DNA of 64,000 nucleotides from a virus. The stretch lies in IMG/VR virus record IMGVR_UViG_3300026132_000002, positions 1 through 64,000 of that record, one strand, 5' to 3'. Position 1 is the first letter of the stretch, and every line of letters starts with the position of its first letter. A program made the translations under genes and the position numbers. The notes beneath the pieces are model-generated. The model was not told the DNA's origin, did not search any database, and worked only from the letters and a program-made list of their open reading frames with translations. Of this stretch, positions 1 through 64,000 are shown piece by piece.

Positions 1-15
1 TAATGTTTTCCAAGT

Positions 16-34
16 GGCTCAATTATGTTGAGCC
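16..34. other. Inverted repeat at left edge
   Basis: Bases 16-22 and 28-34 form a perfect 7-bp inverted repeat around a 5-base loop. It lies just after the stop codon of the minus-strand gene ending at 43, so it could act as a 3' end or processing hairpin. No T-tract follows on the minus strand and only three T follow on the plus strand, so a full intrinsic terminator is not supported. Confidence 0.35.
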
Positions 35-42
35 TTTGCATA

Positions 43-276
43 TCAAAGCAGTTCAGACTTCTGGAAAATAGCGCGGGAAGGATGACGATCTGAATTGATG
101 GCTACCCCGTATTCAATGTATACACGGTAATCATCACATGCGGTATGATGTTCTGCACAGTAATAGTAGCGGGGACAGTCCATACACGGATCGGGGGGTG
201 CATCTGCTAAAGCTTGCAGAAACAGGATGAGAGGGTCGCTACTGTTCATGTCATCATCGTAATTATCTATAGCCAC
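43..276 (-). CDS. Small Cys-rich protein, unknown function
   Basis: I do not recognise a function. The 77-aa product carries the pattern CMDCPRYYYC, then HH and a further AC followed by DDYRVY. This Cys/His spacing suggests a small metal-binding knuckle; this type of Cys-rich small protein is common in phages. I chose the GTG at 276 because a strong GGAGGT lies six bases upstream (283-288), whereas the longer TTG start at 312 has none. It is transcribed away from the replication operon, so 277-388 is a divergent control region. Acidic residues dominate the N-terminal third. Confidence 0.6.
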   Translation of the reverse strand: MAIDNYDDDMNSSDPLILFLQALADAPPDPCMDCPRYYYCAEHHTACDDYRVYIEYGVAINSDRHPSRAIFQKSELL

Positions 277-324
277 GGTACAACCTCCATGTATTACACT
301 TTCAGGATACAAGAGTTTATAAGG

Positions 325-356
325 TTGTCAATCATTTACAAAACCTGTGCTATACT
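325..356 (+). promoter_or_regulatory. Extended -10 promoter of the replication operon
   Basis: TGCTATACT at 348-356 is an extended -10 element (TGn plus TATACT). A TTGTCA at 325-330 lies at a 20-base spacing, longer than ideal, as is tolerated with extended -10 promoters. Transcription would start near 363, giving a leader of about 26 bases before the ATG at 389, with GGAGG at 372-376. The same TGCTATAnT word recurs before other accessory genes in this window. Confidence 0.65.
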
Positions 357-388
357 TTTTCTACAGGAGCTGGAGGAATTAAATAAAG

Positions 389-877
389 ATGGATGAGCGC
401 ACCGCAGCACGGTATCAAGCTTACCGAGACGTGCTGGATATTGACCCGGTTCTCAGATTAAACGAAGCTCAAGGCAAACACGCCAGTTCCTATTTTGATG
501 TGTATGATGAGTGGACAGATGCTCAGCGTATACTGGATGAATGCATGGATAATCTGGAAGTGGCTCTGGCCCGTGCCGAGATCGATATCCGAAAGGAACT
601 TCGGGAAACCGGGGAGCGTGTGACAGATCGCTTGGTTGCGGCTCATATTGAATTGGTAGAAGATGTACGGGAAGCCAAACAGGCCGTCTTTGCTGCCAAG
701 CATGATGAGCGCAAGTGGAAAGCCCTTCATGATTCCTATCGCCAGTATGGATTTCGGTTGAAGGAACTCTCAGACAAGGAACGAGAGAAGATCAGGGCCA
801 CGCGGGGTGTTTATCTACCCGAAGATGTAGTGGTGGCAGAAGCCGCACAGCGGCGAGCAAGAGGTGCAAAGTCATGA
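389..877 (+). CDS. UvsY-like recombination mediator
   Basis: The 162-aa protein resembles the T4 UvsY family, which loads the RecA-like recombinase onto ssDNA covered by gp32. The layout matches: an N-terminal segment starting with DIDPVLRLNEAQ, a long charged helical middle (EALARAEIDIRKEL region, about residues 45-115), and a C-terminal WKALHDSYRQYGFRLKEL helix equivalent to the UvsY end. T4 UvsY is about 137 aa, so the length fits. It is first in an operon with gp32-like and UvsX-like genes, its expected partners, and overlaps the next ORF by ATGA. Similarity is by eye, so the family is probable rather than proven. Confidence 0.65.
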   Translation: MDERTAARYQAYRDVLDIDPVLRLNEAQGKHASSYFDVYDEWTDAQRILDECMDNLEVALARAEIDIRKELRETGERVTDRLVAAHIELVEDVREAKQAVFAAKHDERKWKALHDSYRQYGFRLKELSDKEREKIRATRGVYLPEDVVVAEAAQRRARGAKS

Positions 878-1062
878 CGACGACAGTTAGAGTAAATAAC
901 CAAGGACCGGATGATATTTCAGTTAAATCGCAGTATAAGGATGATGAGGGAAATTGGCTTGACACAAACTTTTCTTCTGTTAGAGTGAAGGTTGGAGAGG
1001 AATTGAAAGACTATGTGCATTCGCACCAGCGTCTTATTGTAGAAGAGGTACAGGAATCATGA
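874..1062 (+). CDS. Small hypothetical protein in recombination operon
   Basis: I do not recognise this 62-aa protein. It starts on an ATGA overlap with the UvsY-like gene and ends in another overlap with the ssDNA-binding gene at 1059, so it is probably translationally coupled to both. The sequence reads as short beta strands (TTVRVN, LIVEEV) with a central acidic loop. Position suggests an accessory role in recombination or a regulatory role, but nothing in the residues proves it. Confidence 0.6.
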   Translation: MTTTVRVNNQGPDDISVKSQYKDDEGNWLDTNFSSVRVKVGEELKDYVHSHQRLIVEEVQES

Positions 1063-2054
1063 GTGGTAAAGGATTTACCTTGCAGCGTCGCAGTGCCGAT
1101 GCATGGCTGCGCAATCAGGCGTACTCACCGACTTCGGGTGGGCCTGACTTTATGCATCCTTCGGTGAAGCCCCGTCAGTGGAAGCCTTCACCGATGCGTC
1201 ACTCCATTCGTATTTTGCCGCCTGATCCGAGTTGGCAGAGCTATGAAATGTACGGCTTGCGTGTCGGTCGGCACTTTGGTGTTGGCGGGGGCGTTGTGCT
1301 GTGTCCGAATTTCATGCATCAGCAGATGCCTGAGAAGTTCCCGGCTGAGAAATGCCCGATCTGTGAGGATCGATTGGCACTTTACCAGCGTGGAGATCGG
1401 GAAAATGCCAAGCAGCTTTTCCCGAAAGAGGGTGTTCTGGTGTGGTTGATCGACCGCAACAACGCCAAGGCCGGACCGCAGTGGTGGGTCGTCCCCATGA
1501 AGCAGATTCATATGTCCCTGATGGTGCTGGCCTATGATGAAAAGCGTGGCACCAGCATTCTCTTTGATGATCCCTACGAGGGTCGGGACGTATTGTTTAC
1601 TGCCACGAAGTCCGGAGAGTTCACGCAGTACTCGGCTCTTCAGTTGGAGAGTGAGCCTAGCCCGATCTTTGAAAACGAGAAGGTGACGGCGAATGTCTTG
1701 GAATGGGTAACTAAACATTCCCTTCCGGACATGATCGAAGTGAAGAGCTATGACGAACTTCAGCGCCTCTGGGGTGGGGTAGAGTCTATCAGTGGTCCCG
1801 AGAAGGAAGCATCCGCGTATACGGAAACGGACGTGGATACGGAAACCTACGGAGGATCAGAGGATGACCTTCCCGATCTTGGAAGGGATGAGGGTGCAGA
1901 AGCATCGACGGAGGAAATCTCCCTTGACTTGAGCGAAGGCACTGAAGAAGAAGAGGTTCCTGAAGAGGAAGCGCCTCTCACTTCTTCACGCCGAGGCGGG
2001 GGCCGTTTGTCTTCTGCTTCTGCGAAGCTCGATAGTGTCCTTAACGGAGACTGA
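1059..2054 (+). CDS. gp32-like single-stranded DNA-binding protein
   Basis: This 331-aa protein matches the architecture of T4 gp32: a basic N-terminal arm, a core with a zinc-binding pattern (C82, H86, then CPIC at about residues 98-101 flanked by FPAEK and EDRL), and a strongly acidic C-terminal tail (about 235-310) of the kind that binds partner replication proteins. The KPRQWKPSP stretch and aromatic residues fit an OB fold. It would coat ssDNA at forks and recombination intermediates. It lies between the UvsY-like and UvsX-like genes and is followed by a long RNA stem at 2061-2142, which may limit read-through or stabilise the message of this abundantly needed protein. Confidence 0.75.
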   Translation: MSGKGFTLQRRSADAWLRNQAYSPTSGGPDFMHPSVKPRQWKPSPMRHSIRILPPDPSWQSYEMYGLRVGRHFGVGGGVVLCPNFMHQQMPEKFPAEKCPICEDRLALYQRGDRENAKQLFPKEGVLVWLIDRNNAKAGPQWWVVPMKQIHMSLMVLAYDEKRGTSILFDDPYEGRDVLFTATKSGEFTQYSALQLESEPSPIFENEKVTANVLEWVTKHSLPDMIEVKSYDELQRLWGGVESISGPEKEASAYTETDVDTETYGGSEDDLPDLGRDEGAEASTEEISLDLSEGTEEEEVPEEEAPLTSSRRGGGRLSSASAKLDSVLNGD

Positions 2055-2060
2055 AGTTTA

Positions 2061-2150
2061 GGGGCCAAGGCGGCATCGGAGTTGCATAGGGATGTGCGGG
2101 TCGTGCTTGAACAGGAAGTCTGACCGGTGCCGTCTTGGCTCCACCTTTTT
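2061..2150 (+). terminator. Long GU-compensated RNA stem with U tract
   Basis: Bases 2061-2079 pair with 2124-2142 over 19 positions without a gap; the only three non-Watson-Crick pairs (2063:2140, 2070:2133, 2076:2127) are all G-U or U-G in RNA. The loop is 44 bases (2080-2123), and a run of five T follows at 2146-2150 after ACC. The stem is long and the loop large for an intrinsic terminator, so it may be a terminator/attenuator or a structured RNA between the ssDNA-binding gene and the next ORF. Confidence 0.7.
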
Positions 2151-2193
2151 AAGTCTAACAGGTTTTTTAGATCAATTCAAATAGAGAGAGCTT

Positions 2194-2376
2194 ATGAACT
2201 CGGTAACGATCACGATTCAGGAAAAGAAGGACGGGAGCATTGATGTAAGCACCGACTTCAATCCTACTCTTGACAAGATTCAGAAGAATCAGATGCCTGA
2301 TACGCATCTGCTTGGACTTGCCTTGCATGAATTGGTACAGCGTTCCATTGAAGAGGCATCCCACCGTACCACGTAA
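2194..2376 (+). CDS. Small hypothetical protein upstream of recombinase
   Basis: Unrecognised 60-aa protein. It begins with a strand-rich NSVTITIQEKKDGSIDV segment and ends in an amphipathic helix (HLLGLALHELVQRSIEEA). GAGAG lies about five bases before the ATG. It follows the long RNA stem and lies 12 bases before the recombinase gene, so it would be the first ORF translated from message passing the stem. A short regulatory or leader-type role is possible but not shown. Confidence 0.55.
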   Translation: MNSVTITIQEKKDGSIDVSTDFNPTLDKIQKNQMPDTHLLGLALHELVQRSIEEASHRTT

Positions 2377-2388
2377 ACGGAGTTACAC

Positions 2389-3414
2389 ATGCCCAAGAGC
2401 ACTCGCACCAAGGAAGGTGCCAAACGTGTAGCTACTTCTACATCGGCTACAGAGGAAATCAGTTTTATCCCTACCGGCTGTACACTACTGGATTGTATTC
2501 TCGGTGGGGGATGGGGAGAAGGCCGAATCGCCAATATTATTGGCAATCCCTCTTCGGGGAAGACACTGATTGCTATGGAAAGCGCGGCGAACTTCCTGAT
2601 GAAGTATCCGGAGAACAGCGAAGTTCAGTATATTGATGCTGAGCATGCCTTTGACTCACGCTTTGCTGAGAGTCTGGGCATTCCTCTTTCCAAGGTAGCT
2701 ATCAGCGACGATATCTTCACGGTGGAAGGGTTTGAGCAGTGGCTGGACAAGTTTCTGGACAACCAGACTTCAGATCACGCTTTTATCATTCTCGATTCGT
2801 TGGATGCCTTGTCTGACGAGGAAGAGCTTGCCGCCCATCTGAGTGACAATGTGACAATTGCCAAGAAGGCACGGCAAATGTCACGGTTCTTCCGCACCCT
2901 TACTCATCGACTCAAAGCCCAGAATGTTACCCTCCTTGTGGTCTCACAGGTACGTGAGAAGGTGGGCGTGTCTTTCGGTGCCAATTGGTCACAATCGGGC
3001 GGTAAGGCACTTGAGTTCTATATGAGCCAGCGTGTCTTCTTGCGTCATATGAAGCGATACAAGAAGTCCTCCAACAAGATTGATCGGATCGTGGGAGTGC
3101 AGGTAGAAGCCTCCTGTGAGAAGAACAAGGTGGGAGTGCCTTTCCGCAAGTGCAAATTCCCGGTGCTATTTGATTTCGGCATTGATGATATTCAGGCCAA
3201 TCTGGATTTTGCTTCCAGCATTGATGAGTTTAATGCCCTTACCAAAGAAGCAGGTGTGGACGCTGACACTGCGGTAAAAGTCATGAATCGTTTGACTAGC
3301 ATGAACGATGAGGATTTCAAGAAAGCCTCCAGTGCTATGGCAACATGGACGTACCGGCGCTGGCAGGAAATTGAGTCCAGCTTCCGTTCTTCCCATAAGA
3401 AGTACGGATCATGA
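2389..3414 (+). CDS. uvsX: RecA/UvsX-like recombinase
   Basis: 341-aa RecA-fold ATPase for strand exchange and recombination-dependent replication. The Walker A motif GNPSSGKT sits at about residues 52-59, close to the N-terminus as in UvsX, followed by QYIDAEHAFD (the acidic RecA segment) and FIILDSLDALSD (Walker B). LLVVSQVREKVG is the L1/L2-side segment typical of RecA relatives. The gene follows UvsY-like and gp32-like genes, the same functional trio as in T4. A GGAG lies upstream of the ATG, and the stop overlaps the next ATG. Confidence 0.9.
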   Translation: MPKSTRTKEGAKRVATSTSATEEISFIPTGCTLLDCILGGGWGEGRIANIIGNPSSGKTLIAMESAANFLMKYPENSEVQYIDAEHAFDSRFAESLGIPLSKVAISDDIFTVEGFEQWLDKFLDNQTSDHAFIILDSLDALSDEEELAAHLSDNVTIAKKARQMSRFFRTLTHRLKAQNVTLLVVSQVREKVGVSFGANWSQSGGKALEFYMSQRVFLRHMKRYKKSSNKIDRIVGVQVEASCEKNKVGVPFRKCKFPVLFDFGIDDIQANLDFASSIDEFNALTKEAGVDADTAVKVMNRLTSMNDEDFKKASSAMATWTYRRWQEIESSFRSSHKKYGS

Positions 3415-3947
3415 TTTTTAAGGGCCAGCACATCAACTACGTCATGGGGATTGACCCCGGCTTGTCCGGGGCAATCGCCTTTTTCAAACTTGAGTACAAG
3501 AACCGCCAGTACCAGACTATTTGTGAAGCGGTTTATGACATGCCCACTATGCGAGGCAGCACCTTCAAGAAGTCCGTGCGTGTTACCAAAATCTCGGAAT
3601 GGATGAACGAGTATGGCTTTATGTATGGCTTCTTGGAAAAGGTAGGCGCAATGCCCAAGCAGGGTGTCACTTCCATGTTTACCTTTGGGCGAGGTGTGGG
3701 GATGCTGGAAGCTACCTTGCAGCTAAAGGAGGTGCCGTACAACTATGTCACTCCGCAAAGCTGGAAGCGTGAATTTGATCTGATTGGCAAGCCCAAGGAA
3801 GCGGCACTGGAACGTGCCGCTAATTTGGTAAGAGGCTGCGATGTGGAGCTATCTAAGAAGTCTCACACAGGTCGCGCTGATGCCATGCTTATCGGGTTGT
3901 ATGGGGCACAGAAGATCATGGAAGCGGTCGCCAATATCGACAGATGA
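3411..3947 (+). CDS. RuvC-like Holliday junction resolvase
   Basis: 178-aa RNase H-fold endonuclease of the RuvC family. The catalytic acids are visible: D15 in GIDPGLSGA, E76 in FLEKVGAMP, and a C-terminal pair with H152 and D157 in HTGRADAML. The QGVTSMFTFGRGVGMLE segment is the typical RuvC helix. It would resolve branched replication and recombination intermediates before packaging. It overlaps the recombinase gene by four bases, so the two are likely coupled. Length matches bacterial RuvC. Confidence 0.85.
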   Translation: MIFKGQHINYVMGIDPGLSGAIAFFKLEYKNRQYQTICEAVYDMPTMRGSTFKKSVRVTKISEWMNEYGFMYGFLEKVGAMPKQGVTSMFTFGRGVGMLEATLQLKEVPYNYVTPQSWKREFDLIGKPKEAALERAANLVRGCDVELSKKSHTGRADAMLIGLYGAQKIMEAVANIDR

Positions 3948-3962
3948 GGTCAAGGAAGACAT

Positions 3963-4991
3963 ATGCCGCATGGAAACATTCTCCATGTGGGGGACCAGCA
4001 TCTTACTGATCGGGCAGAAGACGAATATCGTTGGAAGTTGTTCCCGGTCTTGAAGCAACTGATCCACTCACAGGATATCGAAGCTATTATTTTTTATGGC
4101 GATCTGACCGACATTAAGGATCGCCATACAGGCGCTTTTATCAATCGGGTTCGCAAGAATATTGAATGGCTTGCTACAGAAGCCAAGTTGTTCATTCTCA
4201 AAGGCAACCATGATTACAAAGATGAGAGCAGCCCCACCTTTAAGTTCTTGGATCGGCTTCCGGATATTGTATATGCTGATGTGCCGATGGTAGCAGAGAT
4301 TGCGGGACGCCGTGTGTCTTTGCTGCCTTATTCTTATGATCCCGAGAACGATGAAGCATGGACTGCGCGTCTTACGGATCGGGAAGTGGATTTTGTCTCT
4401 ACTCATATTACTGTCAACCGGGTAAAGGCTTCCAATGGGCAGGAACTGCAAGGGATTCCGGCAGAGTATTTTGGTGATCTTAAAGTTTACAGTGGAGATA
4501 TCCATGTGCCCCAGACAATGGGCAACGTCACCTATGTAGGCATGCCTTACCACAAGAACTTCGGAGATTCTTTTGTCCCTCGTTTCATTCTCACCACTGA
4601 GAAAGGGGACAAGAGTCTGGTAACCACCTCTGTCTTTCCTCGGCGTCATGTATTGCAGGTTTCTTCTATAGAAGAGTTGCAAAAGGTAGAAGAAGTCAAG
4701 AAAGGGGATCAAGTGAAGGTGCGCTTTTTCCTCACTCCTGAACAACTGCATGAGTGGGATACCCTCCGCCATCAGGTAGAGCAGGTTTGTGAAGAGCATG
4801 AATGGGATCGGCATCATACGGAAGTGATCTTGAAACAGGTAGGAGTCACTTCTGAAGAGGCTCCTGAGATTGACACCCCGGATGATGCACGGGATGTATT
4901 GCACCAATTCATGGAGGAACGCTACCCCAAGATGCATCGCCTGTATTTCACGCGAGGTGTGGAAATCATTGATGCGGTGGAGGGCAAGTAA
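3963..4991 (+). CDS. SbcD/gp47-like recombination nuclease subunit
   Basis: 342-aa metallophosphoesterase of the SbcD/Mre11/T4 gp47 family. The metal-binding motifs appear in order: GDQH (residues 10-13), GDLTD (46-50), GNHD (81-84), STHI (about 155) and SGDIH (about 187). The C-terminal 140 residues are a capping/partner region. It would act with the product of the next gene (gp46-like ATPase) as an end-processing nuclease that makes 3' tails for strand invasion. The stop codon overlaps the ATPase start (TAATG). An AAGGAAG site precedes the ATG. Confidence 0.88.
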   Translation: MPHGNILHVGDQHLTDRAEDEYRWKLFPVLKQLIHSQDIEAIIFYGDLTDIKDRHTGAFINRVRKNIEWLATEAKLFILKGNHDYKDESSPTFKFLDRLPDIVYADVPMVAEIAGRRVSLLPYSYDPENDEAWTARLTDREVDFVSTHITVNRVKASNGQELQGIPAEYFGDLKVYSGDIHVPQTMGNVTYVGMPYHKNFGDSFVPRFILTTEKGDKSLVTTSVFPRRHVLQVSSIEELQKVEEVKKGDQVKVRFFLTPEQLHEWDTLRHQVEQVCEEHEWDRHHTEVILKQVGVTSEEAPEIDTPDDARDVLHQFMEERYPKMHRLYFTRGVEIIDAVEGK

Positions 4992-6880
4992 TGCAGATTT
5001 CTCTTGAAGCCATTACCCTCCATAACTTTGGCTCTTTCCAAGGGACTTCTTCTTTTATGATGCCCGCAGGTGCAGGACTGTGTGGGATTTGGGGAGAAAA
5101 TCGTCTTGACCCTAAGCTTGGCTCCAATGGAGCAGGCAAGTCTACATTATGGGAGGCACTACGCTACCTGCTTTATGGGCGTGATAGCCGGGGACGGCCT
5201 GCCACCACCCTCACGAATTGGTGGGTTGATAAGGACCCGATGTGGGTAGAAGCTACTCTTACTATAGACGGGGTGAAGCAGGTTCTTCGGCGTAGTAGCG
5301 ACCGCACCAGTGTCCTGTCATGGAAATTGGGCAATACCAAGGCTGAACAGCTTCTGGATCAGGAGAGTGTGGAAGCGCGTTTAGGCTGGAGTGGCAACCT
5401 TTTTGAGAATGCCGTGTTGCATTCACAGAGGTTTGATCACTTTCTGGATATGAAGCCGGGGGAGAAACTGGCATTTGTTTCCGAGCTTACCCATTCCAAG
5501 AATTGGGATGCCTATGCTAAGCAGGCGTTGGAGAAGAAGAACTCCACTGAAAAGAAGGTGGGTGAGATAAAGGATAAGCTTAACTATCTGCGTGGGAAAG
5601 TAGAGACACTGACGGCAGAGCTTAACAATGCCTACATCGAGAAGGATGATTGGGCCTCTAATCTGGAACGAGAAGAAGCCGCTCTTGATGCACGAATTAT
5701 TGTGCTTGAGAAAAGCTTGCAGGGCTTGTCCATCCCTACAGATTCTTCGGAGACGCGTGAAGCACTGCTGAGCAAAGTAGACAAGCTCAAGGAAGCGATT
5801 GAGGCAGCGACAATTGAGTTTGATTCTCTGCGTGAAGGCATTGCTCAACTGGATAAGCAGATGGCCTCCAAGCAAGGTTCCCACGGCTCATTGGAACTGG
5901 ACAAGAAACGTATTAGAAACCTGCGGGATAAGGACTATGAATGTCCTTTATGCGGTAACAAGGTAGACCGTGAACATCTGGATGCAGAATGGCGCAGACT
6001 TCTTTCCATCCAACGCAAGAACCGTGACGAGTATAACGCCTTGCGTGATGAGTGGGAAGAGAAATCCTCTGAAGTGCTTGCATTACAAAAGCTCCGGGAA
6101 AAGGCGAAGGACAAGTTAAATAGCGTGAGGGCATCCTTGCGCAAATTAGATGAAGAAGAGAGTGCGCGGGAGCGGGATCGGGATAAACTGCGCGCTACGC
6201 TTGAGGGCCTTTCAGAGCAGCGTAAAAGCTTACATGCTAGGAAGACCAGAAACCCGTGGGAAGATCGCGTAGGGACCCTCACAGAGAACGTCTCGGCTCT
6301 TAACAAGGAAGTGCAGGAACTCAAGCAGCAAAGAGACAGCCTAACCTCTGTACAGGCTATCTATGAATGGTGGTCTTCCACTTTCAAGGAAGTGAAGCTG
6401 TATCTAATTCAGCGTGTCGTGAAGCAGCTTGAGATAAATGTAAACAACGCTCTATCCACCTTGGGCATGGAAGGCTACCGAATAGAGTTTGCGGTTGAAA
6501 GGGAAACCAAGAGTGGGAGTCTGTCACAGAAGTTTCACACACTGGTGCATAGCCCGCATGTAGATATGCCTGTGCCTTGGGAATCATGGAGTGGAGGCGA
6601 AGAACAGCGTCTTAAACTAGCCACCGGCTATGGTATAGTTGACGCTATCACTTCGTTGACGGGTATTCGTTGGAACATTGAAGTGTGGGATGAGCCGTCT
6701 GCCCATTTGTCAGAGACCGGGGTGCAGGATTTGCTGGCGCTTATGGAACACCGCGCCCGTACTTCCAAGAAACAGGTTTGGACTATTGATCACAGGAGTT
6801 TAGGCGATGCTGCCTTCCTCTCATATGTCGGTATTGTCAAAGATGACAAAGGAGTTTCACACATCCAGTCCGTTGCGTAA
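4991..6880 (+). CDS. SbcC/gp46-like recombination ATPase
   Basis: 629-aa SMC-like ATPase partner of the preceding nuclease. Walker A GSNGAGKS is at residues 44-51, long coiled coils flank a zinc hook CPLC at about 318-321, the signature SGGEEQR is near 534, and Walker B with VWDEPSA is near 566. This is the complete Rad50-type arrangement at the short length usual in phages (T4 gp46 is about 560 aa). Start overlaps the upstream stop. The 3' end is overlapped by 74 bases by the next gene, whose Shine-Dalgarno site lies inside this one. Confidence 0.9.
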   Translation: MQISLEAITLHNFGSFQGTSSFMMPAGAGLCGIWGENRLDPKLGSNGAGKSTLWEALRYLLYGRDSRGRPATTLTNWWVDKDPMWVEATLTIDGVKQVLRRSSDRTSVLSWKLGNTKAEQLLDQESVEARLGWSGNLFENAVLHSQRFDHFLDMKPGEKLAFVSELTHSKNWDAYAKQALEKKNSTEKKVGEIKDKLNYLRGKVETLTAELNNAYIEKDDWASNLEREEAALDARIIVLEKSLQGLSIPTDSSETREALLSKVDKLKEAIEAATIEFDSLREGIAQLDKQMASKQGSHGSLELDKKRIRNLRDKDYECPLCGNKVDREHLDAEWRRLLSIQRKNRDEYNALRDEWEEKSSEVLALQKLREKAKDKLNSVRASLRKLDEEESARERDRDKLRATLEGLSEQRKSLHARKTRNPWEDRVGTLTENVSALNKEVQELKQQRDSLTSVQAIYEWWSSTFKEVKLYLIQRVVKQLEINVNNALSTLGMEGYRIEFAVERETKSGSLSQKFHTLVHSPHVDMPVPWESWSGGEEQRLKLATGYGIVDAITSLTGIRWNIEVWDEPSAHLSETGVQDLLALMEHRARTSKKQVWTIDHRSLGDAAFLSYVGIVKDDKGVSHIQSVA

Positions 6881-7337
6881 AATCTTGGAGTTAGTTCCTC
6901 AACTTTCTGTAGAGGATGCTCGGAAGGTAATACGCATGATTGAAATGCAGCACCCCAATGTGCTGCAGACCAAGCATATGGAGGAAGACAGCTTGCTCTT
7001 CTACCGAGTGCTGCGGCACATTATGAAAGAGCAGTATGCTCTGACATTGCCGGAGCCTCGCCTGCTGGAATCACAAGGATACTTTGCTTTATACTTGCAG
7101 GGATGGAAGAGCTTATATCTCTTCATGGATCGCTTGCAGTTTAGTGAACAGCGCAAGAAGGTTCTTTTCTTCCGGCGAGGTATTTCCTTGATGCTGCAAC
7201 ATTTGAAGCAGCGAGGGGTGCCGTTGACAACTTATGTAGTAATCTCGGAAATCTCCAAGATACCGGCATTGCTGGATGCAAAATACCCGGGCTACCAGAA
7301 TTTGGGTAAGGCAGGAGGGGACCTGATTACCCGTTAG
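6807..7337 (+). CDS. Conserved-looking protein between gp46 and helicase genes
   Basis: I do not recognise this 176-aa protein by sequence. It is helical and basic, with a PLRKILELVPQLSVEDARK start region and a compact YLQGWKSLYLFMDRLQF core. AGGAG at 6794-6798 lies eight bases before ATG 6807, supporting that start despite a 74-base overlap with the gp46-like gene; ATG 6843 is the alternative. It sits directly before the DnaB-type helicase gene, the place where a helicase loader or replication adaptor would be expected. A loader role is inference from position only. Confidence 0.6.
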   Translation: MLPSSHMSVLSKMTKEFHTSSPLRKILELVPQLSVEDARKVIRMIEMQHPNVLQTKHMEEDSLLFYRVLRHIMKEQYALTLPEPRLLESQGYFALYLQGWKSLYLFMDRLQFSEQRKKVLFFRRGISLMLQHLKQRGVPLTTYVVISEISKIPALLDAKYPGYQNLGKAGGDLITR

Positions 7338-7357
7338 ACCACGGAAGGTGTATACGA

Positions 7358-8800
7358 GTGAGTGAGGAAAATCTTTCCGGGCAGTTGATGATTGAAGTCT
7401 TCTGCCTGTTGGTGCATTATGACGAATACGCACGGATGGTGCGTTCCTTGGTTCCGGTAGAACTGTACGAAGGTCCGCTGGATCGTAAGCTCATAAACTA
7501 TATTTATGGCTTCATAGACAAGTTTGGTGCAGCTCCGAAGTATCACCTCAGTGATCTTCTGGAACATGAGTTGCAGGGGGATGACAAGGAGCTATACCAG
7601 ACAATCATTGAACGCATAGACTCCTATCGTGCCCAGATCAATCCGCAGTATGTGGTAGATCGGGTGCATAAGTTCATTCGCATGCAATCCATGCGCAAGG
7701 GTGTCTATGAAGCTTATGAGGCTTTGGAACGTGGCGATCTGGATGGTGCCGAGACGATCTTCCAGACTACTACTCGTACCTACCATGCAACCTTTGATAT
7801 GGGCACCGTTCTGGCCGACACCAAGGAGTTGACTTCCATTTGGGAAGAGCCGGTGCTGGAATTTCCTTCTGGTATTACGGGACTGGATCGAGTACATGCG
7901 GTTCCCTTTCGAGGGGGTACCCACACGTTCCTTGCCTTGTCCAACCGGGGCAAATCATGGTGGGCCATTCATATGGGAGTGGAGTCTGCCAAGCATGGGC
8001 ACAAGGTGCTGCATGTGTCTCTGGAAATGGGCAAGCCCAAGGTGCTTGGGCGTTACTTGCAGACCGGCTTTGCTATCCCGCGTGAGCGCATGATGGGGAT
8101 CAAGGTTCCGGTCATTAAAGACGCCGGGTTTGGATATGAGCTTCAGCGGTTTTCCTATGACCGCACAATGGATGTGCTCTCCAAGCCTAATGTCATTTTG
8201 GAGAAGGTTGCGGCCACGGACTGGATGAAAAATATCCGAGTTGCCAAATTCCCGATGCGCTCTATTGGAATCAGGGAGTTAGAGGGCTTTCTTGACCTCT
8301 TGGAACAGTCTGAGGGGTGGATGCCCGACTTGCTCATTGTGGACTACCCTGATATAATGAAATTGCCCGCTCATGATCTTCGTATAGCCACCGGGCACCT
8401 GTACGCTGACCTGCGGGGGTTGGGAGAAAAGCGCAATATGGCCCTTCTTCTCCCTAACCAGTCAAACAGAGACGGCACCCGGCGCACTTGGATCGAAGAG
8501 GATAATACCTCAGAGGATTTCTCCAAGATCATGAGTGCGGATATTTCGGTGAGTTACAGTCAGACAGATGAGGAATATCGAAACGGTATCGCTCGTTTGT
8601 ACGTGATCAAAAATCGTGACAATACGGCCAAGTCACGGATTGTGATCACACAGAATTACGCGATTGGGCAATTCTGTTTGAGCGATGTGGTTTACCGTAA
8701 CGAACCTTACCGCTCGTTGTCGGAGGAAATCGAGGGCGCACCGGATGAGATTCACGGAACCCCGATTACTGAAGTGCGAGGGATGGAAGGGGCAAAATGA
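7358..8800 (+). CDS. DnaB-family replicative helicase (gp41-like)
   Basis: 480-aa RecA-fold hexameric helicase. An N-terminal helical domain (1-145) is joined to an ATPase core with VSLEMG at about 220-225 (catalytic Glu), Walker B LLIVDY at 325-330, and a C-terminal arginine-finger strand region (YVIKNRDNTAKSR). The P-loop reads ALSNRGKS at 193-200, so the usual first glycine of GxxxxGKS is alanine. It begins with GTG behind GGAAGGTG. It would unwind the fork and associate with the primase encoded at 10554. Confidence 0.85.
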   Translation: MSEENLSGQLMIEVFCLLVHYDEYARMVRSLVPVELYEGPLDRKLINYIYGFIDKFGAAPKYHLSDLLEHELQGDDKELYQTIIERIDSYRAQINPQYVVDRVHKFIRMQSMRKGVYEAYEALERGDLDGAETIFQTTTRTYHATFDMGTVLADTKELTSIWEEPVLEFPSGITGLDRVHAVPFRGGTHTFLALSNRGKSWWAIHMGVESAKHGHKVLHVSLEMGKPKVLGRYLQTGFAIPRERMMGIKVPVIKDAGFGYELQRFSYDRTMDVLSKPNVILEKVAATDWMKNIRVAKFPMRSIGIRELEGFLDLLEQSEGWMPDLLIVDYPDIMKLPAHDLRIATGHLYADLRGLGEKRNMALLLPNQSNRDGTRRTWIEEDNTSEDFSKIMSADISVSYSQTDEEYRNGIARLYVIKNRDNTAKSRIVITQNYAIGQFCLSDVVYRNEPYRSLSEEIEGAPDEIHGTPITEVRGMEGAK

Positions 8801-10554
8801 TATCACCTGAAGCAGTCCAGAAGTTTCTTGAAAAGCCGTCGCGCAATTTCGATCTATACAAGAAGCTTCCCTATGATGATCTTCTCAATGTCCTTGAGAA
8901 GACAGGGCTGACTTTTGACACTCTGAAACCTCGTCTTCATCAGCTTGTGGCAATTTACTTGAGCCTAAAGCTGAAGCAGTTCTTGTTGTTTCTTCCTACT
9001 GGCACCGGCAAGAGCTTTATTATGCTTCAGGTAATGAGGTACCTGAAGATGCATCACAAGGCCAAGCGAACTCTGATCTTGGTCCCGAATGTGATTGCTG
9101 TGCCTAACTGGAAGGCCGAGTTTCACAAGATTGCTCCAGAGTTGGAGGTGGTAGGACTTGAAGGAAGCTCTGCCAAGAAATGGAAGACTCTGGAAAAGCA
9201 TGATGCCGATGCGTATATTACTAACTATGCAGGGTTGGTTTCCATGTGCTCGGTAATGGTGCCTGACCCCAAGAAGAAGCCCAAGCAGCGTTCAGACAAT
9301 GTGCAAAAAGGGGAAGGTCTGTTGGCCTTCACCCGGCGCACATTGGGAGAGGATGGAGATTGGCGTGTCATAGCTGATCTGAACAATCTGCGTGTAAATC
9401 TGGACTCCAACCGGGAACTGAAAGTCCACAAGTGGCGCACTGGCATGGTATTGCGATTGCCCCCGAAACCGCGCATGCGCCTTGTGCTTGACCGTGGATT
9501 GATCGCACGGATGGGAGAACTGTTTGATTGTGTCATCTACGATGAGTCCACGTCCCTCAAGAACCCCAAGAGTCTTACGTTCAAACTGTGTCAGCATTTC
9601 AAGGATACAGTGCCTTATCGGTATGGCTTGACCGGAACACCTTTTGGTCGTGATCCTTCCGATTTGTGGGCACAGTTCTATGTGATCGACGGTGGAGAGT
9701 CCTTGGGGTATACATGGTGGTTCTTTATGAACACCTTCTTCTCTCAGAACAAGGGTTTCTGGGGAGGGATTGAATGGAAGTTCCAGAAACGCCGCAAGAA
9801 GTATCTGCATCAGAAAGTGGGCAATCGCTCCCTGACTTATCAGCTTGAGGAATGTATTGACATTCCCGCTAAGACGGTTATCCCCATTCGGGTGCCCATG
9901 CCTGAATACCTGAAACCGTATTACAACAAGCTCAAGGATCAGCTTCGGCAGATTGCTATCGAGTCACAGAAGAATCTTCTTCCCAACAAGAATGTGTTCC
10001 TGTCGGCGCGGCAGATGACGAGTGGCTTCCTTACCTTGCGGGAGAAGGGAACCGGGGCTAAAGAGGTTATGCATTTGCCGGACAACATCAAGTTACAGGC
10101 TACGGAAATGCTGTTAGATGAGCTTGACTCAGAGAAGATGGTTATCTTCCATGACTTCAACGCTTCAGGCGATATGCTTGAGAAGCTGTTAAAGGAGAAG
10201 GGAATCGGTTATGCTCGCGTCTATGGTGAAACCAAGAATCGTGAGAAAGAGTTACTGCGGTTTCAGAAAGACCCTGCTTGCCAAGTCTTTGTCCTGAACT
10301 CCTTTGTAGGTCAGACTGCGTTGAATCTACAGATAGCCCCCTACATGCTGTTCTATGAGTCTCCCACAGGAAGTATTGCCCGGCGTCAATGCGAGGCGCG
10401 AGTATACCGTATGGGACAACGGCAGAAGACATTCATCTATGATTTGATCGTGGAAGATACAGTCGATGAGAAGATTCAGAGTTTCCTTGCGGAAGGCAAA
10501 GACCTCTATCACGAAATCATGGTTGGGAATGTGGAAGTGAAGGATGTGATCTAA
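8797..10554 (+). CDS. SNF2-type superfamily 2 helicase (UvsW role)
   Basis: 585-aa SF2 ATPase with SNF2-like motifs: PTGTGKS (67-73), ITNYAGL (motif Ia/Ib area), YDESTSLKNPKS near 248 (DEST in place of DEAH), YGLTGTPF, and the C-terminal QCEARVYRMGQRQKT motif VI. The MGQRQKT form is characteristic of SNF2 proteins rather than of T4 UvsW. A role in branch migration or fork regression alongside recombinase and resolvase is inferred from the operon. It overlaps the helicase gene by ATGA and the primase gene by TAATG. Confidence 0.85.
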   Translation: MISPEAVQKFLEKPSRNFDLYKKLPYDDLLNVLEKTGLTFDTLKPRLHQLVAIYLSLKLKQFLLFLPTGTGKSFIMLQVMRYLKMHHKAKRTLILVPNVIAVPNWKAEFHKIAPELEVVGLEGSSAKKWKTLEKHDADAYITNYAGLVSMCSVMVPDPKKKPKQRSDNVQKGEGLLAFTRRTLGEDGDWRVIADLNNLRVNLDSNRELKVHKWRTGMVLRLPPKPRMRLVLDRGLIARMGELFDCVIYDESTSLKNPKSLTFKLCQHFKDTVPYRYGLTGTPFGRDPSDLWAQFYVIDGGESLGYTWWFFMNTFFSQNKGFWGGIEWKFQKRRKKYLHQKVGNRSLTYQLEECIDIPAKTVIPIRVPMPEYLKPYYNKLKDQLRQIAIESQKNLLPNKNVFLSARQMTSGFLTLREKGTGAKEVMHLPDNIKLQATEMLLDELDSEKMVIFHDFNASGDMLEKLLKEKGIGYARVYGETKNREKELLRFQKDPACQVFVLNSFVGQTALNLQIAPYMLFYESPTGSIARRQCEARVYRMGQRQKTFIYDLIVEDTVDEKIQSFLAEGKDLYHEIMVGNVEVKDVI

Positions 10555-11561
10555 TGTTTCAGATCAAGCGATTTCTGGACGACTACTCCATTCCTTTCGT
10601 GGAAGAAGGAGCGAACGTCTCCCCCGGCAATATCAATATCAAGTGTCCCTTGTGTGGTGACGATCCTAGTGAGCATATGGGGATCAGTTTACAAGGGAAG
10701 GGGTGGGGATGTTGGCGTGACCAGTCCCATCGAGGAAAATCCTTTGCTGTGCTGATTGCCAATTTACTCCATGTACCTTATAGACGTGCGCAGGAAATTG
10801 AGAAGGAGTATTCAGGATGGGGTGCTCTGGGGGGTTTGGCAACACAGGGCAAGCGTTTGATTCCTGTGGCTTCTACTCATGAAGTGAAAAAGAACCCTCC
10901 CGTGAAGGAGCAATCCTTGCCTTCCGAGTTTGTGGACTTGTTGCCTACTCCTTTTACCCGGGGGTTTCGTATCTATCTGCACAAGCGTGGAGTGGAATAC
11001 AAGGATGCCCGGAATTATGGGTTGAAAGCAGCCTTGTCTGGCCCGTGGGGACGGCGTGTTATTTTTCCGGTATACGAGAATGGCAAGCTCATCACATGGA
11101 CCGGGCGCACGATCCTTCCCACAGAGCCGGTGCGCTACAAGGCTCAGAGCATTGAGCAGGGAGCCATCCATGCGATGCCCGAAACCTTGTGGCCCTATGA
11201 TCTGATTGCGCAAGCGCGCGGGGACAAGCTGTTGGTTTGTGAAGGGCCTCTGGACGCCCTGAAGATCAATATTGCAGGTAATCGGGCAGGCATCTATGCC
11301 GTGGCCCTTTCTACGGCAGCTATATCTAATAGACAAATCCGGTTACTGCACCAACTCTCACGGAACTTTAACGGGGTCTATTTGTCGCTCGATCAGGACA
11401 GTGCGGGACAGAAAGCCGAGCACCACATCAGAAGCTCTCTAAAGCTCTGTATGGACGTAGGTGTATTCCCGGTACCACAGGGGTACAAAGACGCCGGAGA
11501 ACTCAATACAGAACGCCTCAGGGCTTGGTTAGGGGTTGGAACTGGACGCAGGGTTCAATAA
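10554..11561 (+). CDS. DnaG-type primase (zinc finger plus Toprim)
   Basis: 335-aa primase. The N-terminal zinc site is C31-P-L-C34 with C53 and H59; the catalytic Toprim domain shows LLVCEGPLDALK (Glu motif, about 228) and LSLDQDSAG (DxD, about 279). This is the short phage form without a helicase domain, matching the separate DnaB-type gene in the operon. It is the last gene of the rightward operon; its final 44 bases overlap the end of the oppositely transcribed o-spanin gene. I see only a weak hairpin (11560-11577) and no convincing terminator there. Confidence 0.85.
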   Translation: MFQIKRFLDDYSIPFVEEGANVSPGNINIKCPLCGDDPSEHMGISLQGKGWGCWRDQSHRGKSFAVLIANLLHVPYRRAQEIEKEYSGWGALGGLATQGKRLIPVASTHEVKKNPPVKEQSLPSEFVDLLPTPFTRGFRIYLHKRGVEYKDARNYGLKAALSGPWGRRVIFPVYENGKLITWTGRTILPTEPVRYKAQSIEQGAIHAMPETLWPYDLIAQARGDKLLVCEGPLDALKINIAGNRAGIYAVALSTAAISNRQIRLLHQLSRNFNGVYLSLDQDSAGQKAEHHIRSSLKLCMDVGVFPVPQGYKDAGELNTERLRAWLGVGTGRRVQ

Positions 11562-11811
11562 GCAGCCATAACTGCTTGATTTGCCCCTCTTGTATGGCAA
11601 TCGTCTCGTCTGCCTTCTTGAGGACAATCGGTGCAGGTGTCCCCGCCGTTATGCTAGATATAGGTAACGTCTTGAGCTTTGCAGGCAGCGCACTTTCCTT
11701 GATGCATCCCTTGACTACCGGCATGTTTACCTTCTTCGGAGCCTTGGGCAATCCGGCACACCCGGCTAGTGCCACGACTGTGGTCAGGAGCAGAAAATAT
11801 TTACACATCAT
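11518..11811 (-). CDS. o-spanin (Rz1-like outer membrane lipoprotein)
   Basis: 97-aa lipoprotein with a basic start (MMCKYF), hydrophobic stretch and lipobox ending ALAGC, so mature Cys17 would be lipidated and sorted to the outer membrane. A Pro-rich segment follows, as in Rz1. It overlaps the i-spanin gene by ATGA and has AGGAGG six bases before the first ATG. It would pair with the i-spanin to fuse inner and outer membranes at lysis. At 97 aa it is longer than lambda Rz1 and encoded in tandem rather than nested. It is the last gene of the late operon and overlaps the primase gene end on the other strand. Confidence 0.8.
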   Translation of the reverse strand: MMCKYFLLLTTVVALAGCAGLPKAPKKVNMPVVKGCIKESALPAKLKTLPISSITAGTPAPIVLKKADETIAIQEGQIKQLWLLIEPCVQFQPLTKP

Positions 11812-12239
11812 TGCGGTCCTCCTGACTGAAACTCCTGAGCACGTTTGATCATTTCCTCACGGAACCAGTCAGTGGCTTTCATGCACCCCACGGGTACTGT
11901 AGTGTGCTCGATCTTGGTTATCGTCTTCTGAGTGGACTTGGCAACCTTGTCAGCTTTCTTCTCAGCTACCTTGAGCTTCTTTTGCTGCTGGTAATACTGG
12001 ACATTTAACTGTGCAATAGCCTTGTTCTGATCCTTGAGGGTGGCCGCCAGTTGGGTGTTCTGGGTGAACAGGTCTTTGTTCTTGTTGCGCAGATGAGAAT
12101 TTTCCGAGCGTAATAACCAGATATAGAAAGCCACCCCCGCAATCGCCAAAATAATCAGGGTGGCTTTCCAGTGCTTGCGAATTAGACCAAAGAGCCCTCC
12201 ACCGAATTTACCCAGAAGGCTCCACAGGATGGTCAACAT
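11808..12239 (-). CDS. i-spanin (Rz-like inner membrane protein)
   Basis: 143-aa type II membrane protein: one transmembrane segment (about residues 25-44, ATLIILAIAGVAFYIWLL) followed by a long periplasmic coiled coil rich in Lys/Gln and a short C-terminal segment. This is the i-spanin architecture. I chose ATG 12239 (MLTILWSLLGKF), which has AGAGG upstream and only a small overlap with the DUF1003 gene. It is encoded directly before the lipoprotein o-spanin, its required partner for outer membrane disruption. Confidence 0.8.
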   Translation of the reverse strand: MLTILWSLLGKFGGGLFGLIRKHWKATLIILAIAGVAFYIWLLRSENSHLRNKNKDLFTQNTQLAATLKDQNKAIAQLNVQYYQQQKKLKVAEKKADKVAKSTQKTITKIEHTTVPVGCMKATDWFREEMIKRAQEFQSGGPQ

Positions 12240-12660
12240 CTTTGGTTTCCTCTTTTTGCAACTCCAACACTTTCTCCATGAGTTCATGAAGCTTCTTGTT
12301 GTAGATTGCGTCCCTGTCGGACTGTTTGATCAAATGCTCTGTCAACTGCAAAAGTGTGGAGACCATAGTTCGCGTGGTCTCAGCAATAATGCGGTCACGT
12401 TGTGCCTGCCGATTGGCAGCGATTAAAAGAATCGGCCCTGTATATGCTGCCTGAAACGAAAGCATGAGGTTGAGCAGGATATACGGGTAAGGGTCAAAAT
12501 GGTAGCTATGAACTATCTGTACTGTATTCCATACAACCCATGAAAACAGAGCAATGCTCTGTATGATGATGAATCTCCAACTTCCTACAGTACGAGCAAT
12601 GAAGTCTGCAATTTTCTGGCCCCACGTTGCTTTGGGCATCATGGGAAAGGCATCTTTCAT
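12208..12660 (-). CDS. DUF1003-family membrane protein in lysis cassette
   Basis: 150-aa protein with the DUF1003 signature: GSWRFIIIQSIALFSWVVWN (first membrane helix), HFDPYPYILLNLMLSFQAAY (second helix after FDPYP), and RQAQRDR before a long C-terminal helix (QLTEHLIKQSDRDAIYNKK). DUF1003 proteins are bacterial inner membrane proteins of unknown role. Here the gene overlaps the i-spanin gene by 32 bases and lies in the terminal lysis cluster, where a holin would be expected. Two transmembrane helices and a charged cytoplasmic tail fit a holin-like role, but that is inference. Confidence 0.75.
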   Translation of the reverse strand: MKDAFPMMPKATWGQKIADFIARTVGSWRFIIIQSIALFSWVVWNTVQIVHSYHFDPYPYILLNLMLSFQAAYTGPILLIAANRQAQRDRIIAETTRTMVSTLLQLTEHLIKQSDRDAIYNKKLHELMEKVLELQKEETKDVDHPVEPSG

Positions 12661-12675
12661 TCCTGTCTCCGGATA

Positions 12676-13083
12676 TTAGTGAATCAAACCAGTGGCAAAA
12701 ACGAACACCCCTCCAATGACTGCTGCCAAAATGGTTATTGCGGCGATGAACAGCGTCTTGTAGACGTTACTGGCTCTTAACAATTTGTCCAGTTTAGTAG
12801 CAATAGGTAGCGGGACAGAATTTATGGCATCCTGTTCAATTCGGCGCAGTGATTCACGAATTTCCGTCCGTTCATCCTTTGCGGAGGACAAGTCGTGAGA
12901 AAAAGAAGATTCCACGCGCTTGAACTCGTCTCGAATATGAGACAACATATTGCTGTGGGTGCGCAGCGTTTCATCATGAGACGATACGAGCTTGCGCATG
13001 TCTTTGTATCGCTCATGCAGAAATTCGCACCTCTCATGCAGGAGTTCTATGGTTTCTTCAACAGCGGAAGTCTTCTCGTTCAT
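12676..13083 (-). CDS. Coiled-coil protein with C-terminal membrane anchor
   Basis: 135-aa protein: a long N-terminal coiled coil (about 1-95, rich in Glu/Arg heptads) and one C-terminal hydrophobic helix (about 110-130, LFIAAITILAAVIGGVFVFA). This matches the layout of XhlA-type hemolysin/holin accessory proteins. It lies next to DUF1003 and spanin genes, supporting a lysis role such as holin or antiholin. No family-specific motif proves this. Confidence 0.6.
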   Translation of the reverse strand: MNEKTSAVEETIELLHERCEFLHERYKDMRKLVSSHDETLRTHSNMLSHIRDEFKRVESSFSHDLSSAKDERTEIRESLRRIEQDAINSVPLPIATKLDKLLRASNVYKTLFIAAITILAAVIGGVFVFATGLIH

Positions 13084-13089
13084 AAGTCA

Positions 13090-14517
13090 TCAGTTAATTT
13101 GAAGGGGGATATGCACCCCTACCTCAATGGTAGTGCTTCCTGTATTCCCCACATTGTCTGTTACCGTACAAGTAAGATGCCACTGAGATGTATCACCAGA
13201 ATTTCCATTACAGGTGAAGGTGATGTTGATCGTATTCCCCGATTGTGAGTTAATCGTATACGTACCGGGGGCTGAACTGCTTATATGAGAAATAGCCCAA
13301 GAATAGCTATACGGTGTAACCCCTCCGGAAGCCGAAGCCGTGTAAGTATTGGTGGTGGAAGTTGTGTTGTAAGTATTGGAACCCGGTGAAATGGATACCG
13401 TGATCAATGCTTTCATGGTCGCCGAAGCTGTAGCCGAGGCACTCTGGGTCGTGGGACTGGTGCTATCGGTTACATCTACCTTGATCGTGATATCACTAGG
13501 TGTACCCCCTTGTCCGGAAAACTTGAAGGTAGCCTGATTACCACTCTGTGATTGCAATGTGGCCGATCCGGCACCACTTGTCGTAGTGGCACTCCAATTG
13601 TAGGTATACGGGGAAGTACCATTAGAGACATTGGCCGTATAGGTAACCGTATCTCCGTCTATGAGACCTGAAGAAGTAGACGGAGATACACTCACCGTCA
13701 TATAAGGTGAGAGTGAAATCGAAGCTGTAGAAGACACTACCTGAGGGTGATTGCTGCTGTCTGTTACCGTACATGTAAGCTGCAGGCTGGTAGTGCTACT
13801 TCCCTGTCCACTGTAGCTTACGGTAGTAGGATTGGAAGTAGTGGAGGACAGTGAGCCTGACCCCGGGCCACTCACAGTCTTTATAGACCACTTGTAGGTG
13901 AACGGGGAAACACCATTAGTGTGATTGGCAGTAAAGCTGTCGGACTGACCATTCTTTCGATTGGAAACACTGGAAGGGGAAATGGCAATTGCCATACGCG
14001 GTGCCAGTGTTACCGTCACATTACTGGATGCACTTTGCTGATGGGTGGAACTGTCCTTTGCCGTCACCGATACGATAACTGTACCGTTACCGGAAGAGGG
14101 CTGGTTGTTGAACTGGACTGTACAGCTATTGCCACTTTGCGAGACAATGGCTCCTGTTGAACCATTACTTCCCGTAGCAACCGACCAGTTGAAGGTGTAC
14201 GGAGATTTGGCGTTAGCTACCGTGGCTGTGAATGTAATCTTCTGCCCATTCGTAACACCCGTGGGAGCGGTGGGAGAAATGCTGACCGTCATTCCTCCTA
14301 CGGTTCCATATGCCGCGAAGAAGGTATTAAGATCAGCGCCACTTACTTCGTAGCCAGTGGCTGAAGCTGCGCTTCCATCGGACAAAGGGGAGTAGCGTTG
14401 ACTAAGGTCAACTCCCCCTACGTCATAGCCCGTGTCCGGAGCGGGGGTTTCCCAACTCTGTAACGGGTTAAAAATGCTATCGAGGTCACTTCCGCCAACC
14501 TCATATCCACTAGCCAT
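13090..14517 (-). CDS. Tail/fibre protein with four Ig-like domains
   Basis: 475-aa protein. The N-terminus has three related 15-residue units (GYEVGGSDL, GYDVGGVDL, GYEVSGADL at about 4, 30 and 55), then four successive Ig/PKD-like beta-sandwich repeats of about 100 residues, each starting VSISP or similar and containing a YTFNWS/YTYNWS-type Trp strand. Such domains decorate phage tails and fibres and can bind carbohydrates. The start overlaps the stop of the S74 fibre gene (TAATG), so the two are probably made together. Ser/Thr content is very high. Confidence 0.7.
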   Translation of the reverse strand: MASGYEVGGSDLDSIFNPLQSWETPAPDTGYDVGGVDLSQRYSPLSDGSAASATGYEVSGADLNTFFAAYGTVGGMTVSISPTAPTGVTNGQKITFTATVANAKSPYTFNWSVATGSNGSTGAIVSQSGNSCTVQFNNQPSSGNGTVIVSVTAKDSSTHQQSASSNVTVTLAPRMAIAISPSSVSNRKNGQSDSFTANHTNGVSPFTYKWSIKTVSGPGSGSLSSTTSNPTTVSYSGQGSSTTSLQLTCTVTDSSNHPQVVSSTASISLSPYMTVSVSPSTSSGLIDGDTVTYTANVSNGTSPYTYNWSATTTSGAGSATLQSQSGNQATFKFSGQGGTPSDITIKVDVTDSTSPTTQSASATASATMKALITVSISPGSNTYNTTSTTNTYTASASGGVTPYSYSWAISHISSSAPGTYTINSQSGNTINITFTCNGNSGDTSQWHLTCTVTDNVGNTGSTTIEVGVHIPLQIN

Positions 14518-15545
14518 TAGTCAAACTTCTCTTCCAGTTCTTCTACACGATCAGACAATTCCTGCACGGCCTTTACCAATACCGCGATCAAGCTGTGATA
14601 ATTCAAGGAGTAGAGATTGGTGGGGTATGCAGGCTTGTTGACTGCCTTGGCAAGTACCTTTTCTACTTCCTGTGCCACCAACCCGTATTCATGCTTCTTG
14701 GTGATATCGTGATCATATTCGACAGGACGCAGCTTCTTGACTTCCGAAAGTCCGACAGACAAATTAGTAATGTTGGACTTGATACGAGAGTCTGAAGTAT
14801 GGTTCAAGGTCCCCGTAATGGTCACATTGCCATTGATGGTTCCACCCCCGCTGCTGAAGGGAGTGTAGCCCAGAGCCGTGGTCACATCTGATGATTTTAG
14901 TGTCACGGCTCCCGAGCGTGTGTTGAAGGTTGTAACCTGCGGACCGGCCAAGGAACTGTTAGGAATGTTGAATGCGTTAGAAGATGCTTTTACCTGATGA
15001 GTCGTATCTACAGAGCCAATTGTGGTCTGCCCCGGAGCCAGTGTCACCCGGAAAAGCTCAATCGTGGTTTGATTGTCCGGCGCTGTAGTAGTCGCCGTCA
15101 CATTCAACGTATCCAGTTCCGTGTTGTACGCCTTGTAAGGCACGAACGAGGGGTCATAGTCGGGGTGGCCCGGAGGGGGGCCTACCAACAGGAACGGGTC
15201 TTGCTTAACAGTTGTAAGTTGCGCTACACAATAAGCCGTGACGCTATTACCACTGGCCGGGACCAGTGAAGAGAAATCCACATTATAGGTAGAGGTGTCA
15301 CTACCATCTGTGGTTCCATGCGCTTCGGCCAATGTTCCTGTCTGAAACAAGCAAGCAAACGGGGACGGCAGCGCACAGCTTACCGTCAGATTAGACGGAG
15401 TGAACGTAGCATCTGACGGATTGACCGTACCCGGGGTAGCCATACGCGCACCGTATAGTCCGATGCCGCTCCACATATGGGTAACGGTATCAGTCCACAG
15501 GGTGTTGTCCTGATACTGGTAGCTATAGAAGAGTTGCCTTTTCAC
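14517..15545 (-). CDS. Tail fibre with S74 self-cleaving chaperone domain
   Basis: 342-aa fibre protein ending in an intramolecular chaperone (peptidase S74) domain: SDSRIK at 251-256 holds the expected Ser/Lys dyad (five residues apart), followed by YGLVAQEVEKV and YSLNYHSLIAVLVKAVQEL, then a C-terminal coiled coil. In the family, the domain trimerises the fibre and then cuts itself off before the SDSRIK motif. Upstream, FNTRSGAVTLKSSDV is a common fibre segment. The gene is short for a complete fibre, so it may be a distal piece or a baseplate-attached short fibre. Confidence 0.85.
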   Translation of the reverse strand: MKRQLFYSYQYQDNTLWTDTVTHMWSGIGLYGARMATPGTVNPSDATFTPSNLTVSCALPSPFACLFQTGTLAEAHGTTDGSDTSTYNVDFSSLVPASGNSVTAYCVAQLTTVKQDPFLLVGPPPGHPDYDPSFVPYKAYNTELDTLNVTATTTAPDNQTTIELFRVTLAPGQTTIGSVDTTHQVKASSNAFNIPNSSLAGPQVTTFNTRSGAVTLKSSDVTTALGYTPFSSGGGTINGNVTITGTLNHTSDSRIKSNITNLSVGLSEVKKLRPVEYDHDITKKHEYGLVAQEVEKVLAKAVNKPAYPTNLYSLNYHSLIAVLVKAVQELSDRVEELEEKFD

Positions 15546-15554
15546 GGTTTATCC

Positions 15555-16187
15555 TCAAACACTCGGGAAGTTCTGTAAGCGGAATGACATTTTCACAATG
15601 GCACTGGAAGTGTGATCGGGAAGGTAAGATTCTGATTTGGTTCCTGAACCACCCAAATAAGTGCCGGTTCCGTAATTCATTCCCGTGTATTCCATTGTAG
15701 TAAGAAAGGGACCTGACTGAATAACTTGGAACGGCATAAGTGGTATTCCTGCAGGACGAACATACGCCAGTGCCGTTGCAATGTTTTTAAGGGTGGTAGA
15801 GTCAAGCGGTGAGTTGAACTGAATCTGATAGCTGACCGGGGAAGCATTCTCCGTGACCTTTACGGTTGTATCATAAATATCAGAAATGAACTTGGAGATA
15901 CCTGCGGGAGTGGAACTCCAGCACAGGAGTGTGGATTTGATTCGCTTCAGGTAGCCGGGGTCATCTTCTCCGCTTTGACGAGGAAGATTGAACATACTTC
16001 CCCACACATCCAGCCATGACCGTACAGCGTTATTGATGTTGGTCTGGTTCTGCATGGAAGCCAAACCACCCGTATAGGTGCGCAGCGCATGCAGCAACGA
16101 ATGCATGAGCATGTCGAAGTTGGGTCCGGTCCGCTTGAACGGACTCGGTAAATCCAAAAGCTGCTGAAGGGCTTCATCTACAGTCAT
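15555..16187 (-). CDS. Baseplate wedge component (gpI-like position)
   Basis: 210-aa protein immediately after baseplate J, the position of tail protein I in P2- and Mu-type baseplates. The middle contains WLDVWGSMFNLPRQSGEDD then GYLKRI and a PAGI segment, patterns common in this class of baseplate proteins that link the wedge to fibres. The C-terminus ends in beta-rich sequence. Stop/start with baseplate J overlap (ATG at 16187). Assignment rests on position and general pattern. Confidence 0.6.
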   Translation of the reverse strand: MTVDEALQQLLDLPSPFKRTGPNFDMLMHSLLHALRTYTGGLASMQNQTNINNAVRSWLDVWGSMFNLPRQSGEDDPGYLKRIKSTLLCWSSTPAGISKFISDIYDTTVKVTENASPVSYQIQFNSPLDSTTLKNIATALAYVRPAGIPLMPFQVIQSGPFLTTMEYTGMNYGTGTYLGGSGTKSESYLPDHTSSAIVKMSFRLQNFPSV

Positions 16188-17341
16188 TAGGTATTCAACG
16201 TCAGAGTGTTGAGAACAATGCGGCTACTGGTAGCCGGGGTGATGGAGGACTGTGTGGCATTGCCTGAGTCTTCCAACTGAACTGATAGGGAAGTGACCTG
16301 CGTGGAAAGAGCATTCGCTACTTGGGTATTGAGTTTGCTGTTTTCCGCAGTATCACCAAAGTTTAGCAGGGAGAAGTAATACTGCACTGCTGAGGATATC
16401 TGTGCATCTACCTGTTGCTTGGTGCTTTCCGGAGCTACAGTAGCGGTCACCGTTACATTTGCTACAGTAGGAGTCACAGCTACTACGTAATACGGAACTC
16501 CCACGGGTCGATAACCACTTTCCGTGAAGTTACTTACATCCCCGTCGAGCTTCGTCTTGACCGCAGAGATAAGCCCCGAAGTAGCTGTGCCGGTGCCGTT
16601 ATCAATGATTGCAGAAAACCCCGGCGTCTGTGATCCCACTGCCTGATCAATCCACGGCTCATAACATGTAGCATATTTAACAATTTCCGCTCCTGATGTA
16701 ACCCCAACGCAAGCCGAAGCGACAGCCGCAGGAGAAGATAAATGAAGAGCAGTGATAGTATTAGCGAAGCGAGAAGCAGTCTGTTGAGCAGTTTCTGCAT
16801 TTGCTCCCCCGGCAGTCGGGAGGGGATTGCTGACGTAGAGTGAGCTTGAAAGACCAGAAGCAATCGAAACGATGCCGGAAGCCGGGATATTGCCTGCAGA
16901 ACCTGCCTGCACTGCCTGAATATTTGCATAAACACCACTGCTGCCACTGGTGAGGGTTACATCGGAAGTCGTTTCAAACTGAATCCCACCAGAAGTCTGA
17001 ACTACGGTTCCTTGAGGAATGGGTACCGTATTAGGAGAAGCAGGCGCGTTGGGCGGAACTGCTGTGGAAAACAGGACAGTGCCTTCGGCATAGGTTGCCC
17101 CCAGAGGGGTAATGCCAAAGGCGGAATAGCACGCATTGGTGATTGCCTGAAAATTGGAGCTTTCATTCTCCGTCTGGTTGATATCAATGATGGAGGCAAT
17201 AGCTTCTGCCAAGGCTCGTATCTGGGAGCCTTCATTGAAATCTGTGAGCACTCCGGACTGTGCAGCCAAGATTGCTGAAAGCTGCGCAGCAATAGCAGCA
17301 GTCGTAGGAGGCGAAGGAGTGGTAATATCGTATGTTGACAT
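16187..17341 (-). CDS. Baseplate J-like protein
   Basis: 384-aa baseplate wedge protein. Visible family features are an N-terminal helical region with VLTDFNEGSQIRALAEAIAS, a GTxV beta region (VPIPQGTVVQTSGGIQF), the AGSAGNIPASGIV segment characteristic of gpJ/gp6 relatives, and GANAETAQQTASRF before the C-terminal half. It would form the wedge ring around the hub and trigger sheath contraction. Neighbours are the gp25-like and gpI-like proteins, the expected wedge partners. Confidence 0.85.
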   Translation of the reverse strand: MSTYDITTPSPPTTAAIAAQLSAILAAQSGVLTDFNEGSQIRALAEAIASIIDINQTENESSNFQAITNACYSAFGITPLGATYAEGTVLFSTAVPPNAPASPNTVPIPQGTVVQTSGGIQFETTSDVTLTSGSSGVYANIQAVQAGSAGNIPASGIVSIASGLSSSLYVSNPLPTAGGANAETAQQTASRFANTITALHLSSPAAVASACVGVTSGAEIVKYATCYEPWIDQAVGSQTPGFSAIIDNGTGTATSGLISAVKTKLDGDVSNFTESGYRPVGVPYYVVAVTPTVANVTVTATVAPESTKQQVDAQISSAVQYYFSLLNFGDTAENSKLNTQVANALSTQVTSLSVQLEDSGNATQSSITPATSSRIVLNTLTLNT

Positions 17342-17344
17342 GGG

Positions 17345-18769
17345 TTACTCAGGCGTAGGTTGCAATACCAAGTCCAGATTAGTAGGTGTAGCCCCCGTTC
17401 CCACCGGCTGTACCGTGGCTTTGACTGCTGCAAGCCCTAGTTCAGTCGTCGTGGTGTTAATATTGAGAACTGACTGTACGCGATTGTCGGAAAGCAATGC
17501 CGCTTTTGCGTAGGTGTTCATCATCTTTATTGTCGTAGAGGTCATCGGTTCTCCCAACATGGACGCAAGTCGAGAACCGTAACCCGTGCTATAGATGTAG
17601 CCGCCTAAAGGGGTGAGCAATCTGCGGATCAATGCTGCATTCAGATTATCGTACCCCACCATAATCTGGAAATCCCCATTCCATTGGGGCAAATCCCCAG
17701 ATACAGGACCGTAATTAAGATCAACCCCAAGGGTGTTGTAGAAGTAATTGGATTGTTGCGTAGAAGCTTGCGGGGTAGGAAGCACGAGCCTGTCTCCCGG
17801 CGTAGCCACCCCACTTCTAGAGGTATCGGCAACATACGGAGGGGAGAGATTGTTCAGGGTAGCGATCTGGGTCCATTCTGTGTAGTCCCCTGTCGTTCGG
17901 GCAGCGAAGTCCATCAATGTCTCTCCCTGATGCAAAATAGCAGTCTTGGGGGAAGGACTGGAAAGTTGGCGATACTCAATCAGGACTTCCTGACAGTACA
18001 GAATCAGTTTTTGCAGGGCATACTTGGTGAGCAATAGCATCTGCAGGGAATCATCTGTTACCCGGTTCCAGAAAAGACTGGACAGTTGCAAAAGTAGAGG
18101 CTGCACCAAGGCAAAGTTCCATAACTGTTGGTCAGTCAGAGCAGCACTGGTAGTGATGTAAGTGGAGAGAAAATCTACTTGCCGGTTGGTGAGGTCTGTC
18201 ATATTGGACAGGGTATCCAGCAAACTAGGAGGGTAAGTAATTCCCGAGTTGGTAAGATCGTCAGCGATGCGGCCCCACCCCAGAGCATTATCCTTGGCTG
18301 CATCCACCAGTCCCGAAGCTGTCATTGTGGAAGGGGATGCTTCAGCATTGAAACCCCCCAGATATTCATAGAGTTTGGGGTCACTTACAATTGTGTGACC
18401 TTTGTATAGATCAGTAGCCGGAGAGACCTCTACCGAGCAATGAGTTGCCAAATCACCAGCGGCTTTTTGCACGGCATCCAGACGATTGGTAAGATACTCC
18501 TGATCAATTGTTCCAAGGGCCAGCGGGTAAGAAGCCAACTGATCCAGATTGTCATAGAGGCGGTTGATGCCGTAGCAAATGATTTGTGCTTCCGTGTAGA
18601 AGAGCAGATTGCGCATGGAAGTCAGCAACGCATACAGATATCCCCACGAAGGAGTCTTGGGGAAGTTCGTGATCGTGGTTCCCGTATTGGTGAATACATC
18701 ATTGAGCACCAGACGTAACTGCGACATGGCACTCGTCAGATCGCCTGAGGGGTTGCTATAGATGCTCAT
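17345..18769 (-). CDS. Baseplate protein: LysM plus gp25-like fusion
   Basis: 474-aa protein with three parts: an N-terminal helical region (1-270) of unknown fold, a LysM-like segment at about 278-332 (ILHQGETLMDFAA, then WTQIATLNNL and PGDRLVLP), and a C-terminal gpW/gp25-like wedge domain (about 345-450: LIRRLLTPLGGYIYSTGYGS, then a region ending DNRVQSV). Separate gp25 proteins are usually about 130 aa, so this is a fusion. LysM domains bind N-acetylglucosamine polymers or serve as protein adaptors in baseplates. It is upstream of baseplate J as expected for gp25. Confidence 0.75.
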   Translation of the reverse strand: MSIYSNPSGDLTSAMSQLRLVLNDVFTNTGTTITNFPKTPSWGYLYALLTSMRNLLFYTEAQIICYGINRLYDNLDQLASYPLALGTIDQEYLTNRLDAVQKAAGDLATHCSVEVSPATDLYKGHTIVSDPKLYEYLGGFNAEASPSTMTASGLVDAAKDNALGWGRIADDLTNSGITYPPSLLDTLSNMTDLTNRQVDFLSTYITTSAALTDQQLWNFALVQPLLLQLSSLFWNRVTDDSLQMLLLTKYALQKLILYCQEVLIEYRQLSSPSPKTAILHQGETLMDFAARTTGDYTEWTQIATLNNLSPPYVADTSRSGVATPGDRLVLPTPQASTQQSNYFYNTLGVDLNYGPVSGDLPQWNGDFQIMVGYDNLNAALIRRLLTPLGGYIYSTGYGSRLASMLGEPMTSTTIKMMNTYAKAALLSDNRVQSVLNINTTTTELGLAAVKATVQPVGTGATPTNLDLVLQPTPE

Positions 18770-18771
18770 TC

Positions 18772-19395
18772 TTATGGTGCCCAGATTTGGGGAGTAAGTG
18801 TAGGAATATTGGAAAGGCCGAAGCTAGGCTGCGAAAGCTCATTCCACAAGGAAGTCTCTTGCTGCGTGGGCTGTCCCAGATTCTGTACGGCAGCAAGACG
18901 CAGTTCAAAGAAGACCCAAAGCGGGCTTCTTTCTGATTGGCGATAATTGATCTGCCCGACTGGCATGACTTCCCATGCCTCATCTAAGAAGAAATCATAG
19001 AACTCCAAGGCCACCGTGGACTGCTTTTGTTCATAGCGAGCATTGGCAACACGCTCACTGTAGGTAGAGAGCATGATGTTCAGGTCATCCAAGGAATCCA
19101 GCCCACTCTTGCGGTAGCCGGTGGTATTGTGGTAGTTCCAACCTGTGGTTCCACGCAAAATAAAGGTCGGGGGCGTCTCACCATAACGGTCAATGATTCG
19201 GTAGACGCCGGTGCTCTGTGATGATTGTACGTGGTACATATTATTCATCACGTCATACTGACGATCCATCTGCTGCGGGCTGATGGGAAAGACAAACGGC
19301 TGAAGAAGCTGCGCTTTTGTAGCGCCTTCAACGAGCTTCAGGATATAGGTAGCTCGAAGATCATTGAATCTGAGTATCTGCCGATAAACTGCCAT
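18772..19395 (-). CDS. Baseplate/tube-hub adaptor-like protein
   Basis: 207-aa protein with a FPISPQQMDRQYDV segment, then VYRIIDRYGETPPTFILRGT and W-rich strands, a pattern seen in proteins that connect tail tube to baseplate hub (FPxxPxxM... GxxP.TF.L.GTTG). The C-terminus is a proline-rich tail ending in IWAP. It is encoded three bases from the gp25-like fusion and is most likely part of the same wedge/hub assembly. No exact family name is claimed. Confidence 0.5.
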   Translation of the reverse strand: MAVYRQILRFNDLRATYILKLVEGATKAQLLQPFVFPISPQQMDRQYDVMNNMYHVQSSQSTGVYRIIDRYGETPPTFILRGTTGWNYHNTTGYRKSGLDSLDDLNIMLSTYSERVANARYEQKQSTVALEFYDFFLDEAWEVMPVGQINYRQSERSPLWVFFELRLAAVQNLGQPTQQETSLWNELSQPSFGLSNIPTLTPQIWAP

Positions 19396-19406
19396 GATGA
19401 ATCCGT

Positions 19407-19724
19407 CTAGAAAAGTTTAATGCCCCACACCCAATGCAGGACACCTATGATGTTAAAAGCCATGTAGGCACTATTAGCTACAAGGAGACTCCACATGCGC
19501 CGATGAAAAGCAATAGAAGCCCACAAGAAATTGGCCGGAAGGATGAAGAAGTAGGCAATATCCATATGCTGCAGAGCGACCAACATGCTTCCCGTCAACC
19601 CCACAACCGTAGCGCCCCACTTCAGTACCTTCCATAGATAGAGCAACCACTTGGAGCTTTCTCTTTCAGTAACAACGCGCCGTTCCGGTGGCGCCGGGGA
19701 AAGTCCCTTTTCTATCAGCTTCAT
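19407..19724 (-). CDS. Small multi-pass membrane protein
   Basis: 105-aa protein with a charged N-terminus (to about residue 25) and three hydrophobic helices (about 31-48, 53-70 and 76-100). The last ends in FNIIGVLHWVWGIK. The N..Y..FN..G...W pattern is reminiscent of PnuC/YgjV-type small membrane proteins; a protein of similar kind is encoded at 55952. It is unusual inside a baseplate gene run. Function unknown. Confidence 0.55.
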   Translation of the reverse strand: MKLIEKGLSPAPPERRVVTERESSKWLLYLWKVLKWGATVVGLTGSMLVALQHMDIAYFFILPANFLWASIAFHRRMWSLLVANSAYMAFNIIGVLHWVWGIKLF

Positions 19725-20161
19725 GTGTATGTGCCGTGGTATTTGTACCCGTCTTTAAGCCACGCTTGGACTTCCCATTCCGGAAAGTCAAGCATATGGA
19801 TTCCATACCCCTTGTGCCGATGATGTTCAGCACACAACACTCTCATGTTATCTGCGCTGTCTACGAACTTCTGCAGAGTCTCGTACTTGGCAGCTTCCGG
19901 GTGATCCTTCTTCAGCTTCTTAAAATCAATGGCGTTAGCCATGCTCCATTCAATGACGAAGTGATGAAGCTCCCGGTTATCGTGTACTCCACAGACCCAA
20001 CATCCGATATTGCGTTCGTCAATAATGGTCTTTCGGGTAGCTCGGTATTCCGAACTTTCTGACCGGCGCTCATGCTCCGGGTAGTACAGCGCAAAACGCA
20101 AGGTCATCTTTCTCAGATGATAATGAACCTTGTTCTTACTGATTGATTCAAGGTGGTTCAT
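19721..20161 (-). CDS. HNH-type endonuclease-like protein
   Basis: 146-aa protein with a CWVCG knuckle, LHHF, and DNMRVLCAEHH: a Cys4-type HNH nuclease core. I chose ATG 20161, which forms an ATGA overlap with the upstream stop and gives a normal leader; a longer in-frame start would run into the upstream gene. Free-standing HNH nucleases are common homing or DNA-processing enzymes in phages. It sits between a membrane protein and propeller-like tail proteins, so it may be an inserted mobile gene. Confidence 0.7.
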   Translation of the reverse strand: MNHLESISKNKVHYHLRKMTLRFALYYPEHERRSESSEYRATRKTIIDERNIGCWVCGVHDNRELHHFVIEWSMANAIDFKKLKKDHPEAAKYETLQKFVDSADNMRVLCAEHHRHKGYGIHMLDFPEWEVQAWLKDGYKYHGTYT

Positions 20162-20874
20162 GCCGGGGTTATTTTTATCAGGCTTCCATATAAGGAAGAG
20201 GAAGCGTAAAGAGTAGTGCCATCCCAATGAAGAGCATTGATCCCGATTTTCACACCGGAAATCTGCCCGCTAGGATCGGGGATATTCTGGGGATAGCCGG
20301 AAGACATGGCGGTTCCTGTACCGCTCATGTAGTATAAAGTGTTGTCATCCGTGACAGCAAAGACATTCCCACTATTGTCCGGGGTCATTGCCATAATTTG
20401 GCGTGTGCCCGTGGAATAAATAGGGGTCCAGCTTGAGCCACCGTAGATGCTCATCCCATAGCGATGCCCCGGCTCCAAGGAAACATTGCCTGTCTGTCGG
20501 TAGCGGTTTACTTCAGCGTTGTCTTGAAGGATGTATAAATCTCCCGCCGTGTAATAAAGGCCATGCGCTGATTGAGACAGGGATATGGTGACGAAATTGA
20601 CAAAGCCGCTAATGTTATCGGCGTGACCCAGACAATGAATTGAGTTGTTGGTATTGTCCAGAACGAAGACTACGCCACTTCCTGCCTGTATATCATCGGC
20701 ACTTCCAGCAAACGTGTGAGTGTCTTCTATAGCACTATCAAAAATGGAGTACACATATCCGGAAGCTCCTGAACTAGCAGAAGTGAAAGCCCGATAGGCA
20801 TCCAGAGGATCAGCTACGATCCTTGAAATGGTCCCTGTCACGCTGACAGTGCTGGAAATACTCCATGTAGCCAT
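20158..20874 (-). CDS. Beta-propeller-like virion protein
   Basis: 238-aa protein made of short repeated strands with NVFAVTDDNTLYYMSG, VVFVLDNTNNSIHCLG and TLYASSSLYGSLIK units, the look of a beta-propeller or similar repeat fold. No signal peptide is present. It neighbours another propeller-like protein and tail fibre genes; attachment to the tail or recognition of host glycans is plausible but unproven. Start is ATG with the upstream gene stop one base away. Confidence 0.5.
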   Translation of the reverse strand: MATWSISSTVSVTGTISRIVADPLDAYRAFTSASSGASGYVYSIFDSAIEDTHTFAGSADDIQAGSGVVFVLDNTNNSIHCLGHADNISGFVNFVTISLSQSAHGLYYTAGDLYILQDNAEVNRYRQTGNVSLEPGHRYGMSIYGGSSWTPIYSTGTRQIMAMTPDNSGNVFAVTDDNTLYYMSGTGTAMSSGYPQNIPDPSGQISGVKIGINALHWDGTTLYASSSLYGSLIKITPA

Positions 20875-20875
20875 A

Positions 20876-21979
20876 TTAACTTCCCAACAAAATCGTTACT
20901 GTAGAACCACCCGCTACGTAGGCTCGCGTAGTGGATGCAATCACTACATCGGTGGGATTCGTTACAGCCAAAGTACCGGAAGAAGCCCAAGAACTTCCGC
21001 TGTACTGAAACTCTTCCACTGTATTAGCCGAGGGTTCACACACCAGAACAGTCGTTCCTTTGGAATCTGCCGCTACCTTTCCCGCATTTGTCGCAGAAAG
21101 ATTAGCGTTATGAGACCAGACGCCTCCTATGTTTTCAAAGACTTCCACATTATTGATGGAAGGTTCAGAGACAAAAGCGTAGATATTCTGAGCTTCCAGA
21201 TAGGTAGGGGCAGCGGAAGTTGATAAGGTCTGGGCGCTGGACCACGTACCATCTGCATTCTGGGAGTATGCCGAAAACTGAGTATTGGCACTGTCGGCAA
21301 AGATAAGCTGAGAGTTGATGGAACGCATGCCTGAGGTCGCCATAGACAACGTGTCAGCAATTTTCCCGGCCATTACTAACCCAGAACTCGTATGAACAAT
21401 GCTTAGGGCACCTGCTGTAAAGGGGGTAGATACCGCTGTGCCCCATGTCCCACTCACCGTGCTACTAAAAGTGATAGAATTGAACGTCCCTGTGGTATCA
21501 GCTACGTACAGAAGTGATCCATCAGTTGCGAAATTACGCAACCAGCTTGCGGTAAGGCCGGATGCGCCACTTAATGTAACGCCGGTGAGAGCGCCACTTT
21601 GTGTGGTGTAGAAATTATTTGAGGTGTCCGTGACATACGGCTGAGTTCCTACCGTGCGAAGTCCTTCCAGAATGACATTGGAAGAAAGCTGATAGGGGGA
21701 GCCGGATACCGGAGTTGAGCCACTGATGGAAAGAAGCTCAGCCTTGCTCTTGAGTAGATAAGCTCCCGTGCCTCCATCTGTGTCTGCAGTCATTGTGATT
21801 GCAGAAGGGTCGGTGCCATAGATAGTGTAAGCTTGCAGGGAAGTCGTATCCCCCACGTAGATATCGTTGGGAGAATCCGAGCCTGCACTACAAATTAGAT
21901 ATTGCCCAGAACCATAGGGGACAAGATACGCGCCTCTCACAGGAGAAGTCGTAGTGCGATAGTAAGATGCAGTTGCCAT
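20876..21979 (-). CDS. Beta-propeller-like virion protein
   Basis: 367-aa Ser/Thr-rich protein with repeated strand units (GSLLYVADTTGTFNSITF, AQNIYAFVSEPSINNVEVF, GTTVLVCEPSANTVEEF). The Y(V/A)ADxxxxxV-type repeats resemble propeller blades. It is preceded by MATASYYR, without a signal sequence. It is adjacent to and same-strand with the similar 238-aa protein, suggesting a pair of tail-associated components. Family not identified. Confidence 0.5.
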   Translation of the reverse strand: MATASYYRTTTSPVRGAYLVPYGSGQYLICSAGSDSPNDIYVGDTTSLQAYTIYGTDPSAITMTADTDGGTGAYLLKSKAELLSISGSTPVSGSPYQLSSNVILEGLRTVGTQPYVTDTSNNFYTTQSGALTGVTLSGASGLTASWLRNFATDGSLLYVADTTGTFNSITFSSTVSGTWGTAVSTPFTAGALSIVHTSSGLVMAGKIADTLSMATSGMRSINSQLIFADSANTQFSAYSQNADGTWSSAQTLSTSAAPTYLEAQNIYAFVSEPSINNVEVFENIGGVWSHNANLSATNAGKVAADSKGTTVLVCEPSANTVEEFQYSGSSWASSGTLAVTNPTDVVIASTTRAYVAGGSTVTILLGS

Positions 21980-21983
21980 ATCA

Positions 21984-22547
21984 TTACGCGATCAGGGGCA
22001 GCAAACCGCTGTGGATAAACAGATATGCACAATAAGCCAGAAGGAATACACAGATTGCGCCGGTCGCTGTCTTTTCAATAAACTCCGTGTCCTTGCGATC
22101 CTTGATCCATGCCAGCAGTACGGAGAAAGGATAGAGAGCCGCAAGGGCGTAGAGAAGAAGACTGTTGTGGGCTTGCCAAGCCAGCAAGGGAAGCAGGGGC
22201 AACGCTCCTCCATATGCCATCTTGGCAAAGTTCAAATGCCATGCTCTGCGATGCTTTCCTCCTAGACCCCAACTATCGGTAGCCATTGCACCAAAGACGC
22301 CAATTCCAGAAAAGAAGCATAGGAGGCTCACAGCATTTTCTAAACGTACCCCAATTACTGCCAAGGCAAAGCACATTCCAATGAACCCTGCATCGAGCAC
22401 ATGGTGAAATTTTCCCATGAGGCCCGAGGAAATGGGCTCTGTGCGCAGTTTCTTGATTCTGTACTCTACAAATCCCGCGCACGCCATGAACGTGCTAACT
22501 CCAGCAGCGGTAACAAGAGCGGTTACAGAGGTGAGTTGATGAAGCAT
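21984..22547 (-). CDS. Multi-pass membrane protein, unknown function
   Basis: 187-aa protein with about five or six hydrophobic helices and conserved-looking polar residues between them (FHHVLDAGFIG, ATDSWGLGGKHRRAWHL). The pattern is weakly like DUF998-type small membrane proteins. I use ATG 22547, which has GGGG upstream and avoids overlapping the upstream stop. A multi-pass membrane protein in a tail fibre cluster is unexpected; possible roles include superinfection exclusion or host envelope change. Confidence 0.55.
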   Translation of the reverse strand: MLHQLTSVTALVTAAGVSTFMACAGFVEYRIKKLRTEPISSGLMGKFHHVLDAGFIGMCFALAVIGVRLENAVSLLCFFSGIGVFGAMATDSWGLGGKHRRAWHLNFAKMAYGGALPLLPLLAWQAHNSLLLYALAALYPFSVLLAWIKDRKDTEFIEKTATGAICVFLLAYCAYLFIHSGLLPLIA

Positions 22548-22548
22548 A

Positions 22549-22989
22549 TTACCCCACATAGGTATAGGTGAAGTTGACAGTTATTTGATTGGACCCTGTG
22601 TTTCCTTGGGAGTCCGTCACCACACATTTGAAAGTGCCGGAAGTATTGGAATTTCCTGTGTTGGAGACAGTAATGGAAGAGCCCGAACCACTAATACTTC
22701 CCGCTCCTGATACTTTAGACCATGCATAGGTGTAAGGAGAAAAACCTCCCGAGGGGGTGGCAGTTATAGTCGTGGAAGCCGTACAGGAAGTTGTACCGTT
22801 TAACCCATAGCTACAACTAGCGTTACCCGCAGATAGGGAAACTGAAACAGATGCGCTCCAGATAGTCACCCAACTGCTCCCATTCCATCTTCTTATGAAT
22901 TGCAAGTTTGTCCAAGCTGAACCATCCCATCTGTCAAGATGGGTAGAGGGTGTTACCCAACTGCTGCCATTCCATCTATCAAAAGCCAT
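22549..22989 (-). CDS. Ig-like fibre tip protein with FDRWNGSSW repeats
   Basis: 146-aa protein. The N-terminus carries three repeats of the form (F)DRWNGSSWV (residues about 3, 18 and 33), common in phage fibre proteins, followed by one Ig/PKD-like domain (about 50-140) with YTYAWSKV and TFKCVVTDSQGNTG. ATG 22989 lies just after the previous gene's stop; the longer start would overlap it. Likely a short tail decoration or receptor-binding element. Confidence 0.6.
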   Translation of the reverse strand: MAFDRWNGSSWVTPSTHLDRWDGSAWTNLQFIRRWNGSSWVTIWSASVSVSLSAGNASCSYGLNGTTSCTASTTITATPSGGFSPYTYAWSKVSGAGSISGSGSSITVSNTGNSNTSGTFKCVVTDSQGNTGSNQITVNFTYTYVG

Positions 22990-22990
22990 G

Positions 22991-24097
22991 TTAATAAATC
23001 CAAAGGTCACCCGTGGCGGTTGCCGTAGGCGTTCCTGACTGGACGAAAATCACCGGGTATCTTGTGGTGCCTGAGTTGTTATAGAGCTGATTGATCCCGC
23101 TGATGTTATGGGCTTGCATTGCAACATTGGAACGGAACTGAGGCACGGCCACGCTGCTGCCTATGTATAGGTTACCTCCAGTCTTCCAGAACCAGTTACT
23201 TACATTGCCCGCCGGGTCATTGAAAAGAACATCCACAGACCCATACTGAGAAAGGCTACCGTTAATGGCCATATTTCCGGAGCCGTCGTCTAGGGTATTC
23301 TTGTACGACTCCAACGTCGGCGCGCCACCGTTGTAGTTGGACACAAGGAAGTTACTCTGGTTGGCGCCGTCCCAAAAGGATTGGATGAACTGTGTGGGGA
23401 TGCTACTGTTCAGCCGCACGTTCACCTGCGGATTTGAGGTGCTAGCACCGGTGGTCTGATAGACAGAACCGTGGCCCCCGGTGAATACCGTATTACTTGA
23501 GTTACGGAACCCATTAGCAGTTATCAAACCTGAGTCATTGACAGTCAATACCGCAGTAGAAGTAGACAGGTTGTATATCTGCACCGATTGTCCGGTGGAG
23601 ATATCCAGATAAGTAGCACTACTGCTTCCGATATTATTGGTAAGGCGTAAGGCGTCCCCTGAGGCTACATACAGGGTAAGTCTGGGAGTTCCACCTGCAT
23701 CCTTGATGTACAGTCCTTCCCCACTTGTAGCCGGTCCACCTACACCCGAGTTAGGCAGATATAGGCTTCCCCCATAATTCTGGGTGCTCGGCGATCCTCC
23801 ACTGTTCATCACAATCACAGTAGGGATAGAGAAATTCACCAGAGCATTGTTGTTGGAACTGTAGAGAACCGTATCCCGGCTAATGGAATCGGTACTGCTG
23901 TCATAAGTACCCTGTCCTAGTTCCCATTCATTGGATGTAGCTCCCCCACTGGACTTTCCCGATATGGAATAGCCCACCGTATCACCATTGGCATAAACCG
24001 ATGAAAAGGTACGATTAGCAGTCAAAGCACCTTGCAGAGAGATACTGCCGGTGCCACTGACTGTACCAGTTTCAGCTACTCGGGGTGTCGTCTTCAT
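22991..24097 (-). CDS. Tail fibre protein
   Basis: 368-aa fibre-like protein: N-terminal attachment-type sequence (RVAETGTVSGTGSISLQGA), a head domain with NGDTVGYSISGKSSGGA and EWELGQGTY, followed by long repetitive beta sequence with ISTGQSVQIYNLS and GLITANGF, typical of trimeric fibre shafts. No chaperone domain at its end. The start overlaps the preceding gene by 26 bases. It probably forms part of the host-recognition apparatus with the other fibre genes at 13-22 kb. Confidence 0.65.
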   Translation of the reverse strand: MKTTPRVAETGTVSGTGSISLQGALTANRTFSSVYANGDTVGYSISGKSSGGATSNEWELGQGTYDSSTDSISRDTVLYSSNNNALVNFSIPTVIVMNSGGSPSTQNYGGSLYLPNSGVGGPATSGEGLYIKDAGGTPRLTLYVASGDALRLTNNIGSSSATYLDISTGQSVQIYNLSTSTAVLTVNDSGLITANGFRNSSNTVFTGGHGSVYQTTGASTSNPQVNVRLNSSIPTQFIQSFWDGANQSNFLVSNYNGGAPTLESYKNTLDDGSGNMAINGSLSQYGSVDVLFNDPAGNVSNWFWKTGGNLYIGSSVAVPQFRSNVAMQAHNISGINQLYNNSGTTRYPVIFVQSGTPTATATGDLWIY

Positions 24098-24410
24098 CTT
24101 CTTTGTCAGATTCTAAATCAATCCAGTTTTCGAATACTGCATGTCCGATTCTGGCTACCCGTGAGGTTTCTATGTCCACGATCAACCGTACAATGCAACG
24201 TCTGTCAGTTGCCAATTCCCACTTAGGGATATTAAGAACTTCCAATAATTTGGAAAATGCCGAGGCATCCGGCACCGCAATCGGTCCTACTTTAGCCGTG
24301 TTGTGAGTGTCCTCGTTAGGGAATAGGAAAACAATTTCTGCCCCCAAGGTCCCATCGGCCAGCATCCCTAAAGAGGTGTCTACAACAATTCCATTCCTTA
24401 GATCATACAT
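24072..24410 (-). CDS. Hypothetical protein with acidic tail
   Basis: Unrecognised 112-aa protein with a compact alpha/beta N-terminal part (NGIVVDTSLGMLADGTLGAE) and a strongly acidic C-terminus (LESDKEDEDDTPSS). AAGGAAAC precedes the ATG. It sits between spike and fibre genes and could be a fibre assembly or baseplate accessory factor. No motif supports a specific role. Confidence 0.5.
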   Translation of the reverse strand: MYDLRNGIVVDTSLGMLADGTLGAEIVFLFPNEDTHNTAKVGPIAVPDASAFSKLLEVLNIPKWELATDRRCIVRLIVDIETSRVARIGHAVFENWIDLESDKEDEDDTPSS

Positions 24411-24420
24411 AGTAGTTTCC

Positions 24421-25257
24421 TTACTTATCTACGGTGACACGCTCTGATTCAATAGTCGTGGAATCAATCGGCGTGACGGGCGGAGACGTGGTGCCTCCTA
24501 CGGAATCAATATGCTCATGCTCAGAGAGCCACTGCACAGTCTTAGAAACCAAGGCCAAGGAATCCGTGATATCGTTAAACTGTGTTTGCGCTCCACTAGC
24601 ACTGTTAATTTTCACGTTGCCGCTGGCATCAATTTCAATGGATGCCCCATTACAGTTGATCGTGAACGTCTTGCCAGTGGTGATATCCAGCGTGGCATTT
24701 CCACTAGGATCAATCGTAGCGGAAGTTCCGCTCGCATGGTGGATGTGCAGGTATTTGGGAGAAGCCGTCTTGGCAACTCTTTCCGATACCGGGTACTCAT
24801 TACGCTCAATGGAGCTAGTTCCATCGACCTGATACTCATGGCGGTATACCGTGGGTACAGAAGTAGTCTCACCAAGCTTGAAGTAGGAACCATCCGGGGA
24901 CCAATAAGTGAAGTCTCCCTTCTCATCCAGATAACGAAACGCTCCGCACCAGTGAGCGAAATAGTTTTCAAAAGGAGAACCGGAATCCGAAGTGATGGCA
25001 TTGGTGGGGCTGTCATAAATGGAACCTAGCCAGAAACCGTCTCTAGAGTCCTGATTGGGGAAGATAACCAGTCCCGCTGTTCCAATGCGGGGCATTTCCA
25101 CCTGATTGACTGCGGCTCCATCCGCCGGGCCTGCAAAGAGCATGCGTACCGGAGGCACCGATTGGCCCCCTGCGCCAATAACGTAGAGAAGCCGTTGCTC
25201 GGCGTCATAGCCGCGCACCCATGCTTTGGTTATGAACGGTACGTCACCGAGACTCAT
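24421..25257 (-). CDS. Baseplate spike (gpV/gp45-like)
   Basis: 278-aa membrane-piercing spike protein. An N-terminal OB-like domain (VPPVRMLFAGPADGAAVNQV, then GTAGLVIFPNQDSRDGFWLG) is followed by a C-terminal repetitive beta-helix (SGNATLDITTGKTFTINCNG). The HIHHASG segment could bind a metal ion at the apex. Its start overlaps the hub gene by four bases. It would form the trimeric tip that punctures the outer membrane. Confidence 0.75.
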   Translation of the reverse strand: MSLGDVPFITKAWVRGYDAEQRLLYVIGAGGQSVPPVRMLFAGPADGAAVNQVEMPRIGTAGLVIFPNQDSRDGFWLGSIYDSPTNAITSDSGSPFENYFAHWCGAFRYLDEKGDFTYWSPDGSYFKLGETTSVPTVYRHEYQVDGTSSIERNEYPVSERVAKTASPKYLHIHHASGTSATIDPSGNATLDITTGKTFTINCNGASIEIDASGNVKINSASGAQTQFNDITDSLALVSKTVQWLSEHEHIDSVGGTTSPPVTPIDSTTIESERVTVDK

Positions 25258-26876
25258 TTTCCACCTTGTGCCTGCCTGAACATGGGCAGTGATTCATTAA
25301 AGAACTTGAGAAGATTGTCAATCCCAATCGTTCGGAACGAAGTCTGTCTCTCATCTGCCGAGACGTAGGAATAGCCACCTTCCTTACGGATGATATTCCC
25401 CAGAAGCAGATCGGTCATAAAGGAAGTATCAGAGAAACTGGATTTGGGAAGTCCGCGTGACAAGACAAAGCTCGTCCGAGACGGGCCGCCAAACGTTATC
25501 GTATGAATACATTCTTCAATGTAGAATGTCCACGGATCACCCCCTTTGAACGGTGCATAAGTAAACTTGTTGCCGGGAAGAATGTCGGGGGCCAAGGGGG
25601 TTTCCACGCTGGCATTAAAAAGCTGCGGAGTAGGGCCGTAGTAGGACTGCAACTTGTAAAGGACAGCCCATGCCAGTGCTTGAATGGAATCCTGAGTTAC
25701 TTTGGGGTTCTTGGAGTTGGTTTGCTTGTGATCGTCCGAGAACCATATGGTAGTAAACACCTCCGGCATTATTCCGTAACGGTTAATGCTGTTAAGGTTG
25801 GCTCCAATTCCTTTCACTGCTTCCAGTAAGCTCACCACGGCCTGTGCCCCCTTTCCGGGCAACATGGCCTTGAGCATGTAGGGGTCCAGCTTGTACAGAT
25901 TGCGTACGTTGCCAATGGAGTTGCTAACGGTGGACTGGATGAACCGACTATCTTCTATCTCGTATTCATTCAAGGCATCCCACAAGTCCATATCCACTGT
26001 CACTTGGCTTTCATCTGTACCCGGGATATACAGGGACGGAATGGGCATTTCACGGGCAATGAAGCCGGTCTTTGCCGTGTTGCCCGCTAATGTAAAGCTT
26101 TCCCCTGTTGAAGAAGTGCTCGGGTAATTCTTCGCATCCTTATCCTCATAGGTCATCACGAAGGTTTCATAGAGGGGGTGGGGAAATATCTGGGAGAACT
26201 TCTGCATCCAGTTTCCATCAGAACTAAGGAAGCTGAGTAGCAACGGAATGTATAGATCGCTGTTTGAGCGGTATCCTCCGAAACGTGATTCCAATATGTC
26301 AGGCACCGTGATAAAGCTATTGTTGTTCCAGAACTGGGAGAGTTTCAAGTAGGGGGTAAAAACTTGCTCATAGAACTTCTTGCCTGCATCTTGGGGACTA
26401 AGGGAGGCCGTGCTCATGGAAGAGACGATATCCTTGTAGGAGGAGATTACATTCAGATCAGCCAAGCTTCCTAACCACGTCAATGTGTAATAAGAGAAAG
26501 TGGAGAGGAAGTAGGTGAAGTCCATTCCTTCAATCAGAATACGTCTTTCTGCCGCACGGGAACGCCAGTGCTGGTCTTCCTGAATGGATGTGACCAGACC
26601 AATGAATGCCAGATATTTGTGCTCTCCACGTCCCAGATAGATGAGCACCAGTGAGCGCACCGGAATCAACTTGGGGAGCGTGATATCGGTATCAGTTCCC
26701 AACAATGAAGTAGGTGCCAGCATTACCTGAAAGGTGGAAGGACGGCTGATACTGTTCCTTATCTGAATTTGACGGAGGGGGAACTTATCAGGCGTCATGG
26801 AAATAGGCAGCCCCCCATACGGGTAGACCACCATTTCCGCACTCGGGGTTCCAAGACCGTCGAAAGAGTATTTCAT
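25254..26876 (-). CDS. Baseplate hub (gpD/gp27-like)
   Basis: 540-aa hub protein. The N-terminal region (SISRPSTFQVMLAP, then LVLIYLGRGEHKYLAFIGLV) is the typical barrel domain of late-control/hub proteins, followed by a long helical and mixed middle and a C-terminal region with FTYAPFKGGDPWTFYIEE. It lies between tape measure and spike, the expected place, and overlaps both neighbours by a base or four. It forms the trimeric hub that holds the spike. Confidence 0.7.
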   Translation of the reverse strand: MKYSFDGLGTPSAEMVVYPYGGLPISMTPDKFPLRQIQIRNSISRPSTFQVMLAPTSLLGTDTDITLPKLIPVRSLVLIYLGRGEHKYLAFIGLVTSIQEDQHWRSRAAERRILIEGMDFTYFLSTFSYYTLTWLGSLADLNVISSYKDIVSSMSTASLSPQDAGKKFYEQVFTPYLKLSQFWNNNSFITVPDILESRFGGYRSNSDLYIPLLLSFLSSDGNWMQKFSQIFPHPLYETFVMTYEDKDAKNYPSTSSTGESFTLAGNTAKTGFIAREMPIPSLYIPGTDESQVTVDMDLWDALNEYEIEDSRFIQSTVSNSIGNVRNLYKLDPYMLKAMLPGKGAQAVVSLLEAVKGIGANLNSINRYGIMPEVFTTIWFSDDHKQTNSKNPKVTQDSIQALAWAVLYKLQSYYGPTPQLFNASVETPLAPDILPGNKFTYAPFKGGDPWTFYIEECIHTITFGGPSRTSFVLSRGLPKSSFSDTSFMTDLLLGNIIRKEGGYSYVSADERQTSFRTIGIDNLLKFFNESLPMFRQAQGGK

Positions 26877-28984
26877 TAGAAGTTAGGAACGTCTTTCAGG
26901 TGATTGAGCAAGGCTTTGCCTAGACTGGTAGTGGGAGGATGGGCCAAGTTCTCCAGCATCTGTTTCGGGGAATCCCATACTTGGTTATTATGCTTACCCA
27001 TATTGTGGAACAACCCCCCATTGGACAGACCCTCTGCAATGTTCTGGAAGGTGGTTGCCAAGTGTTCGGCGCTGGTTGCCACATTTGAAAATGCCTTTAC
27101 CACGATACCGCTCTGGGAGAGCATCAAGTTCTGGTACTTGGTGTACTGAGTCTGAAGGTTTTTGGCTCCAGCGGTATAGGTAGGAGTTAAGCTATGCCCT
27201 GCCGGACCTGTTTTTCCACCAGAACCGGGATGAGCATAGTTCCACGCCAATGTGGCACCTGCCGCGCCGTGAAGTCCTAATGCCGGTCCCATGAAGGCAG
27301 CAATGTCCCCACTACTCAACCCCATGCGCTTGAGCATGTGGTAAGTAGCCGGTCCCATCATCCGGTTCGCAAGTCCCATCTGTTGCATGAGGAAGTACAT
27401 GCTTCCTGCACTGCTGGTATTGCTCAACTGCGTAGCTTCATGCTGAGTGAGGCCATACTTGCCCAACTTGCCCATGAGGTCTTTGGTGCTCATGCCCGGA
27501 TGCAGCCCCATGTGCTGAAAGCTACGGGAAAGCGCCATGAACCGGAAAGGATTGGAAATAGCATTTTGGGCTGCGCCTGCTAAACTACCTACTGTTCCTG
27601 CCGTTGCTCCTACAGTGCGCAATCCAGCGACACCGGAGCTTTGCAACATGGTCCGGATGGACGAAACCATGCCCGGTTGTACCGCGCCCCCTCTCGCGGC
27701 GAGCGCCTGAATACCTGCTGTCATGGCCTGCATGGTCTGGGCATTCTGAATGCCCTGTTGAACTCCCTTGGCAATCGTGGGCAGGTAGTAGCGTTGCATA
27801 TAATTACGCAACTGACCGCCTTGATATAATCCAAGGGTGCGTCCTTCTCGCGCCATACCGTAGTAGGAGCTAATATCCAGACCACCCATGAAACGCGATG
27901 AGCGGGCCGACAGGAGGGCGCCAATGTCTTTCTGGGCCGCTGTAGCACTATGGAAGGGAAGTCCCAACTGAGAGCCAATGAGAGCGTTCTGCTGCGCATT
28001 TCTAGCCTCGGGGACTCCCGGTGCGAACCGTCCGACACCATAGCCGAAGGAACTGCCAATTCCAGCGCCTGTATGGCCCGTCACGCGGGCAATACGGCTC
28101 AGGTTAAGCTGGTACTGGCGCTGAAGCTCAGCGGCACCCAGATACTTGTGAACACCCCCCAGAAGGGCATGCTGGCCTTCGTAGTATTCCCCAAAGCCAA
28201 TCAGTCCTCTACTGAAGAGCGCACCAATACCAGCAGTCAGGCCAAGTGCTCCCAGAGCACCCGTCCCTAAGAAGTCGCGGGCATTACTCAGCAAGCGATG
28301 GGTGTGCGTGGCCCCTCCCGCTGTGTACGGGAAGTGCCTGCGCATAAGCGCAGCAAATCCATGTTTATGCCAACGACTCTTGGAAGCGCCTCTGCCCCCT
28401 CCTTCTCCTATGTCTTCATCTTCATCCTCATATGCAGAAGGAGCGCGCGGGTGAAGGGGGAGGGTTAGCTGGTGCTCATTGGCATAGCGCATCCGCTTGA
28501 CCATATCTTCAAGCGGGCCACTAATGGATTCCAGTTCACGCTTTTCAATGCGTACAGTAGGTGTACGCCCAAACAGGCTTAACTGTGCTCCATATCCCTG
28601 CCGGTAATGCTCAGCACGAGCACGACGGGATTCAAAGGAAGCAGTCTTTAGTTGGTCGGAAAGACCTTTGGGGATGGAGCTACCGTAGCGCCGATAAACC
28701 TTGGCTACGTTTTCAGCTTCACGAACCTGATTCTTGAGACGAACCAGCTCACCAGTGCTAAGACGCTGGTAGCTGCTCACAGACTGCTTTAGTTTTTCCG
28801 CAGCCTGTGTTGCCTGCGTAATCTTCTGCTCTACATGCCGAAGATTGGAAACCGAAGCAAGGATGCCCTTGGGCAATCCCATGCTTTCCAGATTTTTCTG
28901 CAGGTCTTGGTTGTTCGGGTCGTTAAGTAGACGCTTGCCTAGATCACGACCGTACTTGTTATAAATGTCAGGACGATCCGCCAT
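26876..28984 (-). CDS. Tape measure protein
   Basis: 702-aa protein: an N-terminal helical coiled region (1-150) with many Gln/Arg, an acidic linker near 190 (EDEDEDIGEGGG), and a long Gly/Ala-rich hydrophobic centre (GTGALGALGLTAGIGALFS) typical of tape measures that are threaded through the tube and help eject DNA. It follows the two chaperone ORFs, as in most tailed phages. At 702 aa it would predict a tail of moderate length (about 100 nm by the usual 0.15 nm per residue). Confidence 0.8.
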   Translation of the reverse strand: MADRPDIYNKYGRDLGKRLLNDPNNQDLQKNLESMGLPKGILASVSNLRHVEQKITQATQAAEKLKQSVSSYQRLSTGELVRLKNQVREAENVAKVYRRYGSSIPKGLSDQLKTASFESRRARAEHYRQGYGAQLSLFGRTPTVRIEKRELESISGPLEDMVKRMRYANEHQLTLPLHPRAPSAYEDEDEDIGEGGGRGASKSRWHKHGFAALMRRHFPYTAGGATHTHRLLSNARDFLGTGALGALGLTAGIGALFSRGLIGFGEYYEGQHALLGGVHKYLGAAELQRQYQLNLSRIARVTGHTGAGIGSSFGYGVGRFAPGVPEARNAQQNALIGSQLGLPFHSATAAQKDIGALLSARSSRFMGGLDISSYYGMAREGRTLGLYQGGQLRNYMQRYYLPTIAKGVQQGIQNAQTMQAMTAGIQALAARGGAVQPGMVSSIRTMLQSSGVAGLRTVGATAGTVGSLAGAAQNAISNPFRFMALSRSFQHMGLHPGMSTKDLMGKLGKYGLTQHEATQLSNTSSAGSMYFLMQQMGLANRMMGPATYHMLKRMGLSSGDIAAFMGPALGLHGAAGATLAWNYAHPGSGGKTGPAGHSLTPTYTAGAKNLQTQYTKYQNLMLSQSGIVVKAFSNVATSAEHLATTFQNIAEGLSNGGLFHNMGKHNNQVWDSPKQMLENLAHPPTTSLGKALLNHLKDVPNF

Positions 28985-29252
28985 CTGCTTTATCTCTTAG
29001 GAACTTGGGGATAAACAATGAGGTATACTCGCGCAGGTCTTTGCCCGTGAGCACACTCATCCACTTGCGAGAGTTCAGAAGAGGTTGAGGCGGGGGTTCA
29101 CGCAGCTTGACTTCTTCAGGATGCTCCTTGGCATACCTGCGTATAATGTAGTCTAGCTGGATATCATTAAGATCGAGAACTTCTGAAGCGAAGGGGCTGC
29201 AGTTAAGTATCCGACTTACTGTCCACTGTTTCTCCAGCCTCGGGTTCTCCAT
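28968..29252 (-). CDS. Tail assembly chaperone, second ORF
   Basis: 94-aa ORF between the first chaperone ORF and tape measure. It overlaps the first by 50 bases in the +1 (or -2) frame, an arrangement often read by programmed frameshifting so that a fused longer chaperone is made. An in-frame ATG at 29252 also allows independent starts. The reading frame of this ORF is open only from a TAG at 29280-29282, so any shift must occur between there and 29203. Predicted role: binds the tape measure during assembly. Confidence 0.7.
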   Translation of the reverse strand: MENPRLEKQWTVSRILNCSPFASEVLDLNDIQLDYIIRRYAKEHPEEVKLREPPPQPLLNSRKWMSVLTGKDLREYTSLFIPKFLRDKADGGSS

Positions 29253-29622
29253 TTCCGGTGTCGCCTGTGCGAAATCGGGCTAGTTCGTCACTGAACGCCC
29301 TCCACACATCGAATAACGGAGCATCCTCGGGGAAGTTATCAGGGTTTACTTTAGGCTCCCCGCTCTTGTTTTCCGTAAAACACCATTTCGGTCCTCGCTC
29401 TAACAAGACTACAAAAGCGGCAGTAGCCTCATAGAGAATAGCTGTGAGCGGATCAAGACCTTCCTCACTTCCGATACCATCCGGGTCATCAAGCTTGCGA
29501 TAGTAACGAGCCGTAGACCCCAAACGCATGTAATCACGTTGGTTCGGAATTTTGAAAATATACGTATCACCATCATGGTTGACAGTGATTTGCGTCTGCA
29601 TAGGATTGGCTGTTTCAGCCAT
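29203..29622 (-). CDS. Tail assembly chaperone, first ORF
   Basis: 139-aa acidic protein (ITVNHDGDTYIFKIPNQRDY start, central TAILYEATAAFVVLLER helix). Position between tail tube and the overlapping second ORF, and before the tape measure, is that of the gpG-type chaperone. AAGGAGGG lies six bases before the ATG, so it is well translated. The 3' end overlaps the second ORF; CCC-GAG at about 29238-29243 is a possible +1 slip site. Confidence 0.7.
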   Translation of the reverse strand: MAETANPMQTQITVNHDGDTYIFKIPNQRDYMRLGSTARYYRKLDDPDGIGSEEGLDPLTAILYEATAAFVVLLERGPKWCFTENKSGEPKVNPDNFPEDAPLFDVWRAFSDELARFRTGDTGNGEPEAGETVDSKSDT

Positions 29623-29648
29623 ATTTCACCCTCCTTGGTGAGTAGAAA

Positions 29649-30161
29649 TTAAACGCCCAATGCGCTCAAGGCTGCACCAATGTAAGCGGCCTGCGTCAGA
29701 GCGTTATTGCCTGCGCTGAAGATAGATTCGCCCAACGGATTGAGAATATCCAATGCCGAGAAGGTAGTGGCTTCGGTGATAATCTCGTTCGCTGACACAT
29801 TGATGTTCTGGGAGTTGGCTACGCAACCTACATACGTCAACAGCGGCTCTCCCGTACGATCCAGCAAATGGAAGTTGAACTGGTTGTTAGACAACACTTC
29901 CAACATAGTGGAAGGCTGTCCCAGAGCATTCAATCCTTCCGGTGTGAGCATGAAATTATCCACACTCACAGAGGGTTGATTCCGCAACTGCTGAATTTCC
30001 TGCGGGTTGGCACTACCGATGCCATACAAGGTCTGGGTTCCGAAATCAGCTACCGGGTTTACAGTCTGTGCAAATCCGATAACCTGCTCGCCCAACATGA
30101 CCGTGACAGCGTTACCATTAAGCGCCTTGTAGTTAAGCGGGGTGGGTCCAAAGCTCGGCAT
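29649..30161 (-). CDS. Tail tube protein
   Basis: 170-aa protein immediately downstream of the sheath gene, where the tube gene of contractile tails sits. It shows strand-rich sequence (VTVMLGEQVIGFAQTV, LLTYVGCVANSQNINV) with an aliphatic C-terminus, consistent with the tube fold of gp19-like proteins. No catalytic motif. Stacked hexamers would line the DNA channel inside the sheath. Confidence 0.75.
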   Translation of the reverse strand: MPSFGPTPLNYKALNGNAVTVMLGEQVIGFAQTVNPVADFGTQTLYGIGSANPQEIQQLRNQPSVSVDNFMLTPEGLNALGQPSTMLEVLSNNQFNFHLLDRTGEPLLTYVGCVANSQNINVSANEIITEATTFSALDILNPLGESIFSAGNNALTQAAYIGAALSALGV

Positions 30162-30173
30162 CTGTATTACCTA

Positions 30174-31952
30174 TTAAGCAGAAATGTTGAGGGGGTTGAT
30201 AACCACGCTCACTTCGATGAAGCGGTACTGTCCAACCAGCTTCACATTCATAGTTGCCACCAGAGTCTGGTTGGTGCCCGTGTAGTTGAGAACCAAGGAC
30301 TTGGCGTCCCAAGAATCAAGTATACCGTTACCACTGGCCGGGTTGTAGATAGCGTTGTTCAAGATTGCCTTGATCTTGTTCTTTGCCTTGGTCAGAGTGA
30401 TCGTAGAAGCAACCTGTCCAATGTAGGGCTGCAGGCCCTGTGCCAAAAGGTAGGATAAAGCGTCCCGGCACGACACCTGCTGGTTGAAAACGTTCTCGGG
30501 GTTGTTATCGTTCTGCCACGTAGTCAGGTCCGATACAATGGTAGGAACCCGGCTCAACGTGGGGTAGTAAACGCACATCACACCAGCCTGCTGCAGAGCG
30601 TCAATCTGAGCAATCGTCAGATTCGTCTCTACACCAATACCACGCAGCGCCTTGTTGGTGAGAGGCAGTGCCGGGGCATTGCCTGCCATCGCCCCCGCCA
30701 CAGCGGCAGCTACATACAATCCACTGTAGGTCTTCTTCAAGCCCGTATTGGAATCGTAATCGATGATTCCGGGGTAGCAGAAGGTGCTGTGAATCGTATT
30801 TAGAGCACGGGCATTCTGCTCAGCGGTGGAAGTGCTATCACCAATCGCGGTGCCTGTTACGTACCGACGCCATGCGTTGTAGGTAGAGGTGGAAGCGGTC
30901 TCTACGTGATCTGCACCAAGTGTCTGAATGGAAGCATCCGAGCTATCGATGAAGAGCACAGCACCCGGCTCATTCAGAGCTACAGCCAGCGCATCCGTGT
31001 AATCCTGTGTGGACGGGTTCACATTCGTTCCACCCGTCAGATTTGCATACGAACTAGTAGCAGGGTCAAGAGTTCCTGCCGCCGGGGCATTCGCAGCAAG
31101 CGTTCCACTTACGGAAGCATTAGCAGCACTGTTGTTGAGCCAGTATACAATGGACTTGGCACCAGCACTTACATTCTCAGCCGTGTTTGCCGTCAATGCC
31201 TGATTGGTTACAGCCACCAAGTTGGCAGAAGGCTGGTTACCGCTGGAAGGTCCAAGCAAAGATGCGCGGAAGGCGCCTGTGCCATTGAGATATTCTACGA
31301 GCTTGCCAATCGTGTTGTACTGGCTAGTGGTAAGATCAACAGACACATTCTCACCAGCAGCACCTCCGCTGGTGTTGAAAGTAACAGCGTCGGAAAAGGC
31401 ATTCGCAGAGTTGGAAAGTGTAACGCTATAGGTTACACCCGTAGCCGACCCCGTGTAGGTCAACTGGAAGGGAACAGTGATGTTGTCCCCGATATATTCC
31501 TGATTGGCGTAGGGGTCAAAGATAGTCAGCTTGGAACCAGCCGTGCTGCCTGATTCCATCTTCCAGCGGATTGTGTTGCCCGGAGAACCATAGTTGACAG
31601 CCGTCATCGTCAGCAGAGCATCGCTATTGCTGTTATAGATAGTTCCAGAAGCCGCTGTGTTGGGGGACGGGCTGATCAGCGTAATATAGGTAGCACCGTT
31701 AAGATCACCACCGGGGTTGGCAATCCAGTCTACAAAACCGGCAGACGGAGACCCACGCATGAAGGTCTTCAAATCATTGGGATTGCTGAAGGTGTAAGCG
31801 GTCTTGGGCACACCGCCGTAAGACTGCGCCACAAAAATAACCGTATTGGTTACTGCGGTGGAAACCGGAAGGTTGTTGGAAACATCAGCGTGCTCGGCTA
31901 CACTCGGTACAACCAGCGTAGAGCCTGCAAATGTCTGGTTCACATTGGGCAT
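30174..31952 (-). CDS. Contractile tail sheath protein
   Basis: 592-aa sheath protein. N-terminal segment with TVIFVAQSYGGVPKTAYTFS (start of the conserved sheath domain), a large insertion of Ig-like/other domains (about 80-270), and a C-terminal conserved part containing AALNEPGAVLFI, LAQGLQPYIG, and QYRFIEVSVVINP. Length is typical for sheaths of large myoviruses. It demonstrates a contractile-tail phage. GAGGTT precedes the ATG. Confidence 0.85.
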   Translation of the reverse strand: MPNVNQTFAGSTLVVPSVAEHADVSNNLPVSTAVTNTVIFVAQSYGGVPKTAYTFSNPNDLKTFMRGSPSAGFVDWIANPGGDLNGATYITLISPSPNTAASGTIYNSNSDALLTMTAVNYGSPGNTIRWKMESGSTAGSKLTIFDPYANQEYIGDNITVPFQLTYTGSATGVTYSVTLSNSANAFSDAVTFNTSGGAAGENVSVDLTTSQYNTIGKLVEYLNGTGAFRASLLGPSSGNQPSANLVAVTNQALTANTAENVSAGAKSIVYWLNNSAANASVSGTLAANAPAAGTLDPATSSYANLTGGTNVNPSTQDYTDALAVALNEPGAVLFIDSSDASIQTLGADHVETASTSTYNAWRRYVTGTAIGDSTSTAEQNARALNTIHSTFCYPGIIDYDSNTGLKKTYSGLYVAAAVAGAMAGNAPALPLTNKALRGIGVETNLTIAQIDALQQAGVMCVYYPTLSRVPTIVSDLTTWQNDNNPENVFNQQVSCRDALSYLLAQGLQPYIGQVASTITLTKAKNKIKAILNNAIYNPASGNGILDSWDAKSLVLNYTGTNQTLVATMNVKLVGQYRFIEVSVVINPLNISA

Positions 31953-31968
31953 TCGTTATAACCTCAGA

Positions 31969-32175
31969 TTACTTCGGAATGTGATTCCGCACAGCCTCCA
32001 AAATTTTGTCCCACTCTTCTACAGTGTGGTTCTCATCGCGGTGGAAGCGCATGATGACTCTCGCCAAGGGCTGCTCCACGTCCTGAAGCCCCAAACAATA
32101 CTGAAGACTGTTCAGGAGCTTCTTAGGCTCAGACTGAGCGCGCTTTACCATCTTTTTGGTACTCTTGGCGACCAT
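31969..32175 (-). CDS. Small basic protein next to sheath
   Basis: Unrecognised 68-aa protein, basic at its N-terminus (AKSTKKMVKRAQSEPKK) and helical toward the C-terminus (EEWDKILEAVRNHIPK). No clear Shine-Dalgarno site precedes the ATG. It is co-directional and fills the gap between terminator-like and sheath genes, supporting that it is real, but a functional call is not possible. Confidence 0.4.
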   Translation of the reverse strand: MVAKSTKKMVKRAQSEPKKLLNSLQYCLGLQDVEQPLARVIMRFHRDENHTVEEWDKILEAVRNHIPK

Positions 32176-32216
32176 GTATGTATTGTCTTTGATCTAGCGG
32201 ACTAAACCAAAAACCC

Positions 32217-33062
32217 TTATTTGTTGATAATGGTCTGTACCGGAGTAGGTGTTGTATCGATTTCCTTGATAAGCAGCGTGGAGCCGGAAGCGTTTTCCAA
32301 TGTCGTACGATACTGGAAAGTTATATCTAGCATTATCTGGGCATAAAAGAAGCCCGGTATCTCATCCTGCCTATCCCCATCGGTCTGACCTTGCGTATAC
32401 TGCACGTCAAATTCCATGCTCCCCCCTGTCTTGAGGAAGGTATTGGCAAGGTTGTAGCAGATTGCCACAATGGCCTGACGATAGTAAGTACGCTCGGAAG
32501 GATTAGCAGCTAGCACGTAGAAGCTGTAACGGCGAAACTGCATCACTTCCACATACACACTCGGGTCCAATTGCGGAGTAGCTGCGTTACCTATGGCTGT
32601 GGAATGTTGCTGCCCCAAGTCCATGTTGACCGTGATAATCGGAAGCTCGGGGAATCCGGTGCGAGGCAGGGCATGAAGGAACTTGATCTTTCCAAAGCCG
32701 TCCGGAGGGGTGAGGGAATTAACGGCCCCTTCCATAAGGCGAATCAAGGTATCCTCATTGGGGTCTTCAATGATCTTGACTGCCTTGTTGACGCTGATGC
32801 CTGAAACCGTGACACTGGATGTAGCAGCACTGTCGGAGAGTCGGTAGGAATAGGTGTAGGCAGCATCCAGAGGCACCGATTGATTCTCACCTGCATCAAT
32901 GAACCACGGGGCAGCATCCCCTGAATAAATAGTTTCCCATGTGTTGTTGAGGGTAGAACGGCGTTCCAACACAATACCGGAAGGCGCAGGTGTGTCGTAC
33001 CCCATATCGAGAAATACGGCACGTCCTGTCGGGATGGCTTCAGCAGTGAGAGTCAGACTCAT
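32217..33062 (-). CDS. Tail completion/terminator-like protein
   Basis: 281-aa protein with an N-terminal fibronectin-like stretch (LERRSTLNNTWETIYSG, then YTYSYRLSD) and a C-terminal domain with RYSFYVLAANPSERTYYRQA followed by a helix and AQIMLDITFQYRTT. Position between neck proteins and sheath is that of a tail terminator. The identification is positional and low to moderate in strength. Confidence 0.5.
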   Translation of the reverse strand: MSLTLTAEAIPTGRAVFLDMGYDTPAPSGIVLERRSTLNNTWETIYSGDAAPWFIDAGENQSVPLDAAYTYSYRLSDSAATSSVTVSGISVNKAVKIIEDPNEDTLIRLMEGAVNSLTPPDGFGKIKFLHALPRTGFPELPIITVNMDLGQQHSTAIGNAATPQLDPSVYVEVMQFRRYSFYVLAANPSERTYYRQAIVAICYNLANTFLKTGGSMEFDVQYTQGQTDGDRQDEIPGFFYAQIMLDITFQYRTTLENASGSTLLIKEIDTTPTPVQTIINK

Positions 33063-33063
33063 A

Positions 33064-33750
33064 TCAACCTCGGAATGTCTTTCCTTGTTCCTGACGCTCC
33101 TTCTGACTGAGCATACGCTGCAATCTCTTGGAAAGGAGGTCTGCCGGGTGGTATGCAGGCATTGACGGAATTAGCCATCCTCGGCTCTTTTCGGAGATAG
33201 TACGAAACTTGCCTTTGTTGTAAGTGGAATTGAACCGCTTCTTCACGGTCCCCAGATTAGGGGCCTTCATGCGCCAAGAACGGGAAGAAGTCATTTTCAC
33301 AGTCCCGGGGGCTACAGCCTTATTGTAGAAGGGGGTTTTCATGTCCGGAAGATTGCGCAGATAAAGACGCTTGTAAAGCAGCCCATTCTTGCCATGAATC
33401 ATGGTGCCATTCTTCAGCATTCGATTACGAAGACTGAAACGGCTGCGTCCATTTTCAATCAAGTCAGCGATATTGTAAGTATCAAAGCGAGAAAGCGGAG
33501 GGGCATCCGAGAACATTTCGTAGAAATGATTGCTGCGCTTGATCAATCTAAGGGACGTAGCATAACGACCGGGGGGACGGCGCAAATGTCTACCCCCCAA
33601 TGCATCGCGCCCCAAGGCAAAGCGCACCCACTTCTGGAACGTGTCTACGATAAGAGACTCGGCCACGCTAGGATCAAGGTCTGTCTGCACATCATAGTAA
33701 ACCGCCGAACCCTTGGACGGCTCTATACGGATAGTAATCGGCTGTCCCAT
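33064..33750 (-). CDS. Neck/tail completion protein
   Basis: 228-aa strongly basic protein (many Arg/Lys, e.g. LGGRHLRRPPGRYATSLRL and SRSRFSLRNRM-like stretches). I place the start at ATG 33750, which overlaps the stop of the upstream gene (TAATG) rather than the longer start. Basic small proteins between connector and tail terminator often act in the head-tail neck. No family motif seen. Confidence 0.5.
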   Translation of the reverse strand: MGQPITIRIEPSKGSAVYYDVQTDLDPSVAESLIVDTFQKWVRFALGRDALGGRHLRRPPGRYATSLRLIKRSNHFYEMFSDAPPLSRFDTYNIADLIENGRSRFSLRNRMLKNGTMIHGKNGLLYKRLYLRNLPDMKTPFYNKAVAPGTVKMTSSRSWRMKAPNLGTVKKRFNSTYNKGKFRTISEKSRGWLIPSMPAYHPADLLSKRLQRMLSQKERQEQGKTFRG

Positions 33751-34460
33751 TACGCTGCCTTGATCTTGCGCAGCCACAGGTCAAGGCGTTGCAACTGGAA
33801 CCGGCGTGGCATTGCCAGTGAAGCGTTAAAAGGACGCGCGTGCGGGTAAGCGCCTTCCTTGAAGGCAATATACGCTTGATTGGCCGTATATTTGACGGTG
33901 TACCCGGTGCCTTCCGGGTAGCCACTCACTGCTACGGTATCTCCGCTCACAGTGTAGGTTGCAAACAGGGCTTTGTGGGCCGTAGGATCGTACACACGCA
34001 CCGCACTGGTAGCAGGCACTACTGCCCCATAGGAAAAGGGCAACGTCTCTTGTTGGCCCACATAGAGCGTCACATTATAGGTAGTCGTGGAGTTTTCCTC
34101 GATTACCATGTCATAGGCGCTCAGATTGGTATAAAAGGGGTCTTGATCCCCGCCAACTACCAGATAGGGTGAGCCGGTGGCGATGCTCCCCTGTTCCAGA
34201 TTGGTTTCCATGCCAGCTTCTACAGGGTAGCTAAACCCCATCACGGCTCGATACGGACCCTGTGAAGCTTCGTAGCCATATCCTAAGCCAAAGCAACTCT
34301 GGCAAGCGGGGTCAGCCTGTCCATTGTTCCAGCTTGCACAGGGGCAAGCGAACGCCGGGCGCCACAACAAATCCATCCCCGAGAATTTGAGATTGATATC
34401 ATGGCGCAACGGGTCCCAGAACATCGAAGCGTCCATCCATTGTGACAGATCGATGTTCAT
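33750..34460 (-). CDS. Minor structural protein with Cys knuckle
   Basis: 236-aa protein with an N-terminal metal-binding pattern CPCASWNNGQADPACQSC (about residues 39-56) followed by GLGYGYE, a knuckle found in phage neck/head-tail proteins with a CxC...CxxC form. The rest is beta-rich (VTLYVGQQETLPF, VKYTANQAYIAF). It lies between adaptor-like and completion genes, supporting a neck role. Confidence 0.55.
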   Translation of the reverse strand: MNIDLSQWMDASMFWDPLRHDINLKFSGMDLLWRPAFACPCASWNNGQADPACQSCFGLGYGYEASQGPYRAVMGFSYPVEAGMETNLEQGSIATGSPYLVVGGDQDPFYTNLSAYDMVIEENSTTTYNVTLYVGQQETLPFSYGAVVPATSAVRVYDPTAHKALFATYTVSGDTVAVSGYPEGTGYTVKYTANQAYIAFKEGAYPHARPFNASLAMPRRFQLQRLDLWLRKIKAA

Positions 34461-34461
34461 A

Positions 34462-35430
34462 TTAGAGTCCTTCGATAAAGGGTGAAGTCACCATGTTGAC
34501 AATGCGTTTCAAGTGATCCCTGTATTCCGCGTCAAACTGGCTGATGAAGCCAGCATACGGACCATTGGGATTGAAGCGAGTTTCCTGCCTTACCCCATCG
34601 CTCATGGACATAAGGGCAGTAGCACCTTGGTTAATCCCAATCTGCATGGTGGAGAGAACACGTACAGCGGCTTTGGCTAATACGCAATTACGTACAAATG
34701 ACCAGCGTCCTGCGTAATCCCACGGTGCCAGTCCTGCGGTATACTGGATATGAATAGCCCCCGGCACGGAACTGGAAGGTCCCAATACAGCCAACTGCAA
34801 TGCGAACAGGGGCAACATCATGATGTTCTCGGACGGTACGATGCGGATCAAGCCGTAGTCCTGATCTTCTACATACCATGAAGAAGGAACGACATAGAAC
34901 TCTTCCAGCAACGGGTAGATATAGGCCATAGACTTAAGAGCCGTCCAGTCGCTCTCAGCTTCTCCTATGATAGCTTGACTGTAGTCACGTAGAGGCTTAT
35001 GCCTAAGCTGCATGTACCCCCACCCATTTTCAATGAAGCGGTCATAGTAGAAATCGTACCCGGCTTCATGGATATCGTAGTCCTGTCCCATTCTCTGGCC
35101 ACCGGACATAAGATGACCTGCCGGAATATGGGCGGCTCGCCACGCGTCTAAACGAATTTCAGGAGGGGCAGCAACCCATGTCGGGGAAAGAAGAAGTCCG
35201 GTATCAACTTCGATACTATCTTCCGCCCACCTAATCCAGTTCAGGAGGGTGCTGTCGGGCACCGGAAGAACATTACTCCCCGCACCTGTTTGGATAGGCA
35301 CTCCCACATAATCCTTCAGGTCTTGAACCGTCACACCTGACTTCGTTACAGACCCATTGTAAAAGCCTGTAACAGTAGGTGTTGTACCCGTGGTGTCCCA
35401 AGACCACAGGGCGCTAGGGGTTACATTCAT
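34462..35430 (-). CDS. Head-tail connector/adaptor-like protein
   Basis: 322-aa protein with LLNWIRWAEDSIEVDTGLLL near residue 65, typical of the alpha-helical head completion/adaptor proteins that stack under the portal, and an IHIQYTAGLAP then W/F-rich C-terminal region. It is encoded between capsid-side genes and neck genes. Family name not certain. Confidence 0.6.
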   Translation of the reverse strand: MNVTPSALWSWDTTGTTPTVTGFYNGSVTKSGVTVQDLKDYVGVPIQTGAGSNVLPVPDSTLLNWIRWAEDSIEVDTGLLLSPTWVAAPPEIRLDAWRAAHIPAGHLMSGGQRMGQDYDIHEAGYDFYYDRFIENGWGYMQLRHKPLRDYSQAIIGEAESDWTALKSMAYIYPLLEEFYVVPSSWYVEDQDYGLIRIVPSENIMMLPLFALQLAVLGPSSSVPGAIHIQYTAGLAPWDYAGRWSFVRNCVLAKAAVRVLSTMQIGINQGATALMSMSDGVRQETRFNPNGPYAGFISQFDAEYRDHLKRIVNMVTSPFIEGL

Positions 35431-35452
35431 AGGTTAGACCAGAAAGTGGGGA

Positions 35453-35776
35453 TTAAGACTTCTTCGTAGAACTCTTTCTGGAACGCTTGCGCGCAGTTTT
35501 GGGTTTGGGCTTTTCTTCTTCCAAAACTTCTTCTTTCATAGGAGCTTCGGTCTTGACCTTCACTTCTCCTACAGGAGCACCAAACACTTCCGATTCTACT
35601 TGCTTACTGCGGGAAAGAGCCTCTACGTCTCCATACGGTTCAACGGCAATATACTGACCTTCTTTAGGGTTCCAGCGAAACTCAGTACCGTGGAAGCGTA
35701 CAAAACGACGCCCTTTGTGATAACGCCATACGTTATGCAGAGGGGAGCCTTTGGAGATTCGAAATTCTACTTGCAC
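35453..35776 (-). CDS. Hypothetical protein with Lys/Arg-rich tail
   Basis: Unrecognised 107-aa protein starting with GTG. The N-terminal half is compact and basic-aromatic (VWRYHKGRRFVRFHGTEFRW); the C-terminal 40 residues are Lys/Glu-rich, ending KTARKRSRKSSTKKS. Such tails can bind DNA or other virion proteins. It lies between a terminator and the connector gene, so it may be the first gene of a new transcript. Confidence 0.5.
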   Translation of the reverse strand: MQVEFRISKGSPLHNVWRYHKGRRFVRFHGTEFRWNPKEGQYIAVEPYGDVEALSRSKQVESEVFGAPVGEVKVKTEAPMKEEVLEEEKPKPKTARKRSRKSSTKKS

Positions 35777-35836
35777 GTTATGAGTCTTCCAGAAACAAGT
35801 TCTACGTTCAATTCTAGCCCTATCCTAAGCAGTGGT

Positions 35837-35873
35837 AAAAAACACGCCCCGTTGGGAGGGGCAACGAGGCGTG
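35837..35873 (-). terminator. Rho-independent terminator
   Basis: On the minus strand a 12-bp stem (35843-35854 with 35862-35873, one mismatch) is followed by six T (35837-35842). It lies 44 bases after the stop of the gene ending at 35917, separating that group from the gene at 35453. Confidence 0.8.
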
Positions 35874-35916
35874 GCACCCATCTTTTCTTGTTCAGGTGCA
35901 GTTTCAGTATAAAGGC

Positions 35917-36192
35917 TTAACGGTTCATGATAAAGATATCGAACGACCGTTCATCCGTACGCCCTGCTGTAGTAACAATCTTGCATCGAACATGATAGGT
36001 GCTACCCAAGGAACCACCGGACAACCAGATAGTGGCTGAAGTCTGATTGTTGGAAGTTCTCTGGGTAGTAAGCCCTTTGGGCACACTCCAAGTCACCGAA
36101 CCTGATTTACTGGAAATCGTGTCGGTGCCAAGCCATTTAGACCAATCGATCTTGTAATCTAAGATTGCGGAGGGGTCTTTCGGGTAAGCCAT
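35917..36192 (-). CDS. Small Ig-like head protein
   Basis: 91-aa beta-rich protein of a pattern I recognise from phages: DPSAILDYKIDWSKWLGTDT near the start, a WSVPKGL and IWLSGGSLGSTYHVRC strands, then TTAGRTDERSF. It looks like a small Ig-like domain of a head-decorating or fibre-attached protein. Its start overlaps the LamG-protein stop (TGATG). A terminator lies 44 bases downstream. Confidence 0.6.
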   Translation of the reverse strand: MAYPKDPSAILDYKIDWSKWLGTDTISSKSGSVTWSVPKGLTTQRTSNNQTSATIWLSGGSLGSTYHVRCKIVTTAGRTDERSFDIFIMNR

Positions 36193-37325
36193 CAGTTAGT
36201 AGGAGCTACAACTATGGTTCTATTATCCACTTCTACCTTAACAACCCTAGAAAGAGGGGTCTGTAGTGCTACCGGAAGGGAATAATAGAAAGTGGCGGAC
36301 AAGCTTATAGAACGTCCTGTTGAAGTAGAGGCAGATAGCGGAGTTCCGGGTGCAGTATAGGTAGGAGTTGCTGCTAATTGATAGGAGCGTCCTGTTGAAG
36401 TAGAAACTTGAATCGGCTGATTAGCAGGTGCAGTATAGGTAGGAGTTGCTGCTAATTGATAGGAGCGTCCTGTTGAAGTAGAAACTTGAATCGGCTGATT
36501 AGCAGGTGCAGTATAGGTAGGGGTAACAAGTAACCCTAAAATACGCCCCATAGTGGCAGATAAGTTTAGCGTGGGTGATGTATAGGTAGCAGTGGCTGAT
36601 ACTCCTCGGGTGAAGGCAATTGATCCCGAGGCAATAGGAGTAGTGCTTCCTCCAGTAGCGGTTCCTGCATTGTAATGGTTTTGTATTTGAGTAGCGGTAA
36701 GAATGCTATTCCAGACTGCGACTGCCTGAAATGCACCCGCTGAATAGCTATCTACTGTATTAGTGGAAAACCATGCAACACGGGCACCAATTGCTGCTTC
36801 GTAACCCGTGGTAGGTAGAGTTAAGCTGCCAATTGCTCCGGTCGTATCGAGAACGCCATCGATATAAATCTCAGCATTCCCTCCACCGACAACAGTAATT
36901 GCTATGAAATGATCACCATCTGTAAGATAATTAGAACTACCAACGGATGTACCAGCTTCTGAGTTGTGCAAAGCAGGTGCTCCAGCGCCAAAATTGATTT
37001 GGAACTTAGGAGAGCCTGAACTTTGATCACCAACCGAAAAAGCGGTACCTGCCTCTCTGGGCTGATTTAGCCACAATTCAATTGTAAAGCCTGCAGGATC
37101 AAACAGAATACCGTCACAGGGTTCGTCGGTGTAACCTGTTGTTCCGTCAAACTGTCCTGCTACTGAGTCACTAGTGATAACGGAGGGCGACCCAATAGTC
37201 ACCCCTCCGTTAATTGTCATACCTGTACCGTTTCCGGCAGCGTCGGGAATAACACCACCAGACTGCGATTCCATCATCCATAGGCGCAGGGGATTATCCG
37301 CAAGAATGGTGGACTGGTAACTCAT
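36192..37325 (-). CDS. LamG-like surface protein with tandem repeats
   Basis: 377-aa protein. The N-terminal 220 residues are a laminin-G/concanavalin-like domain (ADNPLRLWMMES, FDGTTGYTDEP, FTIELWLNQP, AEIYIDGVLD), a common carbohydrate-binding fold on phage heads and tails. The C-terminal part carries repeated units containing STSTGRSYQLAA and TPTYTAPANQ, including two identical 26-residue copies. Likely a capsid or tail decoration protein; repeat number may vary by recombination. Confidence 0.65.
   Translation of the reverse strand: MSYQSTILADNPLRLWMMESQSGGVIPDAAGNGTGMTINGGVTIGSPSVITSDSVAGQFDGTTGYTDEPCDGILFDPAGFTIELWLNQPREAGTAFSVGDQSSGSPKFQINFGAGAPALHNSEAGTSVGSSNYLTDGDHFIAITVVGGGNAEIYIDGVLDTTGAIGSLTLPTTGYEAAIGARVAWFSTNTVDSYSAGAFQAVAVWNSILTATQIQNHYNAGTATGGSTTPIASGSIAFTRGVSATATYTSPTLNLSATMGRILGLLVTPTYTAPANQPIQVSTSTGRSYQLAATPTYTAPANQPIQVSTSTGRSYQLAATPTYTAPGTPLSASTSTGRSISLSATFYYSLPVALQTPLSRVVKVEVDNRTIVVAPTN
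36361..36516. repeat. Exact 78-bp tandem duplication
   Basis: Bases 36361-36438 and 36439-36516 are identical 78-bp copies encoding 26 residues each within the LamG-like protein gene. Diverged partial copies flank them. The reading frame is kept, so copy number can change without disrupting the protein. Confidence 0.95.
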
Positions 37326-39046
37326 TATTTCACTACCAGAACTTGCGCCTTACCCCACAGGTTCTTGCTGGCGTTACTGGCAGAATCCAAGCATGTCACC
37401 TTGACAGCATGAGGTCCGGTTGCCAAAGCAGCCGTGTTATAGGTAATGCTGTAAGGAGAGGTCGTGACAGCCGATTTTACATTAGTGCCATCAATGCTCC
37501 ACTGGCAAGAAGAAACACCTTCGTTATCCCAAGCATGCGCGCTAAAGGTTTCTACACCTGTCATTGTGGCTGCTTGGGCAGGAGCTACCACGGAAGCCTC
37601 GGGAGGAGTTACGTCCGGAGGCGGGTGGGCAAACTGCCCCACCGGAATCTTGATCAGGATTTCCTGACAGTTGCTGGTGGAATCCAGATTGACAGTCATG
37701 GCAATGTAATGGCCCGTAAAATCAATGTTGGCCCATGCCAGATTGTCATAAGTTGTTCCACCACAACCGCCCGTGGAAATATCATTGGTCATCGTGGGAG
37801 CAATGATAAGGCTCTTGTGATTGGAAGGATCAACAGAGGGCTGGAAAGGGGAACAGTAAACTACATAGCCCCAATTTCGATATTGGGTAGCGTTATAATC
37901 ATGCGCAGTAGAATCGCAAGCGTACTGCCAGCTAAGGGGACGCTCGGACAAAGGCTTTGCATTTGACCACATCGGATGTTCAGGAGCACCGGGGTCAGAA
38001 GCCCAAGGAATAGAGAAGAGCCAAAAGTTGCTATTGGTTCCTAAAGGATCAGATAGATCATAGACTTTGTTTCCGGACCCCTTAAAGGAGGTTGCATCCG
38101 GATCATTGATAATTGCCCAACCATATCCCATAGCAGTATGGCCTTGGGCACCATCAAATGTACTCACATTGTAAATCCTACCCTTTTCATCCAAGTCAGC
38201 AATCATGGAATCATACGGCAGCGAAGATGCTTGATCGTTGATATACATATAACGACCATCAGCACTAGGCTGGCACTTATGGATAGGAGGTTCGCTAACA
38301 AGAGAATTAGGGAACCAAGACCACACGCCGGTTTGCATGTTGTAAACTACACACCCGTTAGCAACATAGGGAGTCCCTGTTGTCTCGTCCACACAGGCCA
38401 CGATAGTGTCATTCATCGTGTAATTGCACTGGTAGATGTAGTTTCCATGCGCCGGATAGCCGGACCATGAAGTTAAATCCATGACAGTAGTGGTAGTGCC
38501 GGTGACTACGTTGTAGCGGATGATCCCATTTGCTGAGGCATTACGCATATAGATGGAATCCGGATGCATGTAACTCCAGAACCATGTCTCTGTACTCTGG
38601 GGGATCGAGCCATTCATGATCAACCCAACACGGCTCATAGTTCCCTTGTCCTTGTCGTATTTGTACAAGGTGGCACTCATGCCGGTGCCTCCACTGAGGT
38701 TCCCCAACATCCCTACATAGATATACATATAGGGTAGTCCGGTGCTGTTGGACATAACCTGCCAGTAATTGGCCCCAATATGCTCCACACACGGGTTGGA
38801 GAAACCCGCAGCGGTGCAATCAGAAGGGAGGGTAATACGCACCCCTTCTGAATTATACGGGGAGGGAAAAGTGAAATGAGTACGTGTGGAAGGCATGAAT
38901 GCGGCAATGTCCGTACTGGTGTACGGAGCCATTTCCGGACTCATCGACGCGTCGTTCTTCCAGAATCCACCGGGAGGGTAAGCAGCCAAGGACAAATGTG
39001 CCACAAATAGCGTGGCACACGCAAGCAAAACGCGCCCCAATTTCAT
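37325..39046 (-). CDS. Secreted-type protein with signal peptide and Ig-like domain
   Basis: 573-aa protein beginning with a clear cleavable signal peptide (KLGRVLLACATLFVAHLSLA then AYP). The body (30-450) has propeller-like strand repeats with many paired Cys (e.g. NGCVVYNMQTG, CGGTTYDNLAWANIDF), consistent with disulfides in the periplasm or outside. The C-terminal 90 residues are an Ig-like domain (PPEASVVAPAQAATMTG). A signal peptide on a product encoded among capsid genes is unusual; it may be exported to act on the host envelope or secreted from infected cells. No catalytic motif recognised. Confidence 0.65.
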   Translation of the reverse strand: MKLGRVLLACATLFVAHLSLAAYPPGGFWKNDASMSPEMAPYTSTDIAAFMPSTRTHFTFPSPYNSEGVRITLPSDCTAAGFSNPCVEHIGANYWQVMSNSTGLPYMYIYVGMLGNLSGGTGMSATLYKYDKDKGTMSRVGLIMNGSIPQSTETWFWSYMHPDSIYMRNASANGIIRYNVVTGTTTTVMDLTSWSGYPAHGNYIYQCNYTMNDTIVACVDETTGTPYVANGCVVYNMQTGVWSWFPNSLVSEPPIHKCQPSADGRYMYINDQASSLPYDSMIADLDEKGRIYNVSTFDGAQGHTAMGYGWAIINDPDATSFKGSGNKVYDLSDPLGTNSNFWLFSIPWASDPGAPEHPMWSNAKPLSERPLSWQYACDSTAHDYNATQYRNWGYVVYCSPFQPSVDPSNHKSLIIAPTMTNDISTGGCGGTTYDNLAWANIDFTGHYIAMTVNLDSTSNCQEILIKIPVGQFAHPPPDVTPPEASVVAPAQAATMTGVETFSAHAWDNEGVSSCQWSIDGTNVKSAVTTSPYSITYNTAALATGPHAVKVTCLDSASNASKNLWGKAQVLVVK

Positions 39047-39061
39047 AGCACCCCCGGATGA

Positions 39062-39553
39062 TTAAGCAGTGGTAGCGGTAACAGAAGCTACAATATCAAG
39101 AACCCCACTTGCAGCGACTGTCTGGGCGGTTCCAAAGGCCGCTTCAGAATCCAACAAGCCGGAAGTACCAGAAGTTGCGCTCACCAAAGCGATACCTCCA
39201 ATCACTCCTGAAGAAGAGAAAGTGATTGACACAGGATTGTTGGTATTGGACTTAACGCCCCCCGATGCTGCAGCCCACGTTACGGCAGGACGATTACCGG
39301 AGTAGTTGGTGGCTTCTGTCCATCCAGAATGACTTGCCAACGTGTCGGCTGCAGCAAAAGTGGGAGTGCCACTTACGAGTGCTACATAAGCAGTAAATCC
39401 GGTGCCTCCATAAATAGAGTCCAGACCAGCATCCAGAGCAGCACTTGGTACGAGGTTCCCAATCTCTTCTCGCCAGAGTTCTGTGCCACCTTCACGGTAA
39501 ACTGCTTCGTAGTAAACACGCTTGGAGTGGGAGCCGAGGATATTGCTTTCCAT
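39062..39553 (-). CDS. Probable head-associated structural protein
   Basis: 163-aa beta-rich protein (LASHSGWTEATNYSG, VSITFSSSGVIGGIAL) of a kind often encoded near capsid genes. I chose ATG 39553 with GAGAGG just upstream; the longer TTG start would use that same site as codons. High Ser/Thr/Ala content. It may be a capsid decoration protein. Confidence 0.5.
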   Translation of the reverse strand: MESNILGSHSKRVYYEAVYREGGTELWREEIGNLVPSAALDAGLDSIYGGTGFTAYVALVSGTPTFAAADTLASHSGWTEATNYSGNRPAVTWAAASGGVKSNTNNPVSITFSSSGVIGGIALVSATSGTSGLLDSEAAFGTAQTVAASGVLDIVASVTATTA

Positions 39554-39569
39554 AATGCCTCTCAAAAGG

Positions 39570-39743
39570 TTAGGAGTTTTTGAAGATGTGGGATTGAATC
39601 AAATTTGCAGTATGAAAAGCTGCAAAAGCTCCCCCCGAAACCGAAGACCACACATCAGCGGAAATTTTATTTAATAGCAGCCCAATTGTGGAGGCAAGAA
39701 CTACCGTAATAGTGACCATGAATTTGCGACTAAACAACTTCAT
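39570..39743 (-). CDS. Small single-pass membrane protein
   Basis: 57-aa protein with the pattern LFSRKFMVTITVVLAST, one membrane helix, and AFAAFHTANLIQS after it. Small SRKF-type membrane proteins occur in phages and some are holin candidates. ATG 39743 is supported by GGAAG upstream, unlike the longer start at 39791. It sits between the capsid terminator and head protein genes, away from the main lysis cassette. Confidence 0.5.
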   Translation of the reverse strand: MKLFSRKFMVTITVVLASTIGLLLNKISADVWSSVSGGAFAAFHTANLIQSHIFKNS

Positions 39744-39822
39744 CAAGATCACTTCCTTGATGTTCTTCGGTGTGTAGTTCAAATCTTCCATAGCTATCTA
39801 TGATACGAAGATTGATCCCATA

Positions 39823-39850
39823 AAAGAAAAGCCCCACCGAAGTGGGGCTA
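39823..39850 (-). terminator. Strong terminator after capsid gene
   Basis: Minus-strand stem of 7-8 bp (39831-39837 with 42-48 of the same block, i.e. 39842-39848) closed by a UUCG tetraloop in RNA, followed by TTTTCTTTT. It lies 27 bases after the capsid stop and would limit read-through from the highly expressed capsid gene. Confidence 0.9.
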
Positions 39851-39876
39851 GAAGAAGGAGCAGGAGGATTATATTA

Positions 39877-41601
39877 TTAGTTGGTGGAGGTGGGGTCGAA
39901 ACCAGCCTCGGGCAACACGATGTTGTGGATCAGTCCGTGGAACTTCGGAATCCGAAGCCGGAGGGCACCGATCATGGCAACGGCCCAAGGAGAGTACAGG
40001 TTCTGAGCGAACAGTTCAATCCGGCTCAGCGGGAGCAGCATCCGGTAGTCAATGGCACCGTCCTGTTCGTCCATGTCGAGCAGGTAGATGGTCTCGGAAC
40101 CGGGGATGTGCGTGTTGAGGTCCGTGAACGTTACGTTATTGGAACCGTTGGCAGCGACACTACCGATGTAGCGGAACTTGCCCGGGGTAGCCGACGTAGC
40201 CGTGGTGTCACCAAGACCCGTGCGGAACACACGGAACACGGAGGCGTCAGCGGCACCCGGAGGTGCAATCGTCAGCGTTACGGAGTCACCTGCAGCAACC
40301 GTGGCACTGCTGCTTACGGTCAGCGTGGACTCGTTCATGTTCGCATCGCAAGAAGCGACAGCGTACACGTAGCTACCTGCGTAGGTAGTGTCGAACGCGG
40401 AGCCAGTAGCACCCGTATTAACCGCCGGAGTTACCGTAGCCGGGGGGGTAGGGCTAGTGGCAGTGGCCTTGGAAACACCATTGTCATTGGTGATGGCGGC
40501 TACCGGGATATCACGTGCCGTGATCAGCAAGTCCAGCGGGAACTGAATCTCACCGAAGCGCGTACGCATACCCTGCAGATCACCATTCACTTCAATAGGC
40601 TCACGCATGGAACGCGTAAGCTGGTTCACGATGTTGTTCAGGACACCTGTTACGAGACTCTGCATTCCTGCCAGAGTGTTAGGCGTCATGAGCGCGTGGG
40701 TGGTGTAACCGAAGTTGGCGTAACTCGTCAACTGAGAAGCGCCCTCATAAATGAGGTTATACAACGCCTGTTCACGGGACCAAGAATTGGTCGTGCCTAC
40801 GGAGTTGTAGTAGTCTTCAAAGTCGTAACGATGGTTCGTGTCATTCGGGATGAGCGTGTCCAGACCGTCAAACTGGTTGGGGTACAGGCTCGCATCACCG
40901 TGGTACAGGGTCCAGTTAGCAGTGCTCAGGATTCCGAGCGATGCGTTCATGGTCTCCTGTTCACCAATGTTGGTGAAGGAGTTCTGTGCAGCCAATGCAG
41001 TGGTGATGGCACGTCCGTCAACCATCAGCTTGAGGATGACGTTCTTCAACTCGTAATCACCGGCATTGGTGTTGAGCGATCCCGTGCCTACAGAGTTGTA
41101 GGACGAGAAGGCAGCACCCGGAGGGGGAGCGCCGGTGTCGAGAACATACGGCCAGTAATCCACGATCTGGTTGGCCATAGTCTTGTCGAGAATCTGGTAC
41201 AGCGTGAACGAAGAAGGCCGGATCGTGCCACGGGCTACCTGTGTGTCAAGCGACACATAGCCGAGGGTCTGACCACCCGTGATCTGGGTGAAGTCCGTGA
41301 GTGTGCCTACGTCCAGTTCAGCCTTGGTAAGCTCACCGCTCTTCTCCACGGGGAAGTTCGGGAAGAACTTGGTGGAACGTGTAGCTTTGCGAAGCTCACG
41401 TGCGCGCCAACGAAGAGGTTCAAGGCTCTTCTCAACGATGGCAGTAGCGGCGTGATTCTCCGTAGGGTCACGATCCTCACCAAGACTGGATGCAAGGTTC
41501 ACCATCGCATCAGTGAAACGCTGTTCACCATAAGGCGAGGTCTGCGCTACGACGTGGCGCACAGCCTTCTGGAGGTGGAAATGCTGCTTTGTGTCAGCCA
41601 T
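39877..41601 (-). CDS. Major capsid protein with Ig/fn3-like insertion
   Basis: 574-aa protein identified by position (after scaffold-like and protease genes, before a strong terminator) and by fold-like sequence: an N-terminal basic region (VRHVVAQTSPYG), a central SWSREQALYNLIYEGASQL-type helix, and a C-terminal stretch with MLLPLSRIELFAQNLYSPWA. Between about 375 and 500 there is an inserted beta-sandwich with CDANMNESTLTV and VFRVFRTG strands, like the fn3/Ig insertions on capsids that bind glycans or stabilise shells. A long antisense ORF over this gene reflects codon bias. Confidence 0.75.
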   Translation of the reverse strand: MADTKQHFHLQKAVRHVVAQTSPYGEQRFTDAMVNLASSLGEDRDPTENHAATAIVEKSLEPLRWRARELRKATRSTKFFPNFPVEKSGELTKAELDVGTLTDFTQITGGQTLGYVSLDTQVARGTIRPSSFTLYQILDKTMANQIVDYWPYVLDTGAPPPGAAFSSYNSVGTGSLNTNAGDYELKNVILKLMVDGRAITTALAAQNSFTNIGEQETMNASLGILSTANWTLYHGDASLYPNQFDGLDTLIPNDTNHRYDFEDYYNSVGTTNSWSREQALYNLIYEGASQLTSYANFGYTTHALMTPNTLAGMQSLVTGVLNNIVNQLTRSMREPIEVNGDLQGMRTRFGEIQFPLDLLITARDIPVAAITNDNGVSKATATSPTPPATVTPAVNTGATGSAFDTTYAGSYVYAVASCDANMNESTLTVSSSATVAAGDSVTLTIAPPGAADASVFRVFRTGLGDTTATSATPGKFRYIGSVAANGSNNVTFTDLNTHIPGSETIYLLDMDEQDGAIDYRMLLPLSRIELFAQNLYSPWAVAMIGALRLRIPKFHGLIHNIVLPEAGFDPTSTN

Positions 41602-41615
41602 TGTTGTAATACCTC

Positions 41616-42653
41616 TTAGTTAGCAGAGTCGGAGACGAAGAGCTTACGCACTTCAGGCTTCTGAGCAGCAAGCTCTGCTTCGAAAGTAGACTTGGCAAGG
41701 TTGCCCTTTTCAACAGCCCGCCAGCGACTAATAAGACGACGTGCGGCAAAGGCACTGTCTTCCGTAATCTCACCCTTGGTCAGAGCCACTGTTACGCGCT
41801 CGGCGCAAGTAGCAACATCTTCGGGTGTGGTCTTCACGGAAGGCGGCTTAGGATTAGCCGAGGAAAGGTTCATCACCACTTCCTGAAGCTCGTTCAACCG
41901 AGTCTGAGCAGCGGTAAGCTGTGCTGCCAAGGCATCTGCCTTCTGCACGTCCTTCTTGTCCTCGTCATCGTCCTCGTCTTCATCCTTATCCTTGTCGGAA
42001 CCCTTGGCTCCGGGCTTATCGGAAAACTTTCCGGACGAATCATGGGAGTCGTTAGCCTTCTCCAAGTCAGCCTCAGCCTTCTGAACAGCTTCATAACGCT
42101 CGATGAGTTCATCGGAAACGTCGCCGTCCAACTGTGCCTTGTGGAACTCCAGCTTAGTGCGGGCGCGCTCAACGGCCAGTTCAGCCTTTTCAAGGTCGCC
42201 TTCTTCAGCAGTGCCTGCTTCGATAGCAGCTTCTACACGGCCTACATTACGAAGGGCCTTTTCCACTTCCTTGGCGGCGGCCTTTACCGGATCACCTGCC
42301 TTCTGGACGTGCGCCTTGACAAGAATGCCAACCGCATTACGAATCTCACCCAAGCTCTCTTCTACAGCGTCAACCTGAGACTTCATGGCCTCAAAACGCT
42401 TGTCAAAGAGCTTCGTGAAGAACTCCGCGTATTCCTTATGAATACCCTGCTGAGGCGCTTCCTGAGAATACTCTGCGTACATCTTGTCTACATTGCCACC
42501 GCGAGCACCCTCATCGGGGCCGGTCTTGATTTCGTCCTCCGGCGGGATATCATGAATGTTATCCCAAAGATCACGAATCTTCGGATCAGCCTTGCACAGG
42601 GCGTCAAACGCCTCGACAAATGCGCGGAGAGGGGTTTCCGTCTTGGTAGCCAT
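41616..42653 (-). CDS. Scaffold-like/head assembly protein
   Basis: 345-aa mostly helical, highly charged protein with long coiled-coil segments (about 75-200), an Asp/Glu-rich linker near 215-235 (KDKDEDEDDDEDKKDVQ), and a final folded C-terminus. Position between prohead protease and capsid matches scaffolding proteins. I chose ATG 42653 (AGAGGT 8 bases upstream) instead of the longer start. Confidence 0.6.
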   Translation of the reverse strand: MATKTETPLRAFVEAFDALCKADPKIRDLWDNIHDIPPEDEIKTGPDEGARGGNVDKMYAEYSQEAPQQGIHKEYAEFFTKLFDKRFEAMKSQVDAVEESLGEIRNAVGILVKAHVQKAGDPVKAAAKEVEKALRNVGRVEAAIEAGTAEEGDLEKAELAVERARTKLEFHKAQLDGDVSDELIERYEAVQKAEADLEKANDSHDSSGKFSDKPGAKGSDKDKDEDEDDDEDKKDVQKADALAAQLTAAQTRLNELQEVVMNLSSANPKPPSVKTTPEDVATCAERVTVALTKGEITEDSAFAARRLISRWRAVEKGNLAKSTFEAELAAQKPEVRKLFVSDSAN

Positions 42654-42751
42654 TAACCAATACCTCTTTTGATAAACAAACTCACAACCCCTAGCAGGGC
42701 TGTGAATAGATAAACTCATGCACAATCGTAAGGTATATGTATTACCTCACC

Positions 42752-42772
42752 AAAAATTACCGCATGCGGTTA
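42752..42772 (-). terminator. Weak terminator-like palindrome
   Basis: A self-complementary ACCGCATGCGGT (42759-42770) at the end of the protease gene is followed on the minus strand by a T run (42752-42756). Only about four pairs form a hairpin, so efficiency would be low; the stop codon lies inside it. Confidence 0.35.
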
Positions 42773-43602
42773 CTCTTTTCCCGACGGCGACGAAGTGTAT
42801 GCATGAGAGCGGCGGAAAGAAGCTCTGCATGACCCCGGGGAACCCCATGACACATTTCATAGTGATCTTGGAATGTCTGACGGTTCATCTTGTGGCCGTT
42901 ATCGGTAAACGGACAGTCATGCTTTATGTGTGTCTCGTAGTCTCCAACCATGTCTGACGTATTGCGAGGGGCAGACATGGACGGAGAATACATGGGCACG
43001 TCTTCTCCAAACGACTTCAACTGGTCGATATAAGCCTTGGCGGTCACTACATATGCCGAACCCGTAATAGCATCATTCACAGGGCGGCGCGTGAATGCCA
43101 AGGAACGCCACGAAATGGACTTGACCAGATAACGAGGAACATCGGGGGTTCCTTCATCCACCTCGGTAGCGAACCCATAGATGGAAGCGCGCCACTTGAT
43201 AGGGGGGTCACTGTGAAGAGACGCCCAGAAGGTTTCTGCCATGTCAGCAGATTTCATGGCGCGCTTGTCTGTAGCGCGAATAATCTCTCCCACTACTTCC
43301 GTGCGCCCATTTCCGATATCATTGACTTCCGTAGGGTAGCCCACTACATAGGAAATAGGATCACTGATCCCTACACGCTTGGCAACAGCTACTTCTCCCA
43401 GATGGTCAATATCAAGATGACCATGCTGCAGGAAGTAATCAGAAGCCTTCAGCAGAGCGTCCTGAAGAATGCGGTCTCCTTCCTTATCAGTAGTCTCGTT
43501 GGAAGCTTCCACGGCTACCAGACGGCGCCCATCTTCTCCTTCCGACTTGTGAAGCTCAATGGGCATATCAATCATGATTGCCCGTTCGAAGTTGTCAGCC
43601 AT
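42757..43602 (-). CDS. Prohead protease with C-terminal Cys/His region
   Basis: 281-aa protein of the HK97-like (S78/U35) prohead protease type. The active-site His is expected at GHLDIDHLG (H67) and the Ser in KWRASIYGF (S140), followed by the VKSISWRSLAFTRRPVN strand that is conserved after the Ser. The last 60 residues carry a CPFTDNGHKMNRQTFQDHYE region with C...H...H...C spacing that could bind zinc, an unusual extra. It would trim scaffold and capsid N-termini. The gene is next to scaffold and portal-side genes. Confidence 0.75.
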   Translation of the reverse strand: MADNFERAIMIDMPIELHKSEGEDGRRLVAVEASNETTDKEGDRILQDALLKASDYFLQHGHLDIDHLGEVAVAKRVGISDPISYVVGYPTEVNDIGNGRTEVVGEIIRATDKRAMKSADMAETFWASLHSDPPIKWRASIYGFATEVDEGTPDVPRYLVKSISWRSLAFTRRPVNDAITGSAYVVTAKAYIDQLKSFGEDVPMYSPSMSAPRNTSDMVGDYETHIKHDCPFTDNGHKMNRQTFQDHYEMCHGVPRGHAELLSAALMHTLRRRREKSNRMR

Positions 43603-43604
43603 GC

Positions 43605-44072
43605 TTAACTCCCGTGTGCCGCCTTGTATACGTCGCTGTCTTTTCCAACATGCACCCCATACTTCTTGGCTGCACGAAGAATGCGCTCTGCCACAACTTT
43701 CTTGGGGTCTCCGAATTTGTGCCCATGACCACCGAAGTAACTCACTGCCGCATGAATATGCTTCTTATCAATGGGGTAGGAGTAAGGAGTGGTCCCACGA
43801 TCAGCGTATTCACTGGCCTTGGTAGGGTAGCCTTTGGTGCCCGGAATCTTTTCGTCTTTCTTTTCCAAAGGAAGGAAAGTAACAGTGATTTCACCCTTCT
43901 CAACTTCTACCGGAAAGCGGGCTACAACCTGCTTATATTCGCTCTTTACAACCACTTCCTCTAAATGAGTGGCCTTATAATTGTCCTTGTACGCAAAGAT
44001 AGCAACGCTATCAAACCCCGGTGCGGGGGAGACCGCGTAATTTCCTTTGCACACAACTGTAGGCTTAGTCAT
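43605..44072 (-). CDS. DUF6582-like protein
   Basis: 155-aa protein whose C-terminal half has SYPIDKKHIHAAVSYFGGHG and ERILRAAKKYGVHV, the pattern of small phage/prophage DUF6582-type domains found with prohead proteases. The N-terminal half is strand-rich. It overlaps the glycosyltransferase stop by eight bases and lies next to the protease, as seen for the family. Function unknown. Confidence 0.55.
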   Translation of the reverse strand: MTKPTVVCKGNYAVSPAPGFDSVAIFAYKDNYKATHLEEVVVKSEYKQVVARFPVEVEKGEITVTFLPLEKKDEKIPGTKGYPTKASEYADRGTTPYSYPIDKKHIHAAVSYFGGHGHKFGDPKKVVAERILRAAKKYGVHVGKDSDVYKAAHGS

Positions 44073-47055
44073 TCTCTATCCCATTGTAGTATTCTGTGGG
44101 TGAGTCATAGGAAACATTGATCTTTTCCGGATCAACAGTTCCCAAATCTTTATTCAAGAGCGAATGAAGCACATCCGCTATTTCATCAGAGTGGTCGCCA
44201 TACATCCACTCAATGGGAAGAAGCGTACCAACTCCACTTGCTTTGATTCTAGCGGCCTGAGTACCAAGGTCAAAACATACAGGCCACAAACCTGCAGCAT
44301 AAGCCTCAGTCAGCGTGTACATATGTGTCTCAGGATAAGTAGACAACAAGAGTGCCAACTTGCAATTGGTCTTGTGGGCACGCTCAATCACTTCATCCAT
44401 ACTCTTGTAAGTGCCTGTGTCCACAAGCTTCCTGCTGCGAGGAACCTCTTCTCCGGCACTGCCAATCAGGATGAAGGTCGTAGAAGTCTTGGGAATTACC
44501 TCCGACAATAGGCGAGACCCCTTATGCGGTCCTATGGAGCCAATCAAGGCAATGTTCTTGCCTGTGGGGGCTTTAGGCTTTTCAATGTGGGTCTTATGTT
44601 GACGCACATAGATCGGCTTATCGAGCTTCAACACATCAGAAATGGGAGTAGCTGCCGCTCCAGAAGGTGCCCACAAAGTCCGTGCCCCTTCCAGCAGCTT
44701 CTTATAAGTGTTGCGATGATTCTCGATATCCACGAATCCGAACGCCGAACCCCGACCAATACATTTGTTGCATTCCTCCGGAGCAGGCAACCCACAATAG
44801 CGCATATCCCGATCCGGATCAGCGTCTCGATGTAAAAGGAATATCTGCGGGCAGATACTAATGTAGTCGTGTAGCATCACATCGTAAGGAATGCCTTCCA
44901 GAGCTTCCATAAGGAAATTCGGGAAGGTATTGTCGTACCCGTATGTGGTGTGGATTTGCACGGATTCCACGCCCAAGATAGCAAGCGTTTCCTTGAACCG
45001 CTGCAAATCAGAGTACAAGGTCAGATCAAAAGGCCGGATATTATCGTATTTGCTATCCCGGGAGCACAGCACCGCTTGTCTCGCTCCTTCGTTCCTGAGA
45101 ATATAAGACTTGTACCCTTCCTTTTCATAGTCCCTAGACACCTCCTTGACGTGGGTTTCCATACCACCCCCAAAGGTATGACTTGTGTAAAGGATCGACT
45201 TCCCCCCTTTCAGAAGTTCCAACTCTACCGCTTCCCGCAACCGGCGCATGGGGTCTTGGGTCAAGATAGAAACTATCATCTGCCGATAACGAGGGTAACG
45301 AAGAGCCATGCGCTGTTCAGCTACTTGCTGAAGTTTCTGGGCTTCTTCCCCAAAGGAAACACTGCCAGCATGATGGACATACACGGAGCTTGTGAGCACG
45401 TGGTGGTAGCCGTGATCCAACGTCCATGAAGCCCAATCGTTTTCTTCCCCGTACCCTCGGTTGTAGCCATGTTCGTCAAAGAGACCACATTTGGCAAGCA
45501 CCGAACGCGACAGGTACATACAGAACCCTACCGGAGTAGGGGTATACATGATTTCGTTCGTCTTGGAAGCGGCTTTGTCAACCTGTTCATGCGTAGCTTG
45601 TGTTGCACTACGGAAGGTACAGATTGAAGCATTGCTTCCAAGCGGGGTCACGGAAGCAATCCGCTTATTAGACTTCGCTACTTTATGCAGCCGGTCAATC
45701 CAATCCCCAAACACCTCCGTGTCACTATTCAGGGTAATCACCGGACCCGGAGTCAACTGAATAGCATTATTCACCGACTTGGTATACCCAAGGTTCTTGT
45801 TATTCTCATGCAGGGAAACCTGCACATACCCTTCATAGGTCGGGCATTCGTTGTCCTTTACGAACTGGCGCAGCATTTCGTGCATAGCCGGTTCAGGAGA
45901 CGCGTCATTGACAATAAGCAATTTAGTTTTTGCGACGTTGTGCGGAAGGGACGCGACCACTGACTCCAGACAACGCTTGGTTGTCTCCACCCCCTTATAG
46001 CAGGGGACAATTACCGTAACGTGGCTTCTTTCCACAGGATCGATACGGTGGGGTTTTGCACCTAATACCTCCATAATCTCATCCAGATGGTCAGAGATTA
46101 TGTAGTGATAACGCACATGCGCCTGAAGCTTCTTGCCTTCATTCTTAGCTTCCTTGCGGTGCACCATATAGTGGCGAATCTGATTCAGGAAATCCTCTTC
46201 ATCCTTGGCCTTGAAGACATGAGGAAAGTCCTTGTAAGGGCCGAAATCCGACGCCAGCACCGGAAACCCACAAGCCCCATATTCCTTGAGTCGAAGATCA
46301 GACTTGCAACGATTGAAGGTAGATGCCTCTAGGGGCGCTACCATCAAATCAACATCCAAGTTTGCCAGATTCTGCCCATACTGGTTGTAAGGAGTGGGCT
46401 TTATAAGCTTGACATTCGCTTCCGAAGGAAACTGGAACCCCGGATTATCGAAGATGAAATGCCACTCAACGGAATCCCCAAGTTCGCGCATGGCCGGGAA
46501 AAGGAGACGCAAGTCTCCCTCATGGGCAATACCCCCTGCAAAGCCAATACGGAACTTGCGATCCTTGGTAGGCTCTCCCCGATTGATTAAGCACCATGAG
46601 TCCGGAAGATAATTGGGGCGCACCTTGATGGGAGTGCCCTTGACATGCGGGCGAAGCTCATCAGCGAGCGCCTGTGTGGAAACCGAGAAGGTGTCCACAG
46701 AAGAAGACAAACGCTTCAAACGCTTCAGGAAATCCTTCGGGGTTACATGGGCATGCGGACTCCACGAAGGAGTCTTGTGGACTGCATCATCCAGATCATA
46801 GACAATATGAGCACCGGCTTTCTTGTACTGCCTCAGCACTTCGATCTGGTGATCGTAATATTGGCGCTGTACTACTACAATCTCGGGGTTGAGACCTTTG
46901 AACCCTTCTTGAGTCAAGAGCTTGTTTGTTACCCGACAATTGGCGTAGCCGTGCTGATGCAAAGCCTGAGCGACGGAGTGGATGCGGTAAATTCCGCATC
47001 CTCCGTTGTCCGCGTTATGAAGAAGAATAAGCGGGGCGTAACTGATCTGTTTCAC
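44065..47055 (-). CDS. Trimodular glycosyltransferase (GT4-GT2-GT4 type)
   Basis: 996-aa protein with three glycosyltransferase modules. Residues 1-300: GT-B type (GCGIYRIHSVAQAL, YDLDD at 86-90, IGFAGGIAHEG near 170, APLEAS then KSDLRLKEYGACG). Residues 345-565: GT-A family 2 (VTVIVPCYKG, IVNDASPEP, LNSDTEV at 442-448, GYGEENDW). Residues 620-996: GT-B family 4 (LYTSHTFGGGMETHVKEV, ALIGSIGPHKGS at 836-847, YPETHMYTLTEA with an E909...E917 EX7E motif). GTG start with GGAGGG six bases upstream. It lies between portal and DUF6582/protease genes and is expressed with structural genes. Substrate unknown: virion protein, DNA or host glycans. Confidence 0.85.
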   Translation of the reverse strand: MKQISYAPLILLHNADNGGCGIYRIHSVAQALHQHGYANCRVTNKLLTQEGFKGLNPEIVVVQRQYYDHQIEVLRQYKKAGAHIVYDLDDAVHKTPSWSPHAHVTPKDFLKRLKRLSSSVDTFSVSTQALADELRPHVKGTPIKVRPNYLPDSWCLINRGEPTKDRKFRIGFAGGIAHEGDLRLLFPAMRELGDSVEWHFIFDNPGFQFPSEANVKLIKPTPYNQYGQNLANLDVDLMVAPLEASTFNRCKSDLRLKEYGACGFPVLASDFGPYKDFPHVFKAKDEEDFLNQIRHYMVHRKEAKNEGKKLQAHVRYHYIISDHLDEIMEVLGAKPHRIDPVERSHVTVIVPCYKGVETTKRCLESVVASLPHNVAKTKLLIVNDASPEPAMHEMLRQFVKDNECPTYEGYVQVSLHENNKNLGYTKSVNNAIQLTPGPVITLNSDTEVFGDWIDRLHKVAKSNKRIASVTPLGSNASICTFRSATQATHEQVDKAASKTNEIMYTPTPVGFCMYLSRSVLAKCGLFDEHGYNRGYGEENDWASWTLDHGYHHVLTSSVYVHHAGSVSFGEEAQKLQQVAEQRMALRYPRYRQMIVSILTQDPMRRLREAVELELLKGGKSILYTSHTFGGGMETHVKEVSRDYEKEGYKSYILRNEGARQAVLCSRDSKYDNIRPFDLTLYSDLQRFKETLAILGVESVQIHTTYGYDNTFPNFLMEALEGIPYDVMLHDYISICPQIFLLHRDADPDRDMRYCGLPAPEECNKCIGRGSAFGFVDIENHRNTYKKLLEGARTLWAPSGAAATPISDVLKLDKPIYVRQHKTHIEKPKAPTGKNIALIGSIGPHKGSRLLSEVIPKTSTTFILIGSAGEEVPRSRKLVDTGTYKSMDEVIERAHKTNCKLALLLSTYPETHMYTLTEAYAAGLWPVCFDLGTQAARIKASGVGTLLPIEWMYGDHSDEIADVLHSLLNKDLGTVDPEKINVSYDSPTEYYNGIEND

Positions 47056-47078
47056 GTGAATCCCTCCGTGGATTCTAA

Positions 47079-48782
47079 TTACTGGACTTTCCCTTTTTCA
47101 CGGGCGCTATCCCTGCGCGTTCCACTTGTATGACCATGATGCTCACTAGCTACAGGGTCCTGAGTAGAGTTAAAAGGGGCACCTTCCACTTTTTCCTGTT
47201 CCACACTCGTCTTGAGCAACGTGGAAACAATCGTGGCATAAAGGGAAGTAAGACCCGGGTCAACCGGAGCCATTCCAAACAAGCGAGCTACCTGCTTCTC
47301 TTCCTCAGTAGCTCCTTTGGGCAGTGATTCTTCCCATGTCGGGAAATCCGCAGCAGAACGCCGGTCATCCACCGTCATGGCAAGACGACGAGCGTCATAC
47401 TCACGGGCATCCTCCCGAGGGGATTTGCCAGAGAAGACAAATTGCAATGAAGGATAACGAGTGGAGAGAATGTAGTTGTTGATCACCGTTTCCAAGTGCT
47501 GCAGAAGCACCAGAAGACCGGGGTCATCCTGATCAATCCACTCGGGCGGCTGATCAGGCTTCTCATCCCCACGGGATGTTCCCGAAATATGATAGCCGAA
47601 CCTATGAACCGGGAACTGGTAAGTAAGGCACAAAGCACCTACCAGCATATTGATCCACTCGCGGAAGAAAGCATCCTGTCCCTTGATGCGGGAAAGGTCT
47701 ACAAACTCAATAGAGCCATCTGCAGGAGCACGCATGACGGGCATGATCCAACTCTTGGAAACACCCTTTTTCATGTTCGTCCACAAACGCTGCATTACAT
47801 TCAGCACTTTCTGGGTAAAGCCACCCTTTAGTACCAGAATGCCGGGAGGGATGGTATTCTTCTTGAAGATATCAAGATTCATTTCCATCGCATCCGAGTA
47901 GCCCAGAACCAACTTCTCAGCTATCTCGATTTCCGAAAGGCCATAGCCGTAGACATCCGGGTCTAAGCGCGGATTGCGGGTGTACCATACCAACTGGTAA
48001 CGAGTAAAGGTTTCCTCTACACGCTGATTGTCCCCATAAGCAACAGCGAAAATTCGCTTATTGCCTTTATAACCAGTGTCCGGGTCGGTAAGACGTATGC
48101 AACCTGCATCCAGCGGCGCAAATGTCTTTACCTTACCTTCGGTATCCGTATCCGTCCAGATAGCAATACCATCATAAGTGAGTGTGTTACGCACCAAGGC
48201 CGCGAGCATGGTGTCGAAATTCTTCAGATTGTGGTATTCACGCTCACGAATGTTGCCTTCTTCAATCGTGCCCCGAAGAATGAATTGCTCAGCTTCACGA
48301 ATAAGCCTTTTGTCTTCGTTCGTGGGAGTCTTGTTAGCATCCTTCAACTCAATGCGCCAACCCGGCTTCCAGATATGCGTGGAAATACGGGAATACCGAA
48401 GCACGTCCGCCACGCGCATACCAATGATAAGCTGCGGGGCAATATGCTTCTTGACCAGTTGCTTGAGCCGACTCGGAGAGAACCCGGGCCATTCCAGAAC
48501 ACCATCCTGCAATGTAGGACGTACAGTTCCGGCCTGTTTTACCCCTCCTGTAAGTTCCGGCACTTCCGGAAGTGACTTCGCCATTTCCACAGTCATGGCT
48601 GTGACATACTTCTCAAGCGTGATCGTGTCCAAAGACTTGTTGAGAATGGCCGTCTCAATATTAGTGGGAAGGCCAATACCCCCCATCTGATTGCCATGCT
48701 CGTCACGCCCGCTCTCGTCATAGCCGAAGAACGAGGAAAATACATCTTCTCCCGTGAAATCAGTAGTGTCTCGATTACTCAT
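47079..48782 (-). CDS. Portal protein
   Basis: 567-aa portal. Features: N-terminal helical arm, VARYSRI-type wing region (GMRVADVLRYSRISTHIWKPG), stem/crown segments with FAVAYGDNQRVEETFTRYQLV and DPDVYGYGLSEIEIAEKL, then FREWINMLVGALCLTYQFPV, typical of HK97/SPP1-type portals. I chose ATG 48782 (just before the terminase stop overlap) instead of the longer start. It is placed directly after the terminase nuclease gene. Confidence 0.8.
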   Translation of the reverse strand: MSNRDTTDFTGEDVFSSFFGYDESGRDEHGNQMGGIGLPTNIETAILNKSLDTITLEKYVTAMTVEMAKSLPEVPELTGGVKQAGTVRPTLQDGVLEWPGFSPSRLKQLVKKHIAPQLIIGMRVADVLRYSRISTHIWKPGWRIELKDANKTPTNEDKRLIREAEQFILRGTIEEGNIREREYHNLKNFDTMLAALVRNTLTYDGIAIWTDTDTEGKVKTFAPLDAGCIRLTDPDTGYKGNKRIFAVAYGDNQRVEETFTRYQLVWYTRNPRLDPDVYGYGLSEIEIAEKLVLGYSDAMEMNLDIFKKNTIPPGILVLKGGFTQKVLNVMQRLWTNMKKGVSKSWIMPVMRAPADGSIEFVDLSRIKGQDAFFREWINMLVGALCLTYQFPVHRFGYHISGTSRGDEKPDQPPEWIDQDDPGLLVLLQHLETVINNYILSTRYPSLQFVFSGKSPREDAREYDARRLAMTVDDRRSAADFPTWEESLPKGATEEEKQVARLFGMAPVDPGLTSLYATIVSTLLKTSVEQEKVEGAPFNSTQDPVASEHHGHTSGTRRDSAREKGKVQ

Positions 48783-49872
48783 TCTCTTCCAGTCCCATGT
48801 AAAGTAGGGCCATTTCGTCGTCCTCTTCCGAGTCAAAGAACTCACAGGAATTGAGGGCGAATGTAGTCATCTTGTGCATCTGACAGTATTTGCGTTCCTT
48901 GCTGAAGTAACGACAATACTCACAGCACTCACCGTAGGGGTTGGTGCTCTCCATCTTTTCCAAGGCTCCAATAGCCGCTTGAGGGGTAGAAGGAGCCTCA
49001 AATGCCGGAGTTGCTTCAATGTTATCGGGAAGGGCACCTGTATTCGCAATTCGCAAGATAGCCCAATTGACCAGATGCACGAAGGCGTCTACTTGGTCAT
49101 CACGTCCACCTGTCAATCCACTGAAATTCTTCAGTTCCTGAATCATATTAGATATAGTAGGGTCCAATTCCATTTCATCGGTCCCTACTCCACGCGCAGG
49201 AAACATCACGCGCCCCTGTCGCATCCATCCCTGTGCGGACCCGGCTGACGTACCAATCAAAGCCCGTGCGCGCTTGCCAAGTTTGCTTTCAGGCACTCCC
49301 TCTACCGGCAATCCCTCCTTCTTCAGATTCTGCAGAATAGGCTCTCCACTGGCCTTCTTCTCGATAAGAATGTAGTTGGGATGCCACAAAGCAGCCTGTG
49401 CCTTGGCATATTCTTCCAGATCACCAAAGTCAAGCCGCATTACGAAGGCATCCAGAATAAGAATGTCATAATGAAGATCAACCTTCTCTTCACTGAAATG
49501 ACTACGCTCACAGGGGGCTAATAAAGCTGTAATGCAAGCTGAGGGGTCACGACGATCATCTGCACTGAAAGCCGTATCCCAACTCTGCACAATGATTTCC
49601 CCGCGTGTGGAAAGGAATTTGTGGCACGCAGAATACCCCAAGGCTCGATGAACAGGCTCTTGGTAGAAGTGGAAATCCTCTTCCAAGAAGATATCCCCCT
49701 GCAAACGACCGGGGTCACACTGATAGGTAGCTTCGGCAACTGCAGGCTGGTTGCGTTTCGCTGATAGATACTCTGATCGCTTACCCTCCTGCGTAGGCCA
49801 ATAGAAAGCCCCCATCCGATATTCGGAGCATCCCCGGTCTATGCCGTAGTAGAGTTTGCGAATACGAGCCAT
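48775..49872 (-). CDS. terL: Large terminase, nuclease domain (separate ORF)
   Basis: 365-aa RNase H-fold nuclease half of the large terminase. Catalytic acids are seen: SWDTA (D99), LIEKKASG (E171), and GGRDDQVDAF (D258/D259/D262). The N-terminus QGDIFLEEDF then IIVQSWDTAF corresponds to where the domain starts in fused TerL proteins. The C-terminus has a Cys-rich segment (CCEYCRYF, CQMHK, SCEFF) that could bind zinc. There is no ATPase in this ORF; that half is encoded at 50479-51399 with another gene between. A standalone nuclease with its own ATG is unusual. Confidence 0.8.
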   Translation of the reverse strand: MARIRKLYYGIDRGCSEYRMGAFYWPTQEGKRSEYLSAKRNQPAVAEATYQCDPGRLQGDIFLEEDFHFYQEPVHRALGYSACHKFLSTRGEIIVQSWDTAFSADDRRDPSACITALLAPCERSHFSEEKVDLHYDILILDAFVMRLDFGDLEEYAKAQAALWHPNYILIEKKASGEPILQNLKKEGLPVEGVPESKLGKRARALIGTSAGSAQGWMRQGRVMFPARGVGTDEMELDPTISNMIQELKNFSGLTGGRDDQVDAFVHLVNWAILRIANTGALPDNIEATPAFEAPSTPQAAIGALEKMESTNPYGECCEYCRYFSKERKYCQMHKMTTFALNSCEFFDSEEDDEMALLYMGLEENE

Positions 49873-50486
49873 TAGAGCACGGAATCCATTGTCTGGTACA
49901 CCAGCATAGCCAAATCATGGGGAGCCACTAACTTGGGGGTGTGGAGTTCATTTACTTCTTCATTGACTGTGACAACATTAGCAATGGAAATATTCCCCAT
50001 AGAAGCATGTGAGCAAATATTGTAAAAATCCATTGCCTGATTCATCCACAGTTTGTAGCCCTGTTCTATAGGCAGCCCGTGTTCACTATGTAAACGCAGT
50101 GAAGTGGTAGAAGGCTTAGCATAGACATAGACAAGATTGACCTGAGTCAGACCCAAAAGCATTGCTGCAGTTACCCAAACAGGTAGGGTACGCGCCATGA
50201 GGGGGTCACAAATTCCCAGAGGCTCTGACTTGTTCAGGAGAGATAAGGTCTTCAGAGCTTTTTCTACAAACTCCTTCATCCACGGAGAAGCAGTAGACAA
50301 GGAAGCAAAGGATGACCACGACATACCAAGCTTATTGTAGATGTTGCGGTTTAGCTGCTGCACCGGGACTGTCACATCCTTGGAAAGGGAAGGAAATGAC
50401 ACCCCACCCTCAATCATGGTTCCCCGGTATTTATCCAGCTTGGCTCCTGCAATCCCTGTCAGGATAAAAAGCTGTGTGTTAATCAT
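49872..50486 (-). CDS. Sulfotransferase-like protein between terminase halves
   Basis: 204-aa protein with the general pattern of sulfotransferase-like P-loop proteins: a leading strand (LFILTGIAGA), a QQLNRNIYNKLGMSW segment, the GICDPLMARTLPVWVTAAML motif that corresponds to the DPR/DPA...LPxW region in the family, and VYVYAKPSTTSL, then GYKLWMNQAM. The canonical P-loop (GxxRSGTS) is degenerate, reading GIAGAKLDK, so enzymatic activity is doubtful. It starts eight bases inside the end of the terminase ATPase with GGAGGACG upstream, and stops on the TAATG of the nuclease. Confidence 0.5.
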   Translation of the reverse strand: MINTQLFILTGIAGAKLDKYRGTMIEGGVSFPSLSKDVTVPVQQLNRNIYNKLGMSWSSFASLSTASPWMKEFVEKALKTLSLLNKSEPLGICDPLMARTLPVWVTAAMLLGLTQVNLVYVYAKPSTTSLRLHSEHGLPIEQGYKLWMNQAMDFYNICSHASMGNISIANVVTVNEEVNELHTPKLVAPHDLAMLVYQTMDSVL

Positions 50487-51399
50487 CTTCGTCCTCCGTA
50501 GTAAAGAGTTTTGAAATATCTACATCATCGGAATCCCCCAATTCAGAGAAGACACATTCCAGATTGTCCGGAACTTGTACATCCCACCACAGGTATTTAT
50601 CCGAGTCCTTGCGCTCATTGGGAAGGGTGAGCACTACCCAATCATCTTCACTGGTCTTCAAGTGGCCATACAGATCATCCAAATCCCATCGACGCCCTAC
50701 CACGATGAGACGCGCACCTGCCGGGTCCTGACGACCAATCAAGTCCGAGTAATATTTGCGGATCACCGCGTCACGCATATGCTTGGTGGAAGAGTTCTCC
50801 CACGTATGCAAGTCGTCCATGATCAAGGTAGAGCCATGCTTACCCGGCAACGTTCGTGAAGTCAGACCTGCAGCATAATAAGAGGCGTCCGGAAGACCCT
50901 TCGGGCGTCCCGTGACATAAACCCCCCGTGAAGAAGACCATCCTGCTTCCTTGTCCGGTTTGCGTGTGGGGAAGAACAGGTTGTACACGTCTGAGTCAAT
51001 AAGCTCCATCGTGCCGTGAACAAAGTCTTCAGCCAGTTTTTCGGCTCCTGAAATGCACAACACACGCTCTTTGGGGTTGTGCCCCAACAGCCACGCCGGG
51101 TAAGTAACAGAGATTAGCTGACTCTTACCACAGCCCGGGCCTACATTGATCATCAAATGCTTAATGCGAGTATCGACCAAACCCAAAATAATGGCGTACA
51201 AATGCGGGGGAAGTTCCCACTCCGGGTAGTTGGCCCGGTAAAAGGAAGCCAACCCCAGAGCGGTGCGCCCCCTGATCTGGGTTAGGAGCCTTTCTTCTTT
51301 TTCTCGTTGGTGCGCAGCGATGACATGCTCATGAAAACGGTGCTTTTCCGTTTCATCCATAGGCGCATCTGCTTCACCAAATAACCGCTTTTTCTGCAT
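50479..51399 (-). CDS. terL: Large terminase, ATPase domain (separate ORF)
   Basis: 306-aa ASCE ATPase half of the large terminase. Walker A GPGCGKS is at residues 87-93, Walker B LIMDD near 195 (DD instead of DE), and the coupling motif VVGRRWDLDD near 235. It ends with an acidic tail (TTEDEDD) instead of running into the nuclease, which is a separate gene at 48775. The start ATG has TAAGG immediately before it. It is the first gene of the late region. I found no obvious small terminase nearby. Confidence 0.8.
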   Translation of the reverse strand: MQKKRLFGEADAPMDETEKHRFHEHVIAAHQREKEERLLTQIRGRTALGLASFYRANYPEWELPPHLYAIILGLVDTRIKHLMINVGPGCGKSQLISVTYPAWLLGHNPKERVLCISGAEKLAEDFVHGTMELIDSDVYNLFFPTRKPDKEAGWSSSRGVYVTGRPKGLPDASYYAAGLTSRTLPGKHGSTLIMDDLHTWENSSTKHMRDAVIRKYYSDLIGRQDPAGARLIVVGRRWDLDDLYGHLKTSEDDWVVLTLPNERKDSDKYLWWDVQVPDNLECVFSELGDSDDVDISKLFTTEDEDD

Positions 51400-51415
51400 C
51401 CTTACTGATTGGGTG

Positions 51416-51432
51416 TTCTACTGTGGTAGAAT
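51416..51432 (+). promoter_or_regulatory. Palindrome and extended -10 between terminase and lysozyme
   Basis: TTCTAC (51416-51421), four bases, GTAGAA (51426-51431) form a perfect inverted repeat between the divergent terminase ATPase and lysozyme genes. TGGTAGAAT at 51424-51432 could act as an extended -10 for the lysozyme. An outer repeat TACCAT (51432-51437)/ATGGTA (51453-51458) lies downstream. Symmetry suggests control of divergent transcription. Confidence 0.5.
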
Positions 51433-51463
51433 ACCATGTAACCTGTACAAAAATGGTATATAA

Positions 51464-51880
51464 ATGGTCACTAACAAGATGCTTGCTTTTCTGGAAAAGC
51501 ACGAAGGATTCCGCGCCCATATGTACAAGGACACACAGGGGATATGGACGATTGGCTATGGGCACAATCTGAACGAACCTATCAGTCGTGCCGCCGGTGC
51601 TGAGATACTGCGAGACGACGCTTTAGATACCGCTCAAGAGCTACAAAAAGTCGAGTGGTACACTAAGCTGAACGAAGCACGCCAGCTTGCGATTTTTGAC
51701 ATGGGGTACAACATGGGTGTGGAAGAATTACTAAAGTTCCACGACATGATTGCCGCCATCAAAGCGCAAGACTGGAAGAAAGCTCACGATGAGGCGCTTG
51801 ATTCGCTATGGGCAAAACAAGTTGGATATCGAGCCGAGGAAGACGCGGAGTTACTGTTGAAGGGGGAACTCCCTACGTAG
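51464..51880 (+). CDS. T4-type lysozyme (GH24 endolysin)
   Basis: 138-aa muramidase. The catalytic triad is clear: E14 in KHEGFRAHMY, D23 in KDTQG, T29 in WTIGYGH, with the T4 lysozyme spacing (9 and 6 residues). It has no signal or membrane anchor, so it needs holin help to reach the cell wall. It is divergent from the terminase and far from the spanin cassette at 11-13 kb. No clear Shine-Dalgarno precedes the ATG; the upstream extended -10 would give about a 25-base leader. Confidence 0.9.
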   Translation: MVTNKMLAFLEKHEGFRAHMYKDTQGIWTIGYGHNLNEPISRAAGAEILRDDALDTAQELQKVEWYTKLNEARQLAIFDMGYNMGVEELLKFHDMIAAIKAQDWKKAHDEALDSLWAKQVGYRAEEDAELLLKGELPT

Positions 51881-51888
51881 TACAGGGG

Positions 51889-52260
51889 TTGTGCCCTGCC
51901 TGCTCTGTTCTTACTGCCGATTATACCTATAAGATGATTGGGGAATTGAAAAAACCCCCGAAGCTTCGGACTATGGGTGATCGGAAATGCAAAGTCAAGC
52001 AAGTCATTTCTACCCCGATTGCCGGGGTAGTCTGGAAGCTTTCAGAGTGCTGTTACTTGACCGGAGGCTTCCAAGTGCTTACCGTGAAAGGGTGGAAGAA
52101 TATCAATGCCTGTGCGGGCTTACAAGCCCCTCAGGTGGGATTAAAAACCCTAGTTACTCTAGCGCCGGAACTTATCAAATTCCGAGGGATCATACTGGAC
52201 TACCGGCTCAAGAAGGAAAGCCCGGTGGTGGTGGGCCAGTTACTTATTCGTCATGAATAA
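51889..52260 (+). CDS. Hypothetical protein after lysozyme, start uncertain
   Basis: The frame from 51889 to 52260 has phage-like codon structure and encodes about 123 aa, including CPAC near the start, STPIAGVVWKLSECCYL, GFQVLTVKGWKNINAC and a C-terminus with FRGIILDYRLKKES. I do not recognise it. The frame stays open to ATG 51808 inside the lysozyme gene; TTG 51889 and ATG 51934 are other options and none has a strong Shine-Dalgarno. Several perfect inverted repeats lie inside, so RNA structure may also matter here. Confidence 0.5.
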   Translation: MCPACSVLTADYTYKMIGELKKPPKLRTMGDRKCKVKQVISTPIAGVVWKLSECCYLTGGFQVLTVKGWKNINACAGLQAPQVGLKTLVTLAPELIKFRGIILDYRLKKESPVVVGQLLIRHE

Positions 52261-52283
52261 GTAGGAAAGCGGTTACCACAAAA

Positions 52284-52345
52284 ATTGACCCCTGTCAATA
52301 AAGCTCGTCAAATAATTTGACTTCTATATGCCTAATCCTTATACT
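52284..52345 (+). promoter_or_regulatory. Sigma70-type promoter with paired GTCAA operators
   Basis: TTGACT (52317-52322), 17-base spacer, TATACT (52340-52345). Two inverted repeats of the same half-site overlap or precede it: ATTGAC-N4-GTCAAT (52284-52299) and GTCAAAT-A-ATTTGAC (52307-52321); the second covers most of the -35. This looks like an operator set for the HTH protein encoded at 52386. Confidence 0.8.
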
Positions 52346-52385
52346 AGGCCCTGTACTTGAACGAGTTCTACCGCAGGAGGTATTT

Positions 52386-52667
52386 ATGAGAAGGACTTTT
52401 CACAGGTACTGGACGCCCGAGGAATTGGCGGCATGGCAGGAAATGCTGGACTTCAGCGATGACAAAGCTGCCAAGGCTATCGGGCTCACCAGCGTGACGT
52501 ACTATCGCCGTCTGTTGACCGGGAAGGCCCCGATCAACAAGCGCCTCGCTCAGAGTGCGCTGTATGTGGCAACCGTTCACGACCTGTACTCAGAAGTGCT
52601 TGGGAATATTCCTGAGCGACTCATTCCACCGAAAGCACCGCGTGTTCGCATGCGCGAAGCGGCCTGA
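52386..52667 (+). CDS. Small helix-turn-helix DNA-binding protein
   Basis: 93-aa protein with an XRE-like HTH: WTPEELAAWQEML then AAKAIGLTSVTYYRRLLTG fits helix 2-turn-helix 3, followed by a basic C-terminus (RVRMREAA). ATG 52386 has a strong GGAGG five bases upstream and the promoter described at 52284-52345. A bidirectional terminator follows. Autoregulation through the GTCAA repeats is inferred, as is a role in switching the lysozyme or accessory operon. Confidence 0.75.
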   Translation: MRRTFHRYWTPEELAAWQEMLDFSDDKAAKAIGLTSVTYYRRLLTGKAPINKRLAQSALYVATVHDLYSEVLGNIPERLIPPKAPRVRMREAA

Positions 52668-52670
52668 CCC

Positions 52671-52699
52671 AAAAGGGGGTACTTCGGTACCCCCTTTTT
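52671..52699. terminator. Bidirectional intrinsic terminator
   Basis: AAAAGGGGGTAC pairs with GTACCCCCTTTT (52671-52682 with 52687-52698) around a TTCG loop. With A runs and T runs on both sides it can stop both the HTH transcript (+) and the minus-strand gene ending at 52698. Confidence 0.95.
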
Positions 52700-52988
52700 A
52701 ATGGATCACCGGCTTTCTTTGATTGTAAAAAACAGAAGGAGCGAATGCCGCAAGGATATGTGAGAGGAACCGTTCTGCAGAAAAAGGAGATTCGGTTAGA
52801 AGGTCACGATATTTGTACCATGAGAATTTAGCCGCGACTTCCTTCCCTAAAAGCGCGGTCATTTCCAAAGCAGCAATATAAAGCTCTTCTTGATCAGCTC
52901 GATCCAATTCCTCCGGGTAGTACAGGACACTTCCGAATATGTCCCGTACCAAATCTACTTGGAGAGAATGGATGCCCTCAGTATGCAT
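52698..52988 (-). CDS. Hypothetical protein, end of accessory operon
   Basis: Unrecognised 96-aa mostly helical protein (EELYIAALEMTALLGKEVAAKF) with conserved-looking WYKYRDLL. It overlaps the neighbouring small membrane gene by eleven bases and ends at the bidirectional terminator, so it is the last gene of the leftward accessory transcript. No functional motif is visible. Confidence 0.5.
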   Translation of the reverse strand: MHTEGIHSLQVDLVRDIFGSVLYYPEELDRADQEELYIAALEMTALLGKEVAAKFSWYKYRDLLTESPFSAERFLSHILAAFAPSVFYNQRKPVIH

Positions 52989-53139
52989 TGAACAACCTTT
53001 TTATAAGAGGGGCAATAATGCATGCAGACTCGTATATTGCGATTGCAATAGCAAAGATGAGACCTGCAGAAAAGAGAAGGGCCAAGAAGCTACATAGGAG
53101 CCTTCCTCCCCAATCAACAATATTAGTCGGTCGCTTCAT
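52978..53139 (-). CDS. Small membrane protein
   Basis: 53-aa protein with one or two hydrophobic helices (LLCSFLALLFSAGLIFAIAI) and a basic start and end. I use ATG 53139; a longer start at 53172 runs further into the upstream 50-aa gene. It overlaps both neighbours, typical of phage small gene clusters. No specific function. Confidence 0.45.
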   Translation of the reverse strand: MKRPTNIVDWGGRLLCSFLALLFSAGLIFAIAIAIYESACIIAPLIKRLFNAY

Positions 53140-53275
53140 CCAGCAGAGACTGAATGGCATCAATCGTTTCATAGCTCAATGAAATCTCTGCTGACATGGA
53201 ACTTTCAAGAGCTTCTACACGCTCTCTAAGCGCGCTGAGCATATCCGTAATCTCAGACCGGGTATCCTCGTCCAT
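53123..53275 (-). CDS. Small acidic hypothetical protein
   Basis: 50-aa helical acidic protein (TRSEITDMLSALRERVEALE) with AGGAG about seven bases before ATG 53275. Below the usual ORF size cutoff but supported by its ribosome site and tight spacing. Unrecognised. Confidence 0.5.
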   Translation of the reverse strand: MDEDTRSEITDMLSALRERVEALESSMSAEISLSYETIDAIQSLLDEATD

Positions 53276-53323
53276 CACTTTCTCCTAATCGTCAATACGA
53301 GTATAGAGGTAACTCATAGATAC

Positions 53324-53352
53324 ACAAACAAAGAGGACGATCAATCGTCCTC
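53324..53352 (-). terminator. Minus-strand terminator after 99-aa gene
   Basis: GAGGACGAT (53333-53341) and ATCGTCCTC (53344-53352) form a 9-bp stem; the stop codon of the 99-aa gene lies in the loop. On the minus strand TTTGTTTG follows. Good intrinsic terminator. Confidence 0.75.
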
Positions 53353-53640
53353 TTCTTTACGGTTAGCTCCCCAATACTGCAGAAGTTCAATACCGTGGCG
53401 CAGATGGTTCAAATGCCCTACTCGGTTTTCTGCATCGATAAGACGAGCCAGCAACATCACATCCAAGTCTTCCAAGAGTTTGATCGTAACGCGCAAAGCT
53501 TCTTCGGTAGCCGGACCATCATTGGAAACAATGACTTCCAAACGCTCGGTAATGCGCCCAATCTCCCCATCCGATTCCTTGGAAAGAGTTGTAGCGAGGG
53601 AACTAAGAAGATTCTTGAACTTGGCTTCTTCTTTCAGCAC
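53341..53640 (-). CDS. Hypothetical helical protein
   Basis: Unrecognised 99-aa protein starting at GTG 53640, overlapping the dNMP kinase stop by seven bases with GGAGG upstream. It is helical (TEEALRVTIKLLEDLDVMLLARLI). It ends inside a terminator hairpin. Co-transcribed with the kinase; no functional residues seen. Confidence 0.5.
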   Translation of the reverse strand: MLKEEAKFKNLLSSLATTLSKESDGEIGRITERLEVIVSNDGPATEEALRVTIKLLEDLDVMLLARLIDAENRVGHLNHLRHGIELLQYWGANRKEEDD

Positions 53641-54257
53641 GGGATTTTTCCTCCGGGTAATGAATTAGCAGCGGTAAGGGCAGCAATCTGGGTTTTGAAC
53701 TCTTCCAGAGTGCCATCATTTCTAATGGTGTCAGTGATAACCGAATCAGGAACGCCATTTTCACTGGCATGTGCCGGTACAGGGGAAGTCTCCGGGCGCT
53801 CAATCTTAATGACCCGACCTCCCATAGTCAAAATCGCCGCAGCCTCATTAGGAAACCGCAGATCACTGATTACCACTTTCTGGTGGCCTGCAATTCGGGC
53901 CAGTAATATATTGACCCAGATATCTTCATTGATGATATTTCGTCCCCACTCAGTACCCAATGTCTGCAAGATAATACGAGCCGAGATAACGCGTGACTGT
54001 GAAAAGGGAAACATCAAGGGAGGGTTGTAATCAGGAATCGGGTCTTCCTTGTGATCATTGGACAGATAATAATCTGCATCCACATTCCCATATTCCAGCA
54101 TAACCCGTGCCATTGCATACAGCGGTTCTGCGAAGAAGAAATGCTTATACCCCAATTCCTTCAAAACGTGCGCAGCGGTGTCTTTCCCACTGTGAGCTTT
54201 TCCGGTGAAAGCAATAATATCGGGGCTACCAAAATCCAGTGACAACTGCTCTTCCAT
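53634..54257 (-). CDS. Deoxynucleoside monophosphate kinase-like protein
   Basis: 207-aa P-loop kinase of the phage dNMP kinase type (T4 gp1-like). P-loop GKAHSGKDT is at residues 19-27, followed by HVLKELGYKHFFFAEPLYAM and a DLRF strand (VVISDLRFPNEA) typical of the family. It would convert host-derived or modified deoxynucleoside monophosphates to diphosphates for phage DNA. AGGAG precedes the ATG. Together with ThyX it forms nucleotide metabolism in this region. Confidence 0.8.
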   Translation of the reverse strand: MEEQLSLDFGSPDIIAFTGKAHSGKDTAAHVLKELGYKHFFFAEPLYAMARVMLEYGNVDADYYLSNDHKEDPIPDYNPPLMFPFSQSRVISARIILQTLGTEWGRNIINEDIWVNILLARIAGHQKVVISDLRFPNEAAAILTMGGRVIKIERPETSPVPAHASENGVPDSVITDTIRNDGTLEEFKTQIAALTAANSLPGGKIPC

Positions 54258-54266
54258 GAGCGTCTC

Positions 54267-54920
54267 CTACTGTGTGGTGTTTAACCGGGCAATCATCCCT
54301 GATCGCACTGAATGAATTATATCATGCGTGTAGGTTTGGTCTTGGGGGACTGCCTCTTTAGCTCCCTCATAACCAAGGTTGTACGCCGTGATCATTTCAC
54401 GCCACGTAAGACCTCGCTTCTGAAGCAAGAGACAGTACCCCAATGCCACACGAATATTGAACTTGGGATTGGTCAAAAGAGAGGTGAGCACAATTTCCCG
54501 CAGGGTGTTCTGGTAGTCAGGGAACATCTTCGGGAAAGCATGAATCACATACATCGCGGTCTTGAGCTTGATCTGCATAATCCCGTAAGTGCGCTGCCCA
54601 AACGGGGCCTGCTGATTGCCAATCGGGCCAAACTTGCCTGCGCGAGTCTCCTTCCACATGATCCCCATGAGCGCCTGAGAGAGGCTGTAAGGCTTTCCAA
54701 TCTTCTTGGCTAGCATGAGGTAGTTATACTGAGAACTCGTCAGATTTAGCTTCTGAGGGCGTGTTAGGGCCTTCGGCACCGTTTGCATGGAAGGCGCCTC
54801 CACGGTTATCACTACCGGGACTGCCTTAACGCTATGAGTAGTGCTGGCATCAGGAATGCTTAACCAAGTCATCGCACAAGCAATGACTATAAACGCCCCC
54901 AAGACAATCCAATGTTTCAT
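54267..54920 (-). CDS. Membrane-anchored lytic transglycosylase (SLT)
   Basis: 217-aa protein with an N-terminal signal/anchor (KHWIVLGAFIVIACAMTWLS) and an SLT-type domain: catalytic Glu91 in GIMWKETRAGKF, then GPIGN, AYNLGYEGA (the AYNAG-type motif). It would be exported and cleave peptidoglycan with 1,6-anhydro products. I use ATG 54920, which follows the preceding gene's stop directly. Having this in addition to the lysozyme at 51464 suggests separate roles in lysis and entry or envelope remodelling. Confidence 0.8.
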   Translation of the reverse strand: MKHWIVLGAFIVIACAMTWLSIPDASTTHSVKAVPVVITVEAPSMQTVPKALTRPQKLNLTSSQYNYLMLAKKIGKPYSLSQALMGIMWKETRAGKFGPIGNQQAPFGQRTYGIMQIKLKTAMYVIHAFPKMFPDYQNTLREIVLTSLLTNPKFNIRVALGYCLLLQKRGLTWREMITAYNLGYEGAKEAVPQDQTYTHDIIHSVRSGMIARLNTTQ

Positions 54921-54922
54921 GA

Positions 54923-55177
54923 TCAACAGGGCTTGCCATAACGGGGCATCGGGAACTCAGCCACCGGGTGCTGCGCATCATACTTGCGAGCCTTCTCCAA
55001 GCACTCTTCGATTTGACTTTTAGCGTTGTAGGCCACTTCCACGAAATCCCACAGACACTCCCTTCCCTTTTCACTCGGTTCAGTAAGCCTCTGCGCTTCG
55101 TCCTTATTTTTTATCTCTTCCAAAGCTTGCCAAGCTTTCAAGAACAATTCTATTTCCGGATACATATGATCTTCCAT
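54923..55177 (-). CDS. Hypothetical protein, first gene of promoter unit
   Basis: Unrecognised 84-aa helical protein (EIELFLKAWQALEEIKNKDEA) ending in a short PMPRYGKPC tail. AGGAGGT lies seven bases before ATG 55177, and an extended -10 element lies at 55202-55210, so it appears to be the first gene of a new transcript. Co-transcribed with the transglycosylase downstream. Confidence 0.55.
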   Translation of the reverse strand: MEDHMYPEIELFLKAWQALEEIKNKDEAQRLTEPSEKGRECLWDFVEVAYNAKSQIEECLEKARKYDAQHPVAEFPMPRYGKPC

Positions 55178-55201
55178 AATGAATACCTCCTGTGAAGGAT
55201 C

Positions 55202-55210
55202 AATATAGCA
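55202..55210 (-). promoter_or_regulatory. Extended -10 promoter
   Basis: Minus-strand TGCTATATT is an extended -10. It would start a short leader (about 18 bases) before ATG 55177 and its AGGAGGT. No clear -35, as common for extended -10 promoters. Same TGCTATAnT word as before 389, 60245 and 62393. Confidence 0.6.
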
Positions 55211-55245
55211 TATTAACAGAAAAAGATGCTACCAATTAAATGTAA

Positions 55246-55941
55246 TTAGCGTGTAGAAACAAGCCACTGCTCTACACCTGCCATACGGCGCTCACGACGA
55301 GAACCAACAGGAGGGCGCGCTTTGATAGTGAAATTCTTCTGATCCGTCACCTGTGTCCAGTGACCATCCTTGAAGACACCAATGTAGCCACCGCGCAGCA
55401 ACTCAAAAGGCTTGTGAATGTGCTTCTGGAAGTCATAGGTAGTGCTCTTGTCCATTCCGAACCACGCCGGGGTCACAAAGTCGCTCACTTTAGTTCCATC
55501 TATGTCGTAAGCGTAGGAATCATCTTCACAGGCATCACACACTTCCACCGCATACATATGATGATTCGGGCCTTCCACCACCCGGTTGATCTGCGGGTCA
55601 GCCAGCAACTCCAAGATTTCATGAGAAAAGGTCACATTCCAGTTCATCCCGTAACGCTGATCACTTCCTGCGAAAACCTTTCCTACCGGCATGTGCTCCT
55701 TGGTCATGTCGTGGTATCCCAGAGCACCCGCATGATCAGTATTGTCCAGAATCACCACCCACGGCAGCTTGTGATTGAGCTTGTGCGGACCGTCCACGAT
55801 TTCCAATGTAGGATTGCCTACATGCCAGAAACGAGAAAAGTCCCTACGAATCTGCTTCTGAACAGCAGTCACGGCCTTGACCACTTCACTATCCATCAAG
55901 CGTTCATACTCATTGATAATCTGTAGCTTCTCAAAATGCAT
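55246..55941 (-). CDS. Zincin-like protein (HEILE motif)
   Basis: 231-aa protein with ILDNTDHAGALGYHDMTKEH then FSHEILELLADP. The HExxE form and following DP resemble a zincin-type metalloprotease fold seen in some phage and prophage proteins of unknown role; a second possible metal area is VEVCDACEDDSYAY. AGAGGT precedes the ATG. Whether it cuts protein, for example host or virion factors, is unknown. Confidence 0.5.
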   Translation of the reverse strand: MHFEKLQIINEYERLMDSEVVKAVTAVQKQIRRDFSRFWHVGNPTLEIVDGPHKLNHKLPWVVILDNTDHAGALGYHDMTKEHMPVGKVFAGSDQRYGMNWNVTFSHEILELLADPQINRVVEGPNHHMYAVEVCDACEDDSYAYDIDGTKVSDFVTPAWFGMDKSTTYDFQKHIHKPFELLRGGYIGVFKDGHWTQVTDQKNFTIKARPPVGSRRERRMAGVEQWLVSTR

Positions 55942-55951
55942 AGATACCTCT

Positions 55952-56191
55952 TCAAGTATTAAAAATAGTGCCCGGAGGTGCCCACTTGATATAGTTCCTC
56001 ACCGCCATCAGCGCAAAGAAAACACAGATGAAGGCCAAGCTCCACTTGTGTTCAATGACAGCATACGTGACCCAGATAGCTTCACCAATGAAACTCACGA
56101 TAAAAGCCCATCGATGCTGATTCCCAACATTCCATTGAGCCACCAGAATGACAGCATTGGCAAACCAGCTAAGCCCATCAAGCCAATTCAT
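55952..56191 (-). CDS. Small multi-pass membrane protein
   Basis: 79-aa protein with three hydrophobic helices (about 5-20, 29-46 and 49-66) and W/N positions (FIGEAIWVTYAVIEHKWSL) like the baseplate-region membrane protein at 19407 and like PnuC/YgjV-type small transporters. The start overlaps the upstream stop. Could be paralogous to the other by descent or convergence. Function unknown. Confidence 0.5.
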   Translation of the reverse strand: MNWLDGLSWFANAVILVAQWNVGNQHRWAFIVSFIGEAIWVTYAVIEHKWSLAFICVFFALMAVRNYIKWAPPGTIFNT

Positions 56192-56447
56192 CGGTTTTCT
56201 CCACTACCGTAATCTTTCCATCAGGAGGAAGGCGCATGACCAGAACTCGTTCCCACCCCCAACTTTTGATCACACGCTGAATAAAGTCCAAATCCTGTGC
56301 TCGAAAGTTACCCTTCAAACAAATGAACATGTCATCATGAATATCTAGGGTCTGGATTAGATTTAATCCCTCAATCACCAAGGGAAATCCACTTTCCTCT
56401 TCTTCAACTTGTTGCGGTTTCTTTCGAAGCCACCACTGCATCGGCAT
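56178..56447 (-). CDS. Hypothetical protein
   Basis: Unrecognised 89-aa protein (LVIEGLNLIQTLDIHDDMFI then WERVLVMRLPPDG). GGAGG lies about nine bases before ATG 56447, inside the DUF1643 gene end, so translation coupling is likely. ATG 56441 is an alternative. Confidence 0.5.
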   Translation of the reverse strand: MPMQWWLRKKPQQVEEEESGFPLVIEGLNLIQTLDIHDDMFICLKGNFRAQDLDFIQRVIKSWGWERVLVMRLPPDGKITVVEKTDELA

Positions 56448-56943
56448 CAAAAAAGTCCTCCAATTGGGTTGATTTCTTCAGGTACAGCGGGTGACGAGGA
56501 TTTCCACGCTTGGTGCGCCCGAAGCAACGAATGGATTTTTCCATTTGGGGGTTTTGCAAAATCTCCAACACTTCCTTATCACGCCCCTTCAAGTCCCCTT
56601 TATCTCCCCACATGATTACCGTGGTCTCACAACCAATATTAGCGGCATGAATCCAGCCATTATTCTCCGGTCCCACGGGGTCCGGACGGTGAAGCAGCAA
56701 AGAAGGGTCTGTAGAGCGCATAGCAAAGAGATTGACCATCATCAGGCCCCCATATCCCCATTCCTTGGCAAAGCTCATACAGCGGCGCACAGTCGGATCA
56801 TCTGCATAGGCGTTCGCCGTGGAGGGATTTAGCCCCACGAACAAGACCAGATCACCCTCCCGATTCCATCGGCGTAGCAACATATACCGATATAGACCGT
56901 CAGGAGAAATAGAAGCATCCCGAATCAAGGACGGATCACGCAT
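56404..56943 (-). CDS. DUF1643-family protein
   Basis: 179-aa protein with the DUF1643 pattern FVGLNPSTANAYADDPTVRR, then MMVNLFAMRSTDPSLLL and WGDKGDL. The family is found in bacteria and phages; function not settled. The start overlaps the previous stop (TAATG). It is part of the accessory operon next to a DnaQ-like exonuclease. Confidence 0.75.
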   Translation of the reverse strand: MRDPSLIRDASISPDGLYRYMLLRRWNREGDLVLFVGLNPSTANAYADDPTVRRCMSFAKEWGYGGLMMVNLFAMRSTDPSLLLHRPDPVGPENNGWIHAANIGCETTVIMWGDKGDLKGRDKEVLEILQNPQMEKSIRCFGRTKRGNPRHPLYLKKSTQLEDFFDADAVVASKETATS

Positions 56944-57128
56944 TAGTCTTCCCTTCCAAACTCAGCGTCTTTCTTGTGGGTATGCAATCCCACGACAAAA
57001 CCAGCCATTTCCTTGTGAATCAGGGAAATAACATGTTCCAATTCAGCCGCCAACTCGACATTACCCATTGTTCGACAGGACTTTGCCATCGTCTTCAGGA
57101 TTGTAATGCTTTCCAACTCTTCCAGCAT
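56943..57128 (-). CDS. Small helical protein
   Basis: Unrecognised 61-aa protein, helical (AAELEHVISLIHKEMAGFVV), with one His pair near the end. It lies two bases after the upstream stop and overlaps the DUF1643 start, which supports it as real. No function can be given. Confidence 0.45.
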   Translation of the reverse strand: MLEELESITILKTMAKSCRTMGNVELAAELEHVISLIHKEMAGFVVGLHTHKKDAEFGRED

Positions 57129-57129
57129 G

Positions 57130-57390
57130 TCATGAGTCCTTTAACCAATTGATGTTGACGCCTCCCCGCATTCCGAACACCAGAACCCACTCCGGAGAAG
57201 TATACGGTTTGTCCTCATAATCACTCTTTCGAAGAAGAGTTGCAGTCGGACCCCCGTACGTGGGAGGCTTTTGCTTGGCCCCAACATCCCGAGCTATCTC
57301 AAGAAACTTGGCCTGTGCCTCAGAAAGGCTTTCACAGGGCACATTCAATTTCTTGTACCCCGGAATGCTGATGGTCATGACTACTTTCAT
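57130..57390 (-). CDS. Hypothetical protein
   Basis: Unrecognised 86-aa alpha/beta protein (MTISIPGYKKLNVPCESL, SLSEAQAKFLEIARDV, WVLVFGMRGGVNINW). AAGGAC precedes the ATG. Part of the accessory transcript between exonuclease and DUF1643 genes; no motif found. Confidence 0.45.
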   Translation of the reverse strand: MKVVMTISIPGYKKLNVPCESLSEAQAKFLEIARDVGAKQKPPTYGGPTATLLRKSDYEDKPYTSPEWVLVFGMRGGVNINWLKDS

Positions 57391-57412
57391 CTAATTGTCC
57401 TTCTACACAAAA

Positions 57413-58051
57413 TTACGCTTGACAACCTGCAAACGCACGACCCGTGTATGAAGCTATCGTGTCGTACAAACTCTGCAGACTACGCGCCTGATGAATGGCA
57501 TCATCAGTAGGATGATGAGGGATACCGGAAAACGGCACACGCGGAAGGAGACGCCGCTGCGCCTCTTGGCATACATCATAGTAAAACTGCTTCAAGACCC
57601 CTTCCACCGACCGCTGATCACATTTGTGGTTATAAGGCCAAGGAATCGATAGCCCATAATAACGCGCATGAGCTTCCAGAATCGTGATATCGAAATCTGT
57701 CCCTCGCGCCCAGACCATAAGAGAATCGCCCTCTTCGGCAAGAAAGCTGGCACACCAAGAGAAGAATTGCTGCATTGCTTCCTTGGGTTTTAGGGTTTCA
57801 CTTTCCGAAGGAAACGCCATATCCTGTGCTTCCTTGCTTTGCTCACTCCACCACTGCACGGTATTCTGATCAGTGATGAAAGGCTCATCGTCGGTATACC
57901 CGGAAATAGCCACATAAAAGGAATGATCTTCCAGATAGGAAACAGGCTGCGGTCGGTAAGGATTAAAACGGCATGCTCCAATGGAAAGCATGCGAGGCAT
58001 CGGGGGCAGCCCCAACGTCTCTATATCTACCATGATGTGTACAAGTTCCAT
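57413..58051 (-). CDS. DnaQ-like 3'-5' exonuclease (DEDDh)
   Basis: 212-aa exonuclease with DIETLG (D9, E11), the WARGTDFDITIL motif (Asp of Exo II), and HHPTDDAIHQA (His and Asp of Exo III), the DEDDh set. It resembles the T4 DexA-type proofreading or degradative nuclease family. Since no polymerase is seen here it may act in host DNA degradation or end trimming. AGGAG precedes the ATG. Confidence 0.75.
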   Translation of the reverse strand: MELVHIMVDIETLGLPPMPRMLSIGACRFNPYRPQPVSYLEDHSFYVAISGYTDDEPFITDQNTVQWWSEQSKEAQDMAFPSESETLKPKEAMQQFFSWCASFLAEEGDSLMVWARGTDFDITILEAHARYYGLSIPWPYNHKCDQRSVEGVLKQFYYDVCQEAQRRLLPRVPFSGIPHHPTDDAIHQARSLQSLYDTIASYTGRAFAGCQA

Positions 58052-58060
58052 TTGTATCTC

Positions 58061-58681
58061 CTAGAAACTGTAAGCATGCACCTTCTGCGGTTTGAACACT
58101 TGGTGATGAATCTGCTTGAAATCATCCTTTCCAAAGACTGCCCCTTTCATCTGGCGCAGACTTTCCATTGCGTCATAGCAATACTCCCAATCCAGTACAA
58201 AAGAAGGGAAATGAAGAAAGGTCATGGGAATAGAAAATCTGGAAAGGGTACAAATCAGGGAATGCTCATACTCCAAGAGGACACGCTGCTGTTCATCCGG
58301 GTCATCCGTGCCAACGAGACCGCCGGGAATTGCCGAAGCTGCCAAGTCAGGATAAATCCTGCGGTGCCTGTGATGATGGTGAATCCGAGAGCCAGCCGCT
58401 TGTGTGATATCACGAACACAAATCAAGGCCAAGGACAAGTTCACCCCTCCGGAAGTGAGAAGTTCATGCCCGTATTCGCAGAAAGCCGGGTCTTTGACGA
58501 TGAGCGGACTGCTTTCATCGAGCTTGCGAAGATCATGCTCCAACCCTGCTTGGCAGGTAGGAAGCCACGCTTGCTCAATATGGCCTGCAAAGCCGGTATC
58601 ATACTGAAGCTCGGTCAGGAAATGCACCAGCGCCGAAGTACCTGCACGTCCCGTCCCTGAGATAAGGATGTGCTCTTTCAT
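58061..58681 (-). CDS. Sulfotransferase-like P-loop protein
   Basis: 206-aa protein with a clear sulfotransferase-type P-loop ILISGTGRAGTS (G9-S16) that in the family binds the 5'-phosphosulfate group of PAPS, SPLIVKDP near 60-66, and VRDITQAAGSR (R.P..xxxS-type 3'-phosphate motif). It lacks a membrane segment, so it is cytoplasmic. It lies in the accessory operon next to a small membrane protein and the exonuclease. Substrate unknown; modification of glycan or other small molecule is possible. Confidence 0.6.
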   Translation of the reverse strand: MKEHILISGTGRAGTSALVHFLTELQYDTGFAGHIEQAWLPTCQAGLEHDLRKLDESSPLIVKDPAFCEYGHELLTSGGVNLSLALICVRDITQAAGSRIHHHHRHRRIYPDLAASAIPGGLVGTDDPDEQQRVLLEYEHSLICTLSRFSIPMTFLHFPSFVLDWEYCYDAMESLRQMKGAVFGKDDFKQIHHQVFKPQKVHAYSF

Positions 58682-58682
58682 A

Positions 58683-58871
58683 TCAGGAAAGCGTGTTCTT
58701 CAGTGTGTTCTTGTAGCCGTATTCCCACCCATCGGAAGCAATTGCAAGGAACAGGGTGAACCCCACGACCAGAATCACTAGGGGGAAGATCGTAAAAGCT
58801 GCCCCAATCAGGGACAGCAATCGGTAGAGGAATCTCCACGGTTGGGAGATTTTATCCATATCAAAGTCCAT
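58683..58871 (-). CDS. Small membrane protein
   Basis: 62-aa protein with one hydrophobic segment (LIGAAFTIFPLVILVVGFTL). ATG 58871 overlaps the ThyX stop (ATGA). It precedes the sulfotransferase-like gene by one base. Function unknown. Confidence 0.45.
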   Translation of the reverse strand: MDFDMDKISQPWRFLYRLLSLIGAAFTIFPLVILVVGFTLFLAIASDGWEYGYKNTLKNTLS

Positions 58872-59512
58872 CAGTCCAACTCCATGAGTGCCTGCCACGC
58901 AACAGGGGCAACCTCTGCACAGTACGTGGCAATCTGCTCGGCATAAGCTCCCGTTTCCTTCTGGGCGTGGGAGTCAAGACGCTGCTTGCAAATACGGGCG
59001 TAGGCGTACAACGAGCCGGTTTCCACAAATTCCGTGTACATGGCTTGGGGGAGCAGCATCCGCGCCTGTTCCCGGCACACCCCCTGTTCCAAGAAGGCTT
59101 GATATAGCTGAACGCTCGCCCGGTAGAACTCTTCCACCTCCCTTGTAATGTACCTTTGGTAGTCCACCGGCTCATCACTGGACCCCTGCTTGACATTTTC
59201 CGCCTGTTTACGCCACACCTCCGGCACGAAGAACTCAGGGGTGTGATCAACATAGCGCCGTGATTCCTCATTGCGAAGCAACCCCACGGTGCTTTTGTAC
59301 CATTGCCGGGCTATGAAGATCGGCATCCTGATCCGGAACTGGAGCATCACATGCCCAAAGGGAGTCCAGTGATGATGGCGAGCCAGAAAACGGATAAGTT
59401 TCGCATCGGCATCACTGAATACCTTGGATTCCTTAGCCATAGAGACCCGCGCCGCGTTTACCACCATCAGGTCGTTCCCCATAGAATTGATCAGTTGCAC
59501 ATCCTCTTTCAT
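58871..59512 (-). CDS. thyX: Thymidylate synthase ThyX (variant motif)
   Basis: 213-aa flavin-dependent thymidylate synthase. The N-terminal HHHWTPFGHV and the ThyX segment IARQWYKSTVGLLRNEESRRY (R69 onward) place it in the phage ThyX branch, in which the classical RHRxxSxNExSxRY motif is changed. Here the second element reads KSTVG where the branch usually has KHxVG. It makes dTMP for phage DNA synthesis using FAD and methylene-THF. AGGAG precedes the ATG. Confidence 0.8.
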   Translation of the reverse strand: MKEDVQLINSMGNDLMVVNAARVSMAKESKVFSDADAKLIRFLARHHHWTPFGHVMLQFRIRMPIFIARQWYKSTVGLLRNEESRRYVDHTPEFFVPEVWRKQAENVKQGSSDEPVDYQRYITREVEEFYRASVQLYQAFLEQGVCREQARMLLPQAMYTEFVETGSLYAYARICKQRLDSHAQKETGAYAEQIATYCAEVAPVAWQALMELD

Positions 59513-59515
59513 GTA

Positions 59516-59719
59516 TCACTCCTGCAGCATTCGCCGAGCACGGCTCAAGGTATTACGGATATTGCGTACATTGGAATCACGGGTGCCATCCAGTACGAGT
59601 CGGGCGGTGCGGTCTTCTTTGGAAATCTCATAGATATAATGCTTGCCATGACGCAAAAACCGCATGTCTATTCCTTCCTTCGCTAACACCTTCTGGATTG
59701 GCCGGTGTGGTTTGAACAT
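59516..59719 (-). CDS. Small basic protein, HicA-like pattern
   Basis: 67-aa basic protein (GIDMRFLRHGKHYIYEI, then LDGTRDSNVRNIRNTLSRAR). The HGKHYIYE strand with following basic helix is somewhat like HicA-type dsRNA-binding toxins, but no partner antitoxin is visible and the match is weak. ATG 59719 overlaps the previous stop (TAATG). Possibly a nucleic acid-binding regulator. Confidence 0.4.
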   Translation of the reverse strand: MFKPHRPIQKVLAKEGIDMRFLRHGKHYIYEISKEDRTARLVLDGTRDSNVRNIRNTLSRARRMLQE

Positions 59720-59952
59720 TACTTCGATCCTCCATTCGGGAACTTGTGTAGTGAATCTTTCCATTTGCGACACGGAAAGCCGGTAAAATAACGCAATAGC
59801 GGCCCGTGCTGCGAGACCCATCCCTCTCCTTTCTTGGCGGCATGGGGTTTATCAGCGAAAAAGGATACCGCACCGTCCGGTTCCGTAGCAACCCATTGGG
59901 TGCCTTCCGGTACAGCGAGTTTTACCGTGTAGGAGGGAAGTTTCTTGGGCAT
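59719..59952 (-). CDS. Small hypothetical protein
   Basis: Unrecognised 77-aa protein (GTQWVATEPDGAVSFFADKP). ATG 59952 has AAAGGAG five bases upstream; a GTG two codons earlier overlaps that site. A GC-rich hairpin (59972-59990) sits right before the ribosome site. No motif. Confidence 0.45.
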   Translation of the reverse strand: MPKKLPSYTVKLAVPEGTQWVATEPDGAVSFFADKPHAAKKGEGWVSQHGPLLRYFTGFPCRKWKDSLHKFPNGGSK

Positions 59953-59971
59953 TGGCACTCCTTTGGACCCA

Positions 59972-59990
59972 GAGGGCGCGTAGCGCCCTC
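59972..59990 (-). other. GC-rich hairpin before ribosome site
   Basis: GAGGGCGC and GCGCCCTC (8 bp) with a three-base loop lie immediately upstream of AAAGGAG for the gene starting at 59952. No T run, so not a terminator. It could be a processing or message-stability element. Confidence 0.5.
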
Positions 59991-60002
59991 ACCCTTTCCC
60001 GG

Positions 60003-60245
60003 CTACCGTGCGCGAAGCGCCCGCTTGACGAGCTTCTTGCGCCGCTTGAACGAATCCACGTCCAGCCGGTAGGAATTGGTAATCGGACGCAACCCATAGG
60101 GGTCCTTCTCGGTCACCAGCGACGGCACCGACACCAGATGGATGCCTGCCGGGGGATGCTCCTCATCGGTGATCTGCCATGCATGATAATTAGTCGCGCC
60201 GATACGCGCCGCCCGTCCTGCTTCCTTGGCTTTCCTGCCTCTCAC
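60003..60245 (-). CDS. Small basic hypothetical protein
   Basis: Unrecognised 80-aa basic protein (KAKEAGRAARIGATNYHAWQ, then RRKKLVKRALRAR). GTG 60245 is chosen because AGGAGG lies six bases upstream, while the longer ATG start would overlap its promoter. High Arg/Lys content suggests nucleic acid contact. First gene of its transcript. Confidence 0.5.
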   Translation of the reverse strand: MRGRKAKEAGRAARIGATNYHAWQITDEEHPPAGIHLVSVPSLVTEKDPYGLRPITNSYRLDVDSFKRRKKLVKRALRAR

Positions 60246-60277
60246 ACTGCGCCTCCTTGCGCGATAGTGACACTGGC

Positions 60278-60286
60278 AGTATAGCA
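60278..60286 (-). promoter_or_regulatory. Extended -10 promoter
   Basis: Minus-strand TGCTATACT, identical to the element before the replication operon at 348-356. It is 33 bases upstream of GTG 60245 and its AGGAGG. No clear -35 motif. Confidence 0.6.
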
Positions 60287-60312
60287 TGTTTTGTCAGGGA
60301 CGCGGGCTAGGT

Positions 60313-60468
60313 CTAGAAGCGCCAATCCAGTTGCAGGCCGACCTTGAGAAAGCCCAGATGCAGCCCGGTGAAAAGCCCATTGCGGGGAATGTGGGAAATA
60401 CGCAGGCCAAGGGAAAAATCATGCCAGTCCCACACGGTCCACGGGGTAAGGGAAGGATTAGTTTTCAT
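60313..60468 (-). CDS. Small aromatic-rich protein
   Basis: 51-aa protein (SLTPWTVWDWHDFSLGLRIS, then TGLHLGFLKVGLQLDWRF). GGAAGA lies just before ATG 60468, which starts inside the end of the 30-aa gene. Not detected by a 60-aa size limit but coding-like. Unrecognised. Confidence 0.5.
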   Translation of the reverse strand: MKTNPSLTPWTVWDWHDFSLGLRISHIPRNGLFTGLHLGFLKVGLQLDWRF

Positions 60469-60550
60469 CTTCTTCCTTCAGGCCAAGAGGATTGAGAAGG
60501 TGGGACAGCAGGAACAGCACGACACCTCCAAGGATGAGCCATTTCTTCAT
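60458..60550 (-). CDS. Very small membrane protein
   Basis: 30-aa peptide with one hydrophobic helix (WLILGGVVLFLLSHLL) and an acidic tail. ATG 60550 overlaps the stop of the 92-aa gene (ATGA). Could be a small phage membrane peptide. Confidence 0.4.
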   Translation of the reverse strand: MKKWLILGGVVLFLLSHLLNPLGLKEEDEN

Positions 60551-60825
60551 GAGGAATTGCCACCGCACTCGGCGCATTCGCCGGACTCATACACGCTCGG
60601 CCTGCCACACTCGCAGGTCAGGCTGCGCATATCGGCACCGCGCGGGCGTGCCATCAAGGCCCGGGCTGTCTCTCTAGCTGCGGGGAGAGCCGCGCACCAT
60701 GTGCGCCACATCATTCGCAGGGTGGGATCGATATACTCCCCGGCCCATAGCCCGTCTGCATAGCGGGTGAAGTTGCGGTAGCCCTGCTGGTAAGCGTGAG
60801 CTTCAAAACGGTTAACTTCAGTCAT
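60547..60825 (-). CDS. Hypothetical protein with C-terminal zinc ribbon
   Basis: 92-aa protein ending in a ribbon CECGRPSVYESGECAECGG (C..C and C..C pairs), likely zinc-binding. The N-terminal half is helical (YADGLWAGEYIDPTLRMMWR). AGGGGA precedes the ATG, which overlaps the previous stop. May bind nucleic acid or protein. Confidence 0.5.
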   Translation of the reverse strand: MTEVNRFEAHAYQQGYRNFTRYADGLWAGEYIDPTLRMMWRTWCAALPAARETARALMARPRGADMRSLTCECGRPSVYESGECAECGGNSS

Positions 60826-60992
60826 GGTTCTTTCCCCTGAGCAGCGTTGTTCTGCTGCGCACTTCGTGTCTTGCGATACGGCCCGACTTCAACCTTGATC
60901 GGCTTACCGGGGGTCATATCGCGCAGGAAGCCAGACAGGCGCTCGATCATGCGCTCGCGGTTTTCTTTTGGGATGATGAAGATTTGGGTCAT
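60822..60992 (-). CDS. Short NinB-like N-terminal fragment
   Basis: 56-aa protein whose end KPIKVEVGPYRKTRSAQQN matches the N-terminal beta region of NinB/recombination proteins (KPIVVTIQ...RSLDQN) but stops there. The rest of NinB is absent in all frames that I checked. Either a truncated relic or an independent small protein. ATG 60992 follows the previous stop. Confidence 0.35.
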   Translation of the reverse strand: MTQIFIIPKENRERMIERLSGFLRDMTPGKPIKVEVGPYRKTRSAQQNNAAQGKEP

Positions 60993-60993
60993 C

Positions 60994-61230
60994 TTAGTTG
61001 TGTTCCATCTGTCCCTTGGCATTCAACTGAACGCCAGCGCGTCTAGCCGAATATTTGTGTACGCTGGGGAAAAATGTTACGGTTCCAACTTCAGAAACGT
61101 AAAATAAATTACCCCCCGAAACCCGCTCTCCGCCTGAATGACATATGTACGCTTCAAATAGAAATTCACCGTCCGTATCAAACCGCACAAAAAACCCTTC
61201 TTCGCAATCCTTTTCTTTCCATACTTTCAT
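60994..61230 (-). CDS. Hypothetical protein
   Basis: Unrecognised 78-aa protein with strand-rich sequence (EGFFVRFDTDGEFLFEAYI, GGNLFYVSEVGTVTFFP). GGAG lies eight bases before ATG 61230. No functional motif. Confidence 0.45.
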   Translation of the reverse strand: MKVWKEKDCEEGFFVRFDTDGEFLFEAYICHSGGERVSGGNLFYVSEVGTVTFFPSVHKYSARRAGVQLNAKGQMEHN

Positions 61231-61254
61231 GTCTATATCTCCTTTATGGCCGGA

Positions 61255-61326
61255 CTCGAAATTTCCTCAGATTGATCGAGATTTTATCAGTAATCGCCAT
61301 TTTCCGGCCTTTCGCTCGAAATTTCC
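61255..61326. repeat. Direct repeats 60 bp apart
   Basis: CTCGAAATTTCC occurs at 61255-61266 and 61315-61326, with similar flanks (GGCC before, CAGA-TG after). The second copy lies inside the 43-aa gene. Exactly 60 bp spacing. Confidence 0.8.
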
Positions 61327-61398
61327 CCAGAATGTTCCACCTGCCCGGATCAGGGACAAGCCGATGATGCCAATACCAACCCAGAAGCTTGCGTTCAT
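61267..61398 (-). CDS. Very small membrane protein
   Basis: 43-aa protein with one hydrophobic helix (FWVGIGIIGLSLI) and a basic C-terminus. ATG 61398 overlaps the previous stop (ATGA) with GAGGGG upstream. Unrecognised. Confidence 0.45.
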   Translation of the reverse strand: MNASFWVGIGIIGLSLIRAGGTFWGNFERKAGKWRLLIKSRSI

Positions 61399-61979
61399 GT
61401 GCCCCTCACTGAATCGTTGTAGGTGGGAACTATTGTGTCCCCGCGCACCACGACCTTGAGAATCCGGTGGGGCGGGTAATGCTCCATGCAGCCGGGGACC
61501 TTGTGGCGATAGCCGGTGCGGATGATCGCGGCGGCGTGTTCGGTCCCCTTCGCGCCTGAAATAACGTTGTAGCTATACACGCGCCCATCATCCAGATACA
61601 CCGCCACGCTGGCCGCAGGTTCGGGGTCGGCGTTCTCCGGGAGCATCGCGTCACGGGCCACATCCGCCGTCACCGGCTCAAAACGAACGGCCCCGTTGCC
61701 AAGGACGCGTGTTTCAACAGTGTGAAACAGCCGCTGCGGGGAATCTGCGGGCGCTTTATCCTCACAATTGGCGAAGCGCAGCTTCTCAAACCATTGCTCG
61801 ATCTGCGGATTGTGCTTACCCACTGACGCTACACCGAGGTAACTCTCTTCGCCCCACCATCCCGAGAAGGAAAGCTCACCGGGCTTGTATTCAATGACCA
61901 GCAGGTGCCTTTTGTCCAGATAAAATTCCAGTCCCACACCGGAATCCCCGTCGCATGCAACCACTTTCAGCTTTCTCAT
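61395..61979 (-). CDS. Hypothetical protein, accessory operon
   Basis: Unrecognised 194-aa protein (VGLEFYLDKRHLLVIEYKPG start, FTVETRVLG-like middle strands, YPPHRILKVVVRGD end). I use ATG 61979 with GGAG eight bases before; the longer frame start overlaps a 34-aa gene. No Cys/His cluster or catalytic pattern seen. Confidence 0.45.
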   Translation of the reverse strand: MRKLKVVACDGDSGVGLEFYLDKRHLLVIEYKPGELSFSGWWGEESYLGVASVGKHNPQIEQWFEKLRFANCEDKAPADSPQRLFHTVETRVLGNGAVRFEPVTADVARDAMLPENADPEPAASVAVYLDDGRVYSYNVISGAKGTEHAAAIIRTGYRHKVPGCMEHYPPHRILKVVVRGDTIVPTYNDSVRGT

Positions 61980-61983
61980 CAGC

Positions 61984-62088
61984 TTATCTCCAAAAGGTAC
62001 CGCCCAGCTTCCTCCATACCCACACCGCCGGAAGAAGTACGCCATACACCAACAGGAGCTTGGCCCCATCAATAATTTTCTGCAACAT
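61984..62088 (-). CDS. Very small membrane protein
   Basis: 34-aa peptide (KIIDGAKLLLVYGVLLPAVW) with one membrane helix, TAGGAG upstream of ATG 62088. Just before the 194-aa gene. Probable but unconfirmed. Confidence 0.4.
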   Translation of the reverse strand: MLQKIIDGAKLLLVYGVLLPAVWVWRKLGGTFWR

Positions 62089-62135
62089 GCTCTTAAAGTC
62101 TCCTAAATGGGGTTTAGACGCTCTTAAGGTATGAT

Positions 62136-62393
62136 TTATAAATCAGTACCCCTCACATCCCCCGTTTCACAGCCCGGGTGTGGAATCTGGTGCATATGCA
62201 CCCACCCGTTCGGCACATAATGGCCGTGACCATCCTTGGTCACGATTTGATGGCCCCTCGGGGTCACGGCCAGCCACTCCGGCTCATCGATGTAGACCTT
62301 GACTTTACGCCCCCGGCTGATAAAAACATACACCCGGCGCTTTTCAGTGGAAATGTCCCGCCAGTCATGATCGGTTCGGGGATGGCGCGGCAT
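62136..62393 (-). CDS. Hypothetical protein after extended -10
   Basis: Unrecognised 85-aa protein (STEKRRVYVFISRGRKVKVYI, then WLAVTPRGHQIVTKDGHG). I use ATG 62393 with GAGGA four bases upstream since the next upstream ATG (62414) would leave almost no leader after the promoter at 62426-62434. Confidence 0.5.
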   Translation of the reverse strand: MPRHPRTDHDWRDISTEKRRVYVFISRGRKVKVYIDEPEWLAVTPRGHQIVTKDGHGHYVPNGWVHMHQIPHPGCETGDVRGTDL

Positions 62394-62425
62394 GGGGTCC
62401 TCATTAGCAGTCATGGTTACCGGGC

Positions 62426-62434
62426 ATTATAGCA
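62426..62434 (-). promoter_or_regulatory. Extended -10 promoter, best match
   Basis: Minus-strand TGCTATAAT, perfect extended -10. TTGATT lies 19 bases upstream as a possible -35. The start point would be near 62419, so ATG 62393 has a short leader. Follows the terminator of the amidotransferase unit. Confidence 0.7.
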
Positions 62435-62509
62435 TGGGGCTACTAAATATAATCAAAAACACTTTTTTCAGTGGTCGTTTGTGGAGCGGACCAAGACAGG
62501 GACCCACAT

Positions 62510-62571
62510 AAAAAAATGCGCGTCGGCCCCACCCCCTACCCCCTACGGGATAAAGAATGGAACCGACGCGC
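62510..62571 (-). terminator. Terminator of amidotransferase unit
   Basis: GCGCGTCGG (62518-62526) pairs with CCGACGCGC (62563-62571) over 9 bp with a 36-base loop; on the minus strand a run of seven T follows at 62510-62516. It lies 11 bases past the amidotransferase stop. Confidence 0.85.
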
Positions 62572-62581
62572 TACCGGAGAA

Positions 62582-63391
62582 TTAGTACTTGGCTGGTGCC
62601 TGCTTGGTGCGAGTACGTTTATTCTTCCGCTTGTCCCGCTTGCGACTGGTGCGCGTGGATTGCATGCGTTCGGTTTTCACCTTGGCCGCTTTCGTGCCGC
62701 CCTGTTCCCATCGCACATTGCCGTTTGCATCCTTGCGGAATCCAGAATCGCTAAATGATGTCATGGACCAATCGCCGGACCACACTGCCGCTTCGTGCTC
62801 ATCGACGGTTACAGGGGACGTGTAAAGCGCCTCGGGCATATGCGAATACCAGCATCCGCCATGCCTATATCCGGACTGGTCCGTGTCCACCTTGAAGGAT
62901 CGCTCAGGGTCACGATGAATGAACACCAGCCGCGAGTACCCCACCATGCGACGCAGGGCCATGCGGAATCGCTTATCCGTGAGCGGGTCCGCTAGATCGC
63001 TTTGCTTGTACGCGGCGGACATATACCCGACCCACTCCGCAAACCGCGCGGTATCGGATTTGTCTGTACCCGCTAGTGCCGCGAACGTGCCCATGACGCC
63101 GTTATGCATCACTAGCCAATCCTGATTGATCCGAAATGGATGTACGTTAGCGAGGTCCAGACTGCCATGCGTCGCAATGCGCATATGCAAGTAGCGCGGG
63201 GTATCGGCAGGCAGTGAACAGGCAAAGTCCAGTAGCTTAAATTGCTTCTTGTCACTGAACGCCCGCGCGGTAACCCGCTTTCCTTTGTCCCAATAGACAA
63301 GACCCACTCCGTCGGAATTATAAAACTGCTCTTCGTACACAATGCCCGCGTCAAACTCAACGCCTGTAGGTGCTTCTATGATGATGCACAT
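62582..63391 (-). CDS. Class II glutamine amidotransferase-like protein
   Basis: 269-aa Ntn-hydrolase. The start MCIIIEAPTG leaves Cys2 as the N-terminal nucleophile after Met removal, as in class II amidotransferases; YNSDGVGLVYWD, RIATHGS and MHNGVMG are the matching family motifs (conserved NG and H/R/D positions). The C-terminal tail is Lys/Arg-rich (TSRKRDKRKNKRTRTK). It would release ammonia from glutamine to a partner ligase; the adjacent amidoligase-like gene is the obvious partner. GGAGG eight bases before the ATG. Confidence 0.75.
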   Translation of the reverse strand: MCIIIEAPTGVEFDAGIVYEEQFYNSDGVGLVYWDKGKRVTARAFSDKKQFKLLDFACSLPADTPRYLHMRIATHGSLDLANVHPFRINQDWLVMHNGVMGTFAALAGTDKSDTARFAEWVGYMSAAYKQSDLADPLTDKRFRMALRRMVGYSRLVFIHRDPERSFKVDTDQSGYRHGGCWYSHMPEALYTSPVTVDEHEAAVWSGDWSMTSFSDSGFRKDANGNVRWEQGGTKAAKVKTERMQSTRTSRKRDKRKNKRTRTKQAPAKY

Positions 63392-63406
63392 AATGGAATC
63401 CTCCGA

Positions 63407-64000
63407 TTAGATAAAGAGAGTGCGGGCGGCGGCATCGGAAATAACACCGTACCGTTTTGCGTAACGCTTGCCCGTATCGAATATGTGGAGACCTTCCGCT
63501 ACCTGATCCGCAATAGATTGTGTAGACAGTCGGAAGGTCTTAGCGCGTTCGATCATGCCGAGCACAAACACAAACTGCCGCATGAGCAAAACCGCATTAT
63601 CGAAAGAGCGCGGGAACCTCAATTCGACGGTGCCTTGATGATGCAGTCGGATGGCTGCGTATTTTTCCGTAGGCTGGCATAAAGAACCCTCGGGCTGCCT
63701 TTGGGTTTTCCAGTTAGACCAGTACTTGCCAAAATGCACCGCCGTCTGTGGGTAGCGTATCGCTCCAAATGAACAATACGTGCCGTCATCCTGCCGCATA
63801 ACGCGAGTACGGGTAAAAGCACGCATGGTCCAGCACAAACGTATCAGTCGCGCGAGGTGCAGCGGTGACGTGATCAGGTCGGATATGTGCATATGGAGCC
63901 CGTAATCCTCACCCGGCTCGTCTGCGTAACGCTCAATCCAGTCAAAGAAAGCACCAAACAGCTCGGGGTGGTCATACATTGACAATGGCGACGTGATGAC
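63407..64000 (-). CDS. Amidoligase-like protein, partial at window edge
   Basis: At least 197 residues of a protein whose frame stays open to the window end; the start is outside. The pattern DYGLHMHISDLITSPLHLAR (glycine-His-x-His strand), then TVELRFPRSFDN with LLMRQFVFVL (E-R-F near C-terminal) matches the amidoligase family (COOH-NH2 ligases of the glutamine-synthetase-like fold). It is 15 bases from a class II amidotransferase, a pairing known for this family in phages and bacteria. The product is probably an amide or peptide-like modification; target unknown. Confidence 0.55.
   Translation of the reverse strand, partial: VITSPLSMYDHPELFGAFFDWIERYADEPGEDYGLHMHISDLITSPLHLARLIRLCWTMRAFTRTRVMRQDDGTYCSFGAIRYPQTAVHFGKYWSNWKTQRQPEGSLCQPTEKYAAIRLHHQGTVELRFPRSFDNAVLLMRQFVFVLGMIERAKTFRLSTQSIADQVAEGLHIFDTGKRYAKRYGVISDAAARTLFI

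Follow-up and report, generated by a model that had tools for sequence, protein, structure and literature searches.

A two-gene unit encoding an amidoligase and a class II glutamine amidotransferase (GATase) lies at the right edge of the 64,000-nucleotide stretch of phage DNA analyzed here (the window). This amidoligase–GATase pair is a recurrent phage module, and the pairing of its two genes is near-universal among related loci. On balance, we lean towards the interpretation that the products of the two genes work as a single enzyme that forms amides in a glutamine-dependent manner, which would be a minimal version of the phage amidoligase cassettes, lacking ATP-grasp. The first-pass annotation had placed a class II amidotransferase with an N-terminal Cys and an amidoligase at this edge and considered them a pair of the kind known from comparative genomics. 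Both points were borne out.

The genome and the layout of the pair

The window comprises positions 1–64,000 of a linear, possibly incomplete record of 66,762 bp, and the variant described here is represented by this one genome. The record contains genes for tail sheath, baseplate, portal, terminase, ThyX, RecA/UvsX and deoxynucleotide kinase, a set typical of a contractile-tailed phage. The portal protein is at most about 29% identical to the portals in the phage collection. In two distant phage relatives with a 39% identical portal protein, both of them partial records, neither gene of the pair was matched, and neither protein has a close relative among the phage records or viral contigs searched.

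Three other features of the record were noted. A 996-aa protein with fused GT2 and GT1-type glycosyltransferase domains (window 44065-47055) adjoins the portal gene. A protein with an SLT transglycosylase domain and a hydrophobic N-terminus (window 54267-54926), about 8 kb from the amidoligase–GATase pair, is likely a lysis or entry enzyme. Short imperfect repeats of CCATGACCATCACCATCACCAT (record 65666-65746; 5667-5747 in L007) sit close to the right end of the record, where about 0.8 kb is poor in genes.

Table 1. Features of the amidoligase–GATase unit
Feature	Position	Strand	Length and basis
Amidoligase (GS-fold COOH-NH2 ligase, predicted)	window 63407..64000, complete to record 64252	−	281 aa; family alignment, fold of a relative
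Class II glutamine amidotransferase (GATase; predicted Ntn glutaminase)	window 62582..63391	−	269 aa; Met-Cys start
Intrinsic terminator after GATase	window 62518..62571	−	25-bp hairpin, then T-run

Transcription runs from the amidoligase to the GATase across an intergenic gap of 15 bp (Table 1). The amidoligase had been described earlier as following the GATase and reading off the window. It does cross the edge, but on the minus strand it is the first gene of the two, and what lies outside is its start: the first 252 bp are found at record 64001-64252, and the gene is complete in the record. The Shine-Dalgarno sequence GGAGG precedes its ATG, and the GATase has a GGAGG of its own. The strong terminator that had been proposed to bound the pair is confirmed by RNA folding, which gave a stability of -47.5 kcal/mol (z = -8.5) that was equaled by none of 200 shuffled sequences. 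A second, weaker terminator-like site follows a 139-aa gene of no known family and lies 33 bp upstream of the amidoligase start. As it leaves the pair little space for a separate promoter, this site may only attenuate read-through.

Further members of the unit, such as ATP-grasp, peptidase or acetyltransferase genes, had been expected outside the window. They were not found in the rest of the record (2.76 kb), which contains only small ORFs, none of which could be assigned to a recognized family.

Assignment of the two proteins

Neither protein reaches the Pfam gathering cut-offs. The amidoligase scores 13.4 bits against PF12224 (Amidoligase_2; cut-off 22), and the GATase scores 18.2 and 16.8 against GATase_4 and GATase_6 (cut-offs 23 and 27, respectively). 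Hence, the assignment rests on family alignments, conserved residues and folds, all of which give a clear picture. Six relatives of the amidoligase from the same alignment do pass the Amidoligase_2 cut-off with 25.1-33.2 bits.

In an alignment of 31 amidoligase cores that includes the window protein, the motifs GxExE, DxS, GxE, GxHxHxS, R and TxExR are conserved in all 31, and the window protein keeps 16 of 16 invariant columns. The earlier concern that the edge gene might prove truncated, unrelated or stripped of its His and Glu positions was dispelled: it is complete and retains H120, H122, E28, E30, E84 and E210. Comparison of amidoligase sequence profiles with the PDB gave no credible relative, and only the comparison of folds did. 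It used an AlphaFold2 model of a relative, L010 (pLDDT 89.5), in whose alignment the window fragment was included. The best PDB match of this model was the carboxylate-amine ligase YbdK (1r8g; E 9e-6, probability 1.0), a cellular protein that is the closest solved fold to the family at a sequence identity of about 12%. Gamma-glutamylmethylamide synthetase and Dop/PafA were further matches, with glutamine synthetase lower down. By this model of a relative, the window amidoligase is predicted to be a member of the YbdK/glutamine-synthetase-like fold class. Two core positions of the window protein deviate (A7 numbering). At position 185, the Asn of the other 30 cores is replaced by Arg, and the near-invariant Arg180 is Lys, as it also is in the Acinetobacter phage. 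With these replacements, the substrate may differ or the amidoligase activity may be lower.

The GATase keeps 16 of 16 invariant positions in an alignment of 30 GATases, all of which share the Met-Cys start, Cys2, Arg71, Thr74, Asn97-Gly98 and Asp113. R71, N97-G98 and D113 align with R73, N98-G99 and D123 (GlmS numbering), the glutamine-site Arg, the oxyanion Asn-Gly and the Asp of GlmS. A profile of the GATase family matched the GlmS glutaminase with an E-value of 4e-11, and the structure model of the window GATase matched GlmS (3ooj/1xff) with an E-value of 3e-8. It also matched EgtC (E 4e-5, TM to target 0.48). We are confident in the model-based prediction that the window GATase has an Ntn glutaminase fold of the GlmS-like type.

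Searched singly, the GATase sequence found no matches in IMG/VR. The amidoligase sequence had one match there (L008), which was rejected because the similarity is confined to a fortuitous FFDWIERY segment of a protein that is not related. The initial GATase alignment was too heterogeneous to yield a pattern for scanning.

Pairing across related loci

A scan of IMG/VR with the amidoligase motif alone, in which the GATase was not used, returned 56 viral loci. These relatives were thus chosen by a single motif, and their flanks span up to 6 kb, some being cut by contig ends. In 55 of the 56, the amidoligase gene has a GATase gene within 600 bp on its own strand, and in 52 it is downstream. The sole unpaired locus, L037, is on a contig that ends 132 bp past the amidoligase. 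A scan of bacterial genomes with one degenerate motif gave a single locus, which suggests that the two-gene type is carried by phages.

No third gene is broadly common to the 37 non-redundant loci, which fits a self-sufficient two-subunit enzyme. The largest shared sense-strand family, WhiB-like by eye, occurs in 11 of the 37. These small proteins are encoded shortly downstream of the pair (for example, L010:3685-4080, L013:3727-4065, L016:4687-5094, L024:5031-5396, L035:4111-4449 and L040:8059-8400), which hints at actinobacterial hosts for this group of phages. One locus has a different arrangement, with a single GATase between two amidoligase-like genes (L036:5140-10874).

Proposed function

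Taken together, the conserved pairing, the intact glutaminase site and the glutamine-synthetase-like ligase suggest a glutamine-dependent amide synthetase made of two subunits. In such an enzyme, the GATase subunit would shed its initiator Met, and Cys2 would hydrolyze glutamine. The subunits would presumably be in contact, and the ammonia would be handed to the amidoligase subunit. The latter would act as an ATP-dependent ligase that phosphorylates a carboxylate and then probably converts it to an amide. The target altered during infection would most likely be a host envelope peptide or a host or phage protein. A protein target would be in keeping, too, with the zinc array of the relatives. 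Our literature search found no biochemistry for this type of pair. A functional analogue is the MurT-GatD operon of S. aureus (PMC3267633), in which a ligase and a glutaminase encoded by two genes amidate a carboxylate in peptidoglycan. The two systems are not homologous, as MurT-GatD combines a Mur-ligase fold with a class I GATase of the CobB/CobQ type.

The glutamine-binding residues would bind a gamma-glutamyl compound equally well, and so they do not by themselves prove the use of glutamine. In ergothioneine synthesis, a gamma-glutamyl ligase, EgtA, works with EgtC, a hydrolase that resembles class II GATases and cleaves gamma-glutamyl compounds, and a further enzyme acts between the EgtA and EgtC steps. 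By analogy, the phage ligase could form a gamma-glutamyl amide from which the Ntn enzyme, as a gamma-glutamyl hydrolase, later takes off the glutamyl group, making a protection/deprotection or turnover pair instead of an enzyme that channels ammonia. The match of the GATase model to EgtC given above agrees with this, and so does the nearest fold of the ligase, since YbdK is a relative of gamma-glutamyl ligases. We nevertheless consider this reading unlikely: GlmS surpasses EgtC in both the sequence and the fold E-value, and a ligase and a hydrolase working on the same bond would be futile without an enzyme in between, yet no third gene is conserved.

Comparison with known phage systems

Phage amidoligase-GATase pairs have been published already (PMC10580990, with reference to Iyer et al. 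2009 and to the paper on Marvin). An amidoligase and a class II GATase are also part of the peptidoglycan-modification cassette of phiEco32, LUZ24 and RIO-1 (Iyer et al. 2009, as cited in PMC10580990; PMC5498523). That cassette includes, in addition, an ATP-grasp protein and a gamma-glutamylcyclotransferase (GGCT), and some phages also have another COOH-NH2 ligase in it. Modification of peptidoglycan against superinfection has been proposed for it, and the accessible parts of PMC5498523, PMC11945000 and PMC10580990 report no direct tests. Genes for an ATP-grasp (or D-Ala-D-Ala-ligase-like) protein and a GGCT are present in the same region in phiEco32, LUZ24, ctwe8250 and Stenotrophomonas phage StenR_269.

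The record of the window phage lacks these additional components. Searches of its 66.8 kb, possibly incomplete, gave no RimK-family match, no match to a phage ATP-grasp profile, no PF06094 match or significant profile match for a GGCT (AIG2-like) protein, and no second copy of the window amidoligase family. ATP-grasp and GGCT genes were found near the pair in only one of the 56 related loci (L058). The proposal in the first-pass annotation that the other members of the unit lie outside the window is supported neither by this record nor by the 55 loci without ATP-grasp.

The pair could still belong to a cassette of the phiEco32/LUZ24 type if the ATP-grasp and cyclotransferase genes were missing only because the linear record is incomplete, and the same two enzyme classes do occur beside ATP-grasp and GGCT genes in the phages described in PMC5498523 and PMC3890496. 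This is distinctly improbable, as neither gene is present in 66.8 kb and ATP-grasp is absent, within the sequenced flanks, from 55 of the 56 related pairs. In addition, the GATase tree sets LUZ24, phiEco32 and the Rhizobium phage apart, on long branches and with modest support. Hence, the window pair is most likely the minimal two-gene form and not the peptidoglycan cassette.

Two-gene pairs are likewise found in mycobacteriophage Marvin (gp105-106), OM43 phages MEP401/402, Caudoviricetes ctgrD200 and Acinetobacter phage vB_AciJM_313. These share with the window pair the enzymes, their placement on one strand, their order and the invariant residues, have no ATP-grasp gene annotated adjacent, and are about 19-25% identical to it. 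Their amidoligases are 453-676 aa long with CxxC motifs before the core, whereas the window protein has 281 aa and no such motif, and their GATases lack the basic tail of the window GATase. The window pair is thus a divergent, zinc-less two-gene variant of the known phage amidoligase-GATase pairs. That the proteins are degenerate or unrelated and resemble these families by chance, as the sub-threshold Pfam scores and the lack of close relatives in phage records and viral contigs might suggest, is scarcely credible and runs counter to what residues and folds already show, given that all catalytic positions are kept, both frames are intact, the GlmS-like fold is confidently predicted and the gene order is conserved.

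A basic GATase tail and the absence of a probable zinc region

The window amidoligase starts only 25 residues ahead of its core and contains no CxxC motif. The other 60 amidoligases examined are all longer (L014 is cut by a contig end), and each contains CxxC motifs, for the most part within an extension at the N-terminus. The model of the Cys-rich extension of L010 (L010:1052-1480) resembles tandem LIM domains (LMO2, PINCH and CRP1). A strict LIM-like spacing pattern was present in 10 of the 31 relatives scanned, so that the term LIM-like fits part of the family, the rest having a Cys-rich, probably zinc-binding region. This N-terminal region is usual in the relatives rather than a proven defining feature of the two-gene module. 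LIM domains are known mainly from eukaryotic adaptor proteins, and the equivalents of the L010 extension in other phage amidoligases may fold similarly. A literature search for LIM domains in combination with amidoligases found no paper.

A misplaced start or an in-frame lost N-terminus of the window amidoligase was rejected, as the reading frame opens merely 6 codons before the ATG. The upstream 139-aa gene, which has no relative among phages or viral contigs, was rejected as a detached zinc domain because it has no CxxC. Also of note is a small ORF (window 60547-60825) with no Pfam family and with two Cys-pair motifs at its C-terminal end. It is possibly a zinc ribbon and conceivably a detached zinc domain.

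The C-terminal ~40 residues of the window GATase are predicted to be disordered and are strongly basic (net +14). The tails of the other GATases examined are neutral or acidic, with the exception of the Rhizobium phage (+6). These features can be combined into a rather doubtful reading, in which the pairs form a phage-specific, zinc-finger-guided protein-amidating family. The Cys-rich zinc array of most relatives (LIM-like where modeled) would guide the glutamine-synthetase-like ligase to a carboxylate of a host protein, which would then be amidated in a glutamine-dependent way, and the window phage would have swapped this array for the basic GATase tail.

Implications

Phage amidoligase and GATase genes have been listed for more than 10 years as putative cell-wall modifiers, and our literature search found no tested substrate. 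The common minimal two-gene form without ATP-grasp is now set apart from the larger cassette, and the pair offers a small self-contained unit for testing glutamine-dependent chemistry. Furthermore, as one phage manages without the zinc domain, the role of this domain, in targeting or in catalysis, can be tested by comparison.
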